This document shows, in pieces, positions 1-64,000 of a stretch of DNA of 64,000 nucleotides; the first letter of the stretch is position 1, and each line of letters starts with the position of its first letter. The position numbers and the translations under genes are program-made. The stretch comes from Mesorhizobium sp. (lineage in GTDB: Bacteria; Pseudomonadota; Alphaproteobacteria; Rhizobiales; Rhizobiaceae), in the NCBI GenBank assembly GCA_004017275.1, contig SAKE01000005.1:186001-250000 (forward strand), in the 5' to 3' direction. Under the pieces are notes generated by a model, which was not told where the DNA came from, did no database searches, and saw nothing but the letters and a program-made list of their open reading frames with translations.

Positions 1-556
1 CGGCGACGGCCGCACCACCTTCGTCAGCATCGCCGCCGGCACGCCTGCTGCCACCTTCGAGGAGATCCTCGGCAATCGCGCGCCGATCGTGCGCTGCATG
101 CCCAACACGCCCGCGGCGATCGGCAAGGGGATGATGGTGGTGTTTTCCAACAAGCTGGTTTCCGATGACACCAAGCGTTTCGTCGCCGACCTGCTGTCGG
201 CGAGCGGCGAAGTAGCCACCATTGACGACGAGGGCCTGATGGATGCGGTAACCGCCGTGTCCGGATCGGGGCCGGCCTACATCTTCCATTTCATCGAGGC
301 GCTGACCGTGGCTGCCGAGAAGGCCGGTCTGCCGACGGCGACCGCCAAGTTGCTCGCCATGCAGACCGTCTACGGCGCCGCCTCGCTCGCCGCCGAAAGT
401 GGCGAGGAGCCGGGCGTGCTGCGCCAGCAGGTGACCAGTCCCAAGGGGACGACGGCCGCGGCGCTGGACGTGCTAATGGGCGAGGATCGACTGACGCGCC
501 TCCTCACAGAGGCGGTGGAGGCTGCGCGGCTGCGGTCGGTCGAACTGGGGAAGTAG
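1..556 (+). CDS. proC: Pyrroline-5-carboxylate reductase, 3' part only
   Basis: The last step of proline synthesis, NAD(P)H reduction of pyrroline-5-carboxylate in the cytoplasm. The frame is already open at base 2, so the start and the Rossmann N-terminus lie outside the window; about 184 C-terminal codons remain of the usual 265-280. Visible are the cofactor-domain segment RCMPNTPAAIGKG and the C-terminal dimerisation and active-site domain with the family signature AVSGSGPAYIFHFIEAL and the run VTSPKGTTAAALDVL. An internal ATG at base 89 would cut the fold and is not the start. It ends TAG and is followed by a long non-coding stretch, so it looks like the last gene of its unit. Identification is firm. 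Confidence 0.95.
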   Translation, partial: GDGRTTFVSIAAGTPAATFEEILGNRAPIVRCMPNTPAAIGKGMMVVFSNKLVSDDTKRFVADLLSASGEVATIDDEGLMDAVTAVSGSGPAYIFHFIEALTVAAEKAGLPTATAKLLAMQTVYGAASLAAESGEEPGVLRQQVTSPKGTTAAALDVLMGEDRLTRLLTEAVEAARLRSVELGK

Positions 557-650
557 AGTCGCTGGCCCCAGTGCAAGGGTCTTGAAGGGTCGGCCGTGCT
601 TGTGCCGACGGATGGCCAAGCCTTGAGCATTAGCGGAAACGCCTATCGTT

Positions 651-834
651 TCGTCATCCACGGGCGGAGCAAGGAGCACAGCGACGCAGCGCAGACCCGA
701 GGATCCATGCCGCGACTTCAGAGCGCCGCCACGGTGCAGAATTCTGCTCCGCTGCATTCCCCGACCAAGGTCATGGCATGGATCCTCGGGTCTCCGCGAC
801 GGAGCTTCGCTCCTGCTCCGCCCGTGGATGACGA
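651..834. repeat. Long imperfect inverted repeat (rhizobial palindromic element)
   Basis: The arms at about 651-711 and 774-834 are reverse complements of each other: the left arm starts TCGTCATCCACGGGCGGAGC and the right arm ends with its complement, and an inner block reading GACCCGAGGATCCATG matches the other arm. A central unpaired part of about 60 bases would form the loop. It occupies most of the 433-base gap between proC and the VapB-like gene; I see no credible gene in the rest of that gap. The look is that of the dispersed palindromic intergenic elements common in Mesorhizobium, but other copies cannot be checked here. Confidence 0.85.
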
Positions 835-989
835 AGTTGGAAGGCTCCGGTCAATCGCGAATGTCTACGATGATCCATCGAAACGAACGACGAAATCCGG
901 GCTGCCAGCAGGCCTGCCAACGTGACAACCCCTGTGTATCTGGTCAGGCGTCATTCTGGCCGCCACCCCACATAGCGTCGATCTCATTC

Positions 990-1193
990 TTACGACCCGA
1001 CAACCCTCGCCTGCTTTCGCCTGAGATTAGCGGCGATTGCAGCCAACCGTTCCGCCAGCGGCGCACGGGCGCTTTCCCGCTTCAGTTCACTTTCAAGCGC
1101 TTCGATAACCGCTCTGGTCATGGAAATCTTGCGCTTGGCGGCAAGCTGACGAGCCAGTTCGCGGGCACGCGAATTCCTGATTCGAAGGTTCAT
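990..1193 (-). CDS. VapB-like (PSK-type) antitoxin, apparently without a toxin
   Basis: A 67-residue basic protein beginning MNLRIRNSRARELARQLA, followed by a helical segment (KISMTRAVIEALESEL) and a charged tail ending in a run of Arg and Lys. This is the layout of the short Rv0623/PSK-type VapB antitoxins: an N-terminal DNA-binding part and a C-terminal part that wraps the PIN toxin. I chose the ATG at 1193 because family members start with M-x-L-x-I; the longer open frame upstream has no family resemblance. A VapC PIN-domain toxin would be expected directly downstream (below base 990), but no frame there has the usual MxxDTSAL-like start, so it looks like an orphan. The family assignment is by recall of pattern only. 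Confidence 0.6.
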   Translation of the reverse strand: MNLRIRNSRARELARQLAAKRKISMTRAVIEALESELKRESARAPLAERLAAIAANLRRKQARVVGS

Positions 1194-1260
1194 GTGACCG
1201 ACCCTTGGCGACATTTGCCCACAATCTATCATTTGTCGTAGCAGCGCCAGCGTGGTTCTT

Positions 1261-2574
1261 TCAAGCCCCGTACAGCATCTCGTCTTGCAGCCGGCGCAAG
1301 GCGAATAGTCTCGTCGTCTGGTCGGGCGACGCATTGTCGGCGGTCAGCAATTCGCCTTTCCTGACTGGTTTCAGCACCTGGCCGCCTTCGAGCAGGCCGA
1401 CCGGCACGGCGCGCTGGGCGCGGGCTTCGCCGACGGTCATGGTCCAGGAGCGGTAGCAGGTCTCGCCGATCGCATCGAAGGTCTCGCCAGCGGCAAGGTC
1501 GCGCTTGGCGACGGCACAGACTTCGGCGACCGGCCGCGGCAGCGGCACCATGTCGGGCTTGCCGAAAAGGACGATGCGGGCAGCGGTCAGCGGCACCTCC
1601 AGCGAGGTCAGGTGATAGGGCCTAAACAGGCTGTAATAGGGGCCGTGTCCGATATGCAGATCGTCCATGCGCTCGATGATGCGCGGGTGCGTCGCCTCGA
1701 CGATGACGAAGACGCCGGGCGCGACGCCCTTGCCGATCGTGTAGTCGACGACGCCTTTCTTCGTGAGCAGTCCGCCATCCTCGCGCGGGATCAGCACCTT
1801 GGCGAGGTCATCGCGGTCGGCCTTGGGACCGTGCATGCCGGGCACATCCGGCACCAGCCCGGTGGCGTTGGCGATGGCGCACATCTCGACCATAGTCTTG
1901 GAGCCGTCGACGAACTCGACCAGCATGCGCGGATTCATGTTGCGGCGGATCGCTTCCTCGCGATAATCGTCGGGCACGGCGTCGTGGTTCAGCGGGTTGT
2001 TCTTGCCTTTGCCGGCCGAGACGATGGTTAGCCCAAGCGCCGACGCGAATTCGATCAGTTCCATGCAGCTCGACGGCTCGTCGCCGGCGCCGACCGAATA
2101 GACGACGCCAAGCCGGTCGGCTTGCTGTTTGAGATAGCAGCCGATGGTGACGTCGGCCTCGACATTCATCATCACCAGATGCTTGCCGTGCTCCATCGCC
2201 TTCAGGTCGAAATCGGCGGCGACGCCCGGCTTGCCGGTGGCGTCGACAACGACGTCGATCAGCGGGTTGGTGACCAGCATCTCGTTGGAGGTGATGGCGA
2301 TCTTGCCGCTCTCGATGGCGCCGGTGACTTTCGACGCGGTGTCTGCTTCGACCGCCATGGCTTCATCGCCATAGGCGATACGGATGGCATCGCGCGCGGT
2401 ATGCGGGCGCCGTGTCGAGACGGCGCAGACCGAAATGCCCGGCATCAGCATGCCTTGCGTGACCAGATCGGTGCCCATTTCGCCCGAGCCGATGACGCCG
2501 ATGCGCACTGGGCGACCCTCGGCAGCGCGTCTGGCGAGATCACGGGCAAGGCCGGTCAGGGCAACATTGGTCAT
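1261..2574 (-). CDS. NAD(P)-dependent homoserine dehydrogenase-like oxidoreductase with C-terminal SAF domain
   Basis: A 437-residue protein. Residues 20-45 hold a Rossmann nucleotide-binding turn (RIGVIGSGEMGTDLV), followed by a dehydrogenase body (VVVDATGKPG, HLVMMNVEADV, YSVGAGDEPSS) like that of homoserine dehydrogenase-type oxidoreductases. The last 90 or so residues (KRDLAAGETFDAIGE ... LLEGGQVLKPVRKGELLT) have the antifreeze/SAF beta-clip pattern. Family members are annotated as oxidoreductases acting on small hydroxy acids or sugar acids; the substrate cannot be read from the sequence. It lies 84 bases downstream of the multicopper oxidase gene on the same strand and may be co-transcribed, although no shared function is evident. 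The ATG at 2574 gives the full Rossmann N-terminus. Confidence 0.8.
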   Translation of the reverse strand: MTNVALTGLARDLARRAAEGRPVRIGVIGSGEMGTDLVTQGMLMPGISVCAVSTRRPHTARDAIRIAYGDEAMAVEADTASKVTGAIESGKIAITSNEMLVTNPLIDVVVDATGKPGVAADFDLKAMEHGKHLVMMNVEADVTIGCYLKQQADRLGVVYSVGAGDEPSSCMELIEFASALGLTIVSAGKGKNNPLNHDAVPDDYREEAIRRNMNPRMLVEFVDGSKTMVEMCAIANATGLVPDVPGMHGPKADRDDLAKVLIPREDGGLLTKKGVVDYTIGKGVAPGVFVIVEATHPRIIERMDDLHIGHGPYYSLFRPYHLTSLEVPLTAARIVLFGKPDMVPLPRPVAEVCAVAKRDLAAGETFDAIGETCYRSWTMTVGEARAQRAVPVGLLEGGQVLKPVRKGELLTADNASPDQTTRLFALRRLQDEMLYGA

Positions 2575-2658
2575 GAGGAATGTCCACAGCTTCGTGATTT
2601 GGAGGCGGCAATAGCAGGGAACCGCCCCCTTTTGCCAACGAAACCGTCTGATGTCGCT

Positions 2659-4053
2659 TCAAACCACCCTGACGTAGCTCGTCATGCCCGATTTCTGGTG
2701 CTCGATGATGTGGCAATGCAACAGCCAGTCGCCGGGATTGTCGGCGACGAAGCCGAGCTGAACCTTCTCGTTGGGCTGGATGAGATAGGTGTCGGAAATC
2801 ACAGGCTGAACCGGGCGCGTCGAGGACGACAGCACCTTGAAGCTCATGCCGTGCAGATGCATGGGATGGGATTGCGGCGTCAGGTTCTCCATGTCGATGA
2901 CGTAGCTTTGGCCAAGCTTCAATTCGGCCAGCGGCGCGGTCGGATCCGACGTATCGCCGGGCCACGGCACCTTGTTGATGGCCCAGAAACTGTAGCCAAG
3001 CGAACCGCAGATGCCATCGCTCGGGACGTTTTCCGCCGTGGCGCTGAGCGCCAGGGAAATATGCTTGGCGTTGGTCAGATCCACTTCCGCCACCGGATTG
3101 ACCTCCAGCGGAGCAACATCGCGAATGTCCCGTTTGAGGGATTTTCCTGTCGCGCGCAGGGTCGCCAGGACTTTTGGCTTGGTGCCCCTGACGTCTCTCA
3201 AACTGACGATCGCGCCCTCCTCATCGGGCATGCGGATGGCCAACTCCATGCGCTGGCCGGGTCCAAGCAGCAAGGCATCGGGCGAAAAACGCTGCGGCAC
3301 CGGATTGCCGTCCAGCGCGATGACAGTCGCTTCCGCACCGTCGATGCGAAAAGCGTAGATCCGTGTCACGTCTGATATGGCAACGCGCAGCCGCACCAGC
3401 CCGCCGGCCGGCGCATCATATTGCGGCTGGTCGAGCCAGTTGGCGGTACGCACGGTGCCGTAAGTGCCGGTTCTGGCGGCGTCGCGCGGCCGGAACTGGT
3501 CGATGAACTGGCCATCGTCGCCGAGGCGCCAGTCGCGCAGATTGACGACGATTTCGGCATCGAATTTCGGATCGCCGGGGTTTTCGACCACGATCACGCC
3601 CGTCAGGCCGTGGCCCATCTGCTCCAGCGTGTTGCAATGCGGGTGATACCAGAAGGTGCCGGCGTCGGGCGGCGTGAAGGCGTAGTCGAAATGATCGCCG
3701 GTGTAGACGTAGGGCTGGACCAGGAACGGCACGCCGTCCATCTTGTTTGGAACGCGAATGCCGTGCCAATGAATCGTCGTCGGATCGTCGATCGCGTTGA
3801 CAAGGCGTGCAGCGAAGGGCTCGCCCTTTCTCATTCTGAGCACGGGCGGCATTCCAGCGTTGCCATAGGTCAGCACATCCCTGGTCGGGCCGACATCCAT
3901 CAGCTTCGCCTGGATCTTTGCCGTCTGCAAAACCACAGGCTCAGCTGTGGCGGCGGCCCAGCCACCAAGCCGGCCCATGGCCGAAAGCCCGATCCCGCCC
4001 GCGCCGGCAACCGCAGCTGTTTTCAAAAGCCTGCGGCGTGTGAGTAAGGTCAT
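2659..4053 (-). CDS. Multicopper oxidase, Tat-exported, laccase/CueO-like
   Basis: A 464-residue periplasmic oxidase that should couple one-electron oxidation of substrates (metal ions or phenolics) to reduction of oxygen to water. The N-terminus has a twin-arginine signal (TRRRLLKTAAVAGAGG). All four copper motifs are present: HWHG (His95, His97), WYHPH (His137, His139), HPMHLHG and the final HCHIIEHQKSGM (from about residue 446). The type 1 copper has an axial Met, as in CotA/CueO-type enzymes and unlike Leu/Phe fungal laccases. The long Met-rich insert of E. coli CueO is not seen. The start is supported by an AGGAG six bases ahead of the ATG. Substrate, whether Cu(I) detoxification or phenol oxidation, is unknown. 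Confidence 0.9.
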   Translation of the reverse strand: MTLLTRRRLLKTAAVAGAGGIGLSAMGRLGGWAAATAEPVVLQTAKIQAKLMDVGPTRDVLTYGNAGMPPVLRMRKGEPFAARLVNAIDDPTTIHWHGIRVPNKMDGVPFLVQPYVYTGDHFDYAFTPPDAGTFWYHPHCNTLEQMGHGLTGVIVVENPGDPKFDAEIVVNLRDWRLGDDGQFIDQFRPRDAARTGTYGTVRTANWLDQPQYDAPAGGLVRLRVAISDVTRIYAFRIDGAEATVIALDGNPVPQRFSPDALLLGPGQRMELAIRMPDEEGAIVSLRDVRGTKPKVLATLRATGKSLKRDIRDVAPLEVNPVAEVDLTNAKHISLALSATAENVPSDGICGSLGYSFWAINKVPWPGDTSDPTAPLAELKLGQSYVIDMENLTPQSHPMHLHGMSFKVLSSSTRPVQPVISDTYLIQPNEKVQLGFVADNPGDWLLHCHIIEHQKSGMTSYVRVV

Positions 4054-4154
4054 TCGGCGCTCCTACTGCAAAGGCGACTGCCCGAAGGTGTAACCGCCAC
4101 GCCATGGATCACAAGCCGGCAATCCGCGCAAATTCTGTTGAACGCTTGCCGTCG

Positions 4155-7964
<3,810 letters not shown>

Positions 7965-7998
7965 TTTTTATCCCTTTGGCGACAAGCCTTTTCATGTC

Positions 7999-8018
7999 AC
8001 ATAAGGATATCTTTATGT
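7999..8018. promoter_or_regulatory. Palindromic operator upstream of metH
   Basis: ACATAAGGATATCTTTATGT is a 20-base palindrome with one mismatched pair, about 35 bases ahead of the metH ATG. On the metH strand it overlaps a TTGACA (8021-8016) that could be the -35 element, so a bound protein would block RNA polymerase. Its form, CATAAAGATATC followed by its complement, fits operators described for ArsR-family regulators of methionine-cycle genes (SahR type) in alphaproteobacteria. The regulator is not in the window; its identity is inference. Confidence 0.7.
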
Positions 8019-8069
8019 CAATATACGACAAACGCTCCTCATTGTCACGCGTCGTTGCCGAACCGGACT

Positions 8070-8178
8070 TTTACGCCCTATGTGCTGGGCCACATTCAAC
8101 TCGGCCGTATCGGCCTCGCGGGTCGCATCGATGGTCACGGGCGTCAACATTCTGGTCGATGGCGGGCGGTCGCGTAGA
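8070..8178 (+). pseudogene. C-terminal remnant of a short-chain dehydrogenase
   Basis: Two fragments in different frames spell the usual end of a classical SDR. About 8070-8120 reads TPYVLGHIQLGRIGLA (compare the HPLGRIGxPEE segment of SDRs). Then, shifted by one base, about 8125-8175 reads ASMVTGVNILVDGGRSR (compare SxVTGxxxxVDGG). The stretch of about 18 residues that normally joins these is missing, so the remnant carries an internal deletion as well as a frame change. The rest of the gene is absent: metH begins about 100 bases to the left. This is the only recognisable content of the 380-base gap between metH and tRNA-Thr. Confidence 0.65.
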
Positions 8179-8400
8179 CCTTCCGACGAACCTACGCTTT
8201 GTCGACGCTTGCCAGGAAGCGGGCGAAGACCGGATTGAAGCGATCCGGGGATTCGAACCGCGGAAACAGCTCACATCAACACCTTGCCTGCCACCGACGG
8301 ATTCCCGAGGCTAACATGATGGTCGATATAGTCGATGCCCGCTTGATCCGTGGCTCGGATGGCAAGTGGTGTCGTCAGCCGATGATTTGGAGAGATTAGC

Positions 8401-8475
<75 letters not shown>

Positions 8476-8636
8476 CGCTGATGGCGGGGCTTCTGCCATA
8501 TCGAACCGGCAAGCGCAAGGCCAACTGCAACGCTTCTGTGAAAGGCTTTGCCGGATAGCTTTTAATGACATGGCGGCGCCACAATGTTGGCTATCCCTGA
8601 ATGGCGGGCTGGTTGGTCGCCGGTTGGGGCGAGACG

Positions 8637-8831
8637 ATGAACGATAAGACAATTCCACTGAAAAAGGATGATCCAGCGAAAAAGGGCGGCACCGACCGCA
8701 AGGATCGGCTGGCCGAGCAATTGCGTGCCAACCTGCAGAAGCGCAAGGCGCAGTCGCGCTCTCGGCGCACCGGCGATGCGGATCAGCGGCCGGACGGGCT
8801 CGCTGCATCGAAGGAAATGCAAAAAGATTAA
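8637..8831 (+). CDS. Small conserved hypothetical protein upstream of murA
   Basis: A 64-residue, very hydrophilic protein (MNDKTIPLKKDDPAKKGG..., then RKDRLAEQLRANLQKRKAQSRSRR, then GDADQRPDG). Many Lys, Arg and Asp, no membrane segment, no cysteine. I recall similar short proteins before murA in other Rhizobiales, which supports its being real; the function is unknown. I took the internal ATG at 8637 as start because the upstream part of the frame (MAGWLVAGWGE) is unlike the rest. It probably shares a transcript with murA 128 bases downstream. Confidence 0.65.
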   Translation: MNDKTIPLKKDDPAKKGGTDRKDRLAEQLRANLQKRKAQSRSRRTGDADQRPDGLAASKEMQKD

Positions 8832-8959
8832 CTCAAATCGGCCACTCTTGGGCCGGGGTGGGCGAAATCCTATTTCTTGAACCACGCCCGGCAATGGTCT
8901 AGACGGGCCGCTACTCAAACGATTGAACCGGCTTTTTTGGCCGAGAGGGACGTTCTTCC

Positions 8960-10252
8960 ATGGATCGCATCAGAATTGTCGGGGGCAACAAGCTCTCCGG
9001 AAGCATTCCGATCTCGGGTGCGAAAAACGCGGCGCTGCCCCTGATGATCGCCTCGCTTTTGACCGACGACACGCTGACGCTGGAAAACGTGCCGCACCTC
9101 GCCGATGTCGAGCAACTGATCCGCATTCTGGGCAATCACGGCGTCGACTATTCGGTCAATGGCCGCCGCGAGAAGCAGAATGAGGGCTATTCGCGCACCA
9201 TCAACTTCTCCGCCCGCAACATCGTCGACACGACGGCGCCTTACGAGCTGGTGTCGAAGATGCGCGCGTCGTTCTGGGTGATCGGCCCGCTACTCGCCCG
9301 CATGGGCGAAGCCAAAGTGTCGCTGCCGGGCGGTTGCGCCATCGGCACGCGCCCGGTCGATCTGTTCCTCGAAGGCCTGCAGGCGCTGGGTGCCGATATC
9401 GACGTCGACACCGGCTATGTCATCGCCAAGACCCGGAACGGCCGCCTTGTCGGCAACCGCTACGTCTTCCCGAAGGTTTCGGTCGGCGCCACCCATGTGC
9501 TGATGATGGCAGCGGCCCTGGCCAAGGGCGAGACGGTGCTTGAGAACGCCGCCTGCGAGCCCGAGATCGTCAACCTCGCCGAGTGCCTCAACGCCATGGG
9601 CGCCAAGATTTCCGGCGCCGGCACGCCAACCATCACCATCGATGGCGTCGAATCGCTGTCGGGTGCACGCGTGCGCGTCATCCCTGACCGCATCGAGACC
9701 GGCACCTATGCCATGGCCGTCGCCATGACCGGCGGCGACGTCGTGCTCGAGGGCGCGCGGCCGGAGCTGCTGCAGACCGCGCTCGACGTGATCGCCCAGA
9801 CCGGCGCCGAAATCACCCCGACAAATTCCGGCATTCGTGTGAAGCGCAACGGCGCCGCTATTTCGCCGGTGGACGTGACGACGGCCCCGTTTCCGGCCTT
9901 CCCGACCGATCTGCAAGCGCAGTTCATGGGCCTGATGACGATGGCCAAGGGCAAGTCGCGCATCACCGAGACGATCTTCGAAAACCGCTTCATGCATGTG
10001 CAGGAACTGGCCCGGCTCGGCGCCCACATCACGCTTTCGGGCCAGACGGCGATCGTCGACGGCGTGCCGAAGCTGAAGGGCGCGCCGGTCATGGCGACCG
10101 ATCTTCGCGCTTCCGTGTCGCTGGTCATCGCCGGCCTCGCAGCCGAAGGCGAGACCACGGTCAACCGCGTCTACCATCTCGACCGCGGCTTCGAACGGCT
10201 GGAAGAAAAGCTGTCCAACTGCGGCGCGGTGATCGAACGGATTTCGGCTTAG
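8960..10252 (+). CDS. murA: UDP-N-acetylglucosamine 1-carboxyvinyltransferase
   Basis: First committed step of peptidoglycan synthesis: transfers enolpyruvate from PEP to UDP-GlcNAc in the cytoplasm. At 430 residues it has the usual length of MurA. The N-terminal segment [20 protein letters not shown] is the family signature, and the catalytic loop [12 protein letters not shown] contains Cys126, the residue that forms the PEP adduct and is the fosfomycin target (so no Cys-to-Asp resistance variant). The conserved [12 protein letters not shown] and TDLQAQFM segments follow. It heads a compact run with the DUF2948 gene and hisD. Confidence 0.98.
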
Positions 10253-10343
10253 ACGCATCGCAACGCCTTGCGGTGCGGTTGCGCGGACGGGAAAGACCGC
10301 CTAACAGAAGGTTCAGTTGTCAACCTTCAGGTGCGAAATCCGC

Positions 10344-10778
10344 ATGACCGGCCTAAAGCTTATCGCGCTCGACGATCAGGATCTGAGCATCGTTTCGGCC
10401 CATGTCCAGGACGCCGTGATGAAGATCAGCGACCTCGAATTCCTGCCCGCGGCCAAGCGTTTCCTGCTGACCATGAACCGTTTCGTCTGGGAGGCTAAAT
10501 CCAGCCTGTTTCGCCAGCACAATGAGCGGCGGCAGGCGGTGCTGCATTTCGACCGGGTGCTTGGCGCCAAGACCAATGGCATCGCCCGCGACAAGCCGGC
10601 CGAGGTGCTGTCGCTGCTGGCGATCAGCTTCATCGAGATCAGCAAGCCGGCCGGCATCGTCGAGCTGATTTTTGCCGGCGGCGGCACGATCATGCTCGAC
10701 GTCGAATGCATCGAGGCCCGCCTCGCCGATATCGGCGGGGCATGGGAAGCCACCTCGCGCCCCATTCACAAGGCCTGA
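10344..10778 (+). CDS. DUF2948 family protein
   Basis: A protein of 144 residues beginning MTGLKLIALDDQDLSIVSAHVQDAV, the characteristic opening of the DUF2948 family, which in Rhizobiales lies between murA and hisD. There is a core FVWEAKSSLFRQHNERRQAVLHFDRV and an acidic end; no membrane segments or catalytic signature. A TTG at 10317 with AGAAGG ahead of it would add nine residues and is a possible alternative start; I prefer the ATG because the family homology begins there. The next gene, hisD, starts seven bases after the stop, so the two are almost certainly co-transcribed. Function unknown. Confidence 0.85.
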   Translation: MTGLKLIALDDQDLSIVSAHVQDAVMKISDLEFLPAAKRFLLTMNRFVWEAKSSLFRQHNERRQAVLHFDRVLGAKTNGIARDKPAEVLSLLAISFIEISKPAGIVELIFAGGGTIMLDVECIEARLADIGGAWEATSRPIHKA

Positions 10779-10785
10779 GCGTCCA

Positions 10786-12078
<1,293 letters not shown>

Positions 12079-12083
12079 CCGCC

Positions 12084-12569
12084 ATGTCTGGCCCCGATCA
12101 AACCCGCGCCAGACTGATCGATGTCGAACTCGATGAATCGATCGGCCGTTCGACACCCGATGTCGAGCATGAACGCGCGGTGGCGATCTTCGACCTGATC
12201 GAGGAGAACCGTTTCCAACCCGTCAACGACAGTGGCGACGGCCCGTATCGGCTGAAACTGTCGCTGGCCGAGCAGCGCCTGGTGTTTGCCGTGGCGCGCG
12301 AGGATGGTGCCGCCGTCGTCACCCATATCCTGTCGCTGACGCCGCTTAGGCGCATCGTCAAGGACTACTACATGATCTGCGAAAGCTACTACGACGCCAT
12401 CCGCTCCTCGACACCGAGCCACATCGAGGCGATCGACATGGGCCGCCGCGGCCTTCACAATGAGGGTTCGCAGACGCTGATGGACCGGCTGTCGGGCAAG
12501 ATCGACATCGATTCCGACACGGCGCGCCGGCTGTTCACGCTGGTCTGCGTGCTGCACTGGCGGGGCTAG
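12084..12569 (+). CDS. UPF0262 family protein
   Basis: A 161-residue protein matching the UPF0262 family of alphaproteobacteria by its sequence pattern: an N-terminal [33 protein letters not shown], a central [24 protein letters not shown] and the end [17 protein letters not shown]. No known activity, no membrane segment. It starts five bases after hisD and its TAG lies directly before the likely start of the phosphatase gene, so translation of the three is probably coupled. Confidence 0.92.
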
Positions 12570-12571
12570 TC

Positions 12572-13027
12572 CTGGCACCCGGCGCCCTGCCCCGTTCGAT
12601 CCTGTTCCTGTGCGGCATGAATGCCGTGCGCTCGCCGATGGCAGAGCAGCTGGCGCGCCGCATGCTGCCCGCCACCGTCTTCGTCGCTTCGGCCGGCGTT
12701 CGCGCCGGCGAGCGCGATCCGTTCGTCGATGCGGTGCTGGCCGAAGAAGGTCTCACGCTGGGCGAGCGTCACCCAAGGACGATGGACGATCTCGAGGACG
12801 ACTATTTCGACCTCATCGTCACGCTGGCGCCCGAAGCGCACCACACCGCACTTGAACTCACCCGCTCGCTCGCCGTCGAGGTCGAATACTGGCCGACGCC
12901 GGACCCGACCGGTGCCAGCGGCACGCGCGAACAGATCATGGCAGCCTACCGGGACGTGCGCGAGCGGCTGAAAGCGCGCATAGGCCGACGTTTTTTGCTT
13001 CCAGAAGCAAAAAACGCGACGGATTAA
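12572..13027 (+). CDS. Low-molecular-weight protein tyrosine phosphatase family protein, probable CTG start
   Basis: A phosphatase of the LMW-PTP/arsenate reductase fold. The signature loop CGMNAVRS (C-x5-R-S; Cys14 and Arg20 with the start used here) lies near the N-terminus after a beta-strand SILFLC. The partner acid motif may be in PTPDPTGASGTREQ. The frame is open from 12464, yet it contains no ATG, GTG or TTG before the ATG at 12617, and that ATG lies after the catalytic Cys and so cannot yield an active enzyme. A CTG at 12572 has GCGGGG six bases ahead and starts just past the UPF0262 stop; I take it as the start (151 residues). A sequencing error is the alternative. Confidence 0.85.
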   Translation: MAPGALPRSILFLCGMNAVRSPMAEQLARRMLPATVFVASAGVRAGERDPFVDAVLAEEGLTLGERHPRTMDDLEDDYFDLIVTLAPEAHHTALELTRSLAVEVEYWPTPDPTGASGTREQIMAAYRDVRERLKARIGRRFLLPEAKNATD

Positions 13028-13076
13028 GCGTGTTCACAAGCGGACGATTATCATATAGGTTCCGCCGAAATTCCGG

Positions 13077-13194
13077 CTAGAGTCGGATGATTTCAGGTCT
13101 GTTCGACCTGAAATCTGAATCCGTGTCTAAATCAAAGAAGTAGAGCATGATGTCGTCCGAAAACCGCTTCACACTTTTCGGCATCTTGCTCTAG
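13077..13194. repeat. Composite palindromic repeat upstream of infA
   Basis: Two palindromes in tandem. The first is a perfect 10-base hairpin, ATTTCAGGTC at 13090-13099 with its complement at 13105-13114 and a five-base loop, inside a longer imperfect repeat that begins CTAGAGTCGGATG. The second (13141-13193) has ends TAGAGCA and TGCTCTA around CCGAAAACCGCTTCACAC. The combination is a familiar dispersed element between rhizobial genes. It lies in the 200-base gap between the phosphatase and infA and could act as terminator or processing site for the preceding run; the infA promoter must lie in or just after it. Confidence 0.8.
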
Positions 13195-13227
13195 GCGCTG
13201 GAACTCCCATCCAAGCAAAGGTATCGA

Positions 13228-13446
13228 ATGCCGAAGGAAGAAGTCCTCGAGTTTCCGGGTGTCGTGACGGAATTGTTGCCCAACGCGATGTTCCGGGTGA
13301 AGCTCGAAAACGAACACGAAATCATCGCCCATACGGCCGGCCGCATGCGCAAGAACCGCATCCGCGTGCTGACCGGCGACAAGGTTCTGGTCGAGATGAC
13401 GCCATACGACCTGACCAAGGGCCGCATCACCTATCGTTTCAAGTAA
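13228..13446 (+). CDS. infA: Translation initiation factor IF-1
   Basis: A 72-residue single S1/OB-fold protein that binds the 30S A-site during initiation. The sequence ([62 protein letters not shown]) is a full-length, canonical IF-1. The gene precedes maf and yacG by short gaps, the usual order in Rhizobiales. Confidence 0.99.
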
Positions 13447-13467
13447 GCAAAGCCCGACTGGTCCGCG

Positions 13468-14094
13468 ATGAGCATTTTGCAGAAGCTGGTGCTTGCCTCG
13501 GGTTCGCCGCGCCGGATCGAGCTCTTGCAGCAGGCCGGCATCGAGCCGGACCGCGTGCTGCCGGCCGATATCGACGAAACGCCGCTGCGTGCCGAGCATC
13601 CGCGCTCGCTGGCCAAGCGGCTGTCGAAGGAAAAGGCCGAGAAGGCGTTCGCCTCGCTGACAAGCGAAGCCGATCACATGCCCAGCTTCGTGCTGGCCGC
13701 CGACACGGTGGTCGCGGTCGGACGACGCATCCTGCCCAAGGCCGAGACCCTCGACGACGCGGCCAACTGCCTCGGGCTCTTGTCCGGCCGTTCGCACCGG
13801 GTCTATTCCGGCATCTGCCTGATCACGCCGGGCGGCAAGCTGCGCCAGCGGCTGGTCGAGACGCGGGTGCGCTTCAAGCGGCTGCCGCGCGAGGAGATCG
13901 ACGCCTATGTCGCTTCGGGCGAATGGCGCGGTAAGGCCGGCGGCTACGCCGTCCAGGGTCTGGCCGGCGCTTTCGTCATCAAGCTGGTCGGTTCCTACAC
14001 CAACATCGTCGGCCTGCCGCTGTATGAGACCGTCGCGCTGTTGAGCGGCGAAGGCTTCAAGTTCCATCAGAACTGGTTGTCCGCGCGGCCATGA
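13468..14094 (+). CDS. maf: Maf-like nucleoside triphosphate pyrophosphatase
   Basis: Hydrolyses non-canonical or canonical pyrimidine/methylated nucleoside triphosphates to monophosphates, a house-cleaning role linked to septum control. 208 residues with the N-terminal family motif [17 protein letters not shown], the central [17 protein letters not shown] and [16 protein letters not shown], and a C-terminal [11 protein letters not shown] and [11 protein letters not shown]. Length and motifs are complete. It overlaps the start of yacG by four bases (ATGA), so the two are translationally coupled. Confidence 0.96.
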
Positions 14095-14288
14095 GTGTGG
14101 ACGATAAGGTCACGCCCCTGCGGCCCAAGCGCCCTTGCCCCGAATGCGGCAAGCCGTCGGCGCGCGACACCTATCCGTTCTGCTCGACGCGCTGCAAGGA
14201 CATCGACCTCAACCGCTGGCTGAAGGGCGCCTATGTCATCAAGGCCCGCGACGACGAGGACGAGGCGGATACCGACGATCAGAAATGA
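14091..14288 (+). CDS. yacG: DNA gyrase inhibitor / zinc-binding protein YacG
   Basis: A 65-residue protein with the four-cysteine zinc site CPECGK ... FCSTRCKD and the following [12 protein letters not shown] that define YacG, which binds GyrB and inhibits gyrase in E. coli. The C-terminal tail is acidic ([12 protein letters not shown]), typical for alphaproteobacterial members. Overlaps maf by four bases; the convergent alpha-galactosidase gene ends 12 bases beyond its stop. Confidence 0.95.
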
Positions 14289-14300
14289 CCGCGAGGCCGG

Positions 14301-15671
14301 TCACGCTGCCTCGTTCTTACGCCCCACGCGCGCCCAGCCAGGCAGCCAGTCGCCGTGAGCGGCCAAGAGATCATCGACCAGTGACCAGATCTGGTCGAGA
14401 TCGAGCTCGGCTGATGTGTGCGGGTCCATCATCGCCGCATGATAGATGTGTTCGCGGTTCTCCGTCATCAGCGCCCGCACCGTCAGTTCCTGCACGTTGA
14501 TGTTGGTGCGGATCAGCGCGGTCAATTGCGGCGGCAGGTCGCCAATATAGGTCGGCTGGATGCCGGAAGCATCGACCAGGCACGGCACCTCGGCGGCACA
14601 ATCCCGGGGCAGCGAGGTGATGCAGCCATTGTTGCGGACATTGCCGTAGATCACCGACGGCTCGCCGGTCCAGACCGAATTCATGATCGAGGAGGCATAT
14701 TCCCGGGACTGCTCGACCTCGATGCGATCGGCCGAACGATAGGCCTCAGCCTGCCCCTTCCAGCGCTCGATCTGTTCGATGCAGCGCTTGGGATATTCGT
14801 CCAGCGGGATGCCGTATTTCTCGATCAGGTCCGGGCGGCCGTCCTTGATGAAATAGGGCGTGTATTCGGCGAAATGTTCCGAGCTTTCGGTGACGAAATA
14901 GCCGAGCCTGGTCAGCATCTCGTAGCGCACCTTGTTGGGACAGCGCGGGTTCCAGCCGGGCTTGGGCGCCCGGCCCTCGCGATAGGCACGCACGAGATCG
15001 GGATAGAGGTTGCGATAAGAACCGTCCGGCTGGCGATGCTCGAACTTCAGGTAAAAGGCCATATGGTTGATGCCGGCCGAGCGATACCGGATCTCCTCGT
15101 AGGGAAGGTCGAGGTCGTGCGCAAGCTCCATTGCGGTGCCCTGCACCGAATGGCAGAGGCCGACCTGCCTGATCTCAGGATATTTCTCCGATATCGCCCA
15201 GGTGTTGATCGCCATCGGGTTGACATATTGCAGCATGATCGCCTGCGGGCAGACGGCGAGCATGTCCTCGCAGACCTTCCACAGATGCGGCACGGTCCTC
15301 AGGCCGCGCATGATGCCGCCGACGCCGAGTGTGTCGGCGATCGTCTGGCGCAGGCCGTATTTCTTGGGCACTTCGAAGTCGGTGACCGTGCACGGCTCAT
15401 AGCCGCCGATCTGGAAGGCGACGACGACGAAATCGGCGCCGGCCAGCGCCTTGCGCTGGTCCGAATGGGTCTCGGTCTTCGCCTTGACGCCGAGTGTCGC
15501 GATCAGCTTGTTGACGACGATGGCGCTCTCTTCCAGCCGCTGCGGATTGATGTCCATCAGCGCGATCGTCGCGCTGGAAAGCGACGGGCGTTGCAGCACG
15601 TCGCCGACAATGTTCTTCATGAACACCGTCGAGCCGGCGCCGATGAACGTGATCTTGGGATTTCTTGCCAT
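14301..15671 (-). CDS. agaL2: Alpha-galactosidase, glycoside hydrolase family 4 (distal copy)
   Basis: Hydrolyses alpha-galactosides by the GH4 redox mechanism, which needs NAD+ and Mn2+. 456 residues: an N-terminal Rossmann turn (ITFIGAGSTVF, from residue 7), QYVNPMAIN, the metal ligands Cys173 (GLCHSVQG) and His203 (GINHMAF) at the positions typical of GH4 alpha-galactosidases. The ATG at 15671 has GGAGG five bases ahead; a longer frame starting 15686 would read through that ribosome site. It is the last gene of the agp operon, 19 bases after the ATP-binding gene, as agaL2 is in Sinorhizobium meliloti. It acts in the cytoplasm on sugars brought in by AgpABCD. Confidence 0.9.
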   Translation of the reverse strand: MARNPKITFIGAGSTVFMKNIVGDVLQRPSLSSATIALMDINPQRLEESAIVVNKLIATLGVKAKTETHSDQRKALAGADFVVVAFQIGGYEPCTVTDFEVPKKYGLRQTIADTLGVGGIMRGLRTVPHLWKVCEDMLAVCPQAIMLQYVNPMAINTWAISEKYPEIRQVGLCHSVQGTAMELAHDLDLPYEEIRYRSAGINHMAFYLKFEHRQPDGSYRNLYPDLVRAYREGRAPKPGWNPRCPNKVRYEMLTRLGYFVTESSEHFAEYTPYFIKDGRPDLIEKYGIPLDEYPKRCIEQIERWKGQAEAYRSADRIEVEQSREYASSIMNSVWTGEPSVIYGNVRNNGCITSLPRDCAAEVPCLVDASGIQPTYIGDLPPQLTALIRTNINVQELTVRALMTENREHIYHAAMMDPHTSAELDLDQIWSLVDDLLAAHGDWLPGWARVGRKNEAA

Positions 15672-15690
15672 GCTAACCTCCGGCATATGT

Positions 15691-17358
15691 TCAGGCTACG
15701 TCGAAAGCGGCCCTGACGAGCCGTTCGGTGTAGGCGGTCTTGGGATTGGACAGGACGTCGTCGACGGGGCCCTGCTCGACGATCTTGCCGTTCTGCATGA
15801 CGATGACGCGGTGGCACAGCGCGCGCACCACCTTGAGGTCGTGCGAGATGAAGAGGTAGCTGAGGCCGCGCTCGTCCTGCAGCTTGCGCAACAGGTCGAT
15901 GATCTGTGCCTGGACGGAAAGGTCCAGCGCCGATGTCGGTTCGTCGAGCAGGATGAACTCGGGTTCGAGCGCGATGGCGCGAGCAATCGCGATGCGTTGC
16001 CGCTGGCCACCCGAGAATTCGTGCGGAAACCGTGACAGTATATCGCCCGGCATGCCGGCGCTGACCAGCGCCTCACGCACCCGCTCGACCCGCTCGCGCC
16101 GGGTTGCCCCTATGCTGTTGACGACCAGCCCTTCCTCGATGATCTGGCCGATCGTCATGCGCGGATTGAGCGAGGAGAATGGATCCTGGAAAACGATCTG
16201 CATGCGCGAACGCAGTGGCCGCATCTCGGCCCGCGACAGGCCGTGGATCGGCTTGCCGTCGAAACGAATCTCGCCACGCTTGGCGTCGATCAACCGGAGC
16301 ATGGCCTGACCGAAGGTGGTCTTGCCGGAGCCGGACTCGCCGACCAGCCCCAGCGTCTCATGGCGGCAGAGGCTGAGGCTGAGATCGTCGACGGCGACCA
16401 ACTCTCGCCAATCCGGCTTCAGGAAGGTGCCGTGGCGCAGCATGAATGAGACGCGCACGCCGCTGGCTTCGAGGATGGTGCCGCAGCCGTCAGGGAGCGG
16501 TTTCGGCTGCCCGTGCGGCTCGGAAGCCAGCAGCCGCCTCGTATAGGGATGCCGCGGATCGGCGAAAAGCCGTTCGGTGACGTTGTGCTCGCACATTTCG
16601 CCATGCTGCATGACATAGACGTAGTCAGAGAACTGGCGCACCACGGTCAGGTCGTGGGTGATCAGGATCACCGCCATGCGCAGCTCTTTCTGCAGGCTGC
16701 GGATCAAGTTCAGGATCTGCGCCTGGACGGTGACATCGAGCGCCGTGGTCGGCTCATCGGCTATCAGCACGTCGGGATTGTTGGCCAGCGCCATGGCGAT
16801 CATCACCCGCTGGCGTTGCCCGCCAGATAGCTGGTGCGGATATTGCTTGAGCCGCGCGGCAGGATCGGGAATCTGCACATGTTGCAGAAGTTCCAGTGCG
16901 CGCGCCCAGGCCTGTTTGCGGCCGACCTTGCGATGCACCCTGATCGCCTCGACGATCTGGCTGCCGACCGTATAGATCGGGTTGAGCGAGCTCATCGGCT
17001 CTTGAAAGATCATCGAGATGCGGTTGCCGCGCAGCTTGCGCCTGGCACTCTCTGGATATTTCAGGATGTTTTGCCCGTCATAGCAGACGCTCGATCCGGG
17101 CGACACCGTGGCGCGCCGCGACAGCAGTCCCATGACGGTGCGTGCCGTCACCGACTTGCCGGAACCGGATTCCCCGACGATCGCTATCGTCTCGCCGCGA
17201 TAGAGCTGGAACGAGATGTCCTTGACCGCCTCGACGACGCCATGCTCGACCTTGAAGGCCACGGCGACATTGCGGGCGTCGATGACGGGCTGGTCTTGGC
17301 GTCCGTCGTGGTCGTGACGGACGATTGGTGCGAAGGATTCGGCGAGCGCGACGGACAT
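15691..17358 (-). CDS. agpD: ABC transporter ATP-binding protein with two fused ATPase domains (alpha-galactoside uptake)
   Basis: Energises the alpha-galactoside importer. 555 residues carrying two complete nucleotide-binding domains in one chain, equal to a DppD-DppF fusion. First domain: Walker A GESGSGKS (residues 62-69), signature LSGGQRQR, Walker B LIADEPTTALD. Second domain: GESGSGKTT, FSGGQRQR, ILLDEPTSALD. I chose the ATG at 17358, eight bases after GAGG, over a GTG nine bases upstream. It lies between the permease gene (10 bases) and agaL2 (19 bases). The transporter belongs to the oligopeptide/dipeptide class although its cargo is a sugar. Confidence 0.9.
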   Translation of the reverse strand: MSVALAESFAPIVRHDHDGRQDQPVIDARNVAVAFKVEHGVVEAVKDISFQLYRGETIAIVGESGSGKSVTARTVMGLLSRRATVSPGSSVCYDGQNILKYPESARRKLRGNRISMIFQEPMSSLNPIYTVGSQIVEAIRVHRKVGRKQAWARALELLQHVQIPDPAARLKQYPHQLSGGQRQRVMIAMALANNPDVLIADEPTTALDVTVQAQILNLIRSLQKELRMAVILITHDLTVVRQFSDYVYVMQHGEMCEHNVTERLFADPRHPYTRRLLASEPHGQPKPLPDGCGTILEASGVRVSFMLRHGTFLKPDWRELVAVDDLSLSLCRHETLGLVGESGSGKTTFGQAMLRLIDAKRGEIRFDGKPIHGLSRAEMRPLRSRMQIVFQDPFSSLNPRMTIGQIIEEGLVVNSIGATRRERVERVREALVSAGMPGDILSRFPHEFSGGQRQRIAIARAIALEPEFILLDEPTSALDLSVQAQIIDLLRKLQDERGLSYLFISHDLKVVRALCHRVIVMQNGKIVEQGPVDDVLSNPKTAYTERLVRAAFDVA

Positions 17359-17368
17359 CTGTGCCACC

Positions 17369-18508
17369 TCAGTAGGGGTCTACGGCGTCACGCAGGCCAT
17401 CGCCCAGCGCGTTGAAGGCAAAGACGGTGACGAGCACGAAACCGACCGGCGACAGGATCCAGGGATAGGTGCCGATGACGGAATAGGTCGCGGTGTCCTG
17501 CAGCATCAGGCCCCACGAGATCAGCGGCGGCTTGACGGCGAAGCCGAGGAAACCGAGGAAGGATTCGAGCAGCACCACCGTCGGGATCGCCAGCGTCACG
17601 GCGACGATCACATGGCTCATCACATTGGGGAAGATGTGCTGCATGATGATGCGCCGGTCGGTGGCGCCGACCGCCATGGCGGCGCGTACATATTCGATCC
17701 GCGCCAGCGCCAGAGTCTTGCCGCGCACTTCGCGCGACATCTGCGCCCAGCCCAACGCCGACATGACGATGATGACGAAAGCCAGGAAGACGTTGGTGGG
17801 AGCGGTGACCGGGATCAGCGTCGTCAGCGCCAGATAGAGCGGCAGCTGCGGAAAGGCGAGCACCAGTTCGACGAACCGTTGCATCCAAACGTCGAACCTA
17901 CCGCCGAAATAGCCGGAGACCATGCCGACGGTGGTGCCGATGACGGTGATGATGAAGACGACCGTCAGCGCGATCATCAGCGAGACACGCGAACCGTGGA
18001 TAGCGCGCGACAGCACGTCGCGGCCGAACTTGTCGGTGCCGAGAAAATGCACCGGCTGGCCGTCCAGCGAGCCGAACAGATGACGGTCCGCGGGCAACAG
18101 CCCGAACAGCTTGTAGGGCGCGCCATGCACGAAGAAGCCAAGCAGCCTCGGATTGTCGTAGTCGGGACCGACGACGGGTTGAAAAGTGACCGGATCGAGG
18201 TCCGCCGAATCGGCCAGCGCATAGACCCTCGGCCGCGCGACAAAGCTGCCGTCCTTGTCATGGAAGCTTGGCAGCTGCGGCGGAGCGAAACCGACATCCG
18301 TGACCTTCGGGTCCATTGGCGCGATGAACTCGGCGAACACGGCCATCACCAGCAGAAGCACGACCAGCCAGAGTCCGGCCATGCCGGTCCAGGAGCGCTT
18401 CAGCCGACGCCAGACAAGCGCGATGTAGCTTTCGTTGCCACGCGCCGGTTTGGCGACGATGGGTTTTTCAGCCGGCAGCGGTGGAGGGGATGGATCGCGC
18501 GCCAACAT
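17369..18508 (-). CDS. agpC: ABC transporter permease, DppC type (alpha-galactoside uptake)
   Basis: Inner-membrane permease of the oligopeptide class, 379 residues. A first membrane helix follows the cytoplasmic N-terminus (MAGLWLVVLLLVMAVFAEF), then a large periplasmic insert of about 120 residues, then a five-helix core with the coupling-loop EAA motif seen around YVRAAMAVGATDRRIIMQHIFPN. The long insert between helix 1 and the core is typical of some sugar-importing members. Its ATG comes directly after the TAG of the preceding permease with no gap, so the two are probably made in equal amounts. Confidence 0.88.
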   Translation of the reverse strand: MLARDPSPPPLPAEKPIVAKPARGNESYIALVWRRLKRSWTGMAGLWLVVLLLVMAVFAEFIAPMDPKVTDVGFAPPQLPSFHDKDGSFVARPRVYALADSADLDPVTFQPVVGPDYDNPRLLGFFVHGAPYKLFGLLPADRHLFGSLDGQPVHFLGTDKFGRDVLSRAIHGSRVSLMIALTVVFIITVIGTTVGMVSGYFGGRFDVWMQRFVELVLAFPQLPLYLALTTLIPVTAPTNVFLAFVIIVMSALGWAQMSREVRGKTLALARIEYVRAAMAVGATDRRIIMQHIFPNVMSHVIVAVTLAIPTVVLLESFLGFLGFAVKPPLISWGLMLQDTATYSVIGTYPWILSPVGFVLVTVFAFNALGDGLRDAVDPY

Positions 18509-19516
18509 CTAACGCTCCCCGAACTGGCGGACGCGCGGATCGAGCAGGACGAGCAGCATGTCGGCGATGATGTTGCCGACGATCAGCGTCGCCGACAGGA
18601 CCATCATGAAGGTGGCGGTGACATAGACGTCGCCGACGGCCATGGAGCCGACGATTGCCGGGCCGACGGTCGGCAGCGCGAAGATGATCGCCGTCTCGAT
18701 CTCGCCGGTCAGCATGTAGGGCAGCACCACGCCTTGATACATGACGAGCGGGTGCAGCGCGTTGGGCACGGCGTGGCGCATGACGACGGCGGCGCCGGTC
18801 AGCCCCTTGGCCCTGGCCGTCTCGACATATTGCGCGTTCAGCGTGTCGAGAAGATTGCCGCGCATGACGCGCATATTGTAGGCGAGGCCGCCGAAGGTGG
18901 CGATCGCCACGACCGGCCAGACATGCTTGACGAGGTCGACGAATTTGGCCCACGACCACGGCGCACCGCCATATTGCGGCGAGAAGAAGCTGCCGATCTC
19001 CGATACGTTGAACTGGAAGACCAGGAGATAGACGATGATCAGCGCCATCAAGAAGCGCGGCACCGTCATGCCGAGGAAGGAGATGGCCGACAGTGTCGAG
19101 TCGATCCAGGTGTATTGCCGGGTCGCCGCCCATATGCCGAATGTGATGCCAAGCACCGAGGCGAGCAGATGGCAGACCAGCGCCAGAAGGAGGGTGCGCG
19201 GCAGACGCTCGCCGACCACATCTGCGACCGGTTTGTTGTAGTAGAGGCTGTAGCCGAAATCGCCGCGGGTGATGATGCCGCCGATCCAGTTGACATACTG
19301 CACGGGCAGCGGCTTATCGAGGCCATGCTCGATGCGATAGGCTTGGGCTTGCGCGTCGGCCTCGGCAAAGGAGGCTCCACCCTGGTTGATCGCCTGCGAG
19401 CGGATGTAATCGGCATAGTCGCCCGGCGGCGCCTGGATGATGGCGAAGGTGACCAGGCTCAGAATGGCGAGAACCGGTATTGCCGACGCTATGCGCGTGA
19501 GCAGGAATCGCAACAT
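18509..19516 (-). CDS. agpB: ABC transporter permease, DppB type (alpha-galactoside uptake)
   Basis: Inner-membrane permease of 335 residues that pairs with the following permease. An N-terminal helix (LLTRIASAIPVLAILSLVTFAII), a periplasmic region of about 70 residues, and core helices with the family's coupling motif QYVETARAKGLTGAAVVMRHAVPNAL. It starts 128 bases after the binding-protein stop; that gap contains a strong hairpin. Named from position and family in the agp locus. Confidence 0.88.
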   Translation of the reverse strand: MLRFLLTRIASAIPVLAILSLVTFAIIQAPPGDYADYIRSQAINQGGASFAEADAQAQAYRIEHGLDKPLPVQYVNWIGGIITRGDFGYSLYYNKPVADVVGERLPRTLLLALVCHLLASVLGITFGIWAATRQYTWIDSTLSAISFLGMTVPRFLMALIIVYLLVFQFNVSEIGSFFSPQYGGAPWSWAKFVDLVKHVWPVVAIATFGGLAYNMRVMRGNLLDTLNAQYVETARAKGLTGAAVVMRHAVPNALHPLVMYQGVVLPYMLTGEIETAIIFALPTVGPAIVGSMAVGDVYVTATFMMVLSATLIVGNIIADMLLVLLDPRVRQFGER

Positions 19517-19579
19517 GGACGGTTCGTTTCCTTGTCTCGCCGATCGCGCCCTTTGGTTGCGTCCGGAGGTTGGTTTTGT

Positions 19580-19604
19580 CCGGCCGCGCCAGCGGCGCGA
19601 CCGG
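19580..19604 (-). other. RNA hairpin between agpA and agpB
   Basis: On the transcribed (minus) strand, an 11-base-pair stem CCGGUCGCGCC / GGCGCGGCCGG closes a GCU loop. One pair is G-U on this strand, where the other strand would have an A-C mismatch, so the structure favours the operon's mRNA. No U-tract follows, which argues for an mRNA-protecting or partial-stop element and against a full terminator. It would help keep the binding protein more abundant than the membrane subunits. Confidence 0.7.
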
Positions 19605-19644
19605 AATTCTCTCAGTCAGGGAGGTAAACCTAATTCATCGGACC

Positions 19645-21729
19645 CTAGTTCATCGGCCCCTTGTCTCCGGGTTTTCCGGGAAGCTCGTCAGGGAACAATT
19701 CGTATTTCGCCTGCTTGTCGGACGCGACAAAGACCCGTTCACGGACGATCGAATCCTCGGCCCAGTTGAACATGAAGATCGGCGTGCCCTGCGGAATGTT
19801 CGAGAAGCGCTTGTTGACGATCAGCGCGCCGGGATATTCCGTGAGGCCGACATTGTAGATGTGCTCCGTCGAGATCTTCTGGAATTGTTTCATCAGGCTC
19901 GCACGCTGGTCGTTGTCCTCAGACGAAACGAACTTGTTGACGATGTCGACCAGGTCCTTTTCGAACGGCATCACATCGACCTCGCCGTTTTCCGGCGCAC
20001 GATGGTCCCAGCTGGTGCGTGGACCGACCGGGGCAAGTTGCTCGGTGTTCTGCACCACCGAGGTCAGTTCCTGGTCGTTGCGCCGGACCAGCCAGTCGAA
20101 GCGGCCTGAATATTGGGACGCGTCGCGCTGGGTGCCGTTGAGGCCGTTGAGCACGACCCGAAGCCCGAGCTTTTCCATCTGGCCGACAACACCTTCGGCA
20201 AGGCTCTTGTCTGTCGTGTAGTCGTTGTTGACCAGCATCACGATCTCGACATTCTTGCCGCCGGCGGTGCCGGAAGGGAAATTCACGAAGCCGTCGCCAT
20301 CCGTATCCTTGAGGCCGGCCTTGGCAAGTTCCGCCTTGGCGCCCTCGATGTCGAAGGGGTAGTAGACGGTCGAATCGCGGTCATAGAAGCTGGTGCCCGA
20401 CGACAGGCCGCCGGGATAGATGGCGGTGAACGGCCCCTTGACCAGCGAGTCGCCGAGCGCCTTGCGGTCGAGCGCCATGGTGACGGCCTTGCGGAAATCC
20501 TCGTTGCGGTTCAGCTCCCGGATCGCCTGACCGCGCTCGTCCGGGTTGCCCCAGCCATTGGCGGAAAAATTAAACCGCAAATTGTAGCCGATGAGCCGCG
20601 GGCCGAAGGCAAGCCGGGCCGGCGCGTTCGCCTCCGCCGCACGCTTCAGGGAGGCGACGAAGTTTTCCGGCTGCTCCAGATTGGAGAAGTCGGCTGCGCC
20701 GGCGACCGCCTGGACGTCGCGGTCGGCCCAGGTCGACAGCTTGTAGTGCAGTTCGTTGAGGTAGGGGAGCTGGTTGCCCTTCTCGTCGACCTTCCAGTAG
20801 TAGGGGTTGCGGCGCAGGACGATGATGTCGTCCGGCCGGTATTCGACCGGCACCCAGCCGCCCATCACCGGCATGTTCATGAATTCCGGCGGGAAGGCAT
20901 TCTTGAACTGGTCGTAGGTGTTCTTCGAATATTTCGGATGCTGCGGCTTCAGGATGTGCGCCGGGCCGGGACAGAAAGTGCCATAGGCCATCGCATAGAG
21001 ATATTGTTTCGGGAATGCATCCTTGAAGGTCCACTCGACGGTGTAGTCGTCGATCCTCTTCAGCGTCGTGCCGACGCCGAAGGTTTCCGGTGTCGCGCCG
21101 TTCAGCGGCGAGACGTTCGGATCGACGACCTCGTCGTCCCAATAGAACATGACATCATCGGCGTTGAAGGCAACGCCATCGGACCACTTCGCCCCTTCGA
21201 CCAAGTGCATGGTCAGCTTGTGGCCGTCGCTCGACCAGTCCCAGCTTTTGGCGAGGTTCGGCAGCGGCTCGGTGTCCTTGGCCTCGACCTGGAACAGCGG
21301 CGCGGTGCGCGTCAGGCATTCCGAGAGGCCGATGTCGATGCCGCCCCAGCCTTGCGTCTGGCCGGCGCCGTAATTCCAGCCTTCCGGTCGCCCGCCGATG
21401 ACATGGCGCATCGTATCGCCGTAGACGCCGATGCCGTCCTGCATGTTGCTTGTCTTGAAGACCAGGGGTTCTTTCGGCAGCCTGTCCTTCACCGGCGGCA
21501 GTTTGCCGGTCTTGACGTATTTCTCGGTGACCCAGTCGGGCTCGTGATATTCGGAGAGCGCCTTGAACTCCAGGATGGAGTCTCGCGCGACATAGTTGAT
21601 CTTGCCCTCGGCGGGGAACGGTGTCGGCGCCGGCGGAACCGTCGGCTCGGAAGCGTATGCATTGAGTGCCGAGACCGAGACGCTCAGCGCCAGTCCGGCG
21701 GCAAGGCCGATATTGTATAAATTCCTCAC
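19645..21729 (-). CDS. agpA: Periplasmic alpha-galactoside-binding protein, SBP family 5
   Basis: Solute-binding protein that delivers alpha-galactosides (melibiose, raffinose and relatives in S. meliloti) to AgpBCD. 694 residues, longer than the roughly 530 of peptide-binding DppA, with a signal peptide ending near NAYASEPTV. SBP-5 hallmarks: NLAKSWDWSSDGHKLTMHL, KWSDGVAFNADDVMFYWDD, FRKAVTMALDRKALGDSLVKG. The start is GTG at 21729 with GGGAGAGAG ahead. The identification as AgpA rests mainly on its place between two GH4 genes and permeases, the same order as in S. meliloti. Confidence 0.88.
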   Translation of the reverse strand: MRNLYNIGLAAGLALSVSVSALNAYASEPTVPPAPTPFPAEGKINYVARDSILEFKALSEYHEPDWVTEKYVKTGKLPPVKDRLPKEPLVFKTSNMQDGIGVYGDTMRHVIGGRPEGWNYGAGQTQGWGGIDIGLSECLTRTAPLFQVEAKDTEPLPNLAKSWDWSSDGHKLTMHLVEGAKWSDGVAFNADDVMFYWDDEVVDPNVSPLNGATPETFGVGTTLKRIDDYTVEWTFKDAFPKQYLYAMAYGTFCPGPAHILKPQHPKYSKNTYDQFKNAFPPEFMNMPVMGGWVPVEYRPDDIIVLRRNPYYWKVDEKGNQLPYLNELHYKLSTWADRDVQAVAGAADFSNLEQPENFVASLKRAAEANAPARLAFGPRLIGYNLRFNFSANGWGNPDERGQAIRELNRNEDFRKAVTMALDRKALGDSLVKGPFTAIYPGGLSSGTSFYDRDSTVYYPFDIEGAKAELAKAGLKDTDGDGFVNFPSGTAGGKNVEIVMLVNNDYTTDKSLAEGVVGQMEKLGLRVVLNGLNGTQRDASQYSGRFDWLVRRNDQELTSVVQNTEQLAPVGPRTSWDHRAPENGEVDVMPFEKDLVDIVNKFVSSEDNDQRASLMKQFQKISTEHIYNVGLTEYPGALIVNKRFSNIPQGTPIFMFNWAEDSIVRERVFVASDKQAKYELFPDELPGKPGDKGPMN

Positions 21730-21850
21730 TGTCTCTCTCCCTCTTGTTTGTTCCGGAGCTTTGCACCCGCTCCGCTTCTCCTCGAATTCAAACGGCTTCG
21801 TGGCAGCGGATCCGCCTCCCCTGGATCCACCATCACCGTATTATGAGGTT

Positions 21851-23317
21851 TCAGCCGGTCTGCTTCAGCGCGGCTTTTTCGGCCCGCAATTCCTCGATCG
21901 AGCGAACGCTGCGCCGTGCGGCGCCGGCCCACTCGCGGGTCTTCACCCGGGATGTCGATAGCCGCTCCCTGGCGGCTGGAACCGCATGGGCATATTGCGG
22001 CAGCCAGGCTGCCTGGGCGACGACCATTTCGTCGACCATCTGCCAGACCTCTTCCGGGGTTGAGACCGCACCGACCAGCGGGTCATGCAGCACAGCGAGC
22101 TTCAGAAGATCGATGTCGCCGGATATCGCGGCATGCACCGACATGCGCTGGACGTTGATCGAGGCGATGCAAGTGGCCGCGCAGGCTTCCGGCAGCGTGA
22201 TGCCGGCGGCCATGTTGATGCCGAAACGGTCGACGAAGCCGGGCGACTCGATGATGGCGTCCTGGGGCAGATTGGTGATCACGCCATTGTTCTTGACGTT
22301 GAAGTGGCCGCGGTAGACACGGTTGGTCTCCAGCGCCTCCAATATGTGGCTGGCATGCTCGTTGGAGCGTTTCTCGCGGTCGATCGGCTTTGACGCCGCT
22401 TCGAGGAACTGCGGATATTCCGTCTCGAACCAGTTGCGGGTTTCGGTGGAGTAGCGGAGATAGCCGCCGGTTTCACCGTGGATCCAGTCGGACATATCGA
22501 TCCAGCGCGTGATCTCGTCGGGACGTTTGCGGTACCAGGGCAGATATTCGGAAAGGTGGCCGTTGCTTTCGGTCGAATAGACGCCGAAGCGCTTCAGAAC
22601 ATCGATCCGCAGCTTCTCCTGCTTGGAATAGACCGGATGCGCCTCGAAGGCAGCCACCAGTTCGTCCTTGCCGATGGGGCGGCCGTTCAGGCGCAGGTCG
22701 ATGAACCAGGTCTGGTGGTTGATGCCGGAACAGACATAGTCGAGCTCCTGCCTGGACTTCGCGCCAAGCACCTCGGCGATCTGCTCGGCGCCGTGCTGGA
22801 CGCCGTGGCAGAGCCCGACAGTATCGACCTTGCCGTATTCGATCGCCGCCCACGTGTTCATCGCCATCGGGTTGGCGTAGTTCAGGAATTTGACGTTGGT
22901 CTCGGCGACCTCGCGTATGTCCTTGCAGAAATCCAGGATCACCGGAATGTTGCGCTGGCCATAGAGAATGCCGCCGGCACAGATCGTGTCGCCGACACAT
23001 TGGTCGATGCCGTATTTCAGGGGAATGCGGATATCGTCTGCATAGGCTTCAAGGCCGCCGACCCGCACACAGCTGATGACGTAGCGTGCACCTTCGAGCG
23101 CCTTGCGGCGGTCGGTGGTCGCCGTCACCCTGGTCGGCAATCTGTTTGCTTCGACAATCCTGTCGAGGATCGCCTTGATCATCTGAAGATTGTGCTCGCT
23201 GACATCGGTCAGCGCGAATTCGATGTCGGTAAATTCGGGCACGCACAGGATGTCGGTGAACAGTTTCTTGGTGAAGCCGACGCTGCCGGCACCGATGATA
23301 GCGATTTTGAAACTCAT
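21851..23317 (-). CDS. agaL1: Alpha-galactosidase, glycoside hydrolase family 4 (proximal copy)
   Basis: First gene of the agp operon. 488 residues: Rossmann start KIAIIGAGSVGFTKKL, NYANPMAMN, Mn ligands Cys170 (GLCHGVQHG) and His201 (GINHQTWF). It differs widely from the distal copy agaL2 (for example KLFTDILCVPEFTDIEF against the KNIVGDVLQRPSLSSATI stretch) and so is an old paralogue, perhaps with a different glycoside range. The ATG at 23317 has GAGG eight bases ahead; 29 further codons of open frame upstream are not family-like. Divergent from the AraC regulator gene across a 214-base promoter region. Confidence 0.9.
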   Translation of the reverse strand: MSFKIAIIGAGSVGFTKKLFTDILCVPEFTDIEFALTDVSEHNLQMIKAILDRIVEANRLPTRVTATTDRRKALEGARYVISCVRVGGLEAYADDIRIPLKYGIDQCVGDTICAGGILYGQRNIPVILDFCKDIREVAETNVKFLNYANPMAMNTWAAIEYGKVDTVGLCHGVQHGAEQIAEVLGAKSRQELDYVCSGINHQTWFIDLRLNGRPIGKDELVAAFEAHPVYSKQEKLRIDVLKRFGVYSTESNGHLSEYLPWYRKRPDEITRWIDMSDWIHGETGGYLRYSTETRNWFETEYPQFLEAASKPIDREKRSNEHASHILEALETNRVYRGHFNVKNNGVITNLPQDAIIESPGFVDRFGINMAAGITLPEACAATCIASINVQRMSVHAAISGDIDLLKLAVLHDPLVGAVSTPEEVWQMVDEMVVAQAAWLPQYAHAVPAARERLSTSRVKTREWAGAARRSVRSIEELRAEKAALKQTG

Positions 23318-23531
23318 CAGCCGCACCTCATTCCATTCAAATGGCAGACGGGAAATGGACAATGGGAAGTTGTAGCCACATGCCGTGACATGTATGCAGG
23401 ACAAGCCGGAATCCGGCTCGCCAACCTCCCTGTCCGCTCCTCAACTGCGGATCTCTCTCGCTTTTCGATGGGGATTATGCGCTTATTCGCGAGCGCGACC
23501 AGAGAAGGATTATGCTTTCAGGGGTAATTTT

Positions 23532-24440
23532 GTGCTGCAAGATTTGATAGCTCACGGACAGTCGATGCGCACGATCTCGCTGCCGCGCGGGCGCCAGCGC
23601 CTGCATGCCATGCCGACGAGCACGGGCTATGAAGTGCGCGAGAACGAGACCTACGACTGGGATGGGCGCAGGCGCGGCCAGACACCGTTCACCGTACTTC
23701 AGCACACGATCAGCGGGACCGGCCGGCTGCGCTACGAAAACCGCAACTACCGCCTGCAGAAGAACGACACATTGCTGGTGCTGGTGCCGCACAACCACCG
23801 CTACTGGCTGGCCGGGGATGAGCGCTGGGAATATTTCTGGATTTCGATGAACGGCGAGGAGGCGCTGCGCATCCACAAGTCGATCCTCAGCGTCTCCGGT
23901 CCTGTTTTTCGGCTGCAGCCGGCGACGATCGATCACCTTGCCGATTGCAGCCTGCGCCTGATCAAAGGGGCCGCTTCGCCGGGTGCTGCTTCGGCGATAG
24001 CCTACGAGGCTGCGATGGCGCTCTATGACGATGTCTTCGGCTCTCATGCCTTCGCCGAAAAACAGAGCGCCATGCAGCCTGTCATCGATCACATCAATGC
24101 CAATCTCGACAGGCCGCTGCCAGTGGCGGACCTGGTCCAGATCAGTGGTCTCAGCCGGGCTCATTTCTCACGCTGTTTTGCCGAAAGCGAAGGCCTGCCG
24201 CCGGCCGAGTTCGTGCTGCAGCAACGCCTGCAACGGGCGGCGAAGCTGCTGACCAAGGCGGATTTCCTGCCGGTGAAGGAAGTGGCAATCCTGTGCGGCT
24301 TCGAGGACGCGAACTATTTTTCGAAGGTCTTCCGCCGCTGCTACGGCATCACGCCGAGCCAATTCCGCACCACCGGCATGTATGCCAGCATGAGAACCCC
24401 GGCCAGGCGCGGCGTCAGGGCGTCTGATGACGAGACCTGA
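23532..24440 (+). CDS. agpT: AraC-family transcriptional regulator of the alpha-galactoside locus
   Basis: 302 residues: an N-terminal cupin sensor domain (TPFVLQHTISG-like TVLQHTISGTGRLRYENRNYRL, NDTLLVLVPHNHRYWL) and a C-terminal pair of helix-turn-helices (LPVADLVQISGLSRAHFSRCF and PVKEVAILCGFEDANYFSKVF, ending YGITPSQFR). The GTG at 23532 has AGGGG seven bases ahead; an ATG at 23565 is the alternative. In S. meliloti AgpT, an AraC-type activator, sits in the same place and induces agp genes in response to galactosides, so this is expected to do the same from the divergent promoter region. Confidence 0.85.
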   Translation: MLQDLIAHGQSMRTISLPRGRQRLHAMPTSTGYEVRENETYDWDGRRRGQTPFTVLQHTISGTGRLRYENRNYRLQKNDTLLVLVPHNHRYWLAGDERWEYFWISMNGEEALRIHKSILSVSGPVFRLQPATIDHLADCSLRLIKGAASPGAASAIAYEAAMALYDDVFGSHAFAEKQSAMQPVIDHINANLDRPLPVADLVQISGLSRAHFSRCFAESEGLPPAEFVLQQRLQRAAKLLTKADFLPVKEVAILCGFEDANYFSKVFRRCYGITPSQFRTTGMYASMRTPARRGVRASDDET

Positions 24441-24467
24441 CGCCGCCACTGTTAAACAAGCAGCTGG

Positions 24468-26495
24468 CTAGGCAGCGCGCCGACTGCCGCCGTCCAGCCA
24501 TTCGAGATCGGCCTGCGAAAGCGTGATGTCGAGAGCGCGCAGGCTGTCGTCCAACTCGTCCAGTGTACGCGGCCCGATCAGCGGGATGGATGGGAAGGGC
24601 TGAGCGAGCACGTAAGCCAGCGCAATATGGATCGGGCTCTTGCCCAGTCTCGCTGCAAGTTCGATTGCCCGGTCGCGGCGGCCGAAATTCCGCTCCGAGT
24701 ACCAGACCCGCACCAGCTCCTCATTGTCTTGCTTGTCCCGACCGGCGCGATCGGTGAAGAAGCCGCGCCCCTGGCTCGACCAGGCGAAATTCGGCATCTG
24801 CCGGGCGGCCAGCCAGGCCTTCCAGGCATCGCTCGATGAGGTCACACAGCCAGCCCAGATCGGCTCCAGCATTTCGGCCAGCGAGAAATTGTTGGACAGC
24901 GCGCCGGGCTTTTGCTTGCCGGCACGCTCGGCATAGGCAATGGCCTCATCCATACGTTCCATCGTCCAGTTCGAGCCGCCGAACGGGCCGCGGATGCGGC
25001 CAGCCTTCACCTCACGATCCATCGCATCGACGAATTCGCCGACCGGCACATCCGGATTGTCGCGGTGCATGAAATAGACATCGACATGGTCGGTCTGCAG
25101 CCGGTCGAGCGACTGGTCAAGCTGCTTGCCGATCACGTCGGGATAGCAAAGCGGCGAATGCGCACCCTTGGCGATGACCACCGATTGCGCGCGCACGCCG
25201 CGGTTTTTCAACCACTCGCCAAGCAGCTTCTCGGTATAGCCGCCGCCATAGACATAGCCGGTATCGAAGAGATTGCCGCCGACCTCGAAAAAGGCATCAA
25301 GCAGGATCGAGCCCGAGGAAAACGTGCGGAAATCCTCGAAGCCCAGCGCCACCACCGACGCCGGTTTCGACAGGCCCGGGATCGTGCGCTTGGCGATCGC
25401 CGTCCCGTCCGATCGCAAAGGCCGGCCGGAGATGGTGTTGGTTCTCTGCGCGGCCTTTTCGATACCGTATTCGAGGCCGGCTGCCGCCCGCCATCTGTCC
25501 AGCACACGCAAGGTGCCGAGGCTTTCCGCCCAGGCCATGCCCGGCCAGGCGAATTCCTGCCGGCCGGCGCGAATCGCCTCGCCGGCTGCGTCGACCTCGA
25601 AGGAATAGACATGGCGCTTCTCGTCGACGCTGATGGTCTCGCGCGCGCCATCGGATGCGATGACGTCGATCCGGCCGAGGCCGACGTCGCGGTTGCCCCC
25701 GGCGAACCAGAAGTCCGGTACTTCGATGCGGCCCTTGGTGCCGAAGATTCTCAAAACATTGTCCTGGTTGAGCGAGATGCTGCAGGAGACTTCGGCGACA
25801 ATGCCGCCGGGAAAATGCAGCAGCGCGGAGGCCCATTCGTCGACGCCGGACTGGCCAAGATGGGCGGTGCCGACCACCTTGTCCGGCTCGGCGAAGGGCT
25901 TTCCGACAGCCGCGCCGGCAATCAGCCGTACCATCGAGACGGGATAGCCGCCGACGTCAAGAATGCCGCCGCCGGCGAGGTCGTTGGCATAGAGCCGATG
26001 CTGCGGCATGAAGCCCGGCATGGCGAAGCCGAAACTCGACTTGATCATCCTGATCTCGCCGATGACACCGGACCTGATCAGCTCGACCAGCTTCAGCGTC
26101 TGCGGATGCAGCCGATACATGAAGGCTTCGCCGAGGAATGTACCTGCCTTGCGCGCGGCATGGATCATCGCGTCGGCCTCGAAGGCGGTCAGCGCAAGCG
26201 GCTTTTCGCATAGCACATGCTTTCCAGCCTCGGCCGCCCTGATCGCCCATTGCGCATGACCGGGATGCGGTATCGAAATATAGACGGCGTCGACTTCGGG
26301 ATCGGCAAGCAGCGCGTCGTAGCCATCAATGATGCGGGCGCCGGGAAAACTCTCGGCAAGGCTAGGCTTGCCGGGATTGCGGGCACCGATGGCAACCAGC
26401 TTTCCGGTGCGCGAAGCGGACACACCACCGGCAAAAGACTGGGCGATGCTGCCGGGGCCGAGAATGCCCCAGCGAATGGGCGTGGTTGCGGTCAT
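24468..26495 (-). CDS. Fusion of a Gfo/Idh/MocA oxidoreductase with an aldo/keto reductase
   Basis: 675 residues that read as two enzymes. Residues 1-345: a Gfo/Idh/MocA dehydrogenase, with the nucleotide turn GILGPGSIAQSFAGG, VYISIPHPGHAQWAI, the catalytic-site EKP at 97-99 and GGGILDVGGYPVSMVR. After a linker, residues 380-675 form an aldo/keto reductase with all four catalytic positions: Asp411 and Tyr415 (FDTGYVYG), Lys443 (IAKGAH), His477 (YFMHRDNPD). The start at 26495 is set by AAGGAG seven bases ahead. It is the last gene of the CUT1 sugar-transport operon, so both halves probably act on the imported sugar, perhaps in successive oxidation and reduction or by cofactor recycling. The substrate is unknown. 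Confidence 0.88.
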   Translation of the reverse strand: MTATTPIRWGILGPGSIAQSFAGGVSASRTGKLVAIGARNPGKPSLAESFPGARIIDGYDALLADPEVDAVYISIPHPGHAQWAIRAAEAGKHVLCEKPLALTAFEADAMIHAARKAGTFLGEAFMYRLHPQTLKLVELIRSGVIGEIRMIKSSFGFAMPGFMPQHRLYANDLAGGGILDVGGYPVSMVRLIAGAAVGKPFAEPDKVVGTAHLGQSGVDEWASALLHFPGGIVAEVSCSISLNQDNVLRIFGTKGRIEVPDFWFAGGNRDVGLGRIDVIASDGARETISVDEKRHVYSFEVDAAGEAIRAGRQEFAWPGMAWAESLGTLRVLDRWRAAAGLEYGIEKAAQRTNTISGRPLRSDGTAIAKRTIPGLSKPASVVALGFEDFRTFSSGSILLDAFFEVGGNLFDTGYVYGGGYTEKLLGEWLKNRGVRAQSVVIAKGAHSPLCYPDVIGKQLDQSLDRLQTDHVDVYFMHRDNPDVPVGEFVDAMDREVKAGRIRGPFGGSNWTMERMDEAIAYAERAGKQKPGALSNNFSLAEMLEPIWAGCVTSSSDAWKAWLAARQMPNFAWSSQGRGFFTDRAGRDKQDNEELVRVWYSERNFGRRDRAIELAARLGKSPIHIALAYVLAQPFPSIPLIGPRTLDELDDSLRALDITLSQADLEWLDGGSRRAA

Positions 26496-26529
26496 TGTCA
26501 TGCTCCTTGGAGGCTGGAAAGGGCGGCGG

Positions 26530-27609
26530 TCAGCGCAGCCGCAGTCCTTTTTCATCGAACAGGTAGGATTTGCGGATGGAAACGGTGATTTCTGATGTGT
26601 CGGGGACCTTTGCCGCGTCGCGCTGGATCACCACGTCGTCACCGTTGGCGGTTCTGGCATAGAGGAAACTTGTACCGCCCAGGTGCTCGACCACGTCGAT
26701 GGCAACCACAAGGTCGGCGTCGCCTTCTCCGGCATTGCCGAAATGTTCAGGCCGCACGCCGACGATGACCTTGTTTCCGGTTTCGGGCGCGGCGCCCGTC
26801 AGCGGTTGCGTGATACGAGTCTTCTCCTGGCCCGCCAGTTCGACCACGACACCACGCGCATCGCGGCCGACAATGCGACCGTTGATGAAGTTCATCTTCG
26901 GCGAGCCGACAAAGCCCGCGACGAACTGATTGTCGGGGTTGTCGTAGAGATCGAGCGGCCGGCCGATCTGCTCGATATGGCCGGCGCGCATCACGACGAT
27001 CCTGTCGGCGAGCGTCATCGCCTCGGTCTGGTCGTGCGTGACATAGATCATGGTGGCGCCGAGTTCCTTGTGCAGCCGGGAGATCTCGACCCGCATCTGG
27101 ACGCGCAATTCGGCGTCGAGATTGGAGAGCGGCTCGTCGAACAGGAACACCTGCGGTTCGCGCACGATGGCGCGGCCTATGGCGACGCGCTGGCGCTGGC
27201 CGCCGGAAAGTTTTTTCGGGCGCCTGTCCATCAATTCGCTGATGCGCAGTATCTCGGCCGCCCGCTCCACCCGCCTGTCCGTGTCGGCCTTCGGATTGCC
27301 GGTCATGCGCAGCCCGAAAGAGAGGTTCTGTTCGACGCTCATATGCGGGTAGAGCGCGTAAGACTGGAACACCATGGCAATGCCGCGGTCGGCCGGCTCG
27401 ACATCGTTCACCACCTTGCCGCCGATGGCGATCTCGCCGCCGCTGATGTCCTCGAGCCCGGCGATCATCCTGAGCAGCGTGGACTTGCCGCAGCCGGAAG
27501 GACCGACGAAGACGACGAATTCGCCGTGCTTGACGTCGATGTTGGCACCGTGGACGACCTCGAAGACACCGAAGCGCTTGATGACGTTGTTGAGCGTGAC
27601 CGTTGCCAT
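26530..27609 (-). CDS. Sugar ABC transporter ATP-binding protein, MalK/UgpC type
   Basis: 359 residues. ATPase domain with Walker [10 protein letters not shown], signature [15 protein letters not shown], Walker [17 protein letters not shown] and switch His in YVTHDQTEA; then a C-terminal MalK-like beta domain (about residue 240 onward: [26 protein letters not shown]) that often binds regulators. Energises the importer made with the two permeases directly upstream. The true start is ATG 27609; a 101-codon open extension upstream overlaps the permease gene in another frame and is not real. Cargo is not identifiable from the ATPase. Confidence 0.93.
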
Positions 27610-27620
27610 GCTGATCCTGT

Positions 27621-28457
27621 CTACTTGACCGCGCCGGCAGCGATGCCGGCGATGAAATGGCGCTGCAGCAGCACGAAGACGACGAGCATCGGCACCGTCA
27701 GCATCACCGCGCCCGCCATGATGCCGCCCCATGACACCTTGGTGAGGCCGATCAGTGTGCCGAGCGCCACAGGCGCCGTCATCGAACCGGGCTGGCTGTT
27801 GATCAGAAGCGGCCACAGATAATTGTTCCAGGAGGCGAGGAACAGGATGATGGCAAGTGCGGCCAGCATCGGCCGCGCCAAGGGCAGCGCGACGAAAAGG
27901 AAGATGCGCCATTCCTTGACGCCCTCGACGCGCGCCGCATCGAAGAGGTCATCCGGCATCATCGAAAAACTCTGCCGCATGAACAGCACGCCGAGCGAAT
28001 TGAACAGCGGCGGAACGATCAGAGCCACCCAGGTGTTGGCGAGCTTGAAGTCGCGCGCCACCATGATGAATTGCGGGATCAGCACGACCGCATAGGGAAG
28101 CGTGATGGTGCCCAGGATGATGGCGACAACCACGCCCTTGCCGAAGAACTGGTAGCGGGCCAGCGCCCAGCCGGCCATCGACGTCAGCAGCACCGACAGG
28201 ATCGTGTAGGTCACCGCCACCGAGACCGAAATGCCGATGGCGCCGACGAAGTTGGTGTCACGCTGCAGGTTGTTGAAATTGTCGATGAAATTGCCGTGCG
28301 GCAAAAGCTCGATGCCGGGACTGAAAATGCCGTTGTCCGGCATGGTCGAGAACACCACCATCATCCACAGCGGAAACAGCCAGACCAGCGCCAGCGGCGT
28401 CAGGAACAGATGCAGCGCTATGCTGCGTCCCAGCCTGGCGGAGGAGAGCGAACTCAT
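27621..28457 (-). CDS. Carbohydrate ABC transporter permease, MalG type
   Basis: 278 residues, six predicted membrane helices beginning [21 protein letters not shown], a periplasmic segment with [18 protein letters not shown], and the EAA coupling motif in [24 protein letters not shown]-terminal end [12 protein letters not shown] is the classic MalG-family finish. The start overlaps the upstream permease stop (ATGA), with GAGG eight bases ahead, so the two permeases are translationally coupled. Confidence 0.93.
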
Positions 28458-29314
28458 TTCGGTTCCCTCGTCAGCCACAGCTGCGCCAGCGTAATGGCGA
28501 TCGCCAGCCCGGCCATGGTGTAGGCGACGGCCGACGCGTAACCGAAATTGAGCGACCTAAAACCCTGGCGGTAAAGTAGCAGGCCAAGCGTCTCCGTCCC
28601 GCCACCCGGTCCGCCGCGCTCGGTGATCAGGAAGGGTTCGGTGAACAGCTGCATGGTGCCGATGATCGACAGCACGAGGCAGAACACGATGACCGGCTTC
28701 AGGAGCGGCAGGGTGATGTAGAAGAATTGCTTGAATTTGCTGACGCGGTCGAGCGTCGCCGCCTCGTAGACATCTTCGGGAATGGACTGCATGCCGGCGA
28801 GCAGGATGATGGCGTTGTAACCGGCCCAGCGCCAGGTCACCGCGATCATGATCAGCGCCATCGCCGGCGTGACGTTGGAAAACCAGTCGATCTTGGGCAG
28901 GCCGACGCTGTTCAACAGCTTGTTGATGATGCCGAAATCGAGGTTGAACATCAGCCGGAACACAGCCGAATAGGCGACCTCGCCGACCACCACCGGGGCG
29001 AAGAAGGCAAAGCGGTAAAGGCCGCGCGCCTTGAGCAGCGGCGAATTCAACAGCACCGCCATGACGAGCGCCAGCGAGATCATCACTGGCACCTGGATGA
29101 CCAGGATGAGCAGCGTGTTCTTAAGCGCGTTGAAGAAGGCCGGATCGCCGATCAATCGGCCCCAGTTGAAGCCGGGCGCGAACCGCCACGGCACGGTGCG
29201 CGTCGCCTGGAAGGAGATCATGAAGGAGCTGATGATCGGCCACACCCAGAAGATTGCAAAGATCAGAAGATAGGGCGTGAGGAAGCGATAGGCCGTGGCG
29301 TTGCGATTGCGCAT
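28454..29314 (-). CDS. Carbohydrate ABC transporter permease, MalF type
   Basis: 286 residues with helices from FLTPYLLIFAIFWVWPIISSFMISF onward and the EAA motif in DVYEAATLDRVSKFKQFFYITLPLLKP, so it is the first permease of a CUT1 importer. ATG 29314 is preceded by the strong ribosome site GGAGG; the much longer open frame upstream runs through the intergenic repeat and is discarded. It lies 283 bases after the binding-protein gene. Confidence 0.93.
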   Translation of the reverse strand: MRNRNATAYRFLTPYLLIFAIFWVWPIISSFMISFQATRTVPWRFAPGFNWGRLIGDPAFFNALKNTLLILVIQVPVMISLALVMAVLLNSPLLKARGLYRFAFFAPVVVGEVAYSAVFRLMFNLDFGIINKLLNSVGLPKIDWFSNVTPAMALIMIAVTWRWAGYNAIILLAGMQSIPEDVYEAATLDRVSKFKQFFYITLPLLKPVIVFCLVLSIIGTMQLFTEPFLITERGGPGGGTETLGLLLYRQGFRSLNFGYASAVAYTMAGLAIAITLAQLWLTREPK

Positions 29315-29399
29315 TTTTTGCCTCCTTCCCTGTTGCTTTCCGCCCGTTCGGGTGGCGTGTTGGTATTCAGTCTTCGAGGTCTGCGCTGCCCTGCCTGCC

Positions 29400-29560
29400 G
29401 GCATCCTCTCCCCGTATAGTGACGAGGAGAGGGGCGCTGTCATCAATGGTTTCGTCAACCACCGGCGTTGCAGGAAAGGGCACCGGCGCTGTGGCAATCT
29501 CCCTTCTCCCCGTCACTATACGGGAGAAGGTCCCGGCAGGGGGATGAGGGGCAGCGCCAA
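29400..29560. repeat. Hairpin-rich repeat between binding-protein and permease genes
   Basis: Contains CTTCTCCCCGTCACTATACG closing back on GGGAGAAGG (29503-29530), followed by the trailer CCCGGCAGGGGGATGAGGGGC, and a second inverted partial copy at about 29403-29436 (CTCTCCCCGTATAGTGACGAGGAGAGG). The same CTTCTCCCCGTCACTATACG core recurs at 45320-45350. These are REP-like dispersed hairpins. The rest of the 283-base gap holds only the ribosome site of the permease gene. Confidence 0.75.
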
Positions 29561-29597
29561 CGGTTCTCGCAGGACGCATCCCTCGGCTCGCCGGAGA

Positions 29598-30869
29598 TCA
29601 TGACTTGACGGGCAATCCGGTCGCCGCGGCGATCTGGCTTGCGGCGTCGTCGAGTGCCGCCTTGGCATCCGGATAGCCGCCGGCCAGATATTTGGTCTGC
29701 ACGGCGCGGACGATGATTTCGGCATCGCTCTGGAACGGCGTGCCGCGGCTGGGAACAACCTTGGGCAAGGTGCCCAGAATGTCCTTCCACACCGTCTGGC
29801 CGCCCCAATAGGGCAGGCCTTCCGAGACATAGGGGTCATTGAGCGCCGACACCAGCGATGGCACCAGGCCGAACTCCTTCAGCATCGTGATCTGGCCTTC
29901 ATTGGTTCCGAGCGTGTACTTCAGATAGGCGTAGGCAGCCTCCTTGTTCTTGGACGCCGATGTGATGGCCAGCGAGGACCCGCCGAGATTGGCGGCGCGC
30001 GGCCCGTCGGCGGTGAGGCTCGGCATCAGATAGACGCCCCATTTGCCGTTTTCACCGGCTGATTCCGTGCGAATGGTGCCTTCATACCAACCGCCATAGA
30101 TCTGGGTGGCGACAGTGCCGGCAGTGTTGTTGGTGATCTTGGTGCCCCAGTCGGCCGATGAGATGATGCCGGCGTCCTTCATCTCCTTGACCTTGGTCAT
30201 GGCGTCGACGCATTTGGGCTGGTTGACCGTGATCGATTGGCCGTCGGCGGCGAAATAGGCGCAGCCCTGCTCGTTAGCGATCATGCGGAAGAATTCCGAG
30301 TCGCCATTGAAGTCGGCGTTGGTCATGGTGACGCCCGGGTTGGCGGCCTGGATCTTCTTGCCGGCGGCGATGAAATCGTCCCAGGTCTTGATCGATGCCG
30401 GGTCGACGCCGGCCTTTTCGTAGAAGTCACGGCGATAGAAAGCGGCGACCGGACCCGAATCCCACGGCATCGAGTAGGCCTTGTCACCGACTTCGAGCTC
30501 GGTGCGCTTGAAATCAGGGAATTTCGCCTGATCCTCGGCGGTGTAGCCCAGCGTATGCAGGTCGACGAAGCAGTCCGGGAACTGGTTCCAGTAATTCTCG
30601 GCCTCGCCGTTCTCGATGGTGACGATATCCGGCAGGCCGACGCCGCCGGCGGCGCAGCCGGCGATCGATTTGTCGTAGGTCGGCTGGTTGCCGAGATCCT
30701 GGACCGTGACCTTGACGTCGGGGAATTGCTTGTTGAAGCCGGCAATGGTCGCCTTCAGCGATGAAGCCGCGACATTCCAGCTCCAGATGGTGATTTCGCC
30801 GGATTGCGCAAAGGCCGGGGCTGAGCCCAGGGCAAGCGCGAGCGCGGCGCAGGTCATTGTGATGCGCAT
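29598..30869 (-). CDS. Extracellular sugar-binding protein, SBP family 1
   Basis: 423 residues with a clear signal peptide (MRITMTCAALALALGSAPAFAQ) and a family 1 binding-protein body: EITIWSWNVAASSLKATIAGFNKQFPDVKVTV, IVTIENGEAENYWNQFPDCFVDL, MPWDSGPVAAFYRRDFYEKAG, WDDFIAAGKKIQ. It captures a sugar in the periplasm for the MalF/MalG/MalK-type importer encoded downstream. Ligand unknown; the associated fusion oxidoreductase suggests a polyol, amino sugar or sugar acid precursor. First gene of the operon, divergent from an AraC regulator. Confidence 0.92.
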   Translation of the reverse strand: MRITMTCAALALALGSAPAFAQSGEITIWSWNVAASSLKATIAGFNKQFPDVKVTVQDLGNQPTYDKSIAGCAAGGVGLPDIVTIENGEAENYWNQFPDCFVDLHTLGYTAEDQAKFPDFKRTELEVGDKAYSMPWDSGPVAAFYRRDFYEKAGVDPASIKTWDDFIAAGKKIQAANPGVTMTNADFNGDSEFFRMIANEQGCAYFAADGQSITVNQPKCVDAMTKVKEMKDAGIISSADWGTKITNNTAGTVATQIYGGWYEGTIRTESAGENGKWGVYLMPSLTADGPRAANLGGSSLAITSASKNKEAAYAYLKYTLGTNEGQITMLKEFGLVPSLVSALNDPYVSEGLPYWGGQTVWKDILGTLPKVVPSRGTPFQSDAEIIVRAVQTKYLAGGYPDAKAALDDAASQIAAATGLPVKS

Positions 30870-30954
30870 AGAAATCCTCCCATTTCATTTGCTCTCTCAC
30901 TGTGAGCATGGCTAGACTATGCGGTGGGCAGGGCCTGTCGCCGTCAAAGGGAAT

Positions 30955-31848
30955 ATGAAATTGGCGGAAAGTAAGATGCCGGAACGGCCGTTTTATCAGC
31001 CTGGCGCCAGCAGCGTGGAAGGCTTGCCGCTGGCGTTGCAGATGTTTCACAACCATCCGCTGGTAATGCTCAAGCCACATTGGCATGCCCAGGTCGAGGT
31101 CAATTTCATCGTGCGCGGCAGCGTGCATTACCGCATGAACGAACATGAGATCGCACTGTCGGCAGGCGACATGTGCCTGTTCTGGGGTGGCCTGCCGCAC
31201 CAGATGGACGATCTCTCGGACGACGCCATCTATGCCGGCGCGCATCTGCCGCTGGTGCATTTCTTTCGCTTGCATTTGCCGACGGATGTCCGCCATCGGC
31301 TGATGACGGGCGCCACGCTGGTGACCGGCGCGACCGACCAGTCGGACCACCACAATTTCGAGCGCTGGAACCGCTACTTCCGCTCAGGCGATCCGGCCAT
31401 GATCGAGCATGCCGTGAACGAGTTGCTGCTCAGGCTGGAGCGGGTGCGGTTCGAGCCTTATCGGCTGGTGCCGGAAACCTCACCCGGGCAGGAAACCGGC
31501 AGCCCGTTCGACCAGCAATCGTCGCGCAATGTCGGGCGCATGTGCGATTTCATCGCCGAGAACTTCCTCTATGACATCGACTGCGTGAACATAGCGGCCG
31601 CCGCCGACATCCATCCCAAATACGCCATGAGCCTGTTCAAGAAATCCACCGGCATGACGCTCAACGAATATGTCAACCTTTTGCGGCTGAGCTACGCGCA
31701 GGCACTTTTGATGCACCAGGACGCCAATGTGCTGCGCGTTGCCATGGATTCCGGCTTCGGCTCACTCAGCGCCTTCAACAAGTCGTTCCGCAAGCTGGCC
31801 GGCATGTCGCCCTCCGATTTTCGCAGGGGCGTGACCGGCGCCAAATAG
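30955..31848 (+). CDS. AraC-family transcriptional regulator
   Basis: 297 residues. N-terminal cupin-type sensor (HNHPLVMLKPHWHAQVEVNFIVRGSVHYRMNEHEIALSAGDMCLFWGGLPHQ) and C-terminal HTH_18 (VNIAAAADIHPKYAMSLFKKSTGMTLNEYVN, then VLRVAMDSGFGSLSAFNKSFRKLAGMSPSDFR). It faces away from the CUT1 sugar operon, whose first gene starts 85 bases to its left, and probably activates that operon in response to the imported sugar. An ATG at 30976 with GGAA ahead is an alternative start. Confidence 0.88.
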   Translation: MKLAESKMPERPFYQPGASSVEGLPLALQMFHNHPLVMLKPHWHAQVEVNFIVRGSVHYRMNEHEIALSAGDMCLFWGGLPHQMDDLSDDAIYAGAHLPLVHFFRLHLPTDVRHRLMTGATLVTGATDQSDHHNFERWNRYFRSGDPAMIEHAVNELLLRLERVRFEPYRLVPETSPGQETGSPFDQQSSRNVGRMCDFIAENFLYDIDCVNIAAAADIHPKYAMSLFKKSTGMTLNEYVNLLRLSYAQALLMHQDANVLRVAMDSGFGSLSAFNKSFRKLAGMSPSDFRRGVTGAK

Positions 31849-32169
31849 GCCGCGGCGACCAGCGGCTCGCCTGGTGCCGCGAAGCATTGTGCGCCTCGAT
31901 CGTCGGCTAAAAGACATGTCACGGCGTTTCAGCCTGCAACAACGGCGCGGACAAGGGGGACGAAGGCCGGATCGCGCCATGCTATGCGCCATTTCGACCA
32001 TGGAAGCAGCATGGAAACCGGGGCATCGCACGGCATCGCTTTTCCTGTCTGAAATCGCCACCTAGGCGCTGGACAGGCCGAATTCCCGTGCTATAACCCA
32101 CGCGCTTTCAAGGGGCGCCCACAGCGCCTCGATGAATTCCGGTCAACGAGATTTCGTTTGCCGGATCAG
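31849..32169. other. Non-coding stretch between AraC gene and tRNA-Phe
   Basis: 321 bases with no credible gene on either strand; short open frames here lack ribosome sites and family resemblance. The only element I can support is the tRNA promoter in its second half, listed separately. Confidence 0.6.
32070..32097 (+). promoter_or_regulatory. Probable promoter of tRNA-Phe
   Basis: TGGACA (32070-32075), a 16-base spacer, then TATAAC (32092-32097), close to the sigma-70 consensus, about 73 bases ahead of the mature tRNA 5' end. Confidence 0.55.
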
Positions 32170-32245
<76 letters not shown>

Positions 32246-32428
32246 TTTCCTCAACAATATCAATGACTTAGCTAACGGCTGGTTGACCCGCCCCGCGCGC
32301 CGTCGAAACCCTGTCCACCACGTCAAATGCGACGCCTTTTCCGGCCTCAATTCTGATCGTCTTGCTACCGACGCCGCGCACTCGGTCAAATCTCCTTGGC
32401 TGGGTATGAAGCAGCGCCCGGCGCCCAC

Positions 32429-32473
32429 TTGAAATCCTGAACGTCAACTGTCATATTTTACGCGACAGTTGAC
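32429..32473 (+). promoter_or_regulatory. Promoter with overlapping palindromic operator of the Xre/RES pair
   Basis: TTGAAA (32429-32434), a 17-base spacer and CATATT (32452-32457) form a promoter. A perfect 10-base inverted repeat, GTCAACTGTC at 32443-32452 and GACAGTTGAC at 32464-32473, covers the -10 and start region, ending 13 bases before the antitoxin ATG. It is the expected site for autorepression by the antitoxin or its complex with the toxin. Confidence 0.7.
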
Positions 32474-32486
32474 ACGGGAGGCGCAC

Positions 32487-32972
32487 ATGGCGACTACGGC
32501 GGATAAGGTCGTTACGGAAACGAGAGGCGGCGGTCTCCAACGGGTGGAGGCGCTGCTCGGCGGGTCTCGTATCTTGTCGCGTCGATTGACCAGCGCACTT
32601 GATGCGCATGAACTGCTTCTAAATGGTCTGCCGGCCTCGGCGCTAAATCATCTCGTTGGACAACTGATCTTCATCGACAAGACGGCGTCGCTCGAAAAGG
32701 CGGTTGGTATGAGCCTGCGAACCTGGCAGCGCCGCAAAGACGCTCCATCCAAGCCCCTTAGCCAGGAGCAGAGCGGACGGACTTGGAAATTCGCAGAGAT
32801 CCTGGCGAAAGCGACGGATGTCCTCGGCACGCAGGCGGAAGCCGAGCAATGGCTGGAGCGCCCGGCGATCGGTCTCGACCAGCGCCGTCCGATCGACCTG
32901 CTGGGCACTCCCGCCGGCGTGGAGCTGGTCGAAGACTATCTTGAGCGGCTTGAATACGGCGTCTATGCATGA
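32487..32972 (+). CDS. Antitoxin of the Xre/MbcA/ParS family (DUF2384)
   Basis: 161 residues. The middle part, IDKTASLEKAVGMSLRTWQRRKD, is the Xre-like helix-turn-helix of this family, and the C-terminus (AEQWLERPAIGLDQRRPIDLLGTPAGVELVEDYLERLEYGVYA) is the DUF2384 toxin-binding domain, whose GxxPxxLL-x6-G pattern is plain. It should neutralise the RES toxin encoded next and repress their shared promoter. ATG 32487 follows GGGAGG by five bases. It overlaps the toxin gene by four bases (ATGA), the standard arrangement of these pairs. Confidence 0.92.
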   Translation: MATTADKVVTETRGGGLQRVEALLGGSRILSRRLTSALDAHELLLNGLPASALNHLVGQLIFIDKTASLEKAVGMSLRTWQRRKDAPSKPLSQEQSGRTWKFAEILAKATDVLGTQAEAEQWLERPAIGLDQRRPIDLLGTPAGVELVEDYLERLEYGVYA

Positions 32973-33478
32973 CGCCTCTGCCGATGGCGCTCGGCGGAAC
33001 GGAACTCATTGCGTGGCGGCTCGACCAGGCCGTCCACGCCGCGACATGGAATAGTGGCGAAGGTGCCTATCGGGTCGGCGGCCGCTGGAACAGCAAGGGC
33101 GTAAGAGCTGTGTACTGCTCGATCGATCCCGCAACGGCTATCCTCGAAGTCGCCGTGCATAAGGGTTTTCGCGCCATCGACACAGTGCCTCACACGCTAA
33201 CGGCCGCTGTCATCAGCGATACGTCGGCAATACATGTCGTCGATCCTGCAAGCGTGCCCAATCCGAACTGGCTGCGCCCCGGCATACCAAGCGCGGGTCA
33301 GCAGGCATTCGGGGATGACCTTCTGATGAACCATCGCGTGGTGGCGATACCGAGCGCGGTTTCTTCATATAGCTGGAACTTGATCTTCGTGGCGAGCGTA
33401 GCGGCAGGTACCTATGCGCTGAAGCTCCAGGAAACTTTTGCTCTCGACACAAGGCTGCATCCCCCGGCCGGTCGCTGA
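32969..33478 (+). CDS. RES-domain toxin
   Basis: 169 residues with the RES fold: WRLDQAVHAATWNSGEGAYRVGGRWNSKGVRAVYCS gives the conserved Arg and the G-G-RWN motif, then ATAILEVAVHKGF with the conserved Glu, and IPSAVSSYSWNLIF near the Ser motif. RES toxins (for example MbcT, Res) destroy cellular NAD+ by hydrolysis or phosphorolysis when the antitoxin is lost. Full length and apparently intact, though the last motif deviates: family members usually have N-x-L-x-N-P-x-H where this one reads NLIFVASVAAG. Confidence 0.88.
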   Translation: MTPLPMALGGTELIAWRLDQAVHAATWNSGEGAYRVGGRWNSKGVRAVYCSIDPATAILEVAVHKGFRAIDTVPHTLTAAVISDTSAIHVVDPASVPNPNWLRPGIPSAGQQAFGDDLLMNHRVVAIPSAVSSYSWNLIFVASVAAGTYALKLQETFALDTRLHPPAGR

Positions 33479-33704
33479 TCTGGCCGCGTGAGCGCTGTGC
33501 GCAAATCGCCGGCTCACCCGGGCGTCGCAGCCAAATATCCGCGGCTTGGAGCGGCCGGCAGGATAGCCATCAAAGCTGGTCAACGTCACCGCACGCATCC
33601 TCGGCCGAAACAAGTTTGCGCCCTTCTGCGCGCCTGCGGATTTGATTTGCTTGGTGATCCCCCAACCTTAGGGCAAACTGCCTGCCGGGGCGCTAGGAGG
33701 AGAA

Positions 33705-34145
33705 ATGAGAGCACGCGCAGCAACGCTTGGGGATCTGGAGGATGTCTTTCGTGGTCTGTCGAAGCGGATGTCGGATGAATACGTCGCTGCCGGCAAGGAC
33801 AGCAAGATCGCCTACGACAATCTGATGATGAATTTGAAGGAAGGGCGCGCGCACGCGCTTGTCGAGGGCGACAAGGCCGTGGCGATCATCGCCTGGCATG
33901 AGAACAGCGACGCCGCCGATACGCTGTTTGCCGCGCAGGAGGATTTCTTCCGAGCCGCCACCGTTCGCTTCTGCAAGCGGCATATCAGGCACATCCAGGC
34001 GCTCGCCGGCAACCTCCCCATCCACTCGCGCAGCTGGCTGCAGGGGCCGGATGTCGCGAGATGGTTTAGCGTCATCGGCTATGTCGAGCGCGGCCAGGAG
34101 AACGGCGCGACGCTGTACGAGCTGCCGCCGGCTCGCATCGGCTAA
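33705..34145 (+). CDS. Hypothetical protein, possibly GNAT-like
   Basis: 146 residues, not recognised with certainty. The body (MRARAATLGDLEDVFRGLSKRMSDEY, GRAHALVEGDKAVAIIAWHEN, FFRAATVRFCKRHIRHIQALA, VARWFSVIGYVERGQENGATLYELP) has the alternation of an N-acetyltransferase-like fold, with a short beta-core and a C-terminal W/F-x-x-x-GY segment, and resembles small phage-associated GNAT-like proteins. AGGAGG four bases before the ATG is an ideal ribosome site, which supports a real gene. It stands alone in the accessory stretch after the RES pair. Confidence 0.6.
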   Translation: MRARAATLGDLEDVFRGLSKRMSDEYVAAGKDSKIAYDNLMMNLKEGRAHALVEGDKAVAIIAWHENSDAADTLFAAQEDFFRAATVRFCKRHIRHIQALAGNLPIHSRSWLQGPDVARWFSVIGYVERGQENGATLYELPPARIG

Positions 34146-34372
34146 GGAACCGACCCTGGCTGGTGAAGATCTTCACCCCTTGCCGCAAACGCCGCATCCA
34201 CCTCGCCATCGGCCACAAGTTCGTCGATGCGGGGTCGCCGTCTTCGTCTCTTGCCGGCGGCCTTCTGGACTGCCTCAGCAAGCGGCTTGCGCCGGGCGCC
34301 GATTGGCGGGATGTTATAGGAGGGCAACCGGGGGGCAAACCGGCACGCCGAGATCGATATGGCTGCTGGAAA

Positions 34373-34861
34373 ATGTCACGAGCTTGCTTCGCCTTTCTTG
34401 CCTTTGTTGCGTTGGTGAGGCCGGTAGAGGCAGGCGAGTGGATGTCTCATCTGCTTGACCGCTCCAGCCTGGCGACCGCCTATTTTCGCCAAGCGGATCT
34501 TGTGACCGCATACACGACCGCAATGGCGCGCTTCCGTCTGCAGCTCGCAGGGCGCGCCGGCGAAACCAACCTTGCGGTCCCTCTCGAACCACTGCTTTTG
34601 CGGGCGGAATTTCGTGCGCGGACATGGCGTTCGGCGGACGGCAGCCTGTTGCAAGGCTTCGCCGGCAAGGGCGGCTTCCGGCTGACTATCGGGAACTGCC
34701 TGGCGCGCATCTGCGCCGCCAGCGAATGCAGCGATGCCGGTTGGCCGGTTTACGCCTGCAGCGACGGAGCCAAGCGCAAGATGTCCGTCACGGATTTTGT
34801 GACGGCAAGCTTCGGCGGCGTCTCCTACCGCCGATTGAGCGCCTCCCCTTCACAGGAATGA
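34373..34861 (+). CDS. Hypothetical exported protein
   Basis: 162 residues with a signal peptide (MSRACFAFLAFVALVRPVEAGEW). The mature part is mixed, with a sequence NCLARICAASECSDAGWPVYACSDG whose four cysteines could form disulfides in the periplasm. No family recognised. The ATG at 34373 is chosen because it gives the signal peptide; 70 more open codons upstream show no protein-like pattern. The 227 bases before it hold nothing I can support. Confidence 0.5.
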   Translation: MSRACFAFLAFVALVRPVEAGEWMSHLLDRSSLATAYFRQADLVTAYTTAMARFRLQLAGRAGETNLAVPLEPLLLRAEFRARTWRSADGSLLQGFAGKGGFRLTIGNCLARICAASECSDAGWPVYACSDGAKRKMSVTDFVTASFGGVSYRRLSASPSQE

Positions 34862-34894
34862 CGGAGCGAGGCGCCGGCCACCTTGCTGCAGCGT

Positions 34895-35782
34895 TCAGCA
34901 AAGGGCGGTCTCCTTCTCCCTCACCGCAAACGCTGCCTGCACCGCGCGGTTGACGGTGACCGGCAGGATCGACATGTGATTCTCGCCGGCATGCAGTTCG
35001 AAGCTGGCGCGCACGCCGGGGAGAGCGTCGAGACGCTGCGCCATCGTCCGCGCGAACTCATCGGTGCGTGTCACCTTCTTCTGCTGGAGGCGCTTTTCCT
35101 CGTCCCCGGCGCCAATCTGAAACGGCGCCAGCTTTTCTGTCTCATATTCGCCAGCCGACAGGACCATGGTCGCCGTCAGGCCATCGGGAATGGCGGCCTC
35201 GAAGGCTTCAAGAAAGCGGTCGATGGTGCGGTCTTCCCAATAGATGGCGGGGCTCGCCGCGATCCAGGTCTGGAAGGCAAACGGTCGCGCGAACAGGGCG
35301 TAGAGCGCAAACAGGCCACCGAAGGAATGGCCGTAAAGCGCCTGGCGGCTCGCATCGATCCTGGTCCGGCCGGCGACCCATGGCTTCAGCACATCCTCGA
35401 TGAAGGCAAGGAATTCCCCTGCCCCACCGGTCCGAACTTCGGGCGTGCCCTCGTAGAAGGGCGGATAGGTCTTGCCCGGCGGTGGGCCGAGATCCCAGGA
35501 GCGGCGCAGCGGGTCATAGGCGCTCTCCACGGGATAGCCGATGGCGACGATGACACCCCAGCCAACATTGGTGCCCGTGGGATAGAAGGCTTGCGCGCGC
35601 ATGGCGTCGACCGCCGTGCCGATGACGGCGTTGCCGTCGGTCATGTAGAGCACGGGCCAGCCGGCCTCGGGCACTGGCCCGGACGGCACATGCAGGAATA
35701 TCCGCCAGGGCGCGCCGCCATGCGCCGGGACAAGGTCGTGGACCGTGGTGTCGGCGATCAGGGCTGGCATCGACTTGGACAT
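34895..35782 (-). CDS. Alpha/beta hydrolase, siderophore esterase-like (IroE/Fes type)
   Basis: 295 residues of the enterochelin esterase-like family: WRIFLHVPSGPVPEAGWPVLYMTDGNAVIG, IVAIGYP, the nucleophile motif GHSFGG, AASPAIYW and the C-terminal catalytic His in GENHMS. No signal peptide is evident, so it probably opens ferric siderophores in the cytoplasm after uptake. It is the last gene of the permease operon, 25 bases after fhuB. ATG 35782 with GGAG six bases ahead is preferred over a GTG 12 bases upstream. An esterase of this type suggests a lactone siderophore, which would be unusual cargo for FhuB-type permeases. Confidence 0.8.
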   Translation of the reverse strand: MSKSMPALIADTTVHDLVPAHGGAPWRIFLHVPSGPVPEAGWPVLYMTDGNAVIGTAVDAMRAQAFYPTGTNVGWGVIVAIGYPVESAYDPLRRSWDLGPPPGKTYPPFYEGTPEVRTGGAGEFLAFIEDVLKPWVAGRTRIDASRQALYGHSFGGLFALYALFARPFAFQTWIAASPAIYWEDRTIDRFLEAFEAAIPDGLTATMVLSAGEYETEKLAPFQIGAGDEEKRLQQKKVTRTDEFARTMAQRLDALPGVRASFELHAGENHMSILPVTVNRAVQAAFAVREKETALC

Positions 35783-35807
35783 CGATATCTCCACAGGGGC
35801 AAATAGG

Positions 35808-37859
35808 TCAGCGGCGGCGCAGCAGCCACATCAGCACCGGTCCGCCGATCAGCGTGGCGACGAGACCGGCCGGGATCTGGCGCGGGAAGATGGCGGTGCG
35901 GCCGATCCAGTCGGCGGCGACCATGATCAGCGCGCCGGCGAGCACCGCGCCAATGGCTTGCGGCAGGGCACGGGAAAGGCCAAGGCGACGGGCAAGATGC
36001 GGCGCCATCAAGCCGATGAAGGTCAGCGGACCGACGATCAGCGTCGAGGCGGCGGTGAGTGCCGCGACCACCAGCAGCACCAGAAGCCGCGTCCTCTTCA
36101 GGCTGATGCCAAGGCCCTGAACGGCGGCAGGGCCAAGCGGCAGGATGTCGAGCCAGCGCATGAAGAGCGGCGCCAACGCGAAGAGGCAGACGGCAATGCC
36201 GCCGGTCGTCAAGGCGGCGCCGACATCGACGCCATAGGTCGAACCGGTCAGCCAGTTGAGCAGCAGCATGGCGCGAGGGTCGCCGGTGGCGGTGAGCACC
36301 AGGATCAGCGCATCGAACAAAGCCGTCAGCGCAACACCGGCAAGCAGCAGCCGCTCCGGCGCATAGGCGGCGCGGCGGCCGATCGCCAGCGTCACCAGCA
36401 AAGCGGCGAAGGCGCCGATGGTTGCGGCCGCCGTCTGAACCGGGCGTCCGGCATCCGAGAGCGCAAACAGCGCCACCATCATGCCAAGGGCGGCACCGGC
36501 GCTGATGCCCAGCACTTCGGGGCTGGCCATCGGATTGCTGGTCAGCCGCTGCATCATCAGCCCGGCGAGCGCCAGCATGGCGCCGGCACTCAGCGCGGCA
36601 AGCACGCGGGGCCATCGCCACGACAGCAAAGGCTGCAGCTCATCGCCGAAAGCGAAAGTCCAGCCATGCGGCCCCGGACCATAGAGCAAGGCCAGCCCCA
36701 GCAGTAAAAGCAGAGCCAGGCCGATCGCCGCCAGCAGGAGGTGCGGCCGGCTTGCGCGTGGCAGGCGCTCGGCCGTCAAGGTCGGGGCTTCCGAGCCGAG
36801 CGCAAGGCGCGGCAGCAGCCAGAGCAGCAGCGGCGCACCGAGAAGTGCTGTGATCGCTCCAGTCGGCAGCAGGTCGCCTTGCGGTCCGGTCGCGATCTGC
36901 ACGCCCTGGTCGGCGGCCCACAGCAACGCCCCGCCGATGAGCGGCGCCATCACCAGTTGCTGGCCCAGCCGGCGGGCGCCGCCGATGCGTGCGAGGGTCG
37001 CGGCCGCCAAGCCGACGAAACCGATGACGCCGACAGCGGCAACGACGAAGGCAATCAGCGCGACTGCGGCGGCCAGTCCGGCGAAGCGATAGGCGCCGAG
37101 CGGCACGCCCAGGCTGCGCGCGCCCTCGTCGTCAAGGCCAAGCAGGGTCAATGGCCGCACCATGAGGAAGATCGCCAGCGCAGCAGTGCCGATGCGCGGC
37201 AACAGCCACAGCGTCGTCGACCAGTCCTGCTGGCCGAGCGAGCCAGCGCCCCAGATGAACAGGCTGGCCAGCCATTCATGCCGCAGCACGATGAGAGCGG
37301 CACCGATGGCGCCGGCGTAAAGGCTGACCACAAGCCCTGCCAGCACGATCGAAAGCGGCGACAGGCCCTTGTGCCAGGACAGAGCGAGGACGGCGGCAAG
37401 AGCCGCGAATGCGCCGGCCAGCGCCACCCATTCGCGGCCGAAGGCAAGCAGGGACGGTGACAGAAGCGTCGCCAGTGCCAACGCCAGATAGGCGCCGGCC
37501 GAGACGCCGACGGTTTCGGGCGAGGCCAACGGGTTGCGCAGAACCTGTTGCAGGACGGTTCCGGCAAGCCCGAGCGCCGCACCACACAAAAGGCTGACGG
37601 CAAGCCTGGGCAGGAAGGCATAATGGACGAGCACTTGCCGCATGTCAGCGATGTCGGGGGCGGCGAGCGATTGCAGCCAGAGCGCCGATGGCAGCTGCAC
37701 CGTGAGGTTTGAGACGGTTGCCGCTACCGCCGCCGCGAGCAGCGTCACGCAAAGCAGGATCGCACCTACCGGCTGGCTGCCAAGAAAACTCCATGGGGAG
37801 ACGCGGCCGGCCGACGCAGGCTTTCCCCCTTGGGCAATGGCCGCGATATCCTCAGCCAC
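35808..37859 (-). CDS. fhuB: Iron-siderophore ABC permease, double-length FecCD/FhuB type
   Basis: 683 residues made of two tandem FecCD permease units, the arrangement of FhuB, so one chain forms the whole channel. First unit: LPRLAVSLLCGAALGLAGTVLQQVLRNPLASPETVGVSAGA and VGFVGLAAATLARI. Second unit: WRWPRVLAALSAGAMLALAGLMMQRLTSNPMASPEVLGISAGAALG and IGLMAPHLARRLGLSR. Each has the family NPLASP/NPMASP motif. The GTG start at 37859 overlaps the end of the binding-protein gene by eight bases. No ATP-binding subunit gene (fhuC) is adjacent. Confidence 0.92.
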   Translation of the reverse strand: MAEDIAAIAQGGKPASAGRVSPWSFLGSQPVGAILLCVTLLAAAVAATVSNLTVQLPSALWLQSLAAPDIADMRQVLVHYAFLPRLAVSLLCGAALGLAGTVLQQVLRNPLASPETVGVSAGAYLALALATLLSPSLLAFGREWVALAGAFAALAAVLALSWHKGLSPLSIVLAGLVVSLYAGAIGAALIVLRHEWLASLFIWGAGSLGQQDWSTTLWLLPRIGTAALAIFLMVRPLTLLGLDDEGARSLGVPLGAYRFAGLAAAVALIAFVVAAVGVIGFVGLAAATLARIGGARRLGQQLVMAPLIGGALLWAADQGVQIATGPQGDLLPTGAITALLGAPLLLWLLPRLALGSEAPTLTAERLPRASRPHLLLAAIGLALLLLLGLALLYGPGPHGWTFAFGDELQPLLSWRWPRVLAALSAGAMLALAGLMMQRLTSNPMASPEVLGISAGAALGMMVALFALSDAGRPVQTAAATIGAFAALLVTLAIGRRAAYAPERLLLAGVALTALFDALILVLTATGDPRAMLLLNWLTGSTYGVDVGAALTTGGIAVCLFALAPLFMRWLDILPLGPAAVQGLGISLKRTRLLVLLVVAALTAASTLIVGPLTFIGLMAPHLARRLGLSRALPQAIGAVLAGALIMVAADWIGRTAIFPRQIPAGLVATLIGGPVLMWLLRRR

Positions 37860-38772
37860 GGGCGGCCTCCGCGGTCATCGCCGACGCCAGGACCCGAGCA
37901 AAACGGGTGGCGGACGGAAGCGCGCCGAACATATGGACGGCGGGAAGGCGCATGATCGAGCGGTTGCGCACGAAAGGCATGGCGTTCCAAACCGGACTTT
38001 CGGTCAGCGTGCCTCCGGCGCCCTCGGGCAAGGGTTCGAGATAGGCGAGGCGCGCGTCGCTGGATGTCGCCAACCCGTCGATGCCGACGGTCGAAAACCC
38101 CCAATAATTGGTCTCGGCCGTCCAGGCGTTGATGAGCCCGATGCGGTCGAACACCTCCTGAAACAGGCTTTTTGCGCCGTAGACGCGCACATTGCGCGGA
38201 TCCATGAAGCTGACGACATAGATCGGCCGCGCCGAAAGCGGCGCCAGCTGCTGGCGGACTTCTGAAAAATACGCGTCTGTCGCCGCGATCAGCGCTTCGC
38301 CTTCGCTTTGCTTGCCGACAAGCCTGGCAAGCTGGCGCGTTGCCTCAACGGCACGCTGGTAGGGCTGCCCGGCTTCGGTATAGAGCCCGACCGTCGTCAC
38401 CGGCGCCACGCGTTCGAGCAACGGCTTGATACCGTCGAGATACGGCATGGACAGGATGATGTCGGGCCTGAGTTGCTGCAGCAATTCGAGATTGGGCTCG
38501 AGCAGCGTGCCGACATCGGCGATGTCAGGCGGTAGCGGCGGCTCGACCACCCAGGTCTCCCAGATGTCGCGACCGGCAATGGCGACCGGGCTGACGCCCA
38601 GCATGAGCAAGGTCTCGGCCAGCCCGTCATCCAGGCAGACGATGCGCAGCGGTTTCGCCGTGGTGGATGGCGATGCAATAGCGGCGAAGGGCAGGACGAA
38701 AAGTCCCAGAGCACCGCGCCGGGTGATCCGACCGTGGAGACGGTCAGCCCTGTGGGATTCAAGGGCAGCCAT
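37852..38772 (-). CDS. Periplasmic ferric-siderophore-binding protein, FhuD-like
   Basis: 306 residues with a Tat signal (GRITRRGALGLFVLPFAAIAS) and a class III binding-protein body: LRIVCLDDGLAETLLMLGVSPVAIAGRDIWETW, LLQQLRPDIILSMPYLD, then a long helix and a second lobe. It hands the iron complex to the FhuB-type permease whose gene overlaps it. The ATG at 38772 is used; a GTG at 38811 is possible, and neither has a good ribosome site. Divergent from the outer-membrane receptor gene, with the shared region containing a probable iron-responsive site. Confidence 0.82.
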   Translation of the reverse strand: MAALESHRADRLHGRITRRGALGLFVLPFAAIASPSTTAKPLRIVCLDDGLAETLLMLGVSPVAIAGRDIWETWVVEPPLPPDIADVGTLLEPNLELLQQLRPDIILSMPYLDGIKPLLERVAPVTTVGLYTEAGQPYQRAVEATRQLARLVGKQSEGEALIAATDAYFSEVRQQLAPLSARPIYVVSFMDPRNVRVYGAKSLFQEVFDRIGLINAWTAETNYWGFSTVGIDGLATSSDARLAYLEPLPEGAGGTLTESPVWNAMPFVRNRSIMRLPAVHMFGALPSATRFARVLASAMTAEAARG

Positions 38773-38868
38773 CACAGCGCGGCGCCTTTGCGGAAAGCCG
38801 ACTTCAGGCACGGGTTTTTCTCCAACACGACGCGGTTCAAAAATCTGGCTGCCGGCAGCCGATGGCCG

Positions 38869-38900
38869 GTTGACTATGAAACATGACTTTAATAGTCAAC
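38869..38900. promoter_or_regulatory. Iron-responsive-operator-like site between binding protein and receptor genes
   Basis: A perfect 9-base inverted repeat, GTTGACTAT (38869-38877) and ATAGTCAAC (38892-38900), whose right part contains TGACTTTAATAGTCA (38884-38898). That matches TGA-N9-TCA, the published form of the iron-responsive operator bound by RirA in Rhizobiales. It lies about 90 bases before the receptor ATG and 100 before the binding-protein start, so it could control both directions. Confidence 0.65.
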
Positions 38901-38988
38901 ATTGAAGATGATAAAACGAGTCAACAATTTGAAATTGGCGCAGGACGGAACGGCCCTGTGCGGATTGCAGGCAGTGAGGGGTATCGAG

Positions 38989-41130
38989 ATGAGGTATCGT
39001 GCGGCGCGTCGGCGAAGGCAGGTCCAAGGCCTTGTGGTCGCATCGGCCCTGCTTTGCACCCAGGCCCTTGCGCAGGATGCCACGACCGAACTCAAGCCCA
39101 TCAATGTCGAGGGACAGAGCGACAAGCCGGTCGGACCCGATGACGGCTATATCGCCAAGAACACCACCACCGGCTCGAAGACCGACACGCCGCTGAAGGA
39201 AATTCCGCGGTCGATTTCGGTGGTGACCCGCAAGCAGCTAGACGACCGCCAGCCGGGGCAGCTTGAGGACGCCTTGTCCTATCTTGCCGGCGTCACCACT
39301 TCGCCATGGGGTATCGACGATCGCTTCGACCAATGCCTGATCCGCGGTTTCGACCTCTGCACCTCGGCGATCTATCGCGACGGACTGCCGCAGAAAGTGA
39401 TCGATTTCTCCGGCTTCAAGATCGAGCCCTACGGGCTGGAGCGGATCGAGGTGCTGAAGGGACCGTCCTCGGTGCTCTACGGCGAGAACGAGGCTGGCGG
39501 CATGGTCAATGCCGTCACCAAGCGGCCGACCGACAAGCCGATCTATGACGGCTTCCTCAGCTATGGCAGCTTCAACACGGTCGAGGCCGGGCTGGATATC
39601 GGCGGCCCGATCGACGACGCCGGCGTGTGGTCCTACCGGCTAACCGGTCTGGTTCGCAACGGCGAGCTCGAAACCGACTATTCCCGCAACGACCGCATCT
39701 TCGTCGCGCCGGCGCTGAAGTGGCAGCCGGATGCGCAGACCTCGCTGACCATCCTGGCCAACTACCAGTGGGACAGGCTGACGCCGATACAGTTTTTGCC
39801 GGCGCAGTATGGCAATCTGCCGCGCAATTTCTTCACCGGCTCGCCCGATTTCGATCGCTTCGATGCCAACCACGGGTCGATCGGCTACCAGTTCAGCCAC
39901 GAGTTCGACGACCATTGGACGGTGCGGCAAAATCTGCGCTACTCGCAGCAGGAAACCGACTACCGGCAGCTCTATTATGGCGAATGGCTTGGCGGCCAAA
40001 ACATGATCGACAACCACACGATGTCGCGCACGCTGTTCACCGTGGACGAAACCGCAACGCTGTTCAACGTCGACAACCAGGCCGAATACAAGGCCGACTT
40101 CGGCGCGATCGAAAACAAGCTGCTGTTCGGCCTCGATTACAGCAGACAGTCGGTCGACGGGCGGAACGGCTACGGCGAGGGTCCGCCGCTGGACACCCTC
40201 AACCCGGACTACTCGATCCCTGTCACGCCGCCGAGCCTCATCATTACGGATCGCAAGCAGACGATCGGCCAGGTCGGCCTCTATGCACAGAACCAGGCCA
40301 AGATTGCCGACCACTGGGTCCTGACCCTCGGTGGCCGGCAGGCCTGGATCGACAACACCAATTTCGACCGAATCGACGGTACGGGCAGCTACGATCAGCA
40401 GGACCATGCCTTCACCGGCAATGTCGGTATCGGCTATCTCTTCGACAATGGCATGACGCCCTATGCCAGCTATGCCGAGTCCTTCACCACCAATATCGGC
40501 CCGACCCAGTCCGGAGACGCGCTGCTGCCTTCGCTGGGGAAGCAGTACGAAGTCGGCGTGAAATACGAGCCGACCTTCTTCCCGGGCTTCATCACCGCTT
40601 CGCTGTTCGACCTGCGCAAGACCAATGTGCCGACGGCGGCAGCCAATCCCGTCTACCAGGTCCAGACCGGAGAAGTACGCCATCGCGGTCTCGAGATCGA
40701 GGCCAACGCCGATCTGGCTTCCGGCCTCAGCATGACGGCGGCCTACACCTATCTCGACGCGAAGATAACCAGCGATGCCGCTGCCATCATCGGCAACCGC
40801 CCGGCCAGGGTGCCGGAACACCAGGCATCGCTGTGGGCCAATTACGAGGTTGGCAGCGGCATGTTCGAGGGCCTAAGCGTCGGCGCCGGCGTGCGCTACA
40901 TCGGCGCCAGCTTCGGCGACAATGGGAACACGGTGAACGTGCCCGGCCACACGCTGGTCGATGCCGCACTTCGCTACAAGAAGAATGGCTGGCAGGCGGC
41001 TCTCAACGTCTCCAACCTGTTTGACAAGACCTACTACTCGACCTGCTATGAGGCCGGCAGCAATCCCGACCTCAGCTGCATCTATGGCGAAGGCCGTGTC
41101 ATCAAGGGCAACCTCAGCATGAAGTTCTGA
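38989..41130 (+). CDS. TonB-dependent siderophore receptor
   Basis: 713 residues, outer-membrane beta-barrel that imports a ferric siderophore using TonB energy. Signal peptide ends near CTQALAQDA. The plug follows: KEIPRSISVVTRKQLDD, VTTSPWGIDDRFDQCLIRGFDL, and LERIEVLKGPSSVLYGENEAGGMVNAVTKRP, all characteristic of FhuA/FoxA-type receptors. The barrel ends in a terminal Phe (NLSMKF), the outer-membrane insertion signal. ATG 38989 has GAGGGG seven bases ahead; 29 open codons upstream are rejected for lack of a signal peptide. The iron compound is unknown; sequence type suggests a hydroxamate. Confidence 0.93.
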   Translation: MRYRAARRRRQVQGLVVASALLCTQALAQDATTELKPINVEGQSDKPVGPDDGYIAKNTTTGSKTDTPLKEIPRSISVVTRKQLDDRQPGQLEDALSYLAGVTTSPWGIDDRFDQCLIRGFDLCTSAIYRDGLPQKVIDFSGFKIEPYGLERIEVLKGPSSVLYGENEAGGMVNAVTKRPTDKPIYDGFLSYGSFNTVEAGLDIGGPIDDAGVWSYRLTGLVRNGELETDYSRNDRIFVAPALKWQPDAQTSLTILANYQWDRLTPIQFLPAQYGNLPRNFFTGSPDFDRFDANHGSIGYQFSHEFDDHWTVRQNLRYSQQETDYRQLYYGEWLGGQNMIDNHTMSRTLFTVDETATLFNVDNQAEYKADFGAIENKLLFGLDYSRQSVDGRNGYGEGPPLDTLNPDYSIPVTPPSLIITDRKQTIGQVGLYAQNQAKIADHWVLTLGGRQAWIDNTNFDRIDGTGSYDQQDHAFTGNVGIGYLFDNGMTPYASYAESFTTNIGPTQSGDALLPSLGKQYEVGVKYEPTFFPGFITASLFDLRKTNVPTAAANPVYQVQTGEVRHRGLEIEANADLASGLSMTAAYTYLDAKITSDAAAIIGNRPARVPEHQASLWANYEVGSGMFEGLSVGAGVRYIGASFGDNGNTVNVPGHTLVDAALRYKKNGWQAALNVSNLFDKTYYSTCYEAGSNPDLSCIYGEGRVIKGNLSMKF

Positions 41131-41293
41131 TGCGGGCCGGCCCGCCTGCCTCGATTGGCCGTGAGTGAGCATGCGTAATCTGTCGGTTCTGGCCGCAAGG
41201 CGATTCGGCCCGCCGCAGCCCGATGCGACGTCACGCCCCACCGACAATCACCCGGATCCACATACGGCATCATCTTTCCTCCACGAATTCATT

Positions 41294-41415
41294 CGATGAT
41301 GGTTCGGACACGGTCGCCTTCGGGCAGGCGCGGTTGCCTGAGAGGGCAGCAACGAATCAAAAAAGCCACGGCAGCCGCTGCCGGAAGGGTGTAGAAGACC
41401 CTACCGAACGCATCG
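41294..41415 (+). ncRNA. Candidate structured RNA, multibranched, ahead of a membrane-protein gene
   Basis: The 350-base gap after the receptor gene contains a 122-base segment that folds by eye into a closed multi-helix junction. Outer stem: CGATG (41294-41298) with CATCG (41411-41415), continued by GTTCGG (41302-41307) with CCGAAC (41404-41409). Inside are four hairpins: CGCC/GGCG (41315-41330), GTTGC/GCAAC (41333-41353), CGGCAGC/GCTGCCG (41369-41383) and AGGGT/ACCCT (41386-41402). The A-rich AATCAAAAAAG joins two of them. It ends 65 bases before the next start codon, where a leader riboswitch would be. A short match to part of the cobalamin riboswitch core (GCCAC...GGAAGG) is present but its B12 box is not. 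I do not recognise the class; strand is inferred from the downstream gene. Confidence 0.4.
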
Positions 41416-41480
41416 AAGGGAGTGCGATCGGGTTGCGCTCGGCAAGGCTTGATGGTTTGTTGCCGCTACACGGAGAACGA

Positions 41481-41828
41481 ATGATGCGAGAGCCTGCCGG
41501 TCAAGACGAATATGGGTCGACGAATCCCTTCGATCCGGACGATCTGCCGACGTTGAACGCGATCGGTCCGAGCATGGGAAGCGGCAATGATTTCGAGAAA
41601 TATGCCGTTGCCGTGATCATCGTGTTCGGCGCGCTGATCATTGGCGGGCTGATGGCGGCTTCGATGGTCTTCGGGCACCGCAACGGCTTCCTCTTCGCCC
41701 TTGGCGGCGCCACGTCTGCCTGGATATCCGGAAACGCGCTGCTGCTCGACCGGCCGCGCATCTACGCGCTGTTCGTCGGCATTGCCGCCTTGATGCTGAT
41801 TGCGTCCACCATCACGCTGGTCTTGTGA
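41481..41828 (+). CDS. Small integral membrane protein of unknown function
   Basis: 115 residues: a polar, acidic N-terminus (EPAGQDEYGSTNPFDPDDLPTLN) followed by three hydrophobic segments (VAVIIVFGALIIGGLMAASMVF, GFLFALGGATSAWISGNALLL, YALFVGIAALMLIASTITLVL). Probably three membrane helices in the inner membrane. No family recognised. Start ATG 41481 has GGAG with a five-base spacer. It is preceded by the structured segment described above and converges with ggt. Confidence 0.65.
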   Translation: MMREPAGQDEYGSTNPFDPDDLPTLNAIGPSMGSGNDFEKYAVAVIIVFGALIIGGLMAASMVFGHRNGFLFALGGATSAWISGNALLLDRPRIYALFVGIAALMLIASTITLVL

Positions 41829-41943
41829 CGGTCCGACCGCCCATGAGCCAACAGAGCCAACCCTGTTGGGCAGCGGGCGATCAACCCGAATCACTACGCT
41901 GCTCCAAGCCTTTCCTCTGACTGATCTCCAGCCTCGCCTAACT

Positions 41944-43683
41944 TCAGTATCCGAGCGCCTCGCCAGAGGCTGCACGGCTGTCGATGGCGCCGTTGTAGCG
42001 CGCGCCGCCGCCTTTCTCGATTTCCGCCAGGCTCTTGCCGCCGACAAGGATGCCGGCCGCCTGGCCCCAGGTCTGGTCAGCGAGATCGAGGTGATACCCC
42101 ATGCCGGCCAGCAGCTTTTCGGTATCGGGTGAAAGTCCGAACGGCTCGACATAGACCTTGTCGGGCAACCACTGATGATGGATGCGCGGCGCGTCGATCG
42201 CCTCCTGGATATTCATGCCATGGTCGATGACATTGAGGATCGCTTCCAAGGTGATGGTGATGATGCGCGAACCGCCCGGGCTGCCGATGACCATGAACGG
42301 CTTGCCATCCTTGGCTACCACGGTCGGGCTCATCGACGACAGCGGCGTCTTCTTCGGCTGGATGGCATTGGCCTCGCCCTGGACAAGGCCATAGAGATTG
42401 GGCACGCCGGGTTTTTGGGTGAAATCGTCCATCTCGTTGTTGAGCAGCATGCCGGTGCCGTCAGCGACCACGCCGGCGCCGAACGAGCCGTTCAACGTGT
42501 AGGTGACCGCGACCGCATTGCCGTCATCGTCGATGATCGAATAATGCGTCGTCTCCTTGCTCTCGCCAAAGCCCTTCGGCATCAGATCCTTCGACACGCC
42601 GGCCCGGAACGGGTCGATCTTGTCGCGGATATCCTTGGCATAGGCCTTATCAAGCAATTTCGAGACCGGATTGTCGACGAAATCGGGATCGCCAAGCGCC
42701 GAATTGCGGTCGACATAGGCATAGCGCATCGCCTCGACCATGACATGGACCGTCTCGGCGGAACCGGCGCCGAGATAGGACAACGGATATCCCTCCAGCA
42801 CGTTCAGGATTTCGCAGATGATGACGCCGCCTGAGCTTGGCGGCGGCGAAGACGTGATCTCGTAGCCGCGATAGGTGCAGGTCACCGGCTTGAGCTCACG
42901 CACCGCATATTGCTCGAAGTCGGACTTGGCGAGAATGCCGCCCTTGGCGCCACTCGCCTTGACTACGGCGTCGGCGATAGCACCTTTGTAGAAGGCATCG
43001 GGGCCTTTTTCGGAAATGGCGGCGAGCGAGGCCGCAAGATCGGGCTGGATCAGCCGCTCGCCGGTGCCATAGGGCTTGCCATCCGGTTTCAGGAAGATGG
43101 CGGCCGCGGCGGGGTCCTTCGCCAGCCTGTCGGCGCTGCCGGCAAAAGAGACGGCGTCACCCTGATTGAGGATGAACCCGTCCCTGGCATAGCCGATTGC
43201 CGGCGCCATCAGATCCTGGCGGGACAATTTGCCGTATTTTTCGCGGGCCATCTCCAGACCGGCCACCGAGCCCGGCACGCCGACCGCGAGATAGCCGTCG
43301 AGGCTGGCGCCCTTCACCGGGTTGCCATCCTTGTCGAGATACATGGTCTTGGTTGCCGCCAGCGGCGCGCGTTCGCGAAAATCGAGGAAGGTCGATTTGC
43401 CATCCTTGAAGCGGATGGTCATGAAGCCGCCGCCGCCGATATTGCCGGCATTGGGATAGACGACAGCCAAGGCATAGCCGACGGCAACCGCGGCATCGAC
43501 AGCATTGCCACCCTTCTTCAAGACCTCGACGCCAACTTCCGATGCCAGATGCTGGGCAGTCACCACCATGCCGTGCTCGCCCTTGGCTGGCGCCGGCGAT
43601 GCAGCGAAGCCGCTTGTCAGCGGGGCCAAGGCGAAGGTGATGGAAAGACTTGCGGCGATCAGTGTCCGACGGTTGAGATGCAT
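41944..43683 (-). CDS. ggt: Gamma-glutamyltransferase
   Basis: Periplasmic enzyme that cleaves and transfers the gamma-glutamyl group of glutathione and related peptides. 579 residues with a signal peptide (MHLNRRTLIAASLSITFALAPLTSGFAAS). The precursor self-cleaves before the Thr of TTHYSIIDDDGNAV; the following FGAGVVADGTGMLLNNEMDDF and GSPGGSRI are the substrate-binding motifs, and RERAPLAA in the large subunit holds the conserved Arg for the substrate carboxylate. ATG 43683 has AGGAG ahead; the longer open frame is spurious and crosses the repeat. Stand-alone gene. Confidence 0.96.
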   Translation of the reverse strand: MHLNRRTLIAASLSITFALAPLTSGFAASPAPAKGEHGMVVTAQHLASEVGVEVLKKGGNAVDAAVAVGYALAVVYPNAGNIGGGGFMTIRFKDGKSTFLDFRERAPLAATKTMYLDKDGNPVKGASLDGYLAVGVPGSVAGLEMAREKYGKLSRQDLMAPAIGYARDGFILNQGDAVSFAGSADRLAKDPAAAAIFLKPDGKPYGTGERLIQPDLAASLAAISEKGPDAFYKGAIADAVVKASGAKGGILAKSDFEQYAVRELKPVTCTYRGYEITSSPPPSSGGVIICEILNVLEGYPLSYLGAGSAETVHVMVEAMRYAYVDRNSALGDPDFVDNPVSKLLDKAYAKDIRDKIDPFRAGVSKDLMPKGFGESKETTHYSIIDDDGNAVAVTYTLNGSFGAGVVADGTGMLLNNEMDDFTQKPGVPNLYGLVQGEANAIQPKKTPLSSMSPTVVAKDGKPFMVIGSPGGSRIITITLEAILNVIDHGMNIQEAIDAPRIHHQWLPDKVYVEPFGLSPDTEKLLAGMGYHLDLADQTWGQAAGILVGGKSLAEIEKGGGARYNGAIDSRAASGEALGY

Positions 43684-43766
43684 GGCGGTTCTCCTGGCGG
43701 GGGGACGCTTAGAAGACCGTGTTGGAGTGATCGAGTCCACTAACAATTGAGGGAGCACGAGAAAGA

Positions 43767-43918
43767 GCCCCCTCACCCGGATTGCCATCCGAATTGCGAA
43801 GAGCAATTCGGGGCAATCCAACCTCTCCCCGAGGGGAGAGGAGATTGTCAGCGCTGACGCCAGTCTCTTCTCCCCAGCGGGGAGAAGGTGGCCGCGAAGC
43901 GGCCGGATGAGGGGGCCG
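43767..43918. repeat. REP-like palindromic repeat between ggt and rhaI
   Basis: Outer ends GCCCCCTCACCCGG and the complement-like CCGGATGAGGGGGC enclose two hairpins: CCTCTCCCC with GGGGAGAGG (43822-43841), and CTTCTCCCC with GGGGAGAAGG (43867-43887), plus a small GCCGC/GCGGC helix. It may stop transcripts of rhaI, which ends nine bases further right and reads toward it. Confidence 0.75.
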
Positions 43919-43926
43919 GCTCGGCC

Positions 43927-45219
43927 TCAGACAATCCCGCCAGAACCGCCTGCAACCGCCGGACGTTCGGCCGCGACCTTGGCGCGGTAGCCCGCTGCCC
44001 GATAGGCTGCGACTGGGTCGATGGCGCCGCCGGTCTTGAGTCGCGCCATGGCCAGGATCGGTTCGACATCGGTGCGGTAGGCAGCTTTCAGCGTCTGCGT
44101 CGCCATCAGCGCGTCGTTGCTGTCCTGATAGAATTCCAGCGCCTTGCGGTCGACAAGCAACGCCTGCGCATAGGCGCGCTGCACCTCGACCGCCGATAGC
44201 ATCAGGCTTTCGATCGGATCGGTGACGTTGTGGCTCTGATCGAGCATATGCGCGGGGTCGAACCCCTCGGCGCCGGAAAGTTCGGCGTCGACCAGTTCGT
44301 TGAAGACAAGGAACAGCCGGTAGGGATCGATCGAACCGGCATCGAGATCGTCGTCGCCATATTTCGAATCGTTGAAATGGAAGCCGCCAAGCTTCTTGAA
44401 CTGGATCAGGCGGGACACGATCATCTCGATGTTGACGTTGGGCGCATGGTGGCCGAGGTCGACGAGACAGAACGCCTTGTCGCCCAACTCCTGAGCGATC
44501 ATGTAGTTGGTGCCCCAATCCTGCACGACAGTGGAATAGAAGGCCGGCTCGTACATCTTGTGCTCGCTAAACAGCTTCCAGTCGGCGGGCAGTCCGGCAT
44601 AGACCTCTTTCATGGCGTCTAGATAGCGCTCGAACGCCTTGGCGAAATTGACCTGGCCGGGAAAGTTCGAACCGTCGCCGATCCACACCGTCAGCGCCTT
44701 CGAGCCCAACGTCTTGCCGATCTCGATGCATTCGAGATTGTGCTCGACAGCTTGCCGGCGCGTGCCGGCATCGGCATGCGACAGCGAGCCAAACTTGTAG
44801 GAGAGTTTCTGGTCTTTCGCGTCGGAGAAGGTGTTGGAGTTCATGGCGTCGAAGCCGAGGTCAAAGCGCGAGGCCGCCTGCTTCAGCCGGTTCGGGTCGG
44901 CCTTGTCCCACGGAATGTGCAGGGAGATGGTCGGCGTCGCCTGCGTCAACTGCTGGATGACGGCGCAGTCCTCGATCTTGTCGAAGATGTCGCGGGGCTC
45001 GCCGGCGCCGGGAAAGCGGGCAAAGCGGGTGCCGCCAGTGCCGACACCCCAGGAGGGAATGGCGACGGCGAATTTCTCGACCTTGTCGCGGATGGCGTCG
45101 ATGGCGATGCCACGACGGTCGAGGCGCTCGCCAAGCGAGGCATAGTCGCGCTCAAGGCTGGCCTTGCGCGCGGCATTGTCCTTGTCGACGAGGTCGGTGG
45201 AGATGATGGATTCGGACAC
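43927..45219 (-). CDS. rhaI: L-rhamnose isomerase (rhizobial RhaI type)
   Basis: Converts L-rhamnose to L-rhamnulose. 430 residues of the sugar-isomerase family found with R. leguminosarum rha genes: GVGTGGTRFARFPGAGEPRDIFDKIEDCAVI, SLHIPWDKADPNRLKQAASRFDLGFDAMNSNTF, and metal-site segments VWIGDGSNFPGQ, FSEHKMYEPAFYST, CLVDLGHHAPNVNIEMIV and GGFHFNDSKYGDDDLDAGS. It follows rhaD on the same strand with a 175-base gap occupied by a hairpin repeat. Confidence 0.93.
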   Translation of the reverse strand: MSESIISTDLVDKDNAARKASLERDYASLGERLDRRGIAIDAIRDKVEKFAVAIPSWGVGTGGTRFARFPGAGEPRDIFDKIEDCAVIQQLTQATPTISLHIPWDKADPNRLKQAASRFDLGFDAMNSNTFSDAKDQKLSYKFGSLSHADAGTRRQAVEHNLECIEIGKTLGSKALTVWIGDGSNFPGQVNFAKAFERYLDAMKEVYAGLPADWKLFSEHKMYEPAFYSTVVQDWGTNYMIAQELGDKAFCLVDLGHHAPNVNIEMIVSRLIQFKKLGGFHFNDSKYGDDDLDAGSIDPYRLFLVFNELVDAELSGAEGFDPAHMLDQSHNVTDPIESLMLSAVEVQRAYAQALLVDRKALEFYQDSNDALMATQTLKAAYRTDVEPILAMARLKTGGAIDPVAAYRAAGYRAKVAAERPAVAGGSGGIV

Positions 45220-45253
45220 TGCGGTTTCCTCCCAAATACGTTCGGACGGCGCT

Positions 45254-45375
45254 GCCCCTCACCCTACCCTCTCCCCGTGAAGAACGGGGAGAGGGGGACG
45301 CCAGCGTTGGAGCTAGACCCTTCTCCCCGTCACTATACGGGGAGAAGGTGCCGGCAGGCGGATGAGGGGCGGCGC
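45254..45375. repeat. REP-like palindromic repeat between rhaD and rhaI
   Basis: Contains CCCTCTCCCCGTGAAGAACG closing on GGGGAGAGGG (45271-45297), then CTTCTCCCCGTCACTATACG closing on GGGGAGAAGG (45321-45350), followed by TGCCGGCAGGCGGATGAGGGG. Same family as the repeat at 29400-29560. In the rhaD-rhaI transcript it would form two stable hairpins. Confidence 0.78.
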
Positions 45376-45394
45376 AACCCTCTAAGATGATCGC

Positions 45395-47497
45395 TCAGCG
45401 CGTAAAGCTCTGCGCGTTGCCCGCGTCGACGTTGATGATGTTGCCGGTCGACTTGGCAGACATGTCGGAGGCAAAGAAATAGATCGCCTCGGCAATATCT
45501 TCCGGGAAGACCGAGCGCTTCAGCATCGAACGCGAGCGATAATGCTCCTCCAGATCGCCGGTCGACATCTTGTAGGCGGCGGCGCGCTGTTCCTTCCACT
45601 CGCCGGTCCAGATCTTCGAGCCGCGCAGCACCGCGTCCGGGTTGACGACATTGACCCTGATCTGGGCTTCCGCGCCCTCCAGCGCCAGGCAGCGGGCGAG
45701 GTGGATCTCTGCGGCCTTGGCGGTGCAATAGGCGGCGGCGTTGGGCGATGCGGCAAGGCCGTTCTTGGAGGCGACGAAGACGACGTTGCCGCCAATCTTC
45801 TGCACGCGAAACAGCCGGAAAGCTTCCCGCGAGACCAGGAAGTAACCGGTCGACAGAATGTCCATGTTCTTGTTCCACAGCGCCAGCGTCGTCTCCTCGA
45901 TCGGCGCCGAGGAGGCAAGACCAGCATTCGACACCAGAATGTCGATGCCGCCGAACTCGACCGCGGTCTCGGCAAAGCCCGAAATGACCTGATCCTCCGA
46001 GGTGACGTTGATCAGCACAGGCCGGACGAAATCCTTGCCATAGGCCTTGGCCAGGCCATCATTGGCACTGGCGAGCGCTGCCTCGTCGATGTCAGCCAGC
46101 ACGACGCAGGCGCCCTCGCGCAAAAGCCGGTTGGCCGTGGCGCGGCCGATGCCGCCGGCGCCACCGGTGACCAGCGCGATCTGGCCGGCAAGCGACTTCG
46201 GCTTCGGCATGCGCTGCAGCTTCAGATCCTCGAGCAACCAGTATTCGATGTCGAAGGCTTCCTGTGCGGGCAGGCCGACATAGGACGAGACCGTGGAGGC
46301 GCCGCGCATGACGTTGATGGCGTTGACATAGAATTCACCCGAGATGCGCGCCGTCGCCTTGTCGCCGGCGAAGGTGAACATGCCGACGCCGGGCATCAGG
46401 TAGACGACTGCATTGGGATCGCGGATGGCGGGCGAGTCCGCATGCTTGCAGCTGTCATAGTAGGCCTGGTAGCCAACGCGATAGGCAGCGATGTCGTCGG
46501 CAAGCCGCGCAATGACGGCATCGACATCGGGCTTTGCCGGATCGAACTCGATGACCAGCGGACGGATCTTGGTGCGCAGGAAATGGTCGGGGCACGATGT
46601 GCCGAGTGCTGCCAGCGGACGCAAATCCCTGGAGTTGACAAACTCGAGCACAGCGGCGGAATCATCGAAATGACCAAGCTTGTGGCTCTTTTCGGAGATC
46701 AGGCCGCGAATTCGGGGCATCAGCTTCGCGGCAATGGCGCGCCGTGTGGCAGCGTCGAGCGACTTGACCGCTTCGCCGCCGAAAATAGCGAGACCTTCGG
46801 AGCGGCGCTCGAACCATTCGATCGCCTGGTTGATCACCGAAATCGTCGTCTCATAGCATTCCCGAGGGGCATCACCCCAGGTGAACAGGCCGTGGCTTTC
46901 GAGGATGACGCCTTTGGCGGCGGGGTGTTCGAGGCAGAATTTCTCCAGCCACAGACCGAGCTCGAAGCCGGGACGTTTCCACGGCAGCCAGCCGATGGCA
47001 TCGCCGAATATCTCTTTCGTCAACGCCTTGGAATCCTTGGCGGCGGCGATGGCGATGATGGCGTCGGGATGCATATGGTCGACATAGGGCTTCGGCACGT
47101 AGGCATGCAACGGCGTGTCGATCGAGGCCGCACGGGGGTTCAGATTGAAGGTGCAGTGCGGCAGGAAGCCGACCATTTCGTCTTCGTGCTCGACGCCGCG
47201 ATAAAGGCCTTTGAGCGCGCGCAGCTTGTCCATGTAGAGCGTGGCAAAGCCGTCCAGCTTGATCGAGGCGCTGTCGCCGCCCGAGCCCTTGACCCAGAGC
47301 ACTTCGACAGTCTCGCCGGTGAGCGGATCTTTCTGCCAGATCTTCGAAGAGGTGTTGCCGCCGCCATAATTGGTGACGCGCTTGTCGGAACCGAGCGTGT
47401 TCGAGCGGTAGACCAGAAGCTCAGGGTCGCTCATCCCTTTGGCCTTCGCGTCGTCCCACAGATTGGCGAGGCGCGCGCCGGTGCGCTTGTCGAGCAT
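45395..47497 (-). CDS. rhaD: Bifunctional rhamnulose-1-phosphate aldolase / short-chain dehydrogenase
   Basis: 700 residues. The N-terminal half is a class II (zinc) aldolase: NTLGSDKRVTNYGGGNTSSK, zinc histidines in DHMHPDAIIAIA and ESHGLFTWG; it splits L-rhamnulose 1-phosphate to dihydroxyacetone phosphate and L-lactaldehyde. The C-terminal 270 residues are a short-chain dehydrogenase (TGGAGGIGRATANRLL; catalytic YCTAKAA), expected to oxidise the lactaldehyde to lactate. ATG 47497 has GGGAGG seven bases ahead. It is transcribed away from rhaR, sharing the palindromic operator region. Confidence 0.95.
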   Translation of the reverse strand: MLDKRTGARLANLWDDAKAKGMSDPELLVYRSNTLGSDKRVTNYGGGNTSSKIWQKDPLTGETVEVLWVKGSGGDSASIKLDGFATLYMDKLRALKGLYRGVEHEDEMVGFLPHCTFNLNPRAASIDTPLHAYVPKPYVDHMHPDAIIAIAAAKDSKALTKEIFGDAIGWLPWKRPGFELGLWLEKFCLEHPAAKGVILESHGLFTWGDAPRECYETTISVINQAIEWFERRSEGLAIFGGEAVKSLDAATRRAIAAKLMPRIRGLISEKSHKLGHFDDSAAVLEFVNSRDLRPLAALGTSCPDHFLRTKIRPLVIEFDPAKPDVDAVIARLADDIAAYRVGYQAYYDSCKHADSPAIRDPNAVVYLMPGVGMFTFAGDKATARISGEFYVNAINVMRGASTVSSYVGLPAQEAFDIEYWLLEDLKLQRMPKPKSLAGQIALVTGGAGGIGRATANRLLREGACVVLADIDEAALASANDGLAKAYGKDFVRPVLINVTSEDQVISGFAETAVEFGGIDILVSNAGLASSAPIEETTLALWNKNMDILSTGYFLVSREAFRLFRVQKIGGNVVFVASKNGLAASPNAAAYCTAKAAEIHLARCLALEGAEAQIRVNVVNPDAVLRGSKIWTGEWKEQRAAAYKMSTGDLEEHYRSRSMLKRSVFPEDIAEAIYFFASDMSAKSTGNIINVDAGNAQSFTR

Positions 47498-47567
47498 ATG
47501 CAATCCTCCCGAAGGCACGCAAACGGTGCGGCCATTTAGTCCCGAATTTCCACGGAAGCAGGCAGCT

Positions 47568-47640
47568 TGTCAATCATAAACGATCAAGATCGATCATATT
47601 GCACTGCACAATGAAATTATATGATCGGAAATGATTGACA
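47568..47640. promoter_or_regulatory. Nested palindromic operator between rhaD and rhaR
   Basis: The divergent control region has two nested perfect inverted repeats sharing one centre: outer TGTCAATCAT (47568-47577) with ATGATTGACA (47631-47640), inner CGATCATAT (47591-47599) with ATATGATCG (47619-47627). The half-sites also resemble each other (ATCAT cores), so four copies are present, a good fit to a tetrameric or dimer-of-dimers DeoR repressor such as RhaR. It would control rhaDI and rhaRSTPQUK together. Confidence 0.8.
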
Positions 47641-47682
47641 CTGCGCGTTTTGGGTGCCTAGATGCTCAGGCAGGGAGGAACC

Positions 47683-48492
47683 ATGCACGAAAAAGAGCGC
47701 CACAGGATCATTCTGTCCGCCGTCCAGGAAAAGCCTGTGGTGACGGTGCAGGAGATGGTCGACCTGACGGAGTCTTCCGAGGCGACGATCCGGCGCGACA
47801 TCGCGGCTCTGCATGTCCAGAAGCGCCTGCGCCGCGTGCGCGGCGGCGCTGAAGCAATCTCGCCGCCGCAGTTCATTGGGCTGGCCGGCCGGCCCTTTTC
47901 CGTCAACGAAACGATCAACGCCTCGCAGAAACGCGCCATTGCGCGGGAAGCGGTTGAATTGTGCAAGGACGGCGAGCCGATCATCATCAATGGCGGCACC
48001 ACCACCTTCCAGATGGTGCATTTCCTGACCGGCCGCCGCATGCCGATCTTCACCAATTCGTTCCCGATCGCCGAGCACCTGCTCAAGCACTCCAAGAACA
48101 CGGTGATGCTGTCGGGCGGCACCATCTATCGCGAGCAGAACATCATCCTGTCGCCCTTCGACAATGACGTGACGCGCAATTTCTATGCGCGCCGTATGTT
48201 CATGGGCGCGCAGGGACTCGGTCCGCTCGGCCTGATGGAGGGCGATCCGCTGCTGATCCAGGCGGAGCAGAAGCTGATCGACCAGGCCGACGAGCTGGTG
48301 GTGCTGGTCGATTCCTCGAAATTCCGCAAACGCTCAAGCTTGATCCTGTGCGGCCTGTCGCGCATCGCCACAGTCATCACCGATGACGGCATCGAGGATC
48401 GCGAAGCCAAGATGTTGGAGACCGCGGGCGTGACGCTGATCGTCGCCCGCACATCCGCAACCAACAAGGAAGAATCTTCACTGCAGGCCTGA
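47683..48492 (+). CDS. rhaR: DeoR-family regulator of rhamnose genes
   Basis: 269 residues. N-terminal winged helix-turn-helix in ERHRIILSAVQEKPVVTVQEMVDLTESSEATIRRDIAALH, followed by the DeoR sugar-phosphate-binding domain with GTTTFQMVHFL, TNSFPIAEHL, LSGGTIY, DSSKF and VITDDGI. Expected to repress both rha transcripts until a rhamnose intermediate binds. ATG 47683 follows GGGAGG by four bases. First gene of the rhaRSTPQUK row. Confidence 0.93.
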   Translation: MHEKERHRIILSAVQEKPVVTVQEMVDLTESSEATIRRDIAALHVQKRLRRVRGGAEAISPPQFIGLAGRPFSVNETINASQKRAIAREAVELCKDGEPIIINGGTTTFQMVHFLTGRRMPIFTNSFPIAEHLLKHSKNTVMLSGGTIYREQNIILSPFDNDVTRNFYARRMFMGAQGLGPLGLMEGDPLLIQAEQKLIDQADELVVLVDSSKFRKRSSLILCGLSRIATVITDDGIEDREAKMLETAGVTLIVARTSATNKEESSLQA

Positions 48493-48547
48493 GGCCAACT
48501 CACGCCCGCAGCGGCGATGGAATGCAACGCTCAAGGGAGGAAATTCG

Positions 48548-49543
48548 ATGAGCTTCTTGAAGAAACTGATGGTGACGGCGGCTTTCTCGGCTGCCATGTT
48601 CGTGAATGCCGCCTATGCCGAAAACGTCAAGATCGCGTTGGTGGTGAAGTCGCTCGGCAACGGCTTCTTCGATGCCGCCAACAAGGGCGCCGAAGAGGCG
48701 GCCAAGGAACTCGGCGATGTCGACATCATCTACACCGGCCCGACCAAGGCGACCGCGGAAGCGCAGATCGAAGTGGTCAACTCGCTGATCGCCCAGAAGG
48801 TCAACGCTATCGCCATTTCGGCCAATGACGCCGATGCGCTGGTGCCGGTGCTGAAGAAGGCCATGGAGCGCGGTATCACCGTCATCTCCTGGGATTCGGG
48901 CGTCGCCAAGGAAGGCCGCCAGCTTCACCTCAATCCGTCCGACACCGGCCTGATCGGCGAGACCATCATCAAGCTTGCCGCCGATTACCTGCCGGAAGGC
49001 GGCGACGTCGCCATCCTGTCGGCCTCCTCGACCGCGACCAACCAGAACGCCTGGATCGACGCGGCCAAGAAAATCCTGCCGGAGAAGTTCCCCAAGATCA
49101 AACTCGTCGCCACCGTCTATGGCGATGACGACTCCGCCAAGAGCACCGACGAAGCCAAGGGCCTGCTGAAGTCGTATCCGAACCTCAAGGCGATCATCGC
49201 GCCGACCACCGTCGGCGTCGTCGCCGCCGCCCAGGTCGTCACCGACGAGAACCTGATCGGCAAGGTCAATGTCACCGGCCTCGCGCTGCCGTCCGAGTTC
49301 AAGAAGTTCATCGACAACGGCGCCTCGCAGGCGGTTGCCCTGTGGAACCCGATCGATCTCGGCTACTCGGCCGTCTACCTCGCCCATGATCTGGCGGTGA
49401 AGAAGGAAGAGGCAAAGCCCGGCGCCACGCTTTCTATCGGCCGCGTCGGCAAGGTCACGCTCGACGACACCAATTCGGCTGCGATGGCTCCGCCCTTCCA
49501 GTTCGACAAGACCAACATCGAAAAGTTCTCCAAGATCTATTGA
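48548..49543 (+). CDS. rhaS: Rhamnose-binding periplasmic protein
   Basis: 331 residues, a CUT2 (ribose-type) binding protein. Signal peptide MSFLKKLMVTAAFSAAMFVNAAYA; body KIALVVKSLGNGFFDAANKGAEEAAKEL, NSLIAQKVNAIAISANDADAL, GITVISWDSGV, and VALWNPIDLGYSAVYLAHDLA. Presents L-rhamnose to RhaTPQ. GGGAGG seven bases before the ATG. Followed by a hairpin-rich repeat before rhaT. Confidence 0.95.
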   Translation: MSFLKKLMVTAAFSAAMFVNAAYAENVKIALVVKSLGNGFFDAANKGAEEAAKELGDVDIIYTGPTKATAEAQIEVVNSLIAQKVNAIAISANDADALVPVLKKAMERGITVISWDSGVAKEGRQLHLNPSDTGLIGETIIKLAADYLPEGGDVAILSASSTATNQNAWIDAAKKILPEKFPKIKLVATVYGDDDSAKSTDEAKGLLKSYPNLKAIIAPTTVGVVAAAQVVTDENLIGKVNVTGLALPSEFKKFIDNGASQAVALWNPIDLGYSAVYLAHDLAVKKEEAKPGATLSIGRVGKVTLDDTNSAAMAPPFQFDKTNIEKFSKIY

Positions 49544-49556
49544 TCTGGGGCGCTTG

Positions 49557-49725
49557 CACCCTCCCCCTTGTGGGGAGGGTCGGTGAGGCGGTCTTGCGAA
49601 GCAAAACCGGCGAGACGGGGTGGGGGGTGGCGACATCTCCATGCACCAGGACCTTGATATGCTAGACAACCCCTACCCGGCTCAATTTGTTCGCGACCCT
49701 CCCCACAAGGAGGAGGATGAGGCGG
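49557..49725. repeat. Inverted repeat spanning the rhaS-rhaT junction and the rhaT 5' end
   Basis: Left arm CCCTCCCCCTTGTGGGGAGGG (49559-49579, given here as a near-palindrome of CCCTCCCC and GGGGAGGG) continues TCGGTGAGGCGG. Right arm CGACCCTCCCCACAAGGAGG (49693-49712) followed by ATGAGGCGG is a partial inverted copy. The right arm lies inside the coding frame of rhaT and encodes the DPPHKEEDEAA segment of its N-terminus. Confidence 0.7.
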
Positions 49726-51215
49726 CTCCACGCCTGACGCTGTCCGGCATCTCCAAGAGCTTTCCCGGCGTGCGCGCGCTGCACAATGTCAGCCTGTCGC
49801 TCTATCCGGGCGAGGTGACCGCGTTGATCGGCGAGAACGGCGCCGGCAAGTCGACGCTGGTCAAGATCATGACCGGCATCTACCAGCCGGACGAGGGCAC
49901 GATCAGCATCGACGGCCAGGCCGTCACGCTGCCCAGCGCGCATGCCGCCTTCGGCTATGGTGTCACCGCCATCCACCAGGAAACCGTGCTGTTCGACGAT
50001 CTGACGGTGGCTGAAAACATCTTTCTCGGCCATGCGCCGCGCACGCGTTTCGGCACGATCGACTGGCGCACGATGCGCAAAAATGCGCGCGAAGTGCTCG
50101 ACACCATGCATGCCGGCCATATCGACGCCGACGCGCGGCTGAAGGACCTCGGCATCGCCAACAAGCATCTGGTCGCCGTTGCGCGCGCCATGTCGATCGA
50201 CGCGCAGATCGTCATCATGGACGAACCGACCGCCGCGCTTTCGATGAAGGAAATCGAAGAGCTCTTTTTGCTGATCGAGTTCCTCAAGAGCGAGGGCAAG
50301 GCGATCCTGTTCATCAGCCACAAGTTCGATGAGATCTACCGCATCGCAGACCGCTACACGGTGTTTCGCGATGGCGAGATGGTCGGGGAGGGCCTGATCA
50401 GGGATGCCGGCCAGAGCCAGATCGTGCGCCTGATGGTCGGCCGCGCGGTCGACCACATCTTTCCGCAGCGCAAGGCCGAGATCGGCGCGACGGTGCTTTC
50501 CGTTTCCGGCCTGTCGCACCCGACCGAATTCAACGATATCGGCTTCGAGCTACACACGGGCGAGATTCTCGGCTTTTACGGCCTGGTCGGTGCCGGCCGC
50601 AGCGAGGTGATGCAGGCGATATCGGGCATCACCCGCACGTCAGCCGGCACGATCACTTTGGAAGGCAAGACGATCGCCCCGAAATCGGCGGCGGATTCGA
50701 TCGAGGCTGGCATCGTCTACGTGCCGGAAGAACGCGGCAAGCAAGGCGTGGTGATCGGCCTGCCGATCTTCCAGAACGTCTCGCTGCCTTCACTCGAGCG
50801 CACATCCAAGTCGGGCCTGCTTCGGCTGGCTGAGGAGTTTTCGCTCGCCCGCTCCTATACCGAGCGGCTCGACCTGCGCGCCTCCTCGCTCAGCCAGGAT
50901 GTCGGCACATTGTCGGGTGGCAACCAGCAGAAGATCGTCATCGCCAAATGGCTGGCGACCGCACCCAAGGTGATCATCCTGGACGAGCCGACCAAAGGCA
51001 TCGACATCGGCTCCAAGGCCGCCGTGCACGGCTTCATGGCCGAGTTGGTGGCGCAAGGCCTGTCAGTGATCATGGTGTCGTCCGAACTGCCCGAAATCCT
51101 CGGCATGTCCGACCGGGTCGTCGTCATGCGCGAAGGGCTCGTCGCGGCGGTCTACGACAACAAGGGGTTGGACGCCGAAACGCTGGTCAGGACGGCGGCA
51201 GGGATCGCGGCATGA
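49659..51215 (+). CDS. rhaT: Rhamnose ABC transporter ATP-binding protein, two ATPase domains
   Basis: 518 residues from the start chosen here; CUT2-type ATPase with two domains. First: GENGAGKST, VARAMSIDAQIVIMDEPTAAL. Second: GLVGAGRSE (degenerate Walker A, normal for the family), LSGGNQQKIVIAKWL, VIILDEPTKGID. The ATG at 49659 has AGGA seven bases ahead; ATG 49641 or GTG 49620 are alternatives. The first 30 residues (about NPYPAQFVRDPPHKEEDEAAP) precede the ATPase fold and come in part from the intergenic repeat. Stop overlaps the next start (ATGA). Confidence 0.92.
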   Translation: MLDNPYPAQFVRDPPHKEEDEAAPRLTLSGISKSFPGVRALHNVSLSLYPGEVTALIGENGAGKSTLVKIMTGIYQPDEGTISIDGQAVTLPSAHAAFGYGVTAIHQETVLFDDLTVAENIFLGHAPRTRFGTIDWRTMRKNAREVLDTMHAGHIDADARLKDLGIANKHLVAVARAMSIDAQIVIMDEPTAALSMKEIEELFLLIEFLKSEGKAILFISHKFDEIYRIADRYTVFRDGEMVGEGLIRDAGQSQIVRLMVGRAVDHIFPQRKAEIGATVLSVSGLSHPTEFNDIGFELHTGEILGFYGLVGAGRSEVMQAISGITRTSAGTITLEGKTIAPKSAADSIEAGIVYVPEERGKQGVVIGLPIFQNVSLPSLERTSKSGLLRLAEEFSLARSYTERLDLRASSLSQDVGTLSGGNQQKIVIAKWLATAPKVIILDEPTKGIDIGSKAAVHGFMAELVAQGLSVIMVSSELPEILGMSDRVVVMREGLVAAVYDNKGLDAETLVRTAAGIAA

Positions 51216-52192
51216 AGGCTTTTTTGAAATACCGTGAAATCTGGCTGTTCGCGGCCATCGTCGTGCTGATCGGCCTGATCTCGACGCGCTTCCCTGCCTT
51301 TGCCGACCTCGGCAATCTGCGTCAGGTGTTCAACGACACCTCGATCCTGATGATCCTGGCGCTTGGCCAGATGGTGGTCATCCTGACCCGGTCGATCGAT
51401 CTGTCGATGGCCTCCAACCTCTGCTTCACCGGCATGGTGGTGGCAATGCTGAACGCCGCGCATCCGGCAATCCCGATCCCGCTGCTGATCGTCATTGCGC
51501 TGCTGGTCGGCCTGGTGCTGGGCGCCGTCAACGGCCTTTTGGTCTGGCGGCTGAACATCCCCTCGATCGTGGTGACATTGGGCACGCTGACCATCTATCG
51601 CGGCGCCACCTTCGTCCTGTCCGGCGGCGCCTGGGTCAATGCCGACAAGATGAGCCCGGACTTCATCGGCTTTCAGCGCGCCGCCTTCCTCGGCATTCCG
51701 GTGCTGTCCTGGATCGCCATCCTGGTCATTGCGCTGTTCTTCGTCCTGATGACACGCACCGCGCTCGGCCGCTCGATCTACGCCATCGGCGTCAATCCGA
51801 CGGCTTCGGTCTATGCCGGCATCGATGTCGGCCGGACGAAGTTCATCGTCTTCTGCATCTCCGGCATGATCGGCGGCCTCTCGGGCTATCTCTGGATCTC
51901 GCGCTACGTGATCGCCTCGGTCGAGGTCGCCAATGGCTATGAACTCAACATCATTGCCGCCTGCGTCATCGGCGGCATATCGATCGCCGGCGGCATCGGC
52001 TCGGTCGGCGGCGCGGTGCTTGGGGCGCTGTTCCTCGGCATCATCTCCAACGCTTTGCCGGTCATCAACATCTCGCCCTTCTGGCAGATGGCGATTTCGG
52101 GCAGCGCCATCATTCTGGCCGTCGTGCTCAACGCGCGTAGCGAACGCCAGCAGGGCCGCATCATCCTCAGAAAGATCGAGGCGGTGACATGA
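51212..52192 (+). CDS. rhaP: Rhamnose ABC transporter permease
   Basis: 326 residues, CUT2 permease with about eight to ten membrane helices beginning IWLFAAIVVLIGLISTRFPAF; conserved LALGQMVVILTRSIDLSMASNLCFTGM, the NGLLVWRLNIPSIVVTLGTLTIYRGATFVLSGG segment and AIGVNPTASVYAGIDVGRTKF. Overlaps rhaT by four bases and rhaQ by four bases. Confidence 0.94.
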   Translation: MKAFLKYREIWLFAAIVVLIGLISTRFPAFADLGNLRQVFNDTSILMILALGQMVVILTRSIDLSMASNLCFTGMVVAMLNAAHPAIPIPLLIVIALLVGLVLGAVNGLLVWRLNIPSIVVTLGTLTIYRGATFVLSGGAWVNADKMSPDFIGFQRAAFLGIPVLSWIAILVIALFFVLMTRTALGRSIYAIGVNPTASVYAGIDVGRTKFIVFCISGMIGGLSGYLWISRYVIASVEVANGYELNIIAACVIGGISIAGGIGSVGGAVLGALFLGIISNALPVINISPFWQMAISGSAIILAVVLNARSERQQGRIILRKIEAVT

Positions 52193-53184
52193 CCGACATC
52201 CCTGCCCCACGCCACATTCCCGACCGGCTCGACAAGCCGCTGCGTTCGGCGATCTTTTCCTGGGAAGCGCTGCTGGTCGTGGTGGCCGTCGCTATCTTCG
52301 CCATCAACAGCTTCGCCTCGCCCTATTTCCTTGATCCGTATTCGCTGTCCGATCTGACCTTCAATTTCACCGAGAAGGGCCTGATCGCCTTCGCCATGGC
52401 GCTGCTGATCATCTCTGGCGAGATCGACCTGTCGGTGGCCGCCATCATCGCGCTGGCGTCAACCATGATGGGCATGGCGGTGCAGGCCGGCGCCGGCACG
52501 CCGGTGCTGGTGCTGATCGGCATCGTCATTGGACTCGGCTGCGGCGCCTTCAACGGTCTGCTGGTGACAAGGCTCGGCCTGCCCTCGATCGTCGTCACCA
52601 TCGGCACGATGAGCCTGTTTCGCGGCATCGCCTTCATCGTTCTCGGCGACCAGGCCTACAAGGGCTATCCCGAAAGCTTCGCTTTCTTCGGCCAGGGTTA
52701 CGTCTGGTGGGTGGTGTCGTTCGAACTGGTGCTCTTCCTCATCGCTGCCGTCGTCTACTGGTTCCTGCTGCACCGCACCAGTTTCGGCCGCCGCGTTTTC
52801 GCCATCGGCAACAACCCGATCGCTGCGCAGTTTTCCGGCGTGCGCGTCGGCCGCACCAAGTTCATCCTGTTTTGCCTGACTGGGCTGATGTCGGGCATCG
52901 CCTCGGTGCTGATCACCTCGCGCCTCGGCTCGACAAGGCCGTCGATCGCACAGGGCTATGAGCTGGAAGTCATCACCATGGTGGTGCTCGGCGGCGTCAG
53001 CATCCTGGGCGGCGCTGGCAGCATTCTGGGCGTCGTGCTCGCCGCCTTCATCATGGGGCTGGTGACTTTCGGGCTTGGCCTGCTCAACGTGCCCGGCATC
53101 GTCATGTCGATTTTCATCGGCCTGCTGCTGATCATCGTCATCGCCCTGCCGATCGTCTGGCGGCGGCTGCGCGGAGGGCGCTGA
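52189..53184 (+). CDS. rhaQ: Rhamnose ABC transporter permease, second subunit
   Basis: 331 residues, homologous to Rha[100 protein letters not shown]. Together RhaP and RhaQ form the channel. Its TGA shares a base with the start of the mutarotase gene. Confidence 0.94.
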
Positions 53185-53501
53185 TGCCGCAGAAGTATGC
53201 GTTCAAGATGAAGCTGAAGCCCGGCGTGAAGGCTGAGTACAAGAAGCGCCATGACGAGATCTGGCCGTCACTGGTATCGCTGCTGAAGCAGGCTGGCGTT
53301 TCCGATTATTCCATCCATCTCGACGAGGAGACCAATATTCTCTTCGGCGTGCTGTGGCGGCGAGATGACCACGGCATGGACGAACTGCCGAAGCACCCGG
53401 TGATGCAGCGCTGGTGGGCTCACATGGCCGACATCATGGAAACCAGGCCGGACAATGAGCCGGTGGCCGTGCCGCTGGAAACCGTGTTCCACATGGCATG
53501 A
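53184..53501 (+). CDS. rhaU: L-rhamnose mutarotase
   Basis: 105 residues, interconverts the anomers of L-rhamnose for the isomerase. The family pattern is complete: [26 protein letters not shown], catalytic-site His and Tyr in [11 protein letters not shown], and [23 protein letters not shown]. The gene is called rhaU in R. leguminosarum and rhaM in E. coli. Overlaps rhaQ by one base and rhaK by four. Confidence 0.95.
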
Positions 53502-54874
53502 GCGCACCCCGCCACATCGCCGTCATCGATATCGGCAAGACCAACGCCAAGGTGGCGCTGGTCAACCTCGCCTCGCTAAGCGAGGTGGCGCTGCGCCGCA
53601 CGGCCAATGCGCCGGTGCGGCAGGCGCCCTACCCGCATCACGATGTCGAGGCGTTGTGGGCGTTCATCCTCGACAGCCTTGCCGCCCTCAACCGCGAACA
53701 GCGCATCGACGCCATTTCGATCACCACCCATGGTGCGACGGGCGTGCTGGTCGATGCCGTGGGCGAACTGGTGCTGCCGGTGCTCGACTATGAATTCGAT
53801 GGCCCTGACAGGCTGGCCGCGGACTATGACGCGATCCGCCCGCCTTTCGCGGAGACCGGCACGCCGCGACTGCCGCTCGGCCTCAACCTCGGAGCGCAAT
53901 TCTTCTGGCAGCAGAAAAGCTTCCCGGTCGAATTCGCCAAGGCTGCCGCGATGCTGATGTACCCGCAATATTGGGCCTTGCGCCTGACCGGTATCGCCGC
54001 CAACGAGATGACCTCGCTCGGCTGCCATACCGATCTGTGGAACCCTTGGAAGGCTGATTTTTCATCATTGGTCGACGACCTGGAATGGCGCCGCCTGATG
54101 GCGCCGGTACGGCCAGCCAGGGATCGCCTCGGCCCGATCCTGCCCAGTGTTGCGGTGCGAGCTGGACTCGATCCGCAAACGCCGGTGTTCTGCGGCCTGC
54201 ATGATTCCAACGCGTCGCTGCTGCCGCATCTTCTGTCCGACAAACCGCCTTTCTCCGTGGTCTCGACCGGCACCTGGGTGGTGTCGATGGCGGTCGGCGG
54301 CAAGCAGATTGCGCTGGATGCGGCGCGCGACACACTGGTCAATGTCAACGCACTCGGCAGTCCCGTTCCCTCTGCGCGCTTCATGGGCGGCCGCGAGTTT
54401 TCCCTGCTGACGAAGGACCAGCCGGAGCAGTGGGCCGGAGCCGATGTCGGCGCCGTGCTGGCGCAAAAGATGCTGCTGCTGCCATCGACCCAGCAAGGGT
54501 CGGGGCCTTACCCGCATCATGCCGCGGTATGGCTCAACGCCGACGGGATGAACAATGGCCAGCGCTTTGCCGCCATCTCGTTCTATCTGGCGCTGATGAC
54601 GGCGACCTGCCTCGACCTGATCGGCGCCGATGGCCCGACCACAGTCGAAGGCCCCTTTGCCCGCAACCGGCTGTTTGTCGAAATGCTGGCAGCAAGCACG
54701 GCACGCGCCGTTGTTGCGTCCGAAGCTGCGACCGGGACCAGCATCGGCGCCGCACTGCTGGCAACCGATCAGCTGATGGCGCAGGGCAAAGGCAAAAGAA
54801 TGGAGCCGCCGACCGACCGGGTCTGGGCCGACTATGTCGGCGCATGGCGCGCGGCGATCAAAGCGCAGAGCTGA
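53498..54874 (+). CDS. rhaK: Rhamnulokinase-type sugar kinase (FGGY)
   Basis: 458 residues. FGGY kinase: ATP-binding [29 protein letters not shown], a catalytic Asp in [15 protein letters not shown], and [14 protein letters not shown]. It phosphorylates the C6-deoxy sugar so that RhaD can act; in R. leguminosarum RhaK is also required for the transporter to work. Last gene of the row; its stop codon abuts the stop of the convergent racemase gene with no base between, leaving no room for a separate terminator. Confidence 0.93.
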
Positions 54875-56701
54875 TTACAAAATCCGCTTGCCGAAAGCCG
54901 ACATGACGAAATTGACCGCGTCGGTGCCGATCCGCGGTTCCAGATCCGCCGTCAGGCCCGACACATCCATCGACAGCAGTCCGCCGGAGAGCGCGATCGC
55001 CTCCATCGCCTGATGCGTCTCGCGCACGGTCAATCCTCCGGAGCCAGCCGCCCAGCCAGCGAATTCGGTCACTGTGGGCGAGTAGCTGACATGAAAGCCT
55101 TGCGTGCCGGAGGTGGCGATACGGATCGCCTCATGCATCAGGTCGCGCATGCCCATGGCGTCGATATCGGTCATGGTGAAAGCTGACACGCGTGAGTCCT
55201 TCAGCACCCTGGCTTCGGCCGGGTCGGCATGGCGCAAGCCGATAATGACGACATTTTCCGGCGACAGCTGCGGCTGCAGCGCGCCTGCCTTGTGATCGAG
55301 GCCAAGCGCTCGCGCCAGCACCGAGCCTTCCGGCAGGTCGATGCCGTCCTCATCCTCGGGCATCAGGGCAGCGATGGAATCGATCCAGATCAGGCCGAAG
55401 GAATGCGTCGCGCGCGCCGTTGCGGTCAGCGCCTTGTGGGCGATGCGACGGTCGGCGCCGGCAGTCAGCCGAAGCAGCCCCGATGGCGGCCGCTCGACAT
55501 CGGCCAACTCTACGACGTCGAAATTCATCGCTTCCAGCCGCGCGCCGGTGCATTCCCGAGCCAGGATACCGGCGGCTGCCGGTTCGGCAGAGATCGACAC
55601 CATCTTGCGGCCGGAAAAATCCTCGACGTCATGCATCGGGGCCTTCTCGACATATTCCGAGGTCATCGCCAGAAGCATGGCGCCATAGCTCATGCGGAAG
55701 GCGACGCGGTCGCCGACGGCCGGGCGCGGATCGGCATCGGCGACGTCCAGCAACAGATGGTCGCTGGAGGCGCCGAGCACCCGTATCCCCTTGGCGATCG
55801 GCGTCAGCCCCTCGACCAGCACGTCCTCACGGCCGATATTGGCTATGGCGCGCAGCCTGTCGCCCTCGTCGGGGAAGACCGGCTGGTTGCCGAAGGCGTC
55901 GTAGCCGGACTGGCCGATCGGCCGTGACGGCTTAAGCTTGACCTCGATAATGTCGCTGGTCAGCCGGCAGGCATCCGGTTCGAGTTCGGCCCATGGTACG
56001 TCGCGGAAGGTCTCGACGCCGCCCTGCAGGATCGCCTCGCCGACGCGCAGATTGTTGATACCGGCCGGCAGTCTGCCTTCGAGCAGCAGCGGCAGCGACG
56101 ACGAGGCGCCGCCGGAAATCACGTCGAGGCTTTTGCCGGAGAGGCGCTCGGTCTTGTAGGCGTGGGCGACGAGCTGGCCGAGGTTTTCCGGCGTCGGCAT
56201 GATGGCGCCGAAGCAGCCGAGATTGGTGCCGATGCCGGCGATCCGCACGCCCTTGAACTGCAGGATCTGCTCGACCGTTGGCACCAGATCGTTTGGCCAG
56301 ATGCCTTCGCGGAGGTCGCCGAGATCGATCATCAGCATGATGTCGTGGACGCGCCCCATGCGCTCGGCGATGCGCGAAATCTCGCGGATGGTGGCGAGTT
56401 CCGACTGCAGGCTGATGTCGACGGTGCGCACCACCTCCTCGACCCGCGCCATCGGCGGGCTGCGCAACAGCATGATCGGCGCGGTGATGCCGCTGTCGCG
56501 CAGCCGGCGAATGTTCTCGAAGCGCGATTCGGCGATGCCGGCGACACCGCCGCGCAGCATGGCGCGCGCCACCTGCGGCATGCCGCAGGTGCCCTTGGTG
56601 ACGCCGAACACCTTGATGCCCGACAGCGCGCAGCGTTCGACGATCGTGCGCGCGTTGCGCTCGATGCGGCCAAGGTCGATGGCGACTTGCGGTCCCGACA
56701 T
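54875..56701 (-). CDS. PLP-dependent amino-acid racemase fused to a degenerate arginase-like domain
   Basis: 608 residues. Residues 1-370 form an alanine-racemase-type barrel plus C-terminal domain of the ornithine-racemase/YhfX branch: VAIDLGRIERNARTI, PLP lysine Lys36 in FGVTKGTCG, GIAESRFENIRRLRD, MLMIDLGDLREGIWP, GGASSSLPLLLEG and NNLRVGEAIL. Residues about 380-608 align with the ureohydrolase (arginase) fold, e.g. LSPENVVIIGLRHADPAEARVL, GGLTVRETHQAMEAI and the end AFGKRIL. Its metal ligands are gone: GGDHS reads GADRR (415), DAHxD reads DSIAA (441-445) and the DxDxxDP loop reads YSPTVTE (after His537). The racemase half looks active and the arginase half cannot bind two Mn ions. The dadA-like gene is just upstream, so the pair may interconvert and oxidise a D/L amino acid, perhaps ornithine. 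Confidence 0.85.
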   Translation of the reverse strand: MSGPQVAIDLGRIERNARTIVERCALSGIKVFGVTKGTCGMPQVARAMLRGGVAGIAESRFENIRRLRDSGITAPIMLLRSPPMARVEEVVRTVDISLQSELATIREISRIAERMGRVHDIMLMIDLGDLREGIWPNDLVPTVEQILQFKGVRIAGIGTNLGCFGAIMPTPENLGQLVAHAYKTERLSGKSLDVISGGASSSLPLLLEGRLPAGINNLRVGEAILQGGVETFRDVPWAELEPDACRLTSDIIEVKLKPSRPIGQSGYDAFGNQPVFPDEGDRLRAIANIGREDVLVEGLTPIAKGIRVLGASSDHLLLDVADADPRPAVGDRVAFRMSYGAMLLAMTSEYVEKAPMHDVEDFSGRKMVSISAEPAAAGILARECTGARLEAMNFDVVELADVERPPSGLLRLTAGADRRIAHKALTATARATHSFGLIWIDSIAALMPEDEDGIDLPEGSVLARALGLDHKAGALQPQLSPENVVIIGLRHADPAEARVLKDSRVSAFTMTDIDAMGMRDLMHEAIRIATSGTQGFHVSYSPTVTEFAGWAAGSGGLTVRETHQAMEAIALSGGLLSMDVSGLTADLEPRIGTDAVNFVMSAFGKRIL

Positions 56702-56702
56702 C

Positions 56703-57953
56703 CTACCCCCCGTAGACCAGCCCTTGCGGATCGATCTCCGGCTTGCGGCCGGCGACGAGGTCGGCAAGGAATTTTCCCGAGCCGCAGGCCATGGTCCAGC
56801 CGACATGGCCGTGGCCGGTGTCGAGATAGAGGTTCTCATAGCGCGCCTGGCCGATGACCGGAACCGAGTTCGGCATCATCGGCCGCAGGCCCGCCCACAG
56901 CTCCGCCTTCTTCTCATCGAAGGCACCGGGGAACAGATCCTTGCCGGTCCGGAACATGGCGGCAAAGTCGCTGGGCCTGTGGCTGCGGTCGAAGCCTGTG
57001 AATTCGGCGGTCGAAGCAAGCCGCAGCCGGTTGCCAAGCCTGGAATAGGCGATCAACTGGTCCTCGTCGGCGCCGCCCATGGTCGGCCCCTTGCTCTCGT
57101 CCTCAAGCGGAATGGTCGCCGTGTAGCCCTTCACTGGATAGACCGGCAGGTCGATGCCGTAGCGGCGGCCGAGCAGGCCGCTTTCCGGCCCCATCGAGAT
57201 GACCACGGCGTCGCCGGCGACCGGTCCGGCCGAAGTCATCACCGCACGCACCCGGTCGCCTTCGACGTCGAGGCCCTCGACCGTCGTGTCATAGAGAAAC
57301 CTCACGCCGAGTTTTTCGGCTGAATGGGCCGCGAGCCTTTCCACGAATTGCCGCGAATCGCCGGTCTGGTCGATCGGCGAATAGACACCGCCGGCGATCT
57401 TTTCCTTCACGCCGGCAAGCCCGGGCTCCAGTTCGACCAGCCGGTCGCGGCCGACGATCTCGATCGGCAGCCCGTGCCTGGCCAGATAGCGATAATTGTC
57501 GGTGCCGGTGTCGAGGCTGTGCTGAGAGCGGAAGAAATAGAGGATGCCTTTCTTGCGCTCGTCGTAGCCGATGCCGGTGTCGGCGGAGATGGCGTTGATG
57601 CAATCGCGGGAATAGAGCGCCAGGCGCAGCTTGACCAGGCTGTTGGCGCGCAGGCGCTCTTTCGTGCACTGGCGCAGGAAGCGCAGGCTCCAGGCGAAGA
57701 AATAGGGATCGAAGCGCAGCCTGACCTTGATGCCGAGATCATGATTGTAGAGCGCGCGCAGAAAGGTCTTTAGCGCCGCCGGCGAAGCCCAGGCGGTGGC
57801 ATCGCCCGGCGAGACGAGACCAGCATTCGACTGGCTGGTGCCGCGTGCCGGCGCCGGATGACGCTCGATCACGGTGACCTCGTGGCCGTCGCTGGCCAGA
57901 TAATAGGCGGCCGCCGTACCGACGACACCGGCCCCGAGCACCGTTATCCTCAT
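56703..57953 (-). CDS. dadA: D-amino acid dehydrogenase, small subunit type
   Basis: Flavoenzyme that oxidises D-amino acids to 2-oxo acids and ammonia, passing electrons to the membrane. 416 residues: FAD-binding ITVLGAGVVGTAAAYYLASDGHEVTVIER, SNAGLVSPGDATAWASPAA (typical DadA), VYPVKGYTATIPL and the C-terminal LYLDTGHGHVGWTMACGSGK. ATG 57953 has GGGGG ahead. Its TAG lies one base before the ATG of the racemase fusion, so the two are one unit. Normally dadA pairs with the catabolic alanine racemase dadX; here the partner is the unusual fusion. Confidence 0.93.
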   Translation of the reverse strand: MRITVLGAGVVGTAAAYYLASDGHEVTVIERHPAPARGTSQSNAGLVSPGDATAWASPAALKTFLRALYNHDLGIKVRLRFDPYFFAWSLRFLRQCTKERLRANSLVKLRLALYSRDCINAISADTGIGYDERKKGILYFFRSQHSLDTGTDNYRYLARHGLPIEIVGRDRLVELEPGLAGVKEKIAGGVYSPIDQTGDSRQFVERLAAHSAEKLGVRFLYDTTVEGLDVEGDRVRAVMTSAGPVAGDAVVISMGPESGLLGRRYGIDLPVYPVKGYTATIPLEDESKGPTMGGADEDQLIAYSRLGNRLRLASTAEFTGFDRSHRPSDFAAMFRTGKDLFPGAFDEKKAELWAGLRPMMPNSVPVIGQARYENLYLDTGHGHVGWTMACGSGKFLADLVAGRKPEIDPQGLVYGG

Positions 57954-58058
57954 ACCATCCCCCAAAAGCTCGTCGCGGCGCAGCGCCTCCACGCCGTGCC
58001 GCGAATGCCTTCAATAGCGCTTCACTGCCCGCCTTGCGAGCCCTTGGGAGGACCCGGC

Positions 58059-59054
58059 TCAGCCCCGCGCGGAGTTTTTGCCGGTCAGGATGCGCTCCCA
58101 GGCGAGTGCGTCAGCAACGATCTGGTCGAGATCGTCGCGCTGCGGAGCCCAGCCGAGCTCGGCGCGGGCGAGATCCGAATTGGCAACCACCGCCGCGGCA
58201 TCGCCGGGACGGCGATCGCCCATCTTCACCTCGAAATCATGGCCGAAGGCGCGTCGCACGCTGTCGATGACCTCGAGCACCGAGTAACCATGGCTGTAGC
58301 CGCAATTGGCGACGAGGCTTTGCCCCCCAGCGCGCAGCCGCTGCAGGGCCAGGCGATGCGCCGCCGCCAGGTCGCTGACATGGATATAGTCGCGCATGCA
58401 GGTGCCGTCCGGCGTCGGATAATCGGTGCCGAACACCTGCATGAACGGCCGCTTGCCGAGCGCCGTCTCGCAGGCGACCTTGATCAGATGGGTGGCACCC
58501 GGCGTCGACTGGCCGGTGCGGCCCTTCGGGTCGGCGCCGGCGACGTTGAAGTAGCGCAGCGCCGTATAGCGCAGCCCGTGCGCGATCGCAGCGTCGCGCA
58601 GCATCCATTCGCTCATCAGCTTGGACAGGCCGTAGGGTGATTCCGGTGCCAAACGGGCATCTTCGCGCACCGGCTCCAGTCCGGCGCCGCCATAGACGGC
58701 CGCGGTCGAGGAAAAGATGAAATTGGGCACGCCCTCGCGCACGGCGGTTTCGATCAGCGTGCGCGTCTTGCAGGTGTTGTTCTCGTAGTAGCCAAGCGGA
58801 TCGGCGACCGATTCAGGAACCACGATCGAACCAGCGAAATGGATGATCGCGTCGACCTTGTTGTCCCTGATGATAGAGCCGACCAATTCCCTGTCGGCGA
58901 CATCGCCAACCACCAGCTTCGCCTCCGGCGCCACCGCCCATTCGAAACCGGTGGATAGCCGGTCGAGAACGACCACGCTCTCGCCGGCATCCAGGAGCTC
59001 CCAGACCATATGGCTGCCGATATAACCGGCGCCGCCTGTTACCAAAACCGTCAT
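58059..59054 (-). CDS. galE: UDP-glucose 4-epimerase
   Basis: 331 residues, extended SDR that interconverts UDP-glucose and UDP-galactose with bound NAD. N-terminal VLVTGGAGYIGSHMVWELL, catalytic Ser/Thr in FIFSSTAAVYG, YGLSKLMSE with the YxxxK pair, RYFNVAGADP and MGDRRPGDAAAVVA. Supplies UDP-galactose for polysaccharide and would also allow use of galactose released by the agp enzymes. GAGG precedes the ATG. Divergent from hemA. Confidence 0.96.
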   Translation of the reverse strand: MTVLVTGGAGYIGSHMVWELLDAGESVVVLDRLSTGFEWAVAPEAKLVVGDVADRELVGSIIRDNKVDAIIHFAGSIVVPESVADPLGYYENNTCKTRTLIETAVREGVPNFIFSSTAAVYGGAGLEPVREDARLAPESPYGLSKLMSEWMLRDAAIAHGLRYTALRYFNVAGADPKGRTGQSTPGATHLIKVACETALGKRPFMQVFGTDYPTPDGTCMRDYIHVSDLAAAHRLALQRLRAGGQSLVANCGYSHGYSVLEVIDSVRRAFGHDFEVKMGDRRPGDAAAVVANSDLARAELGWAPQRDDLDQIVADALAWERILTGKNSARG

Positions 59055-59182
59055 CCGCGTCCTCGCATCTCAAGATTTATCGGAAACTGTCTCAACCCCG
59101 CTCTACTGGAAAGCCCGCCGCATGGCCATTAGAACTCATCGTAACCGGCATGGCCGGCAAGTGGCATCATCCTGAAACAAAC

Positions 59183-59196
59183 TTGATCCACATCAA
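59183..59196. promoter_or_regulatory. FNR/FixK-type binding site upstream of hemA
   Basis: TTGATCCACATCAA is a perfect TTGAT-N4-ATCAA palindrome, the consensus of FNR, FnrN and FixK proteins. It lies about 124 bases ahead of the hemA start, in the galE-hemA divergent region. In Bradyrhizobium hemA is known to respond to low oxygen through FixK, so the same control is likely here. Confidence 0.88.
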
Positions 59197-59319
59197 GGGA
59201 ATAGGCCACGATCCGTGGTCGTTAGGAACAGGTCCGGGGCGTGGCATTTTGACCAAAAAGGCCCGGTGGACGACCAATAGGGCAATGATTATGATCCCGC
59301 GCAAAATTGGGAAATCGAC

Positions 59320-60597
59320 ATGAACTATCAGCGGTTCTTCGAAGAAGCGATCGACCAGCTCCATGCCGAGCGTCGCTATCGCGTTTTCGCCGACCTGGAG
59401 CGCATCGCGGGCAAGTTTCCGCGCGCAATCTGGCGTTCCAACGGCCGTGCCGAGGAAATCACCGTCTGGTGCTCCAACGACTATCTCGGCATGGGCCAGC
59501 ATCCTGACGTCATCGCCGCGTTCCAGAATACAGCAGGCAAGATGGGTTCAGGCGCAGGCGGCACCCGCAACATTTCCGGCACCAGCAATCCGCTGGTCGA
59601 GCTTGAAGTGGAGCTTGCCGACCTGCACGATAAGGAAGCCGCCCTCGTCTTCACCTCCGGCTTCGTTTCCAACGAAGCGTCGATCTCGACTATCGCGAAG
59701 CTTTTGCCCAACTGCCTGATCATCTCGGACGAACTGAACCACGCCTCGATGATCGAAGGCGTGCGGCGTTCCGGCGCCGAGAAGAAGATCTTCCGCCACA
59801 ACGACGTAGCGCATCTGGAAAGCCTTTTGCAGGCGGCCGGCCGCGAACGCGCCAAGCTGATCGTCTTCGAAAGCGTCTATTCGATGGACGGCGACATCGC
59901 GCCTATCAGGCAGATCGTCGAGCTCGCCGAACGCTACAACGCCATGACCTATATCGACGAGGTCCATGCCGTCGGCATGTACGGGCAGCGCGGCGGCGGC
60001 ATCACCGAGCGCGAAGGCCTGGCCGACCGCATCGACATCATCGAAGGCACGTTGGCCAAGGCATTCGGCACGCTGGGCGGCTACATCACCGGCACCAGTG
60101 CTGTGATCGACGCCGTGCGTTCCTATGCGCCGGGCTTCATCTTCACCACGGCGCTGCCGCCGGCGATCGCGGCCGCCGCGACCGCGTCGATCCGCCATCT
60201 CAAGCGCTCGCAGGCCGAGCGCGACGCCCAGCAGCGGCAGGCCGCGAGAACCAAGCAGATCCTCTCTGCCGCCGGCCTGCCGGTGATGGATTCGCCGACC
60301 CATATCGTGCCGCTGCTGGTCGGCGACCCGGAGGCCTGCAAGATGGCCACCGACCGCCTGCTCGGCGTGCACGGCATCTACATCCAGCCGATCAACTACC
60401 CGACCGTGCCGCGCGGTACCGAGCGGCTGCGCATCACGCCGACGCCGTTCCACTCCGATGCACTGATTGCCGAGCTGCAGGACGCGCTGGTCGAGACCTG
60501 GGATGCACTCGGCATTCCCTATGGCTCCGCAGGACGGCCTTCGGTGGCCAAGAGCGACCGCATTATTCCCTTGCTCGTACCTAAGTCCGGCGGTTGA
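59320..60597 (+). CDS. hemA: 5-aminolevulinate synthase
   Basis: PLP enzyme that condenses glycine and succinyl-CoA to 5-aminolevulinate, the entry to haem and other tetrapyrroles in alphaproteobacteria. 425 residues: [74 protein letters not shown] lysine Lys247 in [16 protein letters not shown]. Complete and of normal length. Preceded by an FNR/FixK box. It ends 27 bases before the stop of the convergent aminotransferase gene. Confidence 0.98.
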
Positions 60598-60624
60598 CGG
60601 CGAGCGGCCAAAGCCGCCGCATGC

Positions 60625-61791
60625 TCAGATAGTCTTCATCCACTTCGCCAGCCGGTGTGCCGCTTCCTCGACCTGGTCGAGGCGGCGGTGGAAGCATAGC
60701 CTGAGGAAGGCTTCGCCGCCGGGGCCGAAGGCGGTGCCGGGCGCCAGGCCGACATTGGCCTTGTCGACGATATCGAAGGCAGCAGTGCGTGAATCGGTAA
60801 TGCCGTCGACCGTGAAGAACAGATAGAACGCGCCTTGCGGCACGGTGAACCGGGCGCGGCCGGTGGCGCCGAGGATGCCGCAGACCAGATCGCGCGCCTT
60901 GCGCGCCCGCTCCACCTGTTCGGCAACGAAGGCATCGCCCTCATCAAGGGCGGCGACAGCGCCGCGCTGCATGAACTGGGCGACGCCGGAATTCGAATAC
61001 TGGATCAGGTTCTCGAACACCTGCTGCAAGCTCGGATGCGTCTTGATCCAGCCGACGCGCCAGCCGGTCATCGCCCAGTTCTTGGAAAAACTGTTGACGA
61101 ACAGGATGCGGTCTTCCGCCGTGGCGATGTCGAGGAAGGACGGCGCGCGGCCATGGCCATAATGGAACAGCGAATAGATCTCGTCGGCGATGATCCACAG
61201 GTTCTTCGCGCGCGCAAGATCGAGGATCGCCTGCAAGGTCTCGTGGTCGGCGGTCCATCCGGTCGGATTCGACGGCGTGTTGATGAACAGCGCCTTGGTG
61301 CGCGGTGTGATCGAAGCCGCGATCTTCTCGACATCGCAGGACCAGCCATTGCCGGAATGATCGAGCGTGACCGCCACCGGAACGGCCCCCGATATCGCCG
61401 CGGCGGCATCGAAATTCGGCCAGGCTGGCGACAGATAGACAACCTCGTCGCCGGCGCCGGCAAGCGCGTCGAGCGCCAGCTGGATGGCATGCATGCCCGA
61501 CCCGGTGACGATGAATTGCTCTTCTGGAAAGGTCTTGCCGAAATGCCTGGCATAGTAGCGGGCAAGCGCCTGCCTGAGATCGGGTATGCCCCTTTGCCAA
61601 GTGTAGAACGTCTCGCCGCCGGCCAGCGCCTTCGATGCGGCATCGGTGATGAAGGCGGGTGTCGGCAGATCGCCCTCGCCGGCCCAGAGCGGGATCATGC
61701 CCTCGCGCAGCCGGCCGTAATTGACGACGGCGACGATGCCGCTTTCGGGCGCGGCGCGGGCTTCGGCGCGAAGGCTGTCGATCAGGGTCAT
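60625..61791 (-). CDS. Class I/II pyridoxal-phosphate aminotransferase
   Basis: 388 residues, aspartate aminotransferase fold. GEGDLPTPAFITDAASKAL, TWQRGIPDLRQALARYY, VTGSGMHAIQLALDALAGAGDEVVYLSPAWPNF, INTPSNPTGW, WIIADEIYS, PLP lysine in NSFSKNWAMTGWRVGW, and the substrate Arg in FLRLCFHRRLD. The amino donor cannot be told from sequence. Single gene, convergent with hemA. Confidence 0.92.
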   Translation of the reverse strand: MTLIDSLRAEARAAPESGIVAVVNYGRLREGMIPLWAGEGDLPTPAFITDAASKALAGGETFYTWQRGIPDLRQALARYYARHFGKTFPEEQFIVTGSGMHAIQLALDALAGAGDEVVYLSPAWPNFDAAAAISGAVPVAVTLDHSGNGWSCDVEKIAASITPRTKALFINTPSNPTGWTADHETLQAILDLARAKNLWIIADEIYSLFHYGHGRAPSFLDIATAEDRILFVNSFSKNWAMTGWRVGWIKTHPSLQQVFENLIQYSNSGVAQFMQRGAVAALDEGDAFVAEQVERARKARDLVCGILGATGRARFTVPQGAFYLFFTVDGITDSRTAAFDIVDKANVGLAPGTAFGPGGEAFLRLCFHRRLDQVEEAAHRLAKWMKTI

Positions 61792-61850
61792 GGGCGGGTC
61801 CGTTCCGATCTCGGGCGTTGATCAGCGCTCCTTATCAGAAGCGAAAACAG

Positions 61851-61880
61851 AAAACCCCGGCCGTGAACGACCGGGGTTTT
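61851..61880 (-). terminator. Rho-independent terminator of mscL
   Basis: AAAACCCCGG (61851-61860) and CCGGGGTTTT (61871-61880) form a perfect 10-base stem around a 10-base loop, 22 bases past the mscL stop. On the minus strand the stem ends in TTTT followed by CTGTTTTCG, a fair U-tract. It could also act in the other direction. Confidence 0.85.
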
Positions 61881-61901
61881 GGTCCAGCAATGCTTTTCTG
61901 G

Positions 61902-62324
61902 CTATCTTTTGGCGAGCAGGTCGCGAATTTCCGTGAGCAAAAGGACGTCGGCGGGCGGCGGAGCCGCCGGGGCAGCGGGCTTTTCAGCCTCGAGCCGCCG
62001 GCGCAGATTGTTTACCGCCTTGACCATCAGGAAGATGATGAAGGCGAGGATGATGAAGTTCAGCACCACCGTGATGAAGCTGCCATAGGCAAAGACAGCG
62101 CCTTGCTTTTTGGCGTCCGCCAGCGAAGTGGCGTTGACGGCTGAGGAGAGCCCGAGGAAATAGTTGTTGAAGTCCAACCCACCGAAAATTGCGCCGACGA
62201 TCGGCATGATGATGTCATTGACAAGGGAATCGACAATCTTGCCGAAGGCCGCGCCGATGATGACGCCGACAGCCAAGTCCATCACATTGCCCTTGGAAAT
62301 GAATTCCTGGAATTCTTTCAGCAT
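61902..62324 (-). CDS. mscL: Large-conductance mechanosensitive channel
   Basis: 140 residues, pentameric inner-membrane channel that opens under osmotic downshock. N-terminal amphipathic helix [12 protein letters not shown], first helix [30 protein letters not shown] with the conserved pore glycines, second helix [26 protein letters not shown], and a C-terminal helical bundle ending [15 protein letters not shown] 62324 has GGAGG five bases ahead. The 32-codon open extension upstream is spurious. Confidence 0.97.
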
Positions 62325-62658
62325 TCGACCCTCCTTGCCATGACCGGCCGCCTTGCCGTTCCGTCCTCCGGCATCGACCTGGAGACAACATAACAAAAAC
62401 CTGCGGTTGCACATCGGCAAAAAGAGAAAGCAACCGGTTTCTCTTTACCCGCGGCACCTTGGGTGGCATTCACCCGCCAAAACTGACCCCAGTTCAGTTG
62501 TTCGAGGCCCATTGCCGGATCGCTGCAAAAACGGCCACGCCGGACCAGATTGCCGCCGAGCACGGCATGGCGTCCTGGTCGTTGACGCGAGCGATCAATC
62601 GTTCCCTGTGGGCTCCCCGCATTGGCGGCTCGGCAGGACCAGCGTTGAATTTCTGGCT
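62325..62658. other. Non-coding stretch upstream of mscL and the ParD/ParE-type pair
   Basis: 334 bases. It contains a perfect inverted repeat AAAGAGAAA (62421-62429) / TTTCTCTTT (62438-62446) around an eight-base loop, which may be an operator or weak terminator. One 68-codon open frame from a TTG at 62459 is not supported well enough to call. No other gene is visible. Confidence 0.5.
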
Positions 62659-62683
62659 ATTATAGGCGTTTTTCGCCTATAAT
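62659..62683 (+). promoter_or_regulatory. Palindromic operator with embedded -10 box before the antitoxin gene
   Basis: ATTATAGGCG (62659-62668), a TTTTT loop, and CGCCTATAAT (62674-62683) form a perfect 10-base inverted repeat. Its right end supplies a consensus -10 TATAAT (62678-62683), just six bases ahead of the antitoxin ATG, so transcription would start at or near the start codon. Autorepression by the antitoxin is expected. Confidence 0.75.
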
Positions 62684-62689
62684 GTTCTC

Positions 62690-62899
62690 ATGAACATGCT
62701 CGAAACCATCAGCATTGACGTTTATCCGTGGGCGGCTCCAACAAAGGAGCAGCGCGCGTGGTTTGACGCGCTTTCGCCCGATGAGAAGCGGAAAGCGATT
62801 CAGGCGGCTATCAAGGAAGGTTTTGAGAGCCCCGTCAGCGAAAAGTCGATCGACGACATTATTCGGGAAGCGCGTGCCGAACTTCCGCATGCGCCATAG
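62690..62899 (+). CDS. Antitoxin of a ParD/RelB-like type II pair
   Basis: 69 residues. MNMLETISIDVYPWAAPTKEQRAWFDALSPDEKRKAIQAAIKEG followed by FESPVSEKSIDDIIREARAEL. A short N-terminal part that could be DNA-binding and an acidic helical C-terminus, the usual form of such antitoxins; the exact family is uncertain. No ribosome site precedes the ATG at 62690, which fits a leaderless message; an ATG at 62696 is also possible. It overlaps the toxin frame by 11 bases. Confidence 0.7.
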   Translation: MNMLETISIDVYPWAAPTKEQRAWFDALSPDEKRKAIQAAIKEGFESPVSEKSIDDIIREARAELPHAP

Positions 62900-63163
62900 G
62901 ATAACGCATCGCGCCGAACGCGATCTGAAGGACATTTACCGCTACACCTTCGAAAACTTCGGCCACACTCAGGCCGAAAAGTACCTGCGCGAACTCGATG
63001 CGGTGTTTGAGTTGCTCGGCGACTACCCGAGTTTGGGCAGCTCTATGAAGGCAGGACCCAGCAGTTCGTCCATGGCAAGCACATCATCCTCTATCGTATG
63101 GGTTCGGAGGAGATCATTATCGGCCGCATTTTCCACGGCGCTCAGCGACGATCTTCATCATAA
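62889..63163 (+). pseudogene. ParE/RelE-family toxin gene, frameshifted
   Basis: The frame from ATG 62889 reads MRHRITHRAERDLKDIYRYTFENFG...YLRELDAVFELLGDYPSLG, a standard ParE start. At about 63035-63037 the match moves to the next frame, which continues QLYEGRTQQFVHGKHIILYR and MGSEEIIIGRIFHGAQR to a TAA at 63161-63163, a standard ParE end. Restoring one G in the GGG at 63035-63037 would give an intact toxin of about 91 residues. As read, the protein keeps only the first half and an unrelated tail. Either a real one-base deletion that disarmed the toxin, or a sequencing error. Confidence 0.85.
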
Positions 63164-63288
63164 CAACATCGACATCGATGCGCCGACCTGAGAATCTCCT
63201 ACACAGCTCTGCAATGGACTCCGACGCCAAGCTGTGATTGCGTCCGCATAAGCCGGATAAAAAGGCGGCAGAGGAGGAAAGTCCAAGC

Positions 63289-64000
63289 GTGCAGGGCTTG
63301 TTCGTCGTCATCATCGCCATCGCCTATGTGACGCTGCTGTTCGCCATCGCCAGCCTGGGCGACCGCCGCTCGGCGAGATCCGAGCCGAGTCGAGCGCGGC
63401 CCTTCATCTATGCGCTCAGCCTGGCCATCTATTGCACGTCCTGGACCTTCTTCGGCTCGGTGGGCTTGTCCTCGGAGCGCGGCCTCGAATTCCTCGGCAT
63501 CTATACTGGCCCGGTGCTGGTCTTCGTGTTCGGCTTTCCGCTGCTCAACCGCATCGTGCGGCTGGCCAAGGCCGAGAAGATCACCTCGATCGCCGACTTC
63601 CTCGGCGCCCGCTACGGCAAGAGTTTTGCCGTTGCGGCAATCGCCACGCTGATCGCCACGATCGGCGCGGTGCCCTATATCGCGCTGCAGTTGAAGGCGA
63701 TCTCCGGTTCGGTCAGCCTGATGGTCGAGCACTATACGGGATCGCCGCCCTCCTTCGATCCGTTCGTCAGCGACATCTCGCTGGTCGTCGCCATGTTGCT
63801 GGCGCTGTTTGCGGTGCTGTTCGGCACACGCCACGCCGACGCCACCGAACACCAGGACGGGCTGGTGCTTGCGGTTGCGGTCGAAACCGTGGTCAAGCTT
63901 GCCGCCTTCCTGGCGATCGGCCTGATGGTCATCTTCCTGATCTTCGGCGGCCCCGGCGACATGTTCGACAAGCTCGCGCGGAATGCTCAGGTCCGGCAGG
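63289..64000 (+). CDS. Sodium/solute symporter-type sensor histidine kinase, N-terminal part
   Basis: The frame is open to the window end (237 codons seen). The protein has successive membrane helices: FVVIIAIAYVTLLFAIASLG, YALSLAIYCTSWTFFGSVG, LGIYTGPVLVFVFGFPLLNRIV, and AVAAIATLIATIGAVPYIALQLKAIS, with KITSIADFLGARYGKSF between. This is the PutP/SSS transporter-like module that begins CbrA-type sensor kinases, and the YCTSWTFFGSVGLSSERG segment is typical of that group; the kinase domains would lie beyond the window. The GTG start at 63289 follows GAGGAGG by 11 bases. A plain symporter cannot be excluded from this part alone. Confidence 0.82.
   Translation, partial: MQGLFVVIIAIAYVTLLFAIASLGDRRSARSEPSRARPFIYALSLAIYCTSWTFFGSVGLSSERGLEFLGIYTGPVLVFVFGFPLLNRIVRLAKAEKITSIADFLGARYGKSFAVAAIATLIATIGAVPYIALQLKAISGSVSLMVEHYTGSPPSFDPFVSDISLVVAMLLALFAVLFGTRHADATEHQDGLVLAVAVETVVKLAAFLAIGLMVIFLIFGGPGDMFDKLARNAQVRQ

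Follow-up and report, generated by a model that had tools for sequence, protein, structure and literature searches.

A predicted basic amino acid racemase carrying a pseudo-arginase domain, encoded beside dadA in Mesorhizobium and its relatives

The gene studied here lies on the minus strand of the window, the 64,000-nucleotide stretch of a Mesorhizobium sp. contig that we analysed, and encodes a single protein of 608 residues, as the initial annotation had proposed for positions 54875-56701 (Table 1). The plus-strand frame over the same positions is interrupted by stops. It had also been noted that the gene directly follows dadA, and only one base indeed separates the dadA stop codon from the ATG of the fusion. 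The DadA protein passes the D-amino acid dehydrogenase model NF001933 (457 bits, cut-off 383), and a PDB sequence search with it returned 12 sequences at E ≤1e-10 (glycine oxidases and others), none of them named as a D-arginine dehydrogenase. Elsewhere in the window, a membrane protein of 683 residues (35808-37859, minus strand), which looks like a two-domain iron-siderophore permease, lies where the AT skew is strong, at 36-38 kb; no tandem repeats were found in this skewed region.

Table 1. Features of the fusion locus, in window positions.
Feature	Position	Strand	Evidence
Fusion gene, 608 aa: Orr-type PLP racemase + pseudo-arginase	54875..56701	minus	ORF, Pfam, NCBIfam
Racemase domain, residues 1-353, PLP lysine K36	55643..56701	minus	Pfam, NCBIfam, structure match, alignment
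Pseudo-arginase domain, residues 367-608, complete arginase fold without metal centre	54878..55603	minus	Pfam, PDB search, model, alignment
GADRR motif, residues 415-419; R418 replaces arginase H101	55445..55459	minus	alignment
DSIAA motif, residues 441-445; D441 (= D124) kept, H126 and D128 lost	55367..55381	minus	alignment
D514 to E561 stretch; D514, R560, E561 = human arginase D204, R255, E256	55019..55162	minus	alignment
dadA, FAD-dependent D-amino acid dehydrogenase, immediately upstream of the fusion	56703..57992	minus	Pfam, NCBIfam

The N-terminal part of the protein is an ornithine-racemase-like PLP domain, as first described. Pfam places Ala_racemase_N at residues 8-224 (E 8e-27), and the best NCBIfam model is that of the ornithine racemase Orr (NF040742; residues 4-353, E 3e-118), with a score of 394.9 bits that does not reach the curated cut-off of 480. 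The PLP lysine of the first motif, K36, was identified correctly at the outset and is invariant in an alignment of 14 fusions.

The C-terminal part was compared with arginases by sequence and by predicted structure. The Pfam family Arginase (PF00491) matched residues 408-589 with an E value of 1.6e-17 and 64.3 bits, above the gathering cut-off of 22, which was also passed by all ten other fused domains scanned, with scores from 26.5 (L012) to 194.1 bits (L161). The arginase model TIGR01229 scored 76.7 bits with the whole protein and 79.3 bits with the domain alone, and its equivalog cut-off of 227.6 was not reached. Arginases in the PDB were matched by sequence down to E 6e-19 with the whole chain and 5e-20 with the C-terminal part alone. 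The whole chain was modelled from an alignment of 11 fusions (pLDDT 78, pTM 0.59); the best 50 structural matches of this model were exclusively fold-III PLP enzymes, and we therefore modelled the C-terminal domain separately. The model of residues 354-608, based on a 33-row alignment, reached a pLDDT of 86.9 and a pTM of 0.88; its best Foldseek matches were arginases, and it superposed on the Thermus arginase 2ef5_A with a Z score of 29.4 over 238 residues (rmsd 2.6 Å). Residues 13-255 of the modelled domain align to whole arginases, with the N-terminal loops shortened. Six of the 33 alignment rows were true arginases, so this model is not independent of arginases; the whole-chain model built from fusions only has the same order of strands and helices in its C-terminal part. 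The Pfam match, the PDB sequence matches and the Z score led us to reject a chance resemblance. An alignment with the second half of arginase had been reported initially; the homology holds, and it is the entire fold that is present, so that residues 380-608, the segment first assigned to the ureohydrolases, do have a structural match in that family.

A search for the same fusion in other genomes found it in Mesorhizobium, Aminobacter, Shinella, Labrys and Aestuariivirga-like bacteria. Among 247 genomes sampled from the family, the window's own included, the full-length fusion in the window's form was present in 8 and a second form, about 40% identical, in 3 (L011-L013), and one further genome carried pieces of the fusion on two contigs. 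The sample of the order (397 genomes) held the full-length fusion in 9 genomes and an unfused relative at E ≤1e-60 in 10, that of the class (385 genomes) the window's own fusion only and 13 unfused relatives, and that of the phylum (398 genomes) four fusions, every one of them from the window's family, alongside 10 unfused relatives. Only three of the nine genomes listed for the window's genus in the order sample carry the fusion, so it is far from universal there. We also scanned named genomes with the C-terminal alignment. Among the best 80 of the 139 resulting loci, 51 were in Mesorhizobium-titled records, and Aminobacter, Pseudaminobacter, Shinella, Labrys, Aestuariivirga, Taklimakanibacter, one Rhizobium and several MAGs were also represented. 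Five of these best 80 loci were non-alphaproteobacterial, namely the fusions L161, L162 and L163 and the plain acidobacterial arginases L164 and L166, which are unfused. Two more deltaproteobacterial-type fusions (L187, L188) come from genomes in the phylum of L161's genome. Arginase matches in plasmids covered the C-terminal part alone and were not accepted as fusions.

The second form of the fusion (clade B; L038-L040 and L172) is more trimmed, and no DadA was found near the clade B loci inspected; at L039 an agmatinase gene lies directly upstream of the fusion (8759-9613; 370 bits, cut-off 302). Mesorhizobium camelthorni carries a second, partial pseudo-arginase C-terminus about 12 kb from its full fusion (L033 17041-17408, L165 10001-10368).

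The fusion occupies a single intact frame in 69 of 74 loci from the scan of named genomes (L087-L160); of the other five, L127, L131 and L155 end at a contig edge and L121 and L123 appear frameshifted. Since the frame is unbroken in these 69 loci, and the same fusion occurs in other genera and families, we ruled out a frameshift or assembly error joining two genes in the window, an artefact that had been considered from the start. L121 and L123 are broken copies of the fusion and L157 has a fragmentary DadA, through either mutation or sequencing error.

We then compared residues between 12 unfused arginases and 18 fused domains, placing positions by motif. Human arginase I numbering is used, in which Glu277 is the guanidinium-binding residue of arginase and SGNxHG its substrate loop. 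Five of the six metal ligands are lost in the window protein (H101 to Arg, H126 to Ile, D128 to Ala, D232 to Ser and D234 to a gap), and D124 alone is retained, as D441. The initial annotation had reported all three metal-binding motifs of arginase as replaced; the motifs GADRR, DSIAA and YSPTVTE are present as described, with the qualification that one ligand persists. The GGLTxRE signature it named was found as GGLTVRE. Retention of the six ligands is graded within this one fusion family, being six in L161, five in L188, four in L163 and L187 and two in L162 among the deltaproteobacterial fusions, two in L146, L149 and L148, and one in the window protein and nine other fusions. The E277 column holds Gly in 17 of the 18 fusions, the window protein among them, and Pro in the remaining one, and the S137, N139 and H141 columns are altered or gapped in all 18. 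We do not expect the pseudo-arginase to carry a dimanganese cluster any more, or to bind guanidinium in the manner of arginases.

Seventy columns are invariant in the 12 arginases, and nine of these are kept in all 18 fusions. The nine include the equivalents of D204, R255 and E256, which are D514, R560 and E561 in the window protein and are invariant in the 33-row alignment as well; we take R255 to be the partner of Glu256 and Asp204 in the oligomer contact of arginase. The chance of three given columns all falling within the nine is 0.0015, for a trio that was picked after seeing the data. Glu256 and Asp204 take part in the oligomer of human arginase I (reference cited in PMC11271267), and a metal-free pseudo-ureohydrolase, MetCb, is described as being retained as a binding partner in the metformin hydrolase MetCaCb (PMC11271267). 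Because these contact residues are kept in all 18 fusions, and with MetCb as a precedent, we favour an oligomerisation scaffold as the role of the domain, in which the arginase trimer contact would bring racemase units together. All 12 arginases likewise share these trimer-contact residues, however, and the D514, R560 and E561 equivalents may be kept for folding alone.

Two roles had been suggested initially for the dead domain, namely binding of arginine or ornithine as a sensor and setting of the quaternary structure. These are still the two likely roles, but binding of arginine in the old manner is doubtful, since Glu277 and the SGNxHG loop are gone from all 18 fused domains. An allosteric sensor, in which the domain would bind arginine, ornithine or another metabolite at the old site and tune the racemase, is the main rival to the scaffold and, to our minds, the less probable of the two. 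Three residues of the former active site (D441, D493 and E496) are retained in the window protein, and 11 of 13 alphaproteobacterial fusions have Arg or Lys where arginase has H101, so the former pocket may bind something else, and the selection acting on the domain would also suit a sensor. The loss of the Glu277, S137, N139 and H141 equivalents throughout the fusions argues in the other direction, as does the further trimming of the clade B domain, which suits a scaffold better than a pocket.

The gene neighbourhood of the fusion was examined in Shinella zoogloeoides, where the fusion is annotated only as 'alanine racemase'. As annotated, the genes there run in the order amino acid permease, universal stress protein, speB, 5-guanidino-2-oxopentanoate decarboxylase, aldehyde dehydrogenase, biotin carboxylase, C45 peptidase, D-amino acid dehydrogenase, fusion and RidA family protein. 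The names of the decarboxylase (NF005712; 737 bits, cut-off 500) and of the agmatinase-family gene (TIGR01230; 212 bits, cut-off 174) were upheld by NCBIfam, and no ornithine enzyme is annotated in this 20-kb stretch. The same gene set is present in Labrys (L150-L152). In the Aestuariivirga-like loci L146, L147 and L149 it is reduced to the genes of the decarboxylase, the aldehyde dehydrogenase, the biotin carboxylase and the C45 protein beside the dadA-fusion pair, and no match to speB or RidA was found. Seventy of the best 80 of 139 loci are alphaproteobacterial fusions with 1.4 kb or more of upstream sequence, and in 69 of them a DadA match lay within 500 nt upstream (fragmentary in L157), L141 being the exception. 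The decarboxylase was linked in 11 of these 70 and absent from the locus in 59, including nearly all those of Mesorhizobium and Aminobacter. The window and most other loci of these two genera have dadA only; L143 adds speB, and L144 adds speB and the decarboxylase. Eight neighbourhoods (8-18 kb) of unfused Orr-like genes from the same family gave no DadA or decarboxylase match. The window's genome encodes a 5-guanidino-2-oxopentanoate decarboxylase on a separate contig (771.6 bits, cut-off 500), near transporter genes that include a binding protein closest to lysine/arginine/ornithine types (227.5 bits, below the cut-off of 256). Ten ureohydrolase-family places were found in this genome, the fusion included.

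Several further features of these neighbourhoods were observed. One lineage (L141, L034) is without an adjoining dadA, and at L034 (6570-9469) galE is followed directly by the fusion, with dadA missing from its usual position. Two other proteins are encoded between the aldehyde dehydrogenase and dadA, namely an ATP-grasp enzyme of the biotin carboxylase type that stands alone (NF005096; 766.5 bits, cut-off 684) and an autoproteolytic acyltransferase/hydrolase of the C45 type (172.7 bits, cut-off 85); the pair is found at L170 (5214-7688) and in the matching place in L146-L152, L154, L156 and L158-L160. The gene adjoining the ketoarginine decarboxylase in the window's genome (L192 8785-9687, contig C64) has a weak likeness to dimethylargininase (90 bits, cut-off 340).

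Taken together, our preferred reading, held with about as much doubt as conviction, is that the protein is a PLP racemase of basic amino acids, arginine first, that is paired with DadA and retains its C-terminal pseudo-arginase, most likely as an oligomerisation scaffold. The sequences establish the domain make-up, the operons, the stepwise ligand loss, the purifying selection and the single grouping of the fused arginase domains; from these we infer the substrate, the order of reactions, the loss of hydrolase activity and the scaffold role. The racemase domain would convert L-arginine to D-arginine, which DadA would oxidise to 2-iminoarginine and 2-ketoarginine, a step whose imine stage may be speeded by RidA-type proteins; decarboxylation and oxidation of 2-ketoarginine would then yield guanidinobutyrate and, from it, GABA and urea. 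In Shinella and Labrys the genes for the later enzymes share the operon of the fusion, whereas in the window's genome, where the decarboxylase was found, they lie elsewhere. Arginine would be diverted if the arginase domain of the chain were active, which is a possible reason for the loss of its activity. A D-/L-amino acid route involving dadA, perhaps for ornithine, had been suggested at the outset; the route with dadA stands, but arginine is the likelier substrate here, because relatives hold the dadA-fusion pair in a 2-ketoarginine operon and the window's own genome has the decarboxylase. For the 59 of 70 loci where a linked decarboxylase is absent, the arginine link rests on these relatives.

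A racemase of ornithine (or lysine) would instead form D-ornithine from L-ornithine, to be oxidised by DadA to 5-amino-2-oxopentanoate, which would cyclise to pyrroline-2-carboxylate; the dead arginase would be left over from an enzyme tied to the oxidation of ornithine. We consider this unlikely for the window protein, even with Orr as its best NCBIfam model and with OrtB, OraE and Or-4 genes beside the deltaproteobacterial fusions, since its score lies below the Orr cut-off and the Shinella operon combines a guanidino-keto-acid decarboxylase and an agmatinase-type ureohydrolase with no annotated ornithine enzyme. On the evidence of Shinella-type operons, ornithine was downgraded as the first-choice substrate in alphaproteobacteria.

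Ornithine does fit the deltaproteobacterial relatives, where the fusion stands beside oxidative ornithine genes. L161/L173 is preceded by OrtB (792 bits, cut-off 550), OraE (1282 bits, cut-off 800) and an Or-4 type protein (576 bits, cut-off 600). A protein with Or-4 as its best model, at 553 to 586 bits and so always below the cut-off of 600, precedes L162, L163, L187 and L188, and L163 additionally has the end of OraE. The unfused L189 is preceded by an OraE-type protein (718 bits, cut-off 800), the frame of which is truncated where the stretch ends.

Trees were built from chosen sequences, with 24 fusions and 36 unfused racemases (60 rows) for the racemase domain and 18 fusions and 22 unfused ureohydrolases (40 rows) for the arginase domain. 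The 18 fused arginase domains form one group (100/97). All 24 fusions and the unfused L189 group together in the racemase tree, where the window clade and the deltaproteobacterial fusions are joined at 97/94 and clade B at 80/54. With L189 inside the fusion group and the join of clade B weak, the racemase half may reflect a single origin, two origins or one loss. We suggest that a single event linked the arginase domain to a racemase of the Orr type, that deltaproteobacterial fusions kept all or some of the ligands, and that the metal centre was lost in alphaproteobacteria. The six ligands of L161 suggested a bifunctional arginase-racemase ancestor, a possibility that is weakened because Glu277 and the substrate loop are already missing from L161. 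Some members of the family may still be active, since L161 retains all six ligands, but a domain that is still catalytic in the window protein, with another metal or none, is very improbable given the loss there of five ligands and the guanidinium Glu.

Selection was assessed in 47 Mesorhizobium-group loci and the window (1128 pairs), after L121, L123, L127 and L131 had been dropped from the 51 loci tried. The median dN/dS was 0.096 for residues 367-608 (5-95%: 0.057-0.155) and 0.087 for residues 1-353 (5-95%: 0.047-0.129), indicating that the dead arginase domain is maintained by purifying selection and is not drifting. The stepwise loss of metal ligands, the second C-terminal fragment in Mesorhizobium camelthorni and the two apparently frameshifted loci among 74 would fit a decaying passenger domain or a functionless assembly join, which is made most unlikely by this dN/dS, the intact frame in 69 loci and the presence of the same fusion across families.

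More speculatively, and with distinctly less confidence, the protein could catalyse the first step of a hitherto unrecognised rhizobial route that leads through D-arginine to 5-guanidino-2-oxopentanoate, beside the CATCH-N transaminase route. The pseudo-arginase would build a small racemase oligomer up into a higher assembly, with a basic amino acid as its gate, and the members of the family would record loss of the substrate site first and of the metal site later, with the fold kept. Bacteroids fed labelled arginine are described as forming labelled 4-guanidinobutanoate, which was interpreted as a transaminase pathway (PMC7268258); the words 'racemase' and 'D-arginine' are absent from the main text of that paper. 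If the route exists, it would give rhizobia a racemase-dehydrogenase entry to the guanidino branch of arginine catabolism in addition to the transaminase pathway. The analysis offers a testable function for a gene with so general an annotation in Shinella and with so many Mesorhizobium-titled records among the best 80 of 139 loci, and the series from six ligands to one among these fusions documents, as few natural examples do, how an enzyme domain turns into a pseudoenzyme. No description of a racemase-arginase fusion was found in the literature searched, which comprised titles and the starts of abstracts, with most subscription journals outside it.

The system can be compared with four known ones. 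Like Orr of the oxidative ornithine pathway, the protein has a fold-III PLP racemase, and the deltaproteobacterial fusions lie beside OraE, OrtB or Or-4; unlike Orr, it scores below the family cut-off, carries an additional arginase fold of 250 residues, has dadA as its neighbour and has relatives whose operons contain a guanidino-keto-acid decarboxylase. It shares with the arginase/ureohydrolase superfamily (PF00491, TIGR01229) the whole fold, with a Z score of 29 to the Thermus enzyme, and the trimer-contact residues, but it is fused to a racemase, lacks five of six ligands, Glu277 and the SGNxHG loop, and falls far below the TIGR01229 cut-off. Pseudomonas DauA is described as an FAD enzyme that oxidises D-arginine to iminoarginine, with a Rid helper and 2-ketoarginine as the product; the imine step is hastened by Rid2 and Rid3 and not by RidA or Rid1 proteins (PMC5619798). 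The D-arginine oxidation, Rid helper and 2-ketoarginine are common to the route proposed here. In P. aeruginosa, however, DauB makes L-arginine from the product, whereas here D-arginine would come from the racemase and the keto acid would go on to decarboxylation; the window DadA, for which D-arginine is a putative substrate, also passes a different model (PRK00711) than DauA. The later steps would follow the known oxidase/dehydrogenase-type route, in which decarboxylation and oxidation turn the keto acid into guanidinobutyrate, which is then split into GABA and urea (PMC2242806). Finally, MetCb is likewise a pseudo-ureohydrolase whose metal centre has been lost and which is kept for protein contacts (PMC11271267), but MetCb partners an active ureohydrolase subunit, whereas the dead domain described here shares its chain with an unrelated PLP enzyme.
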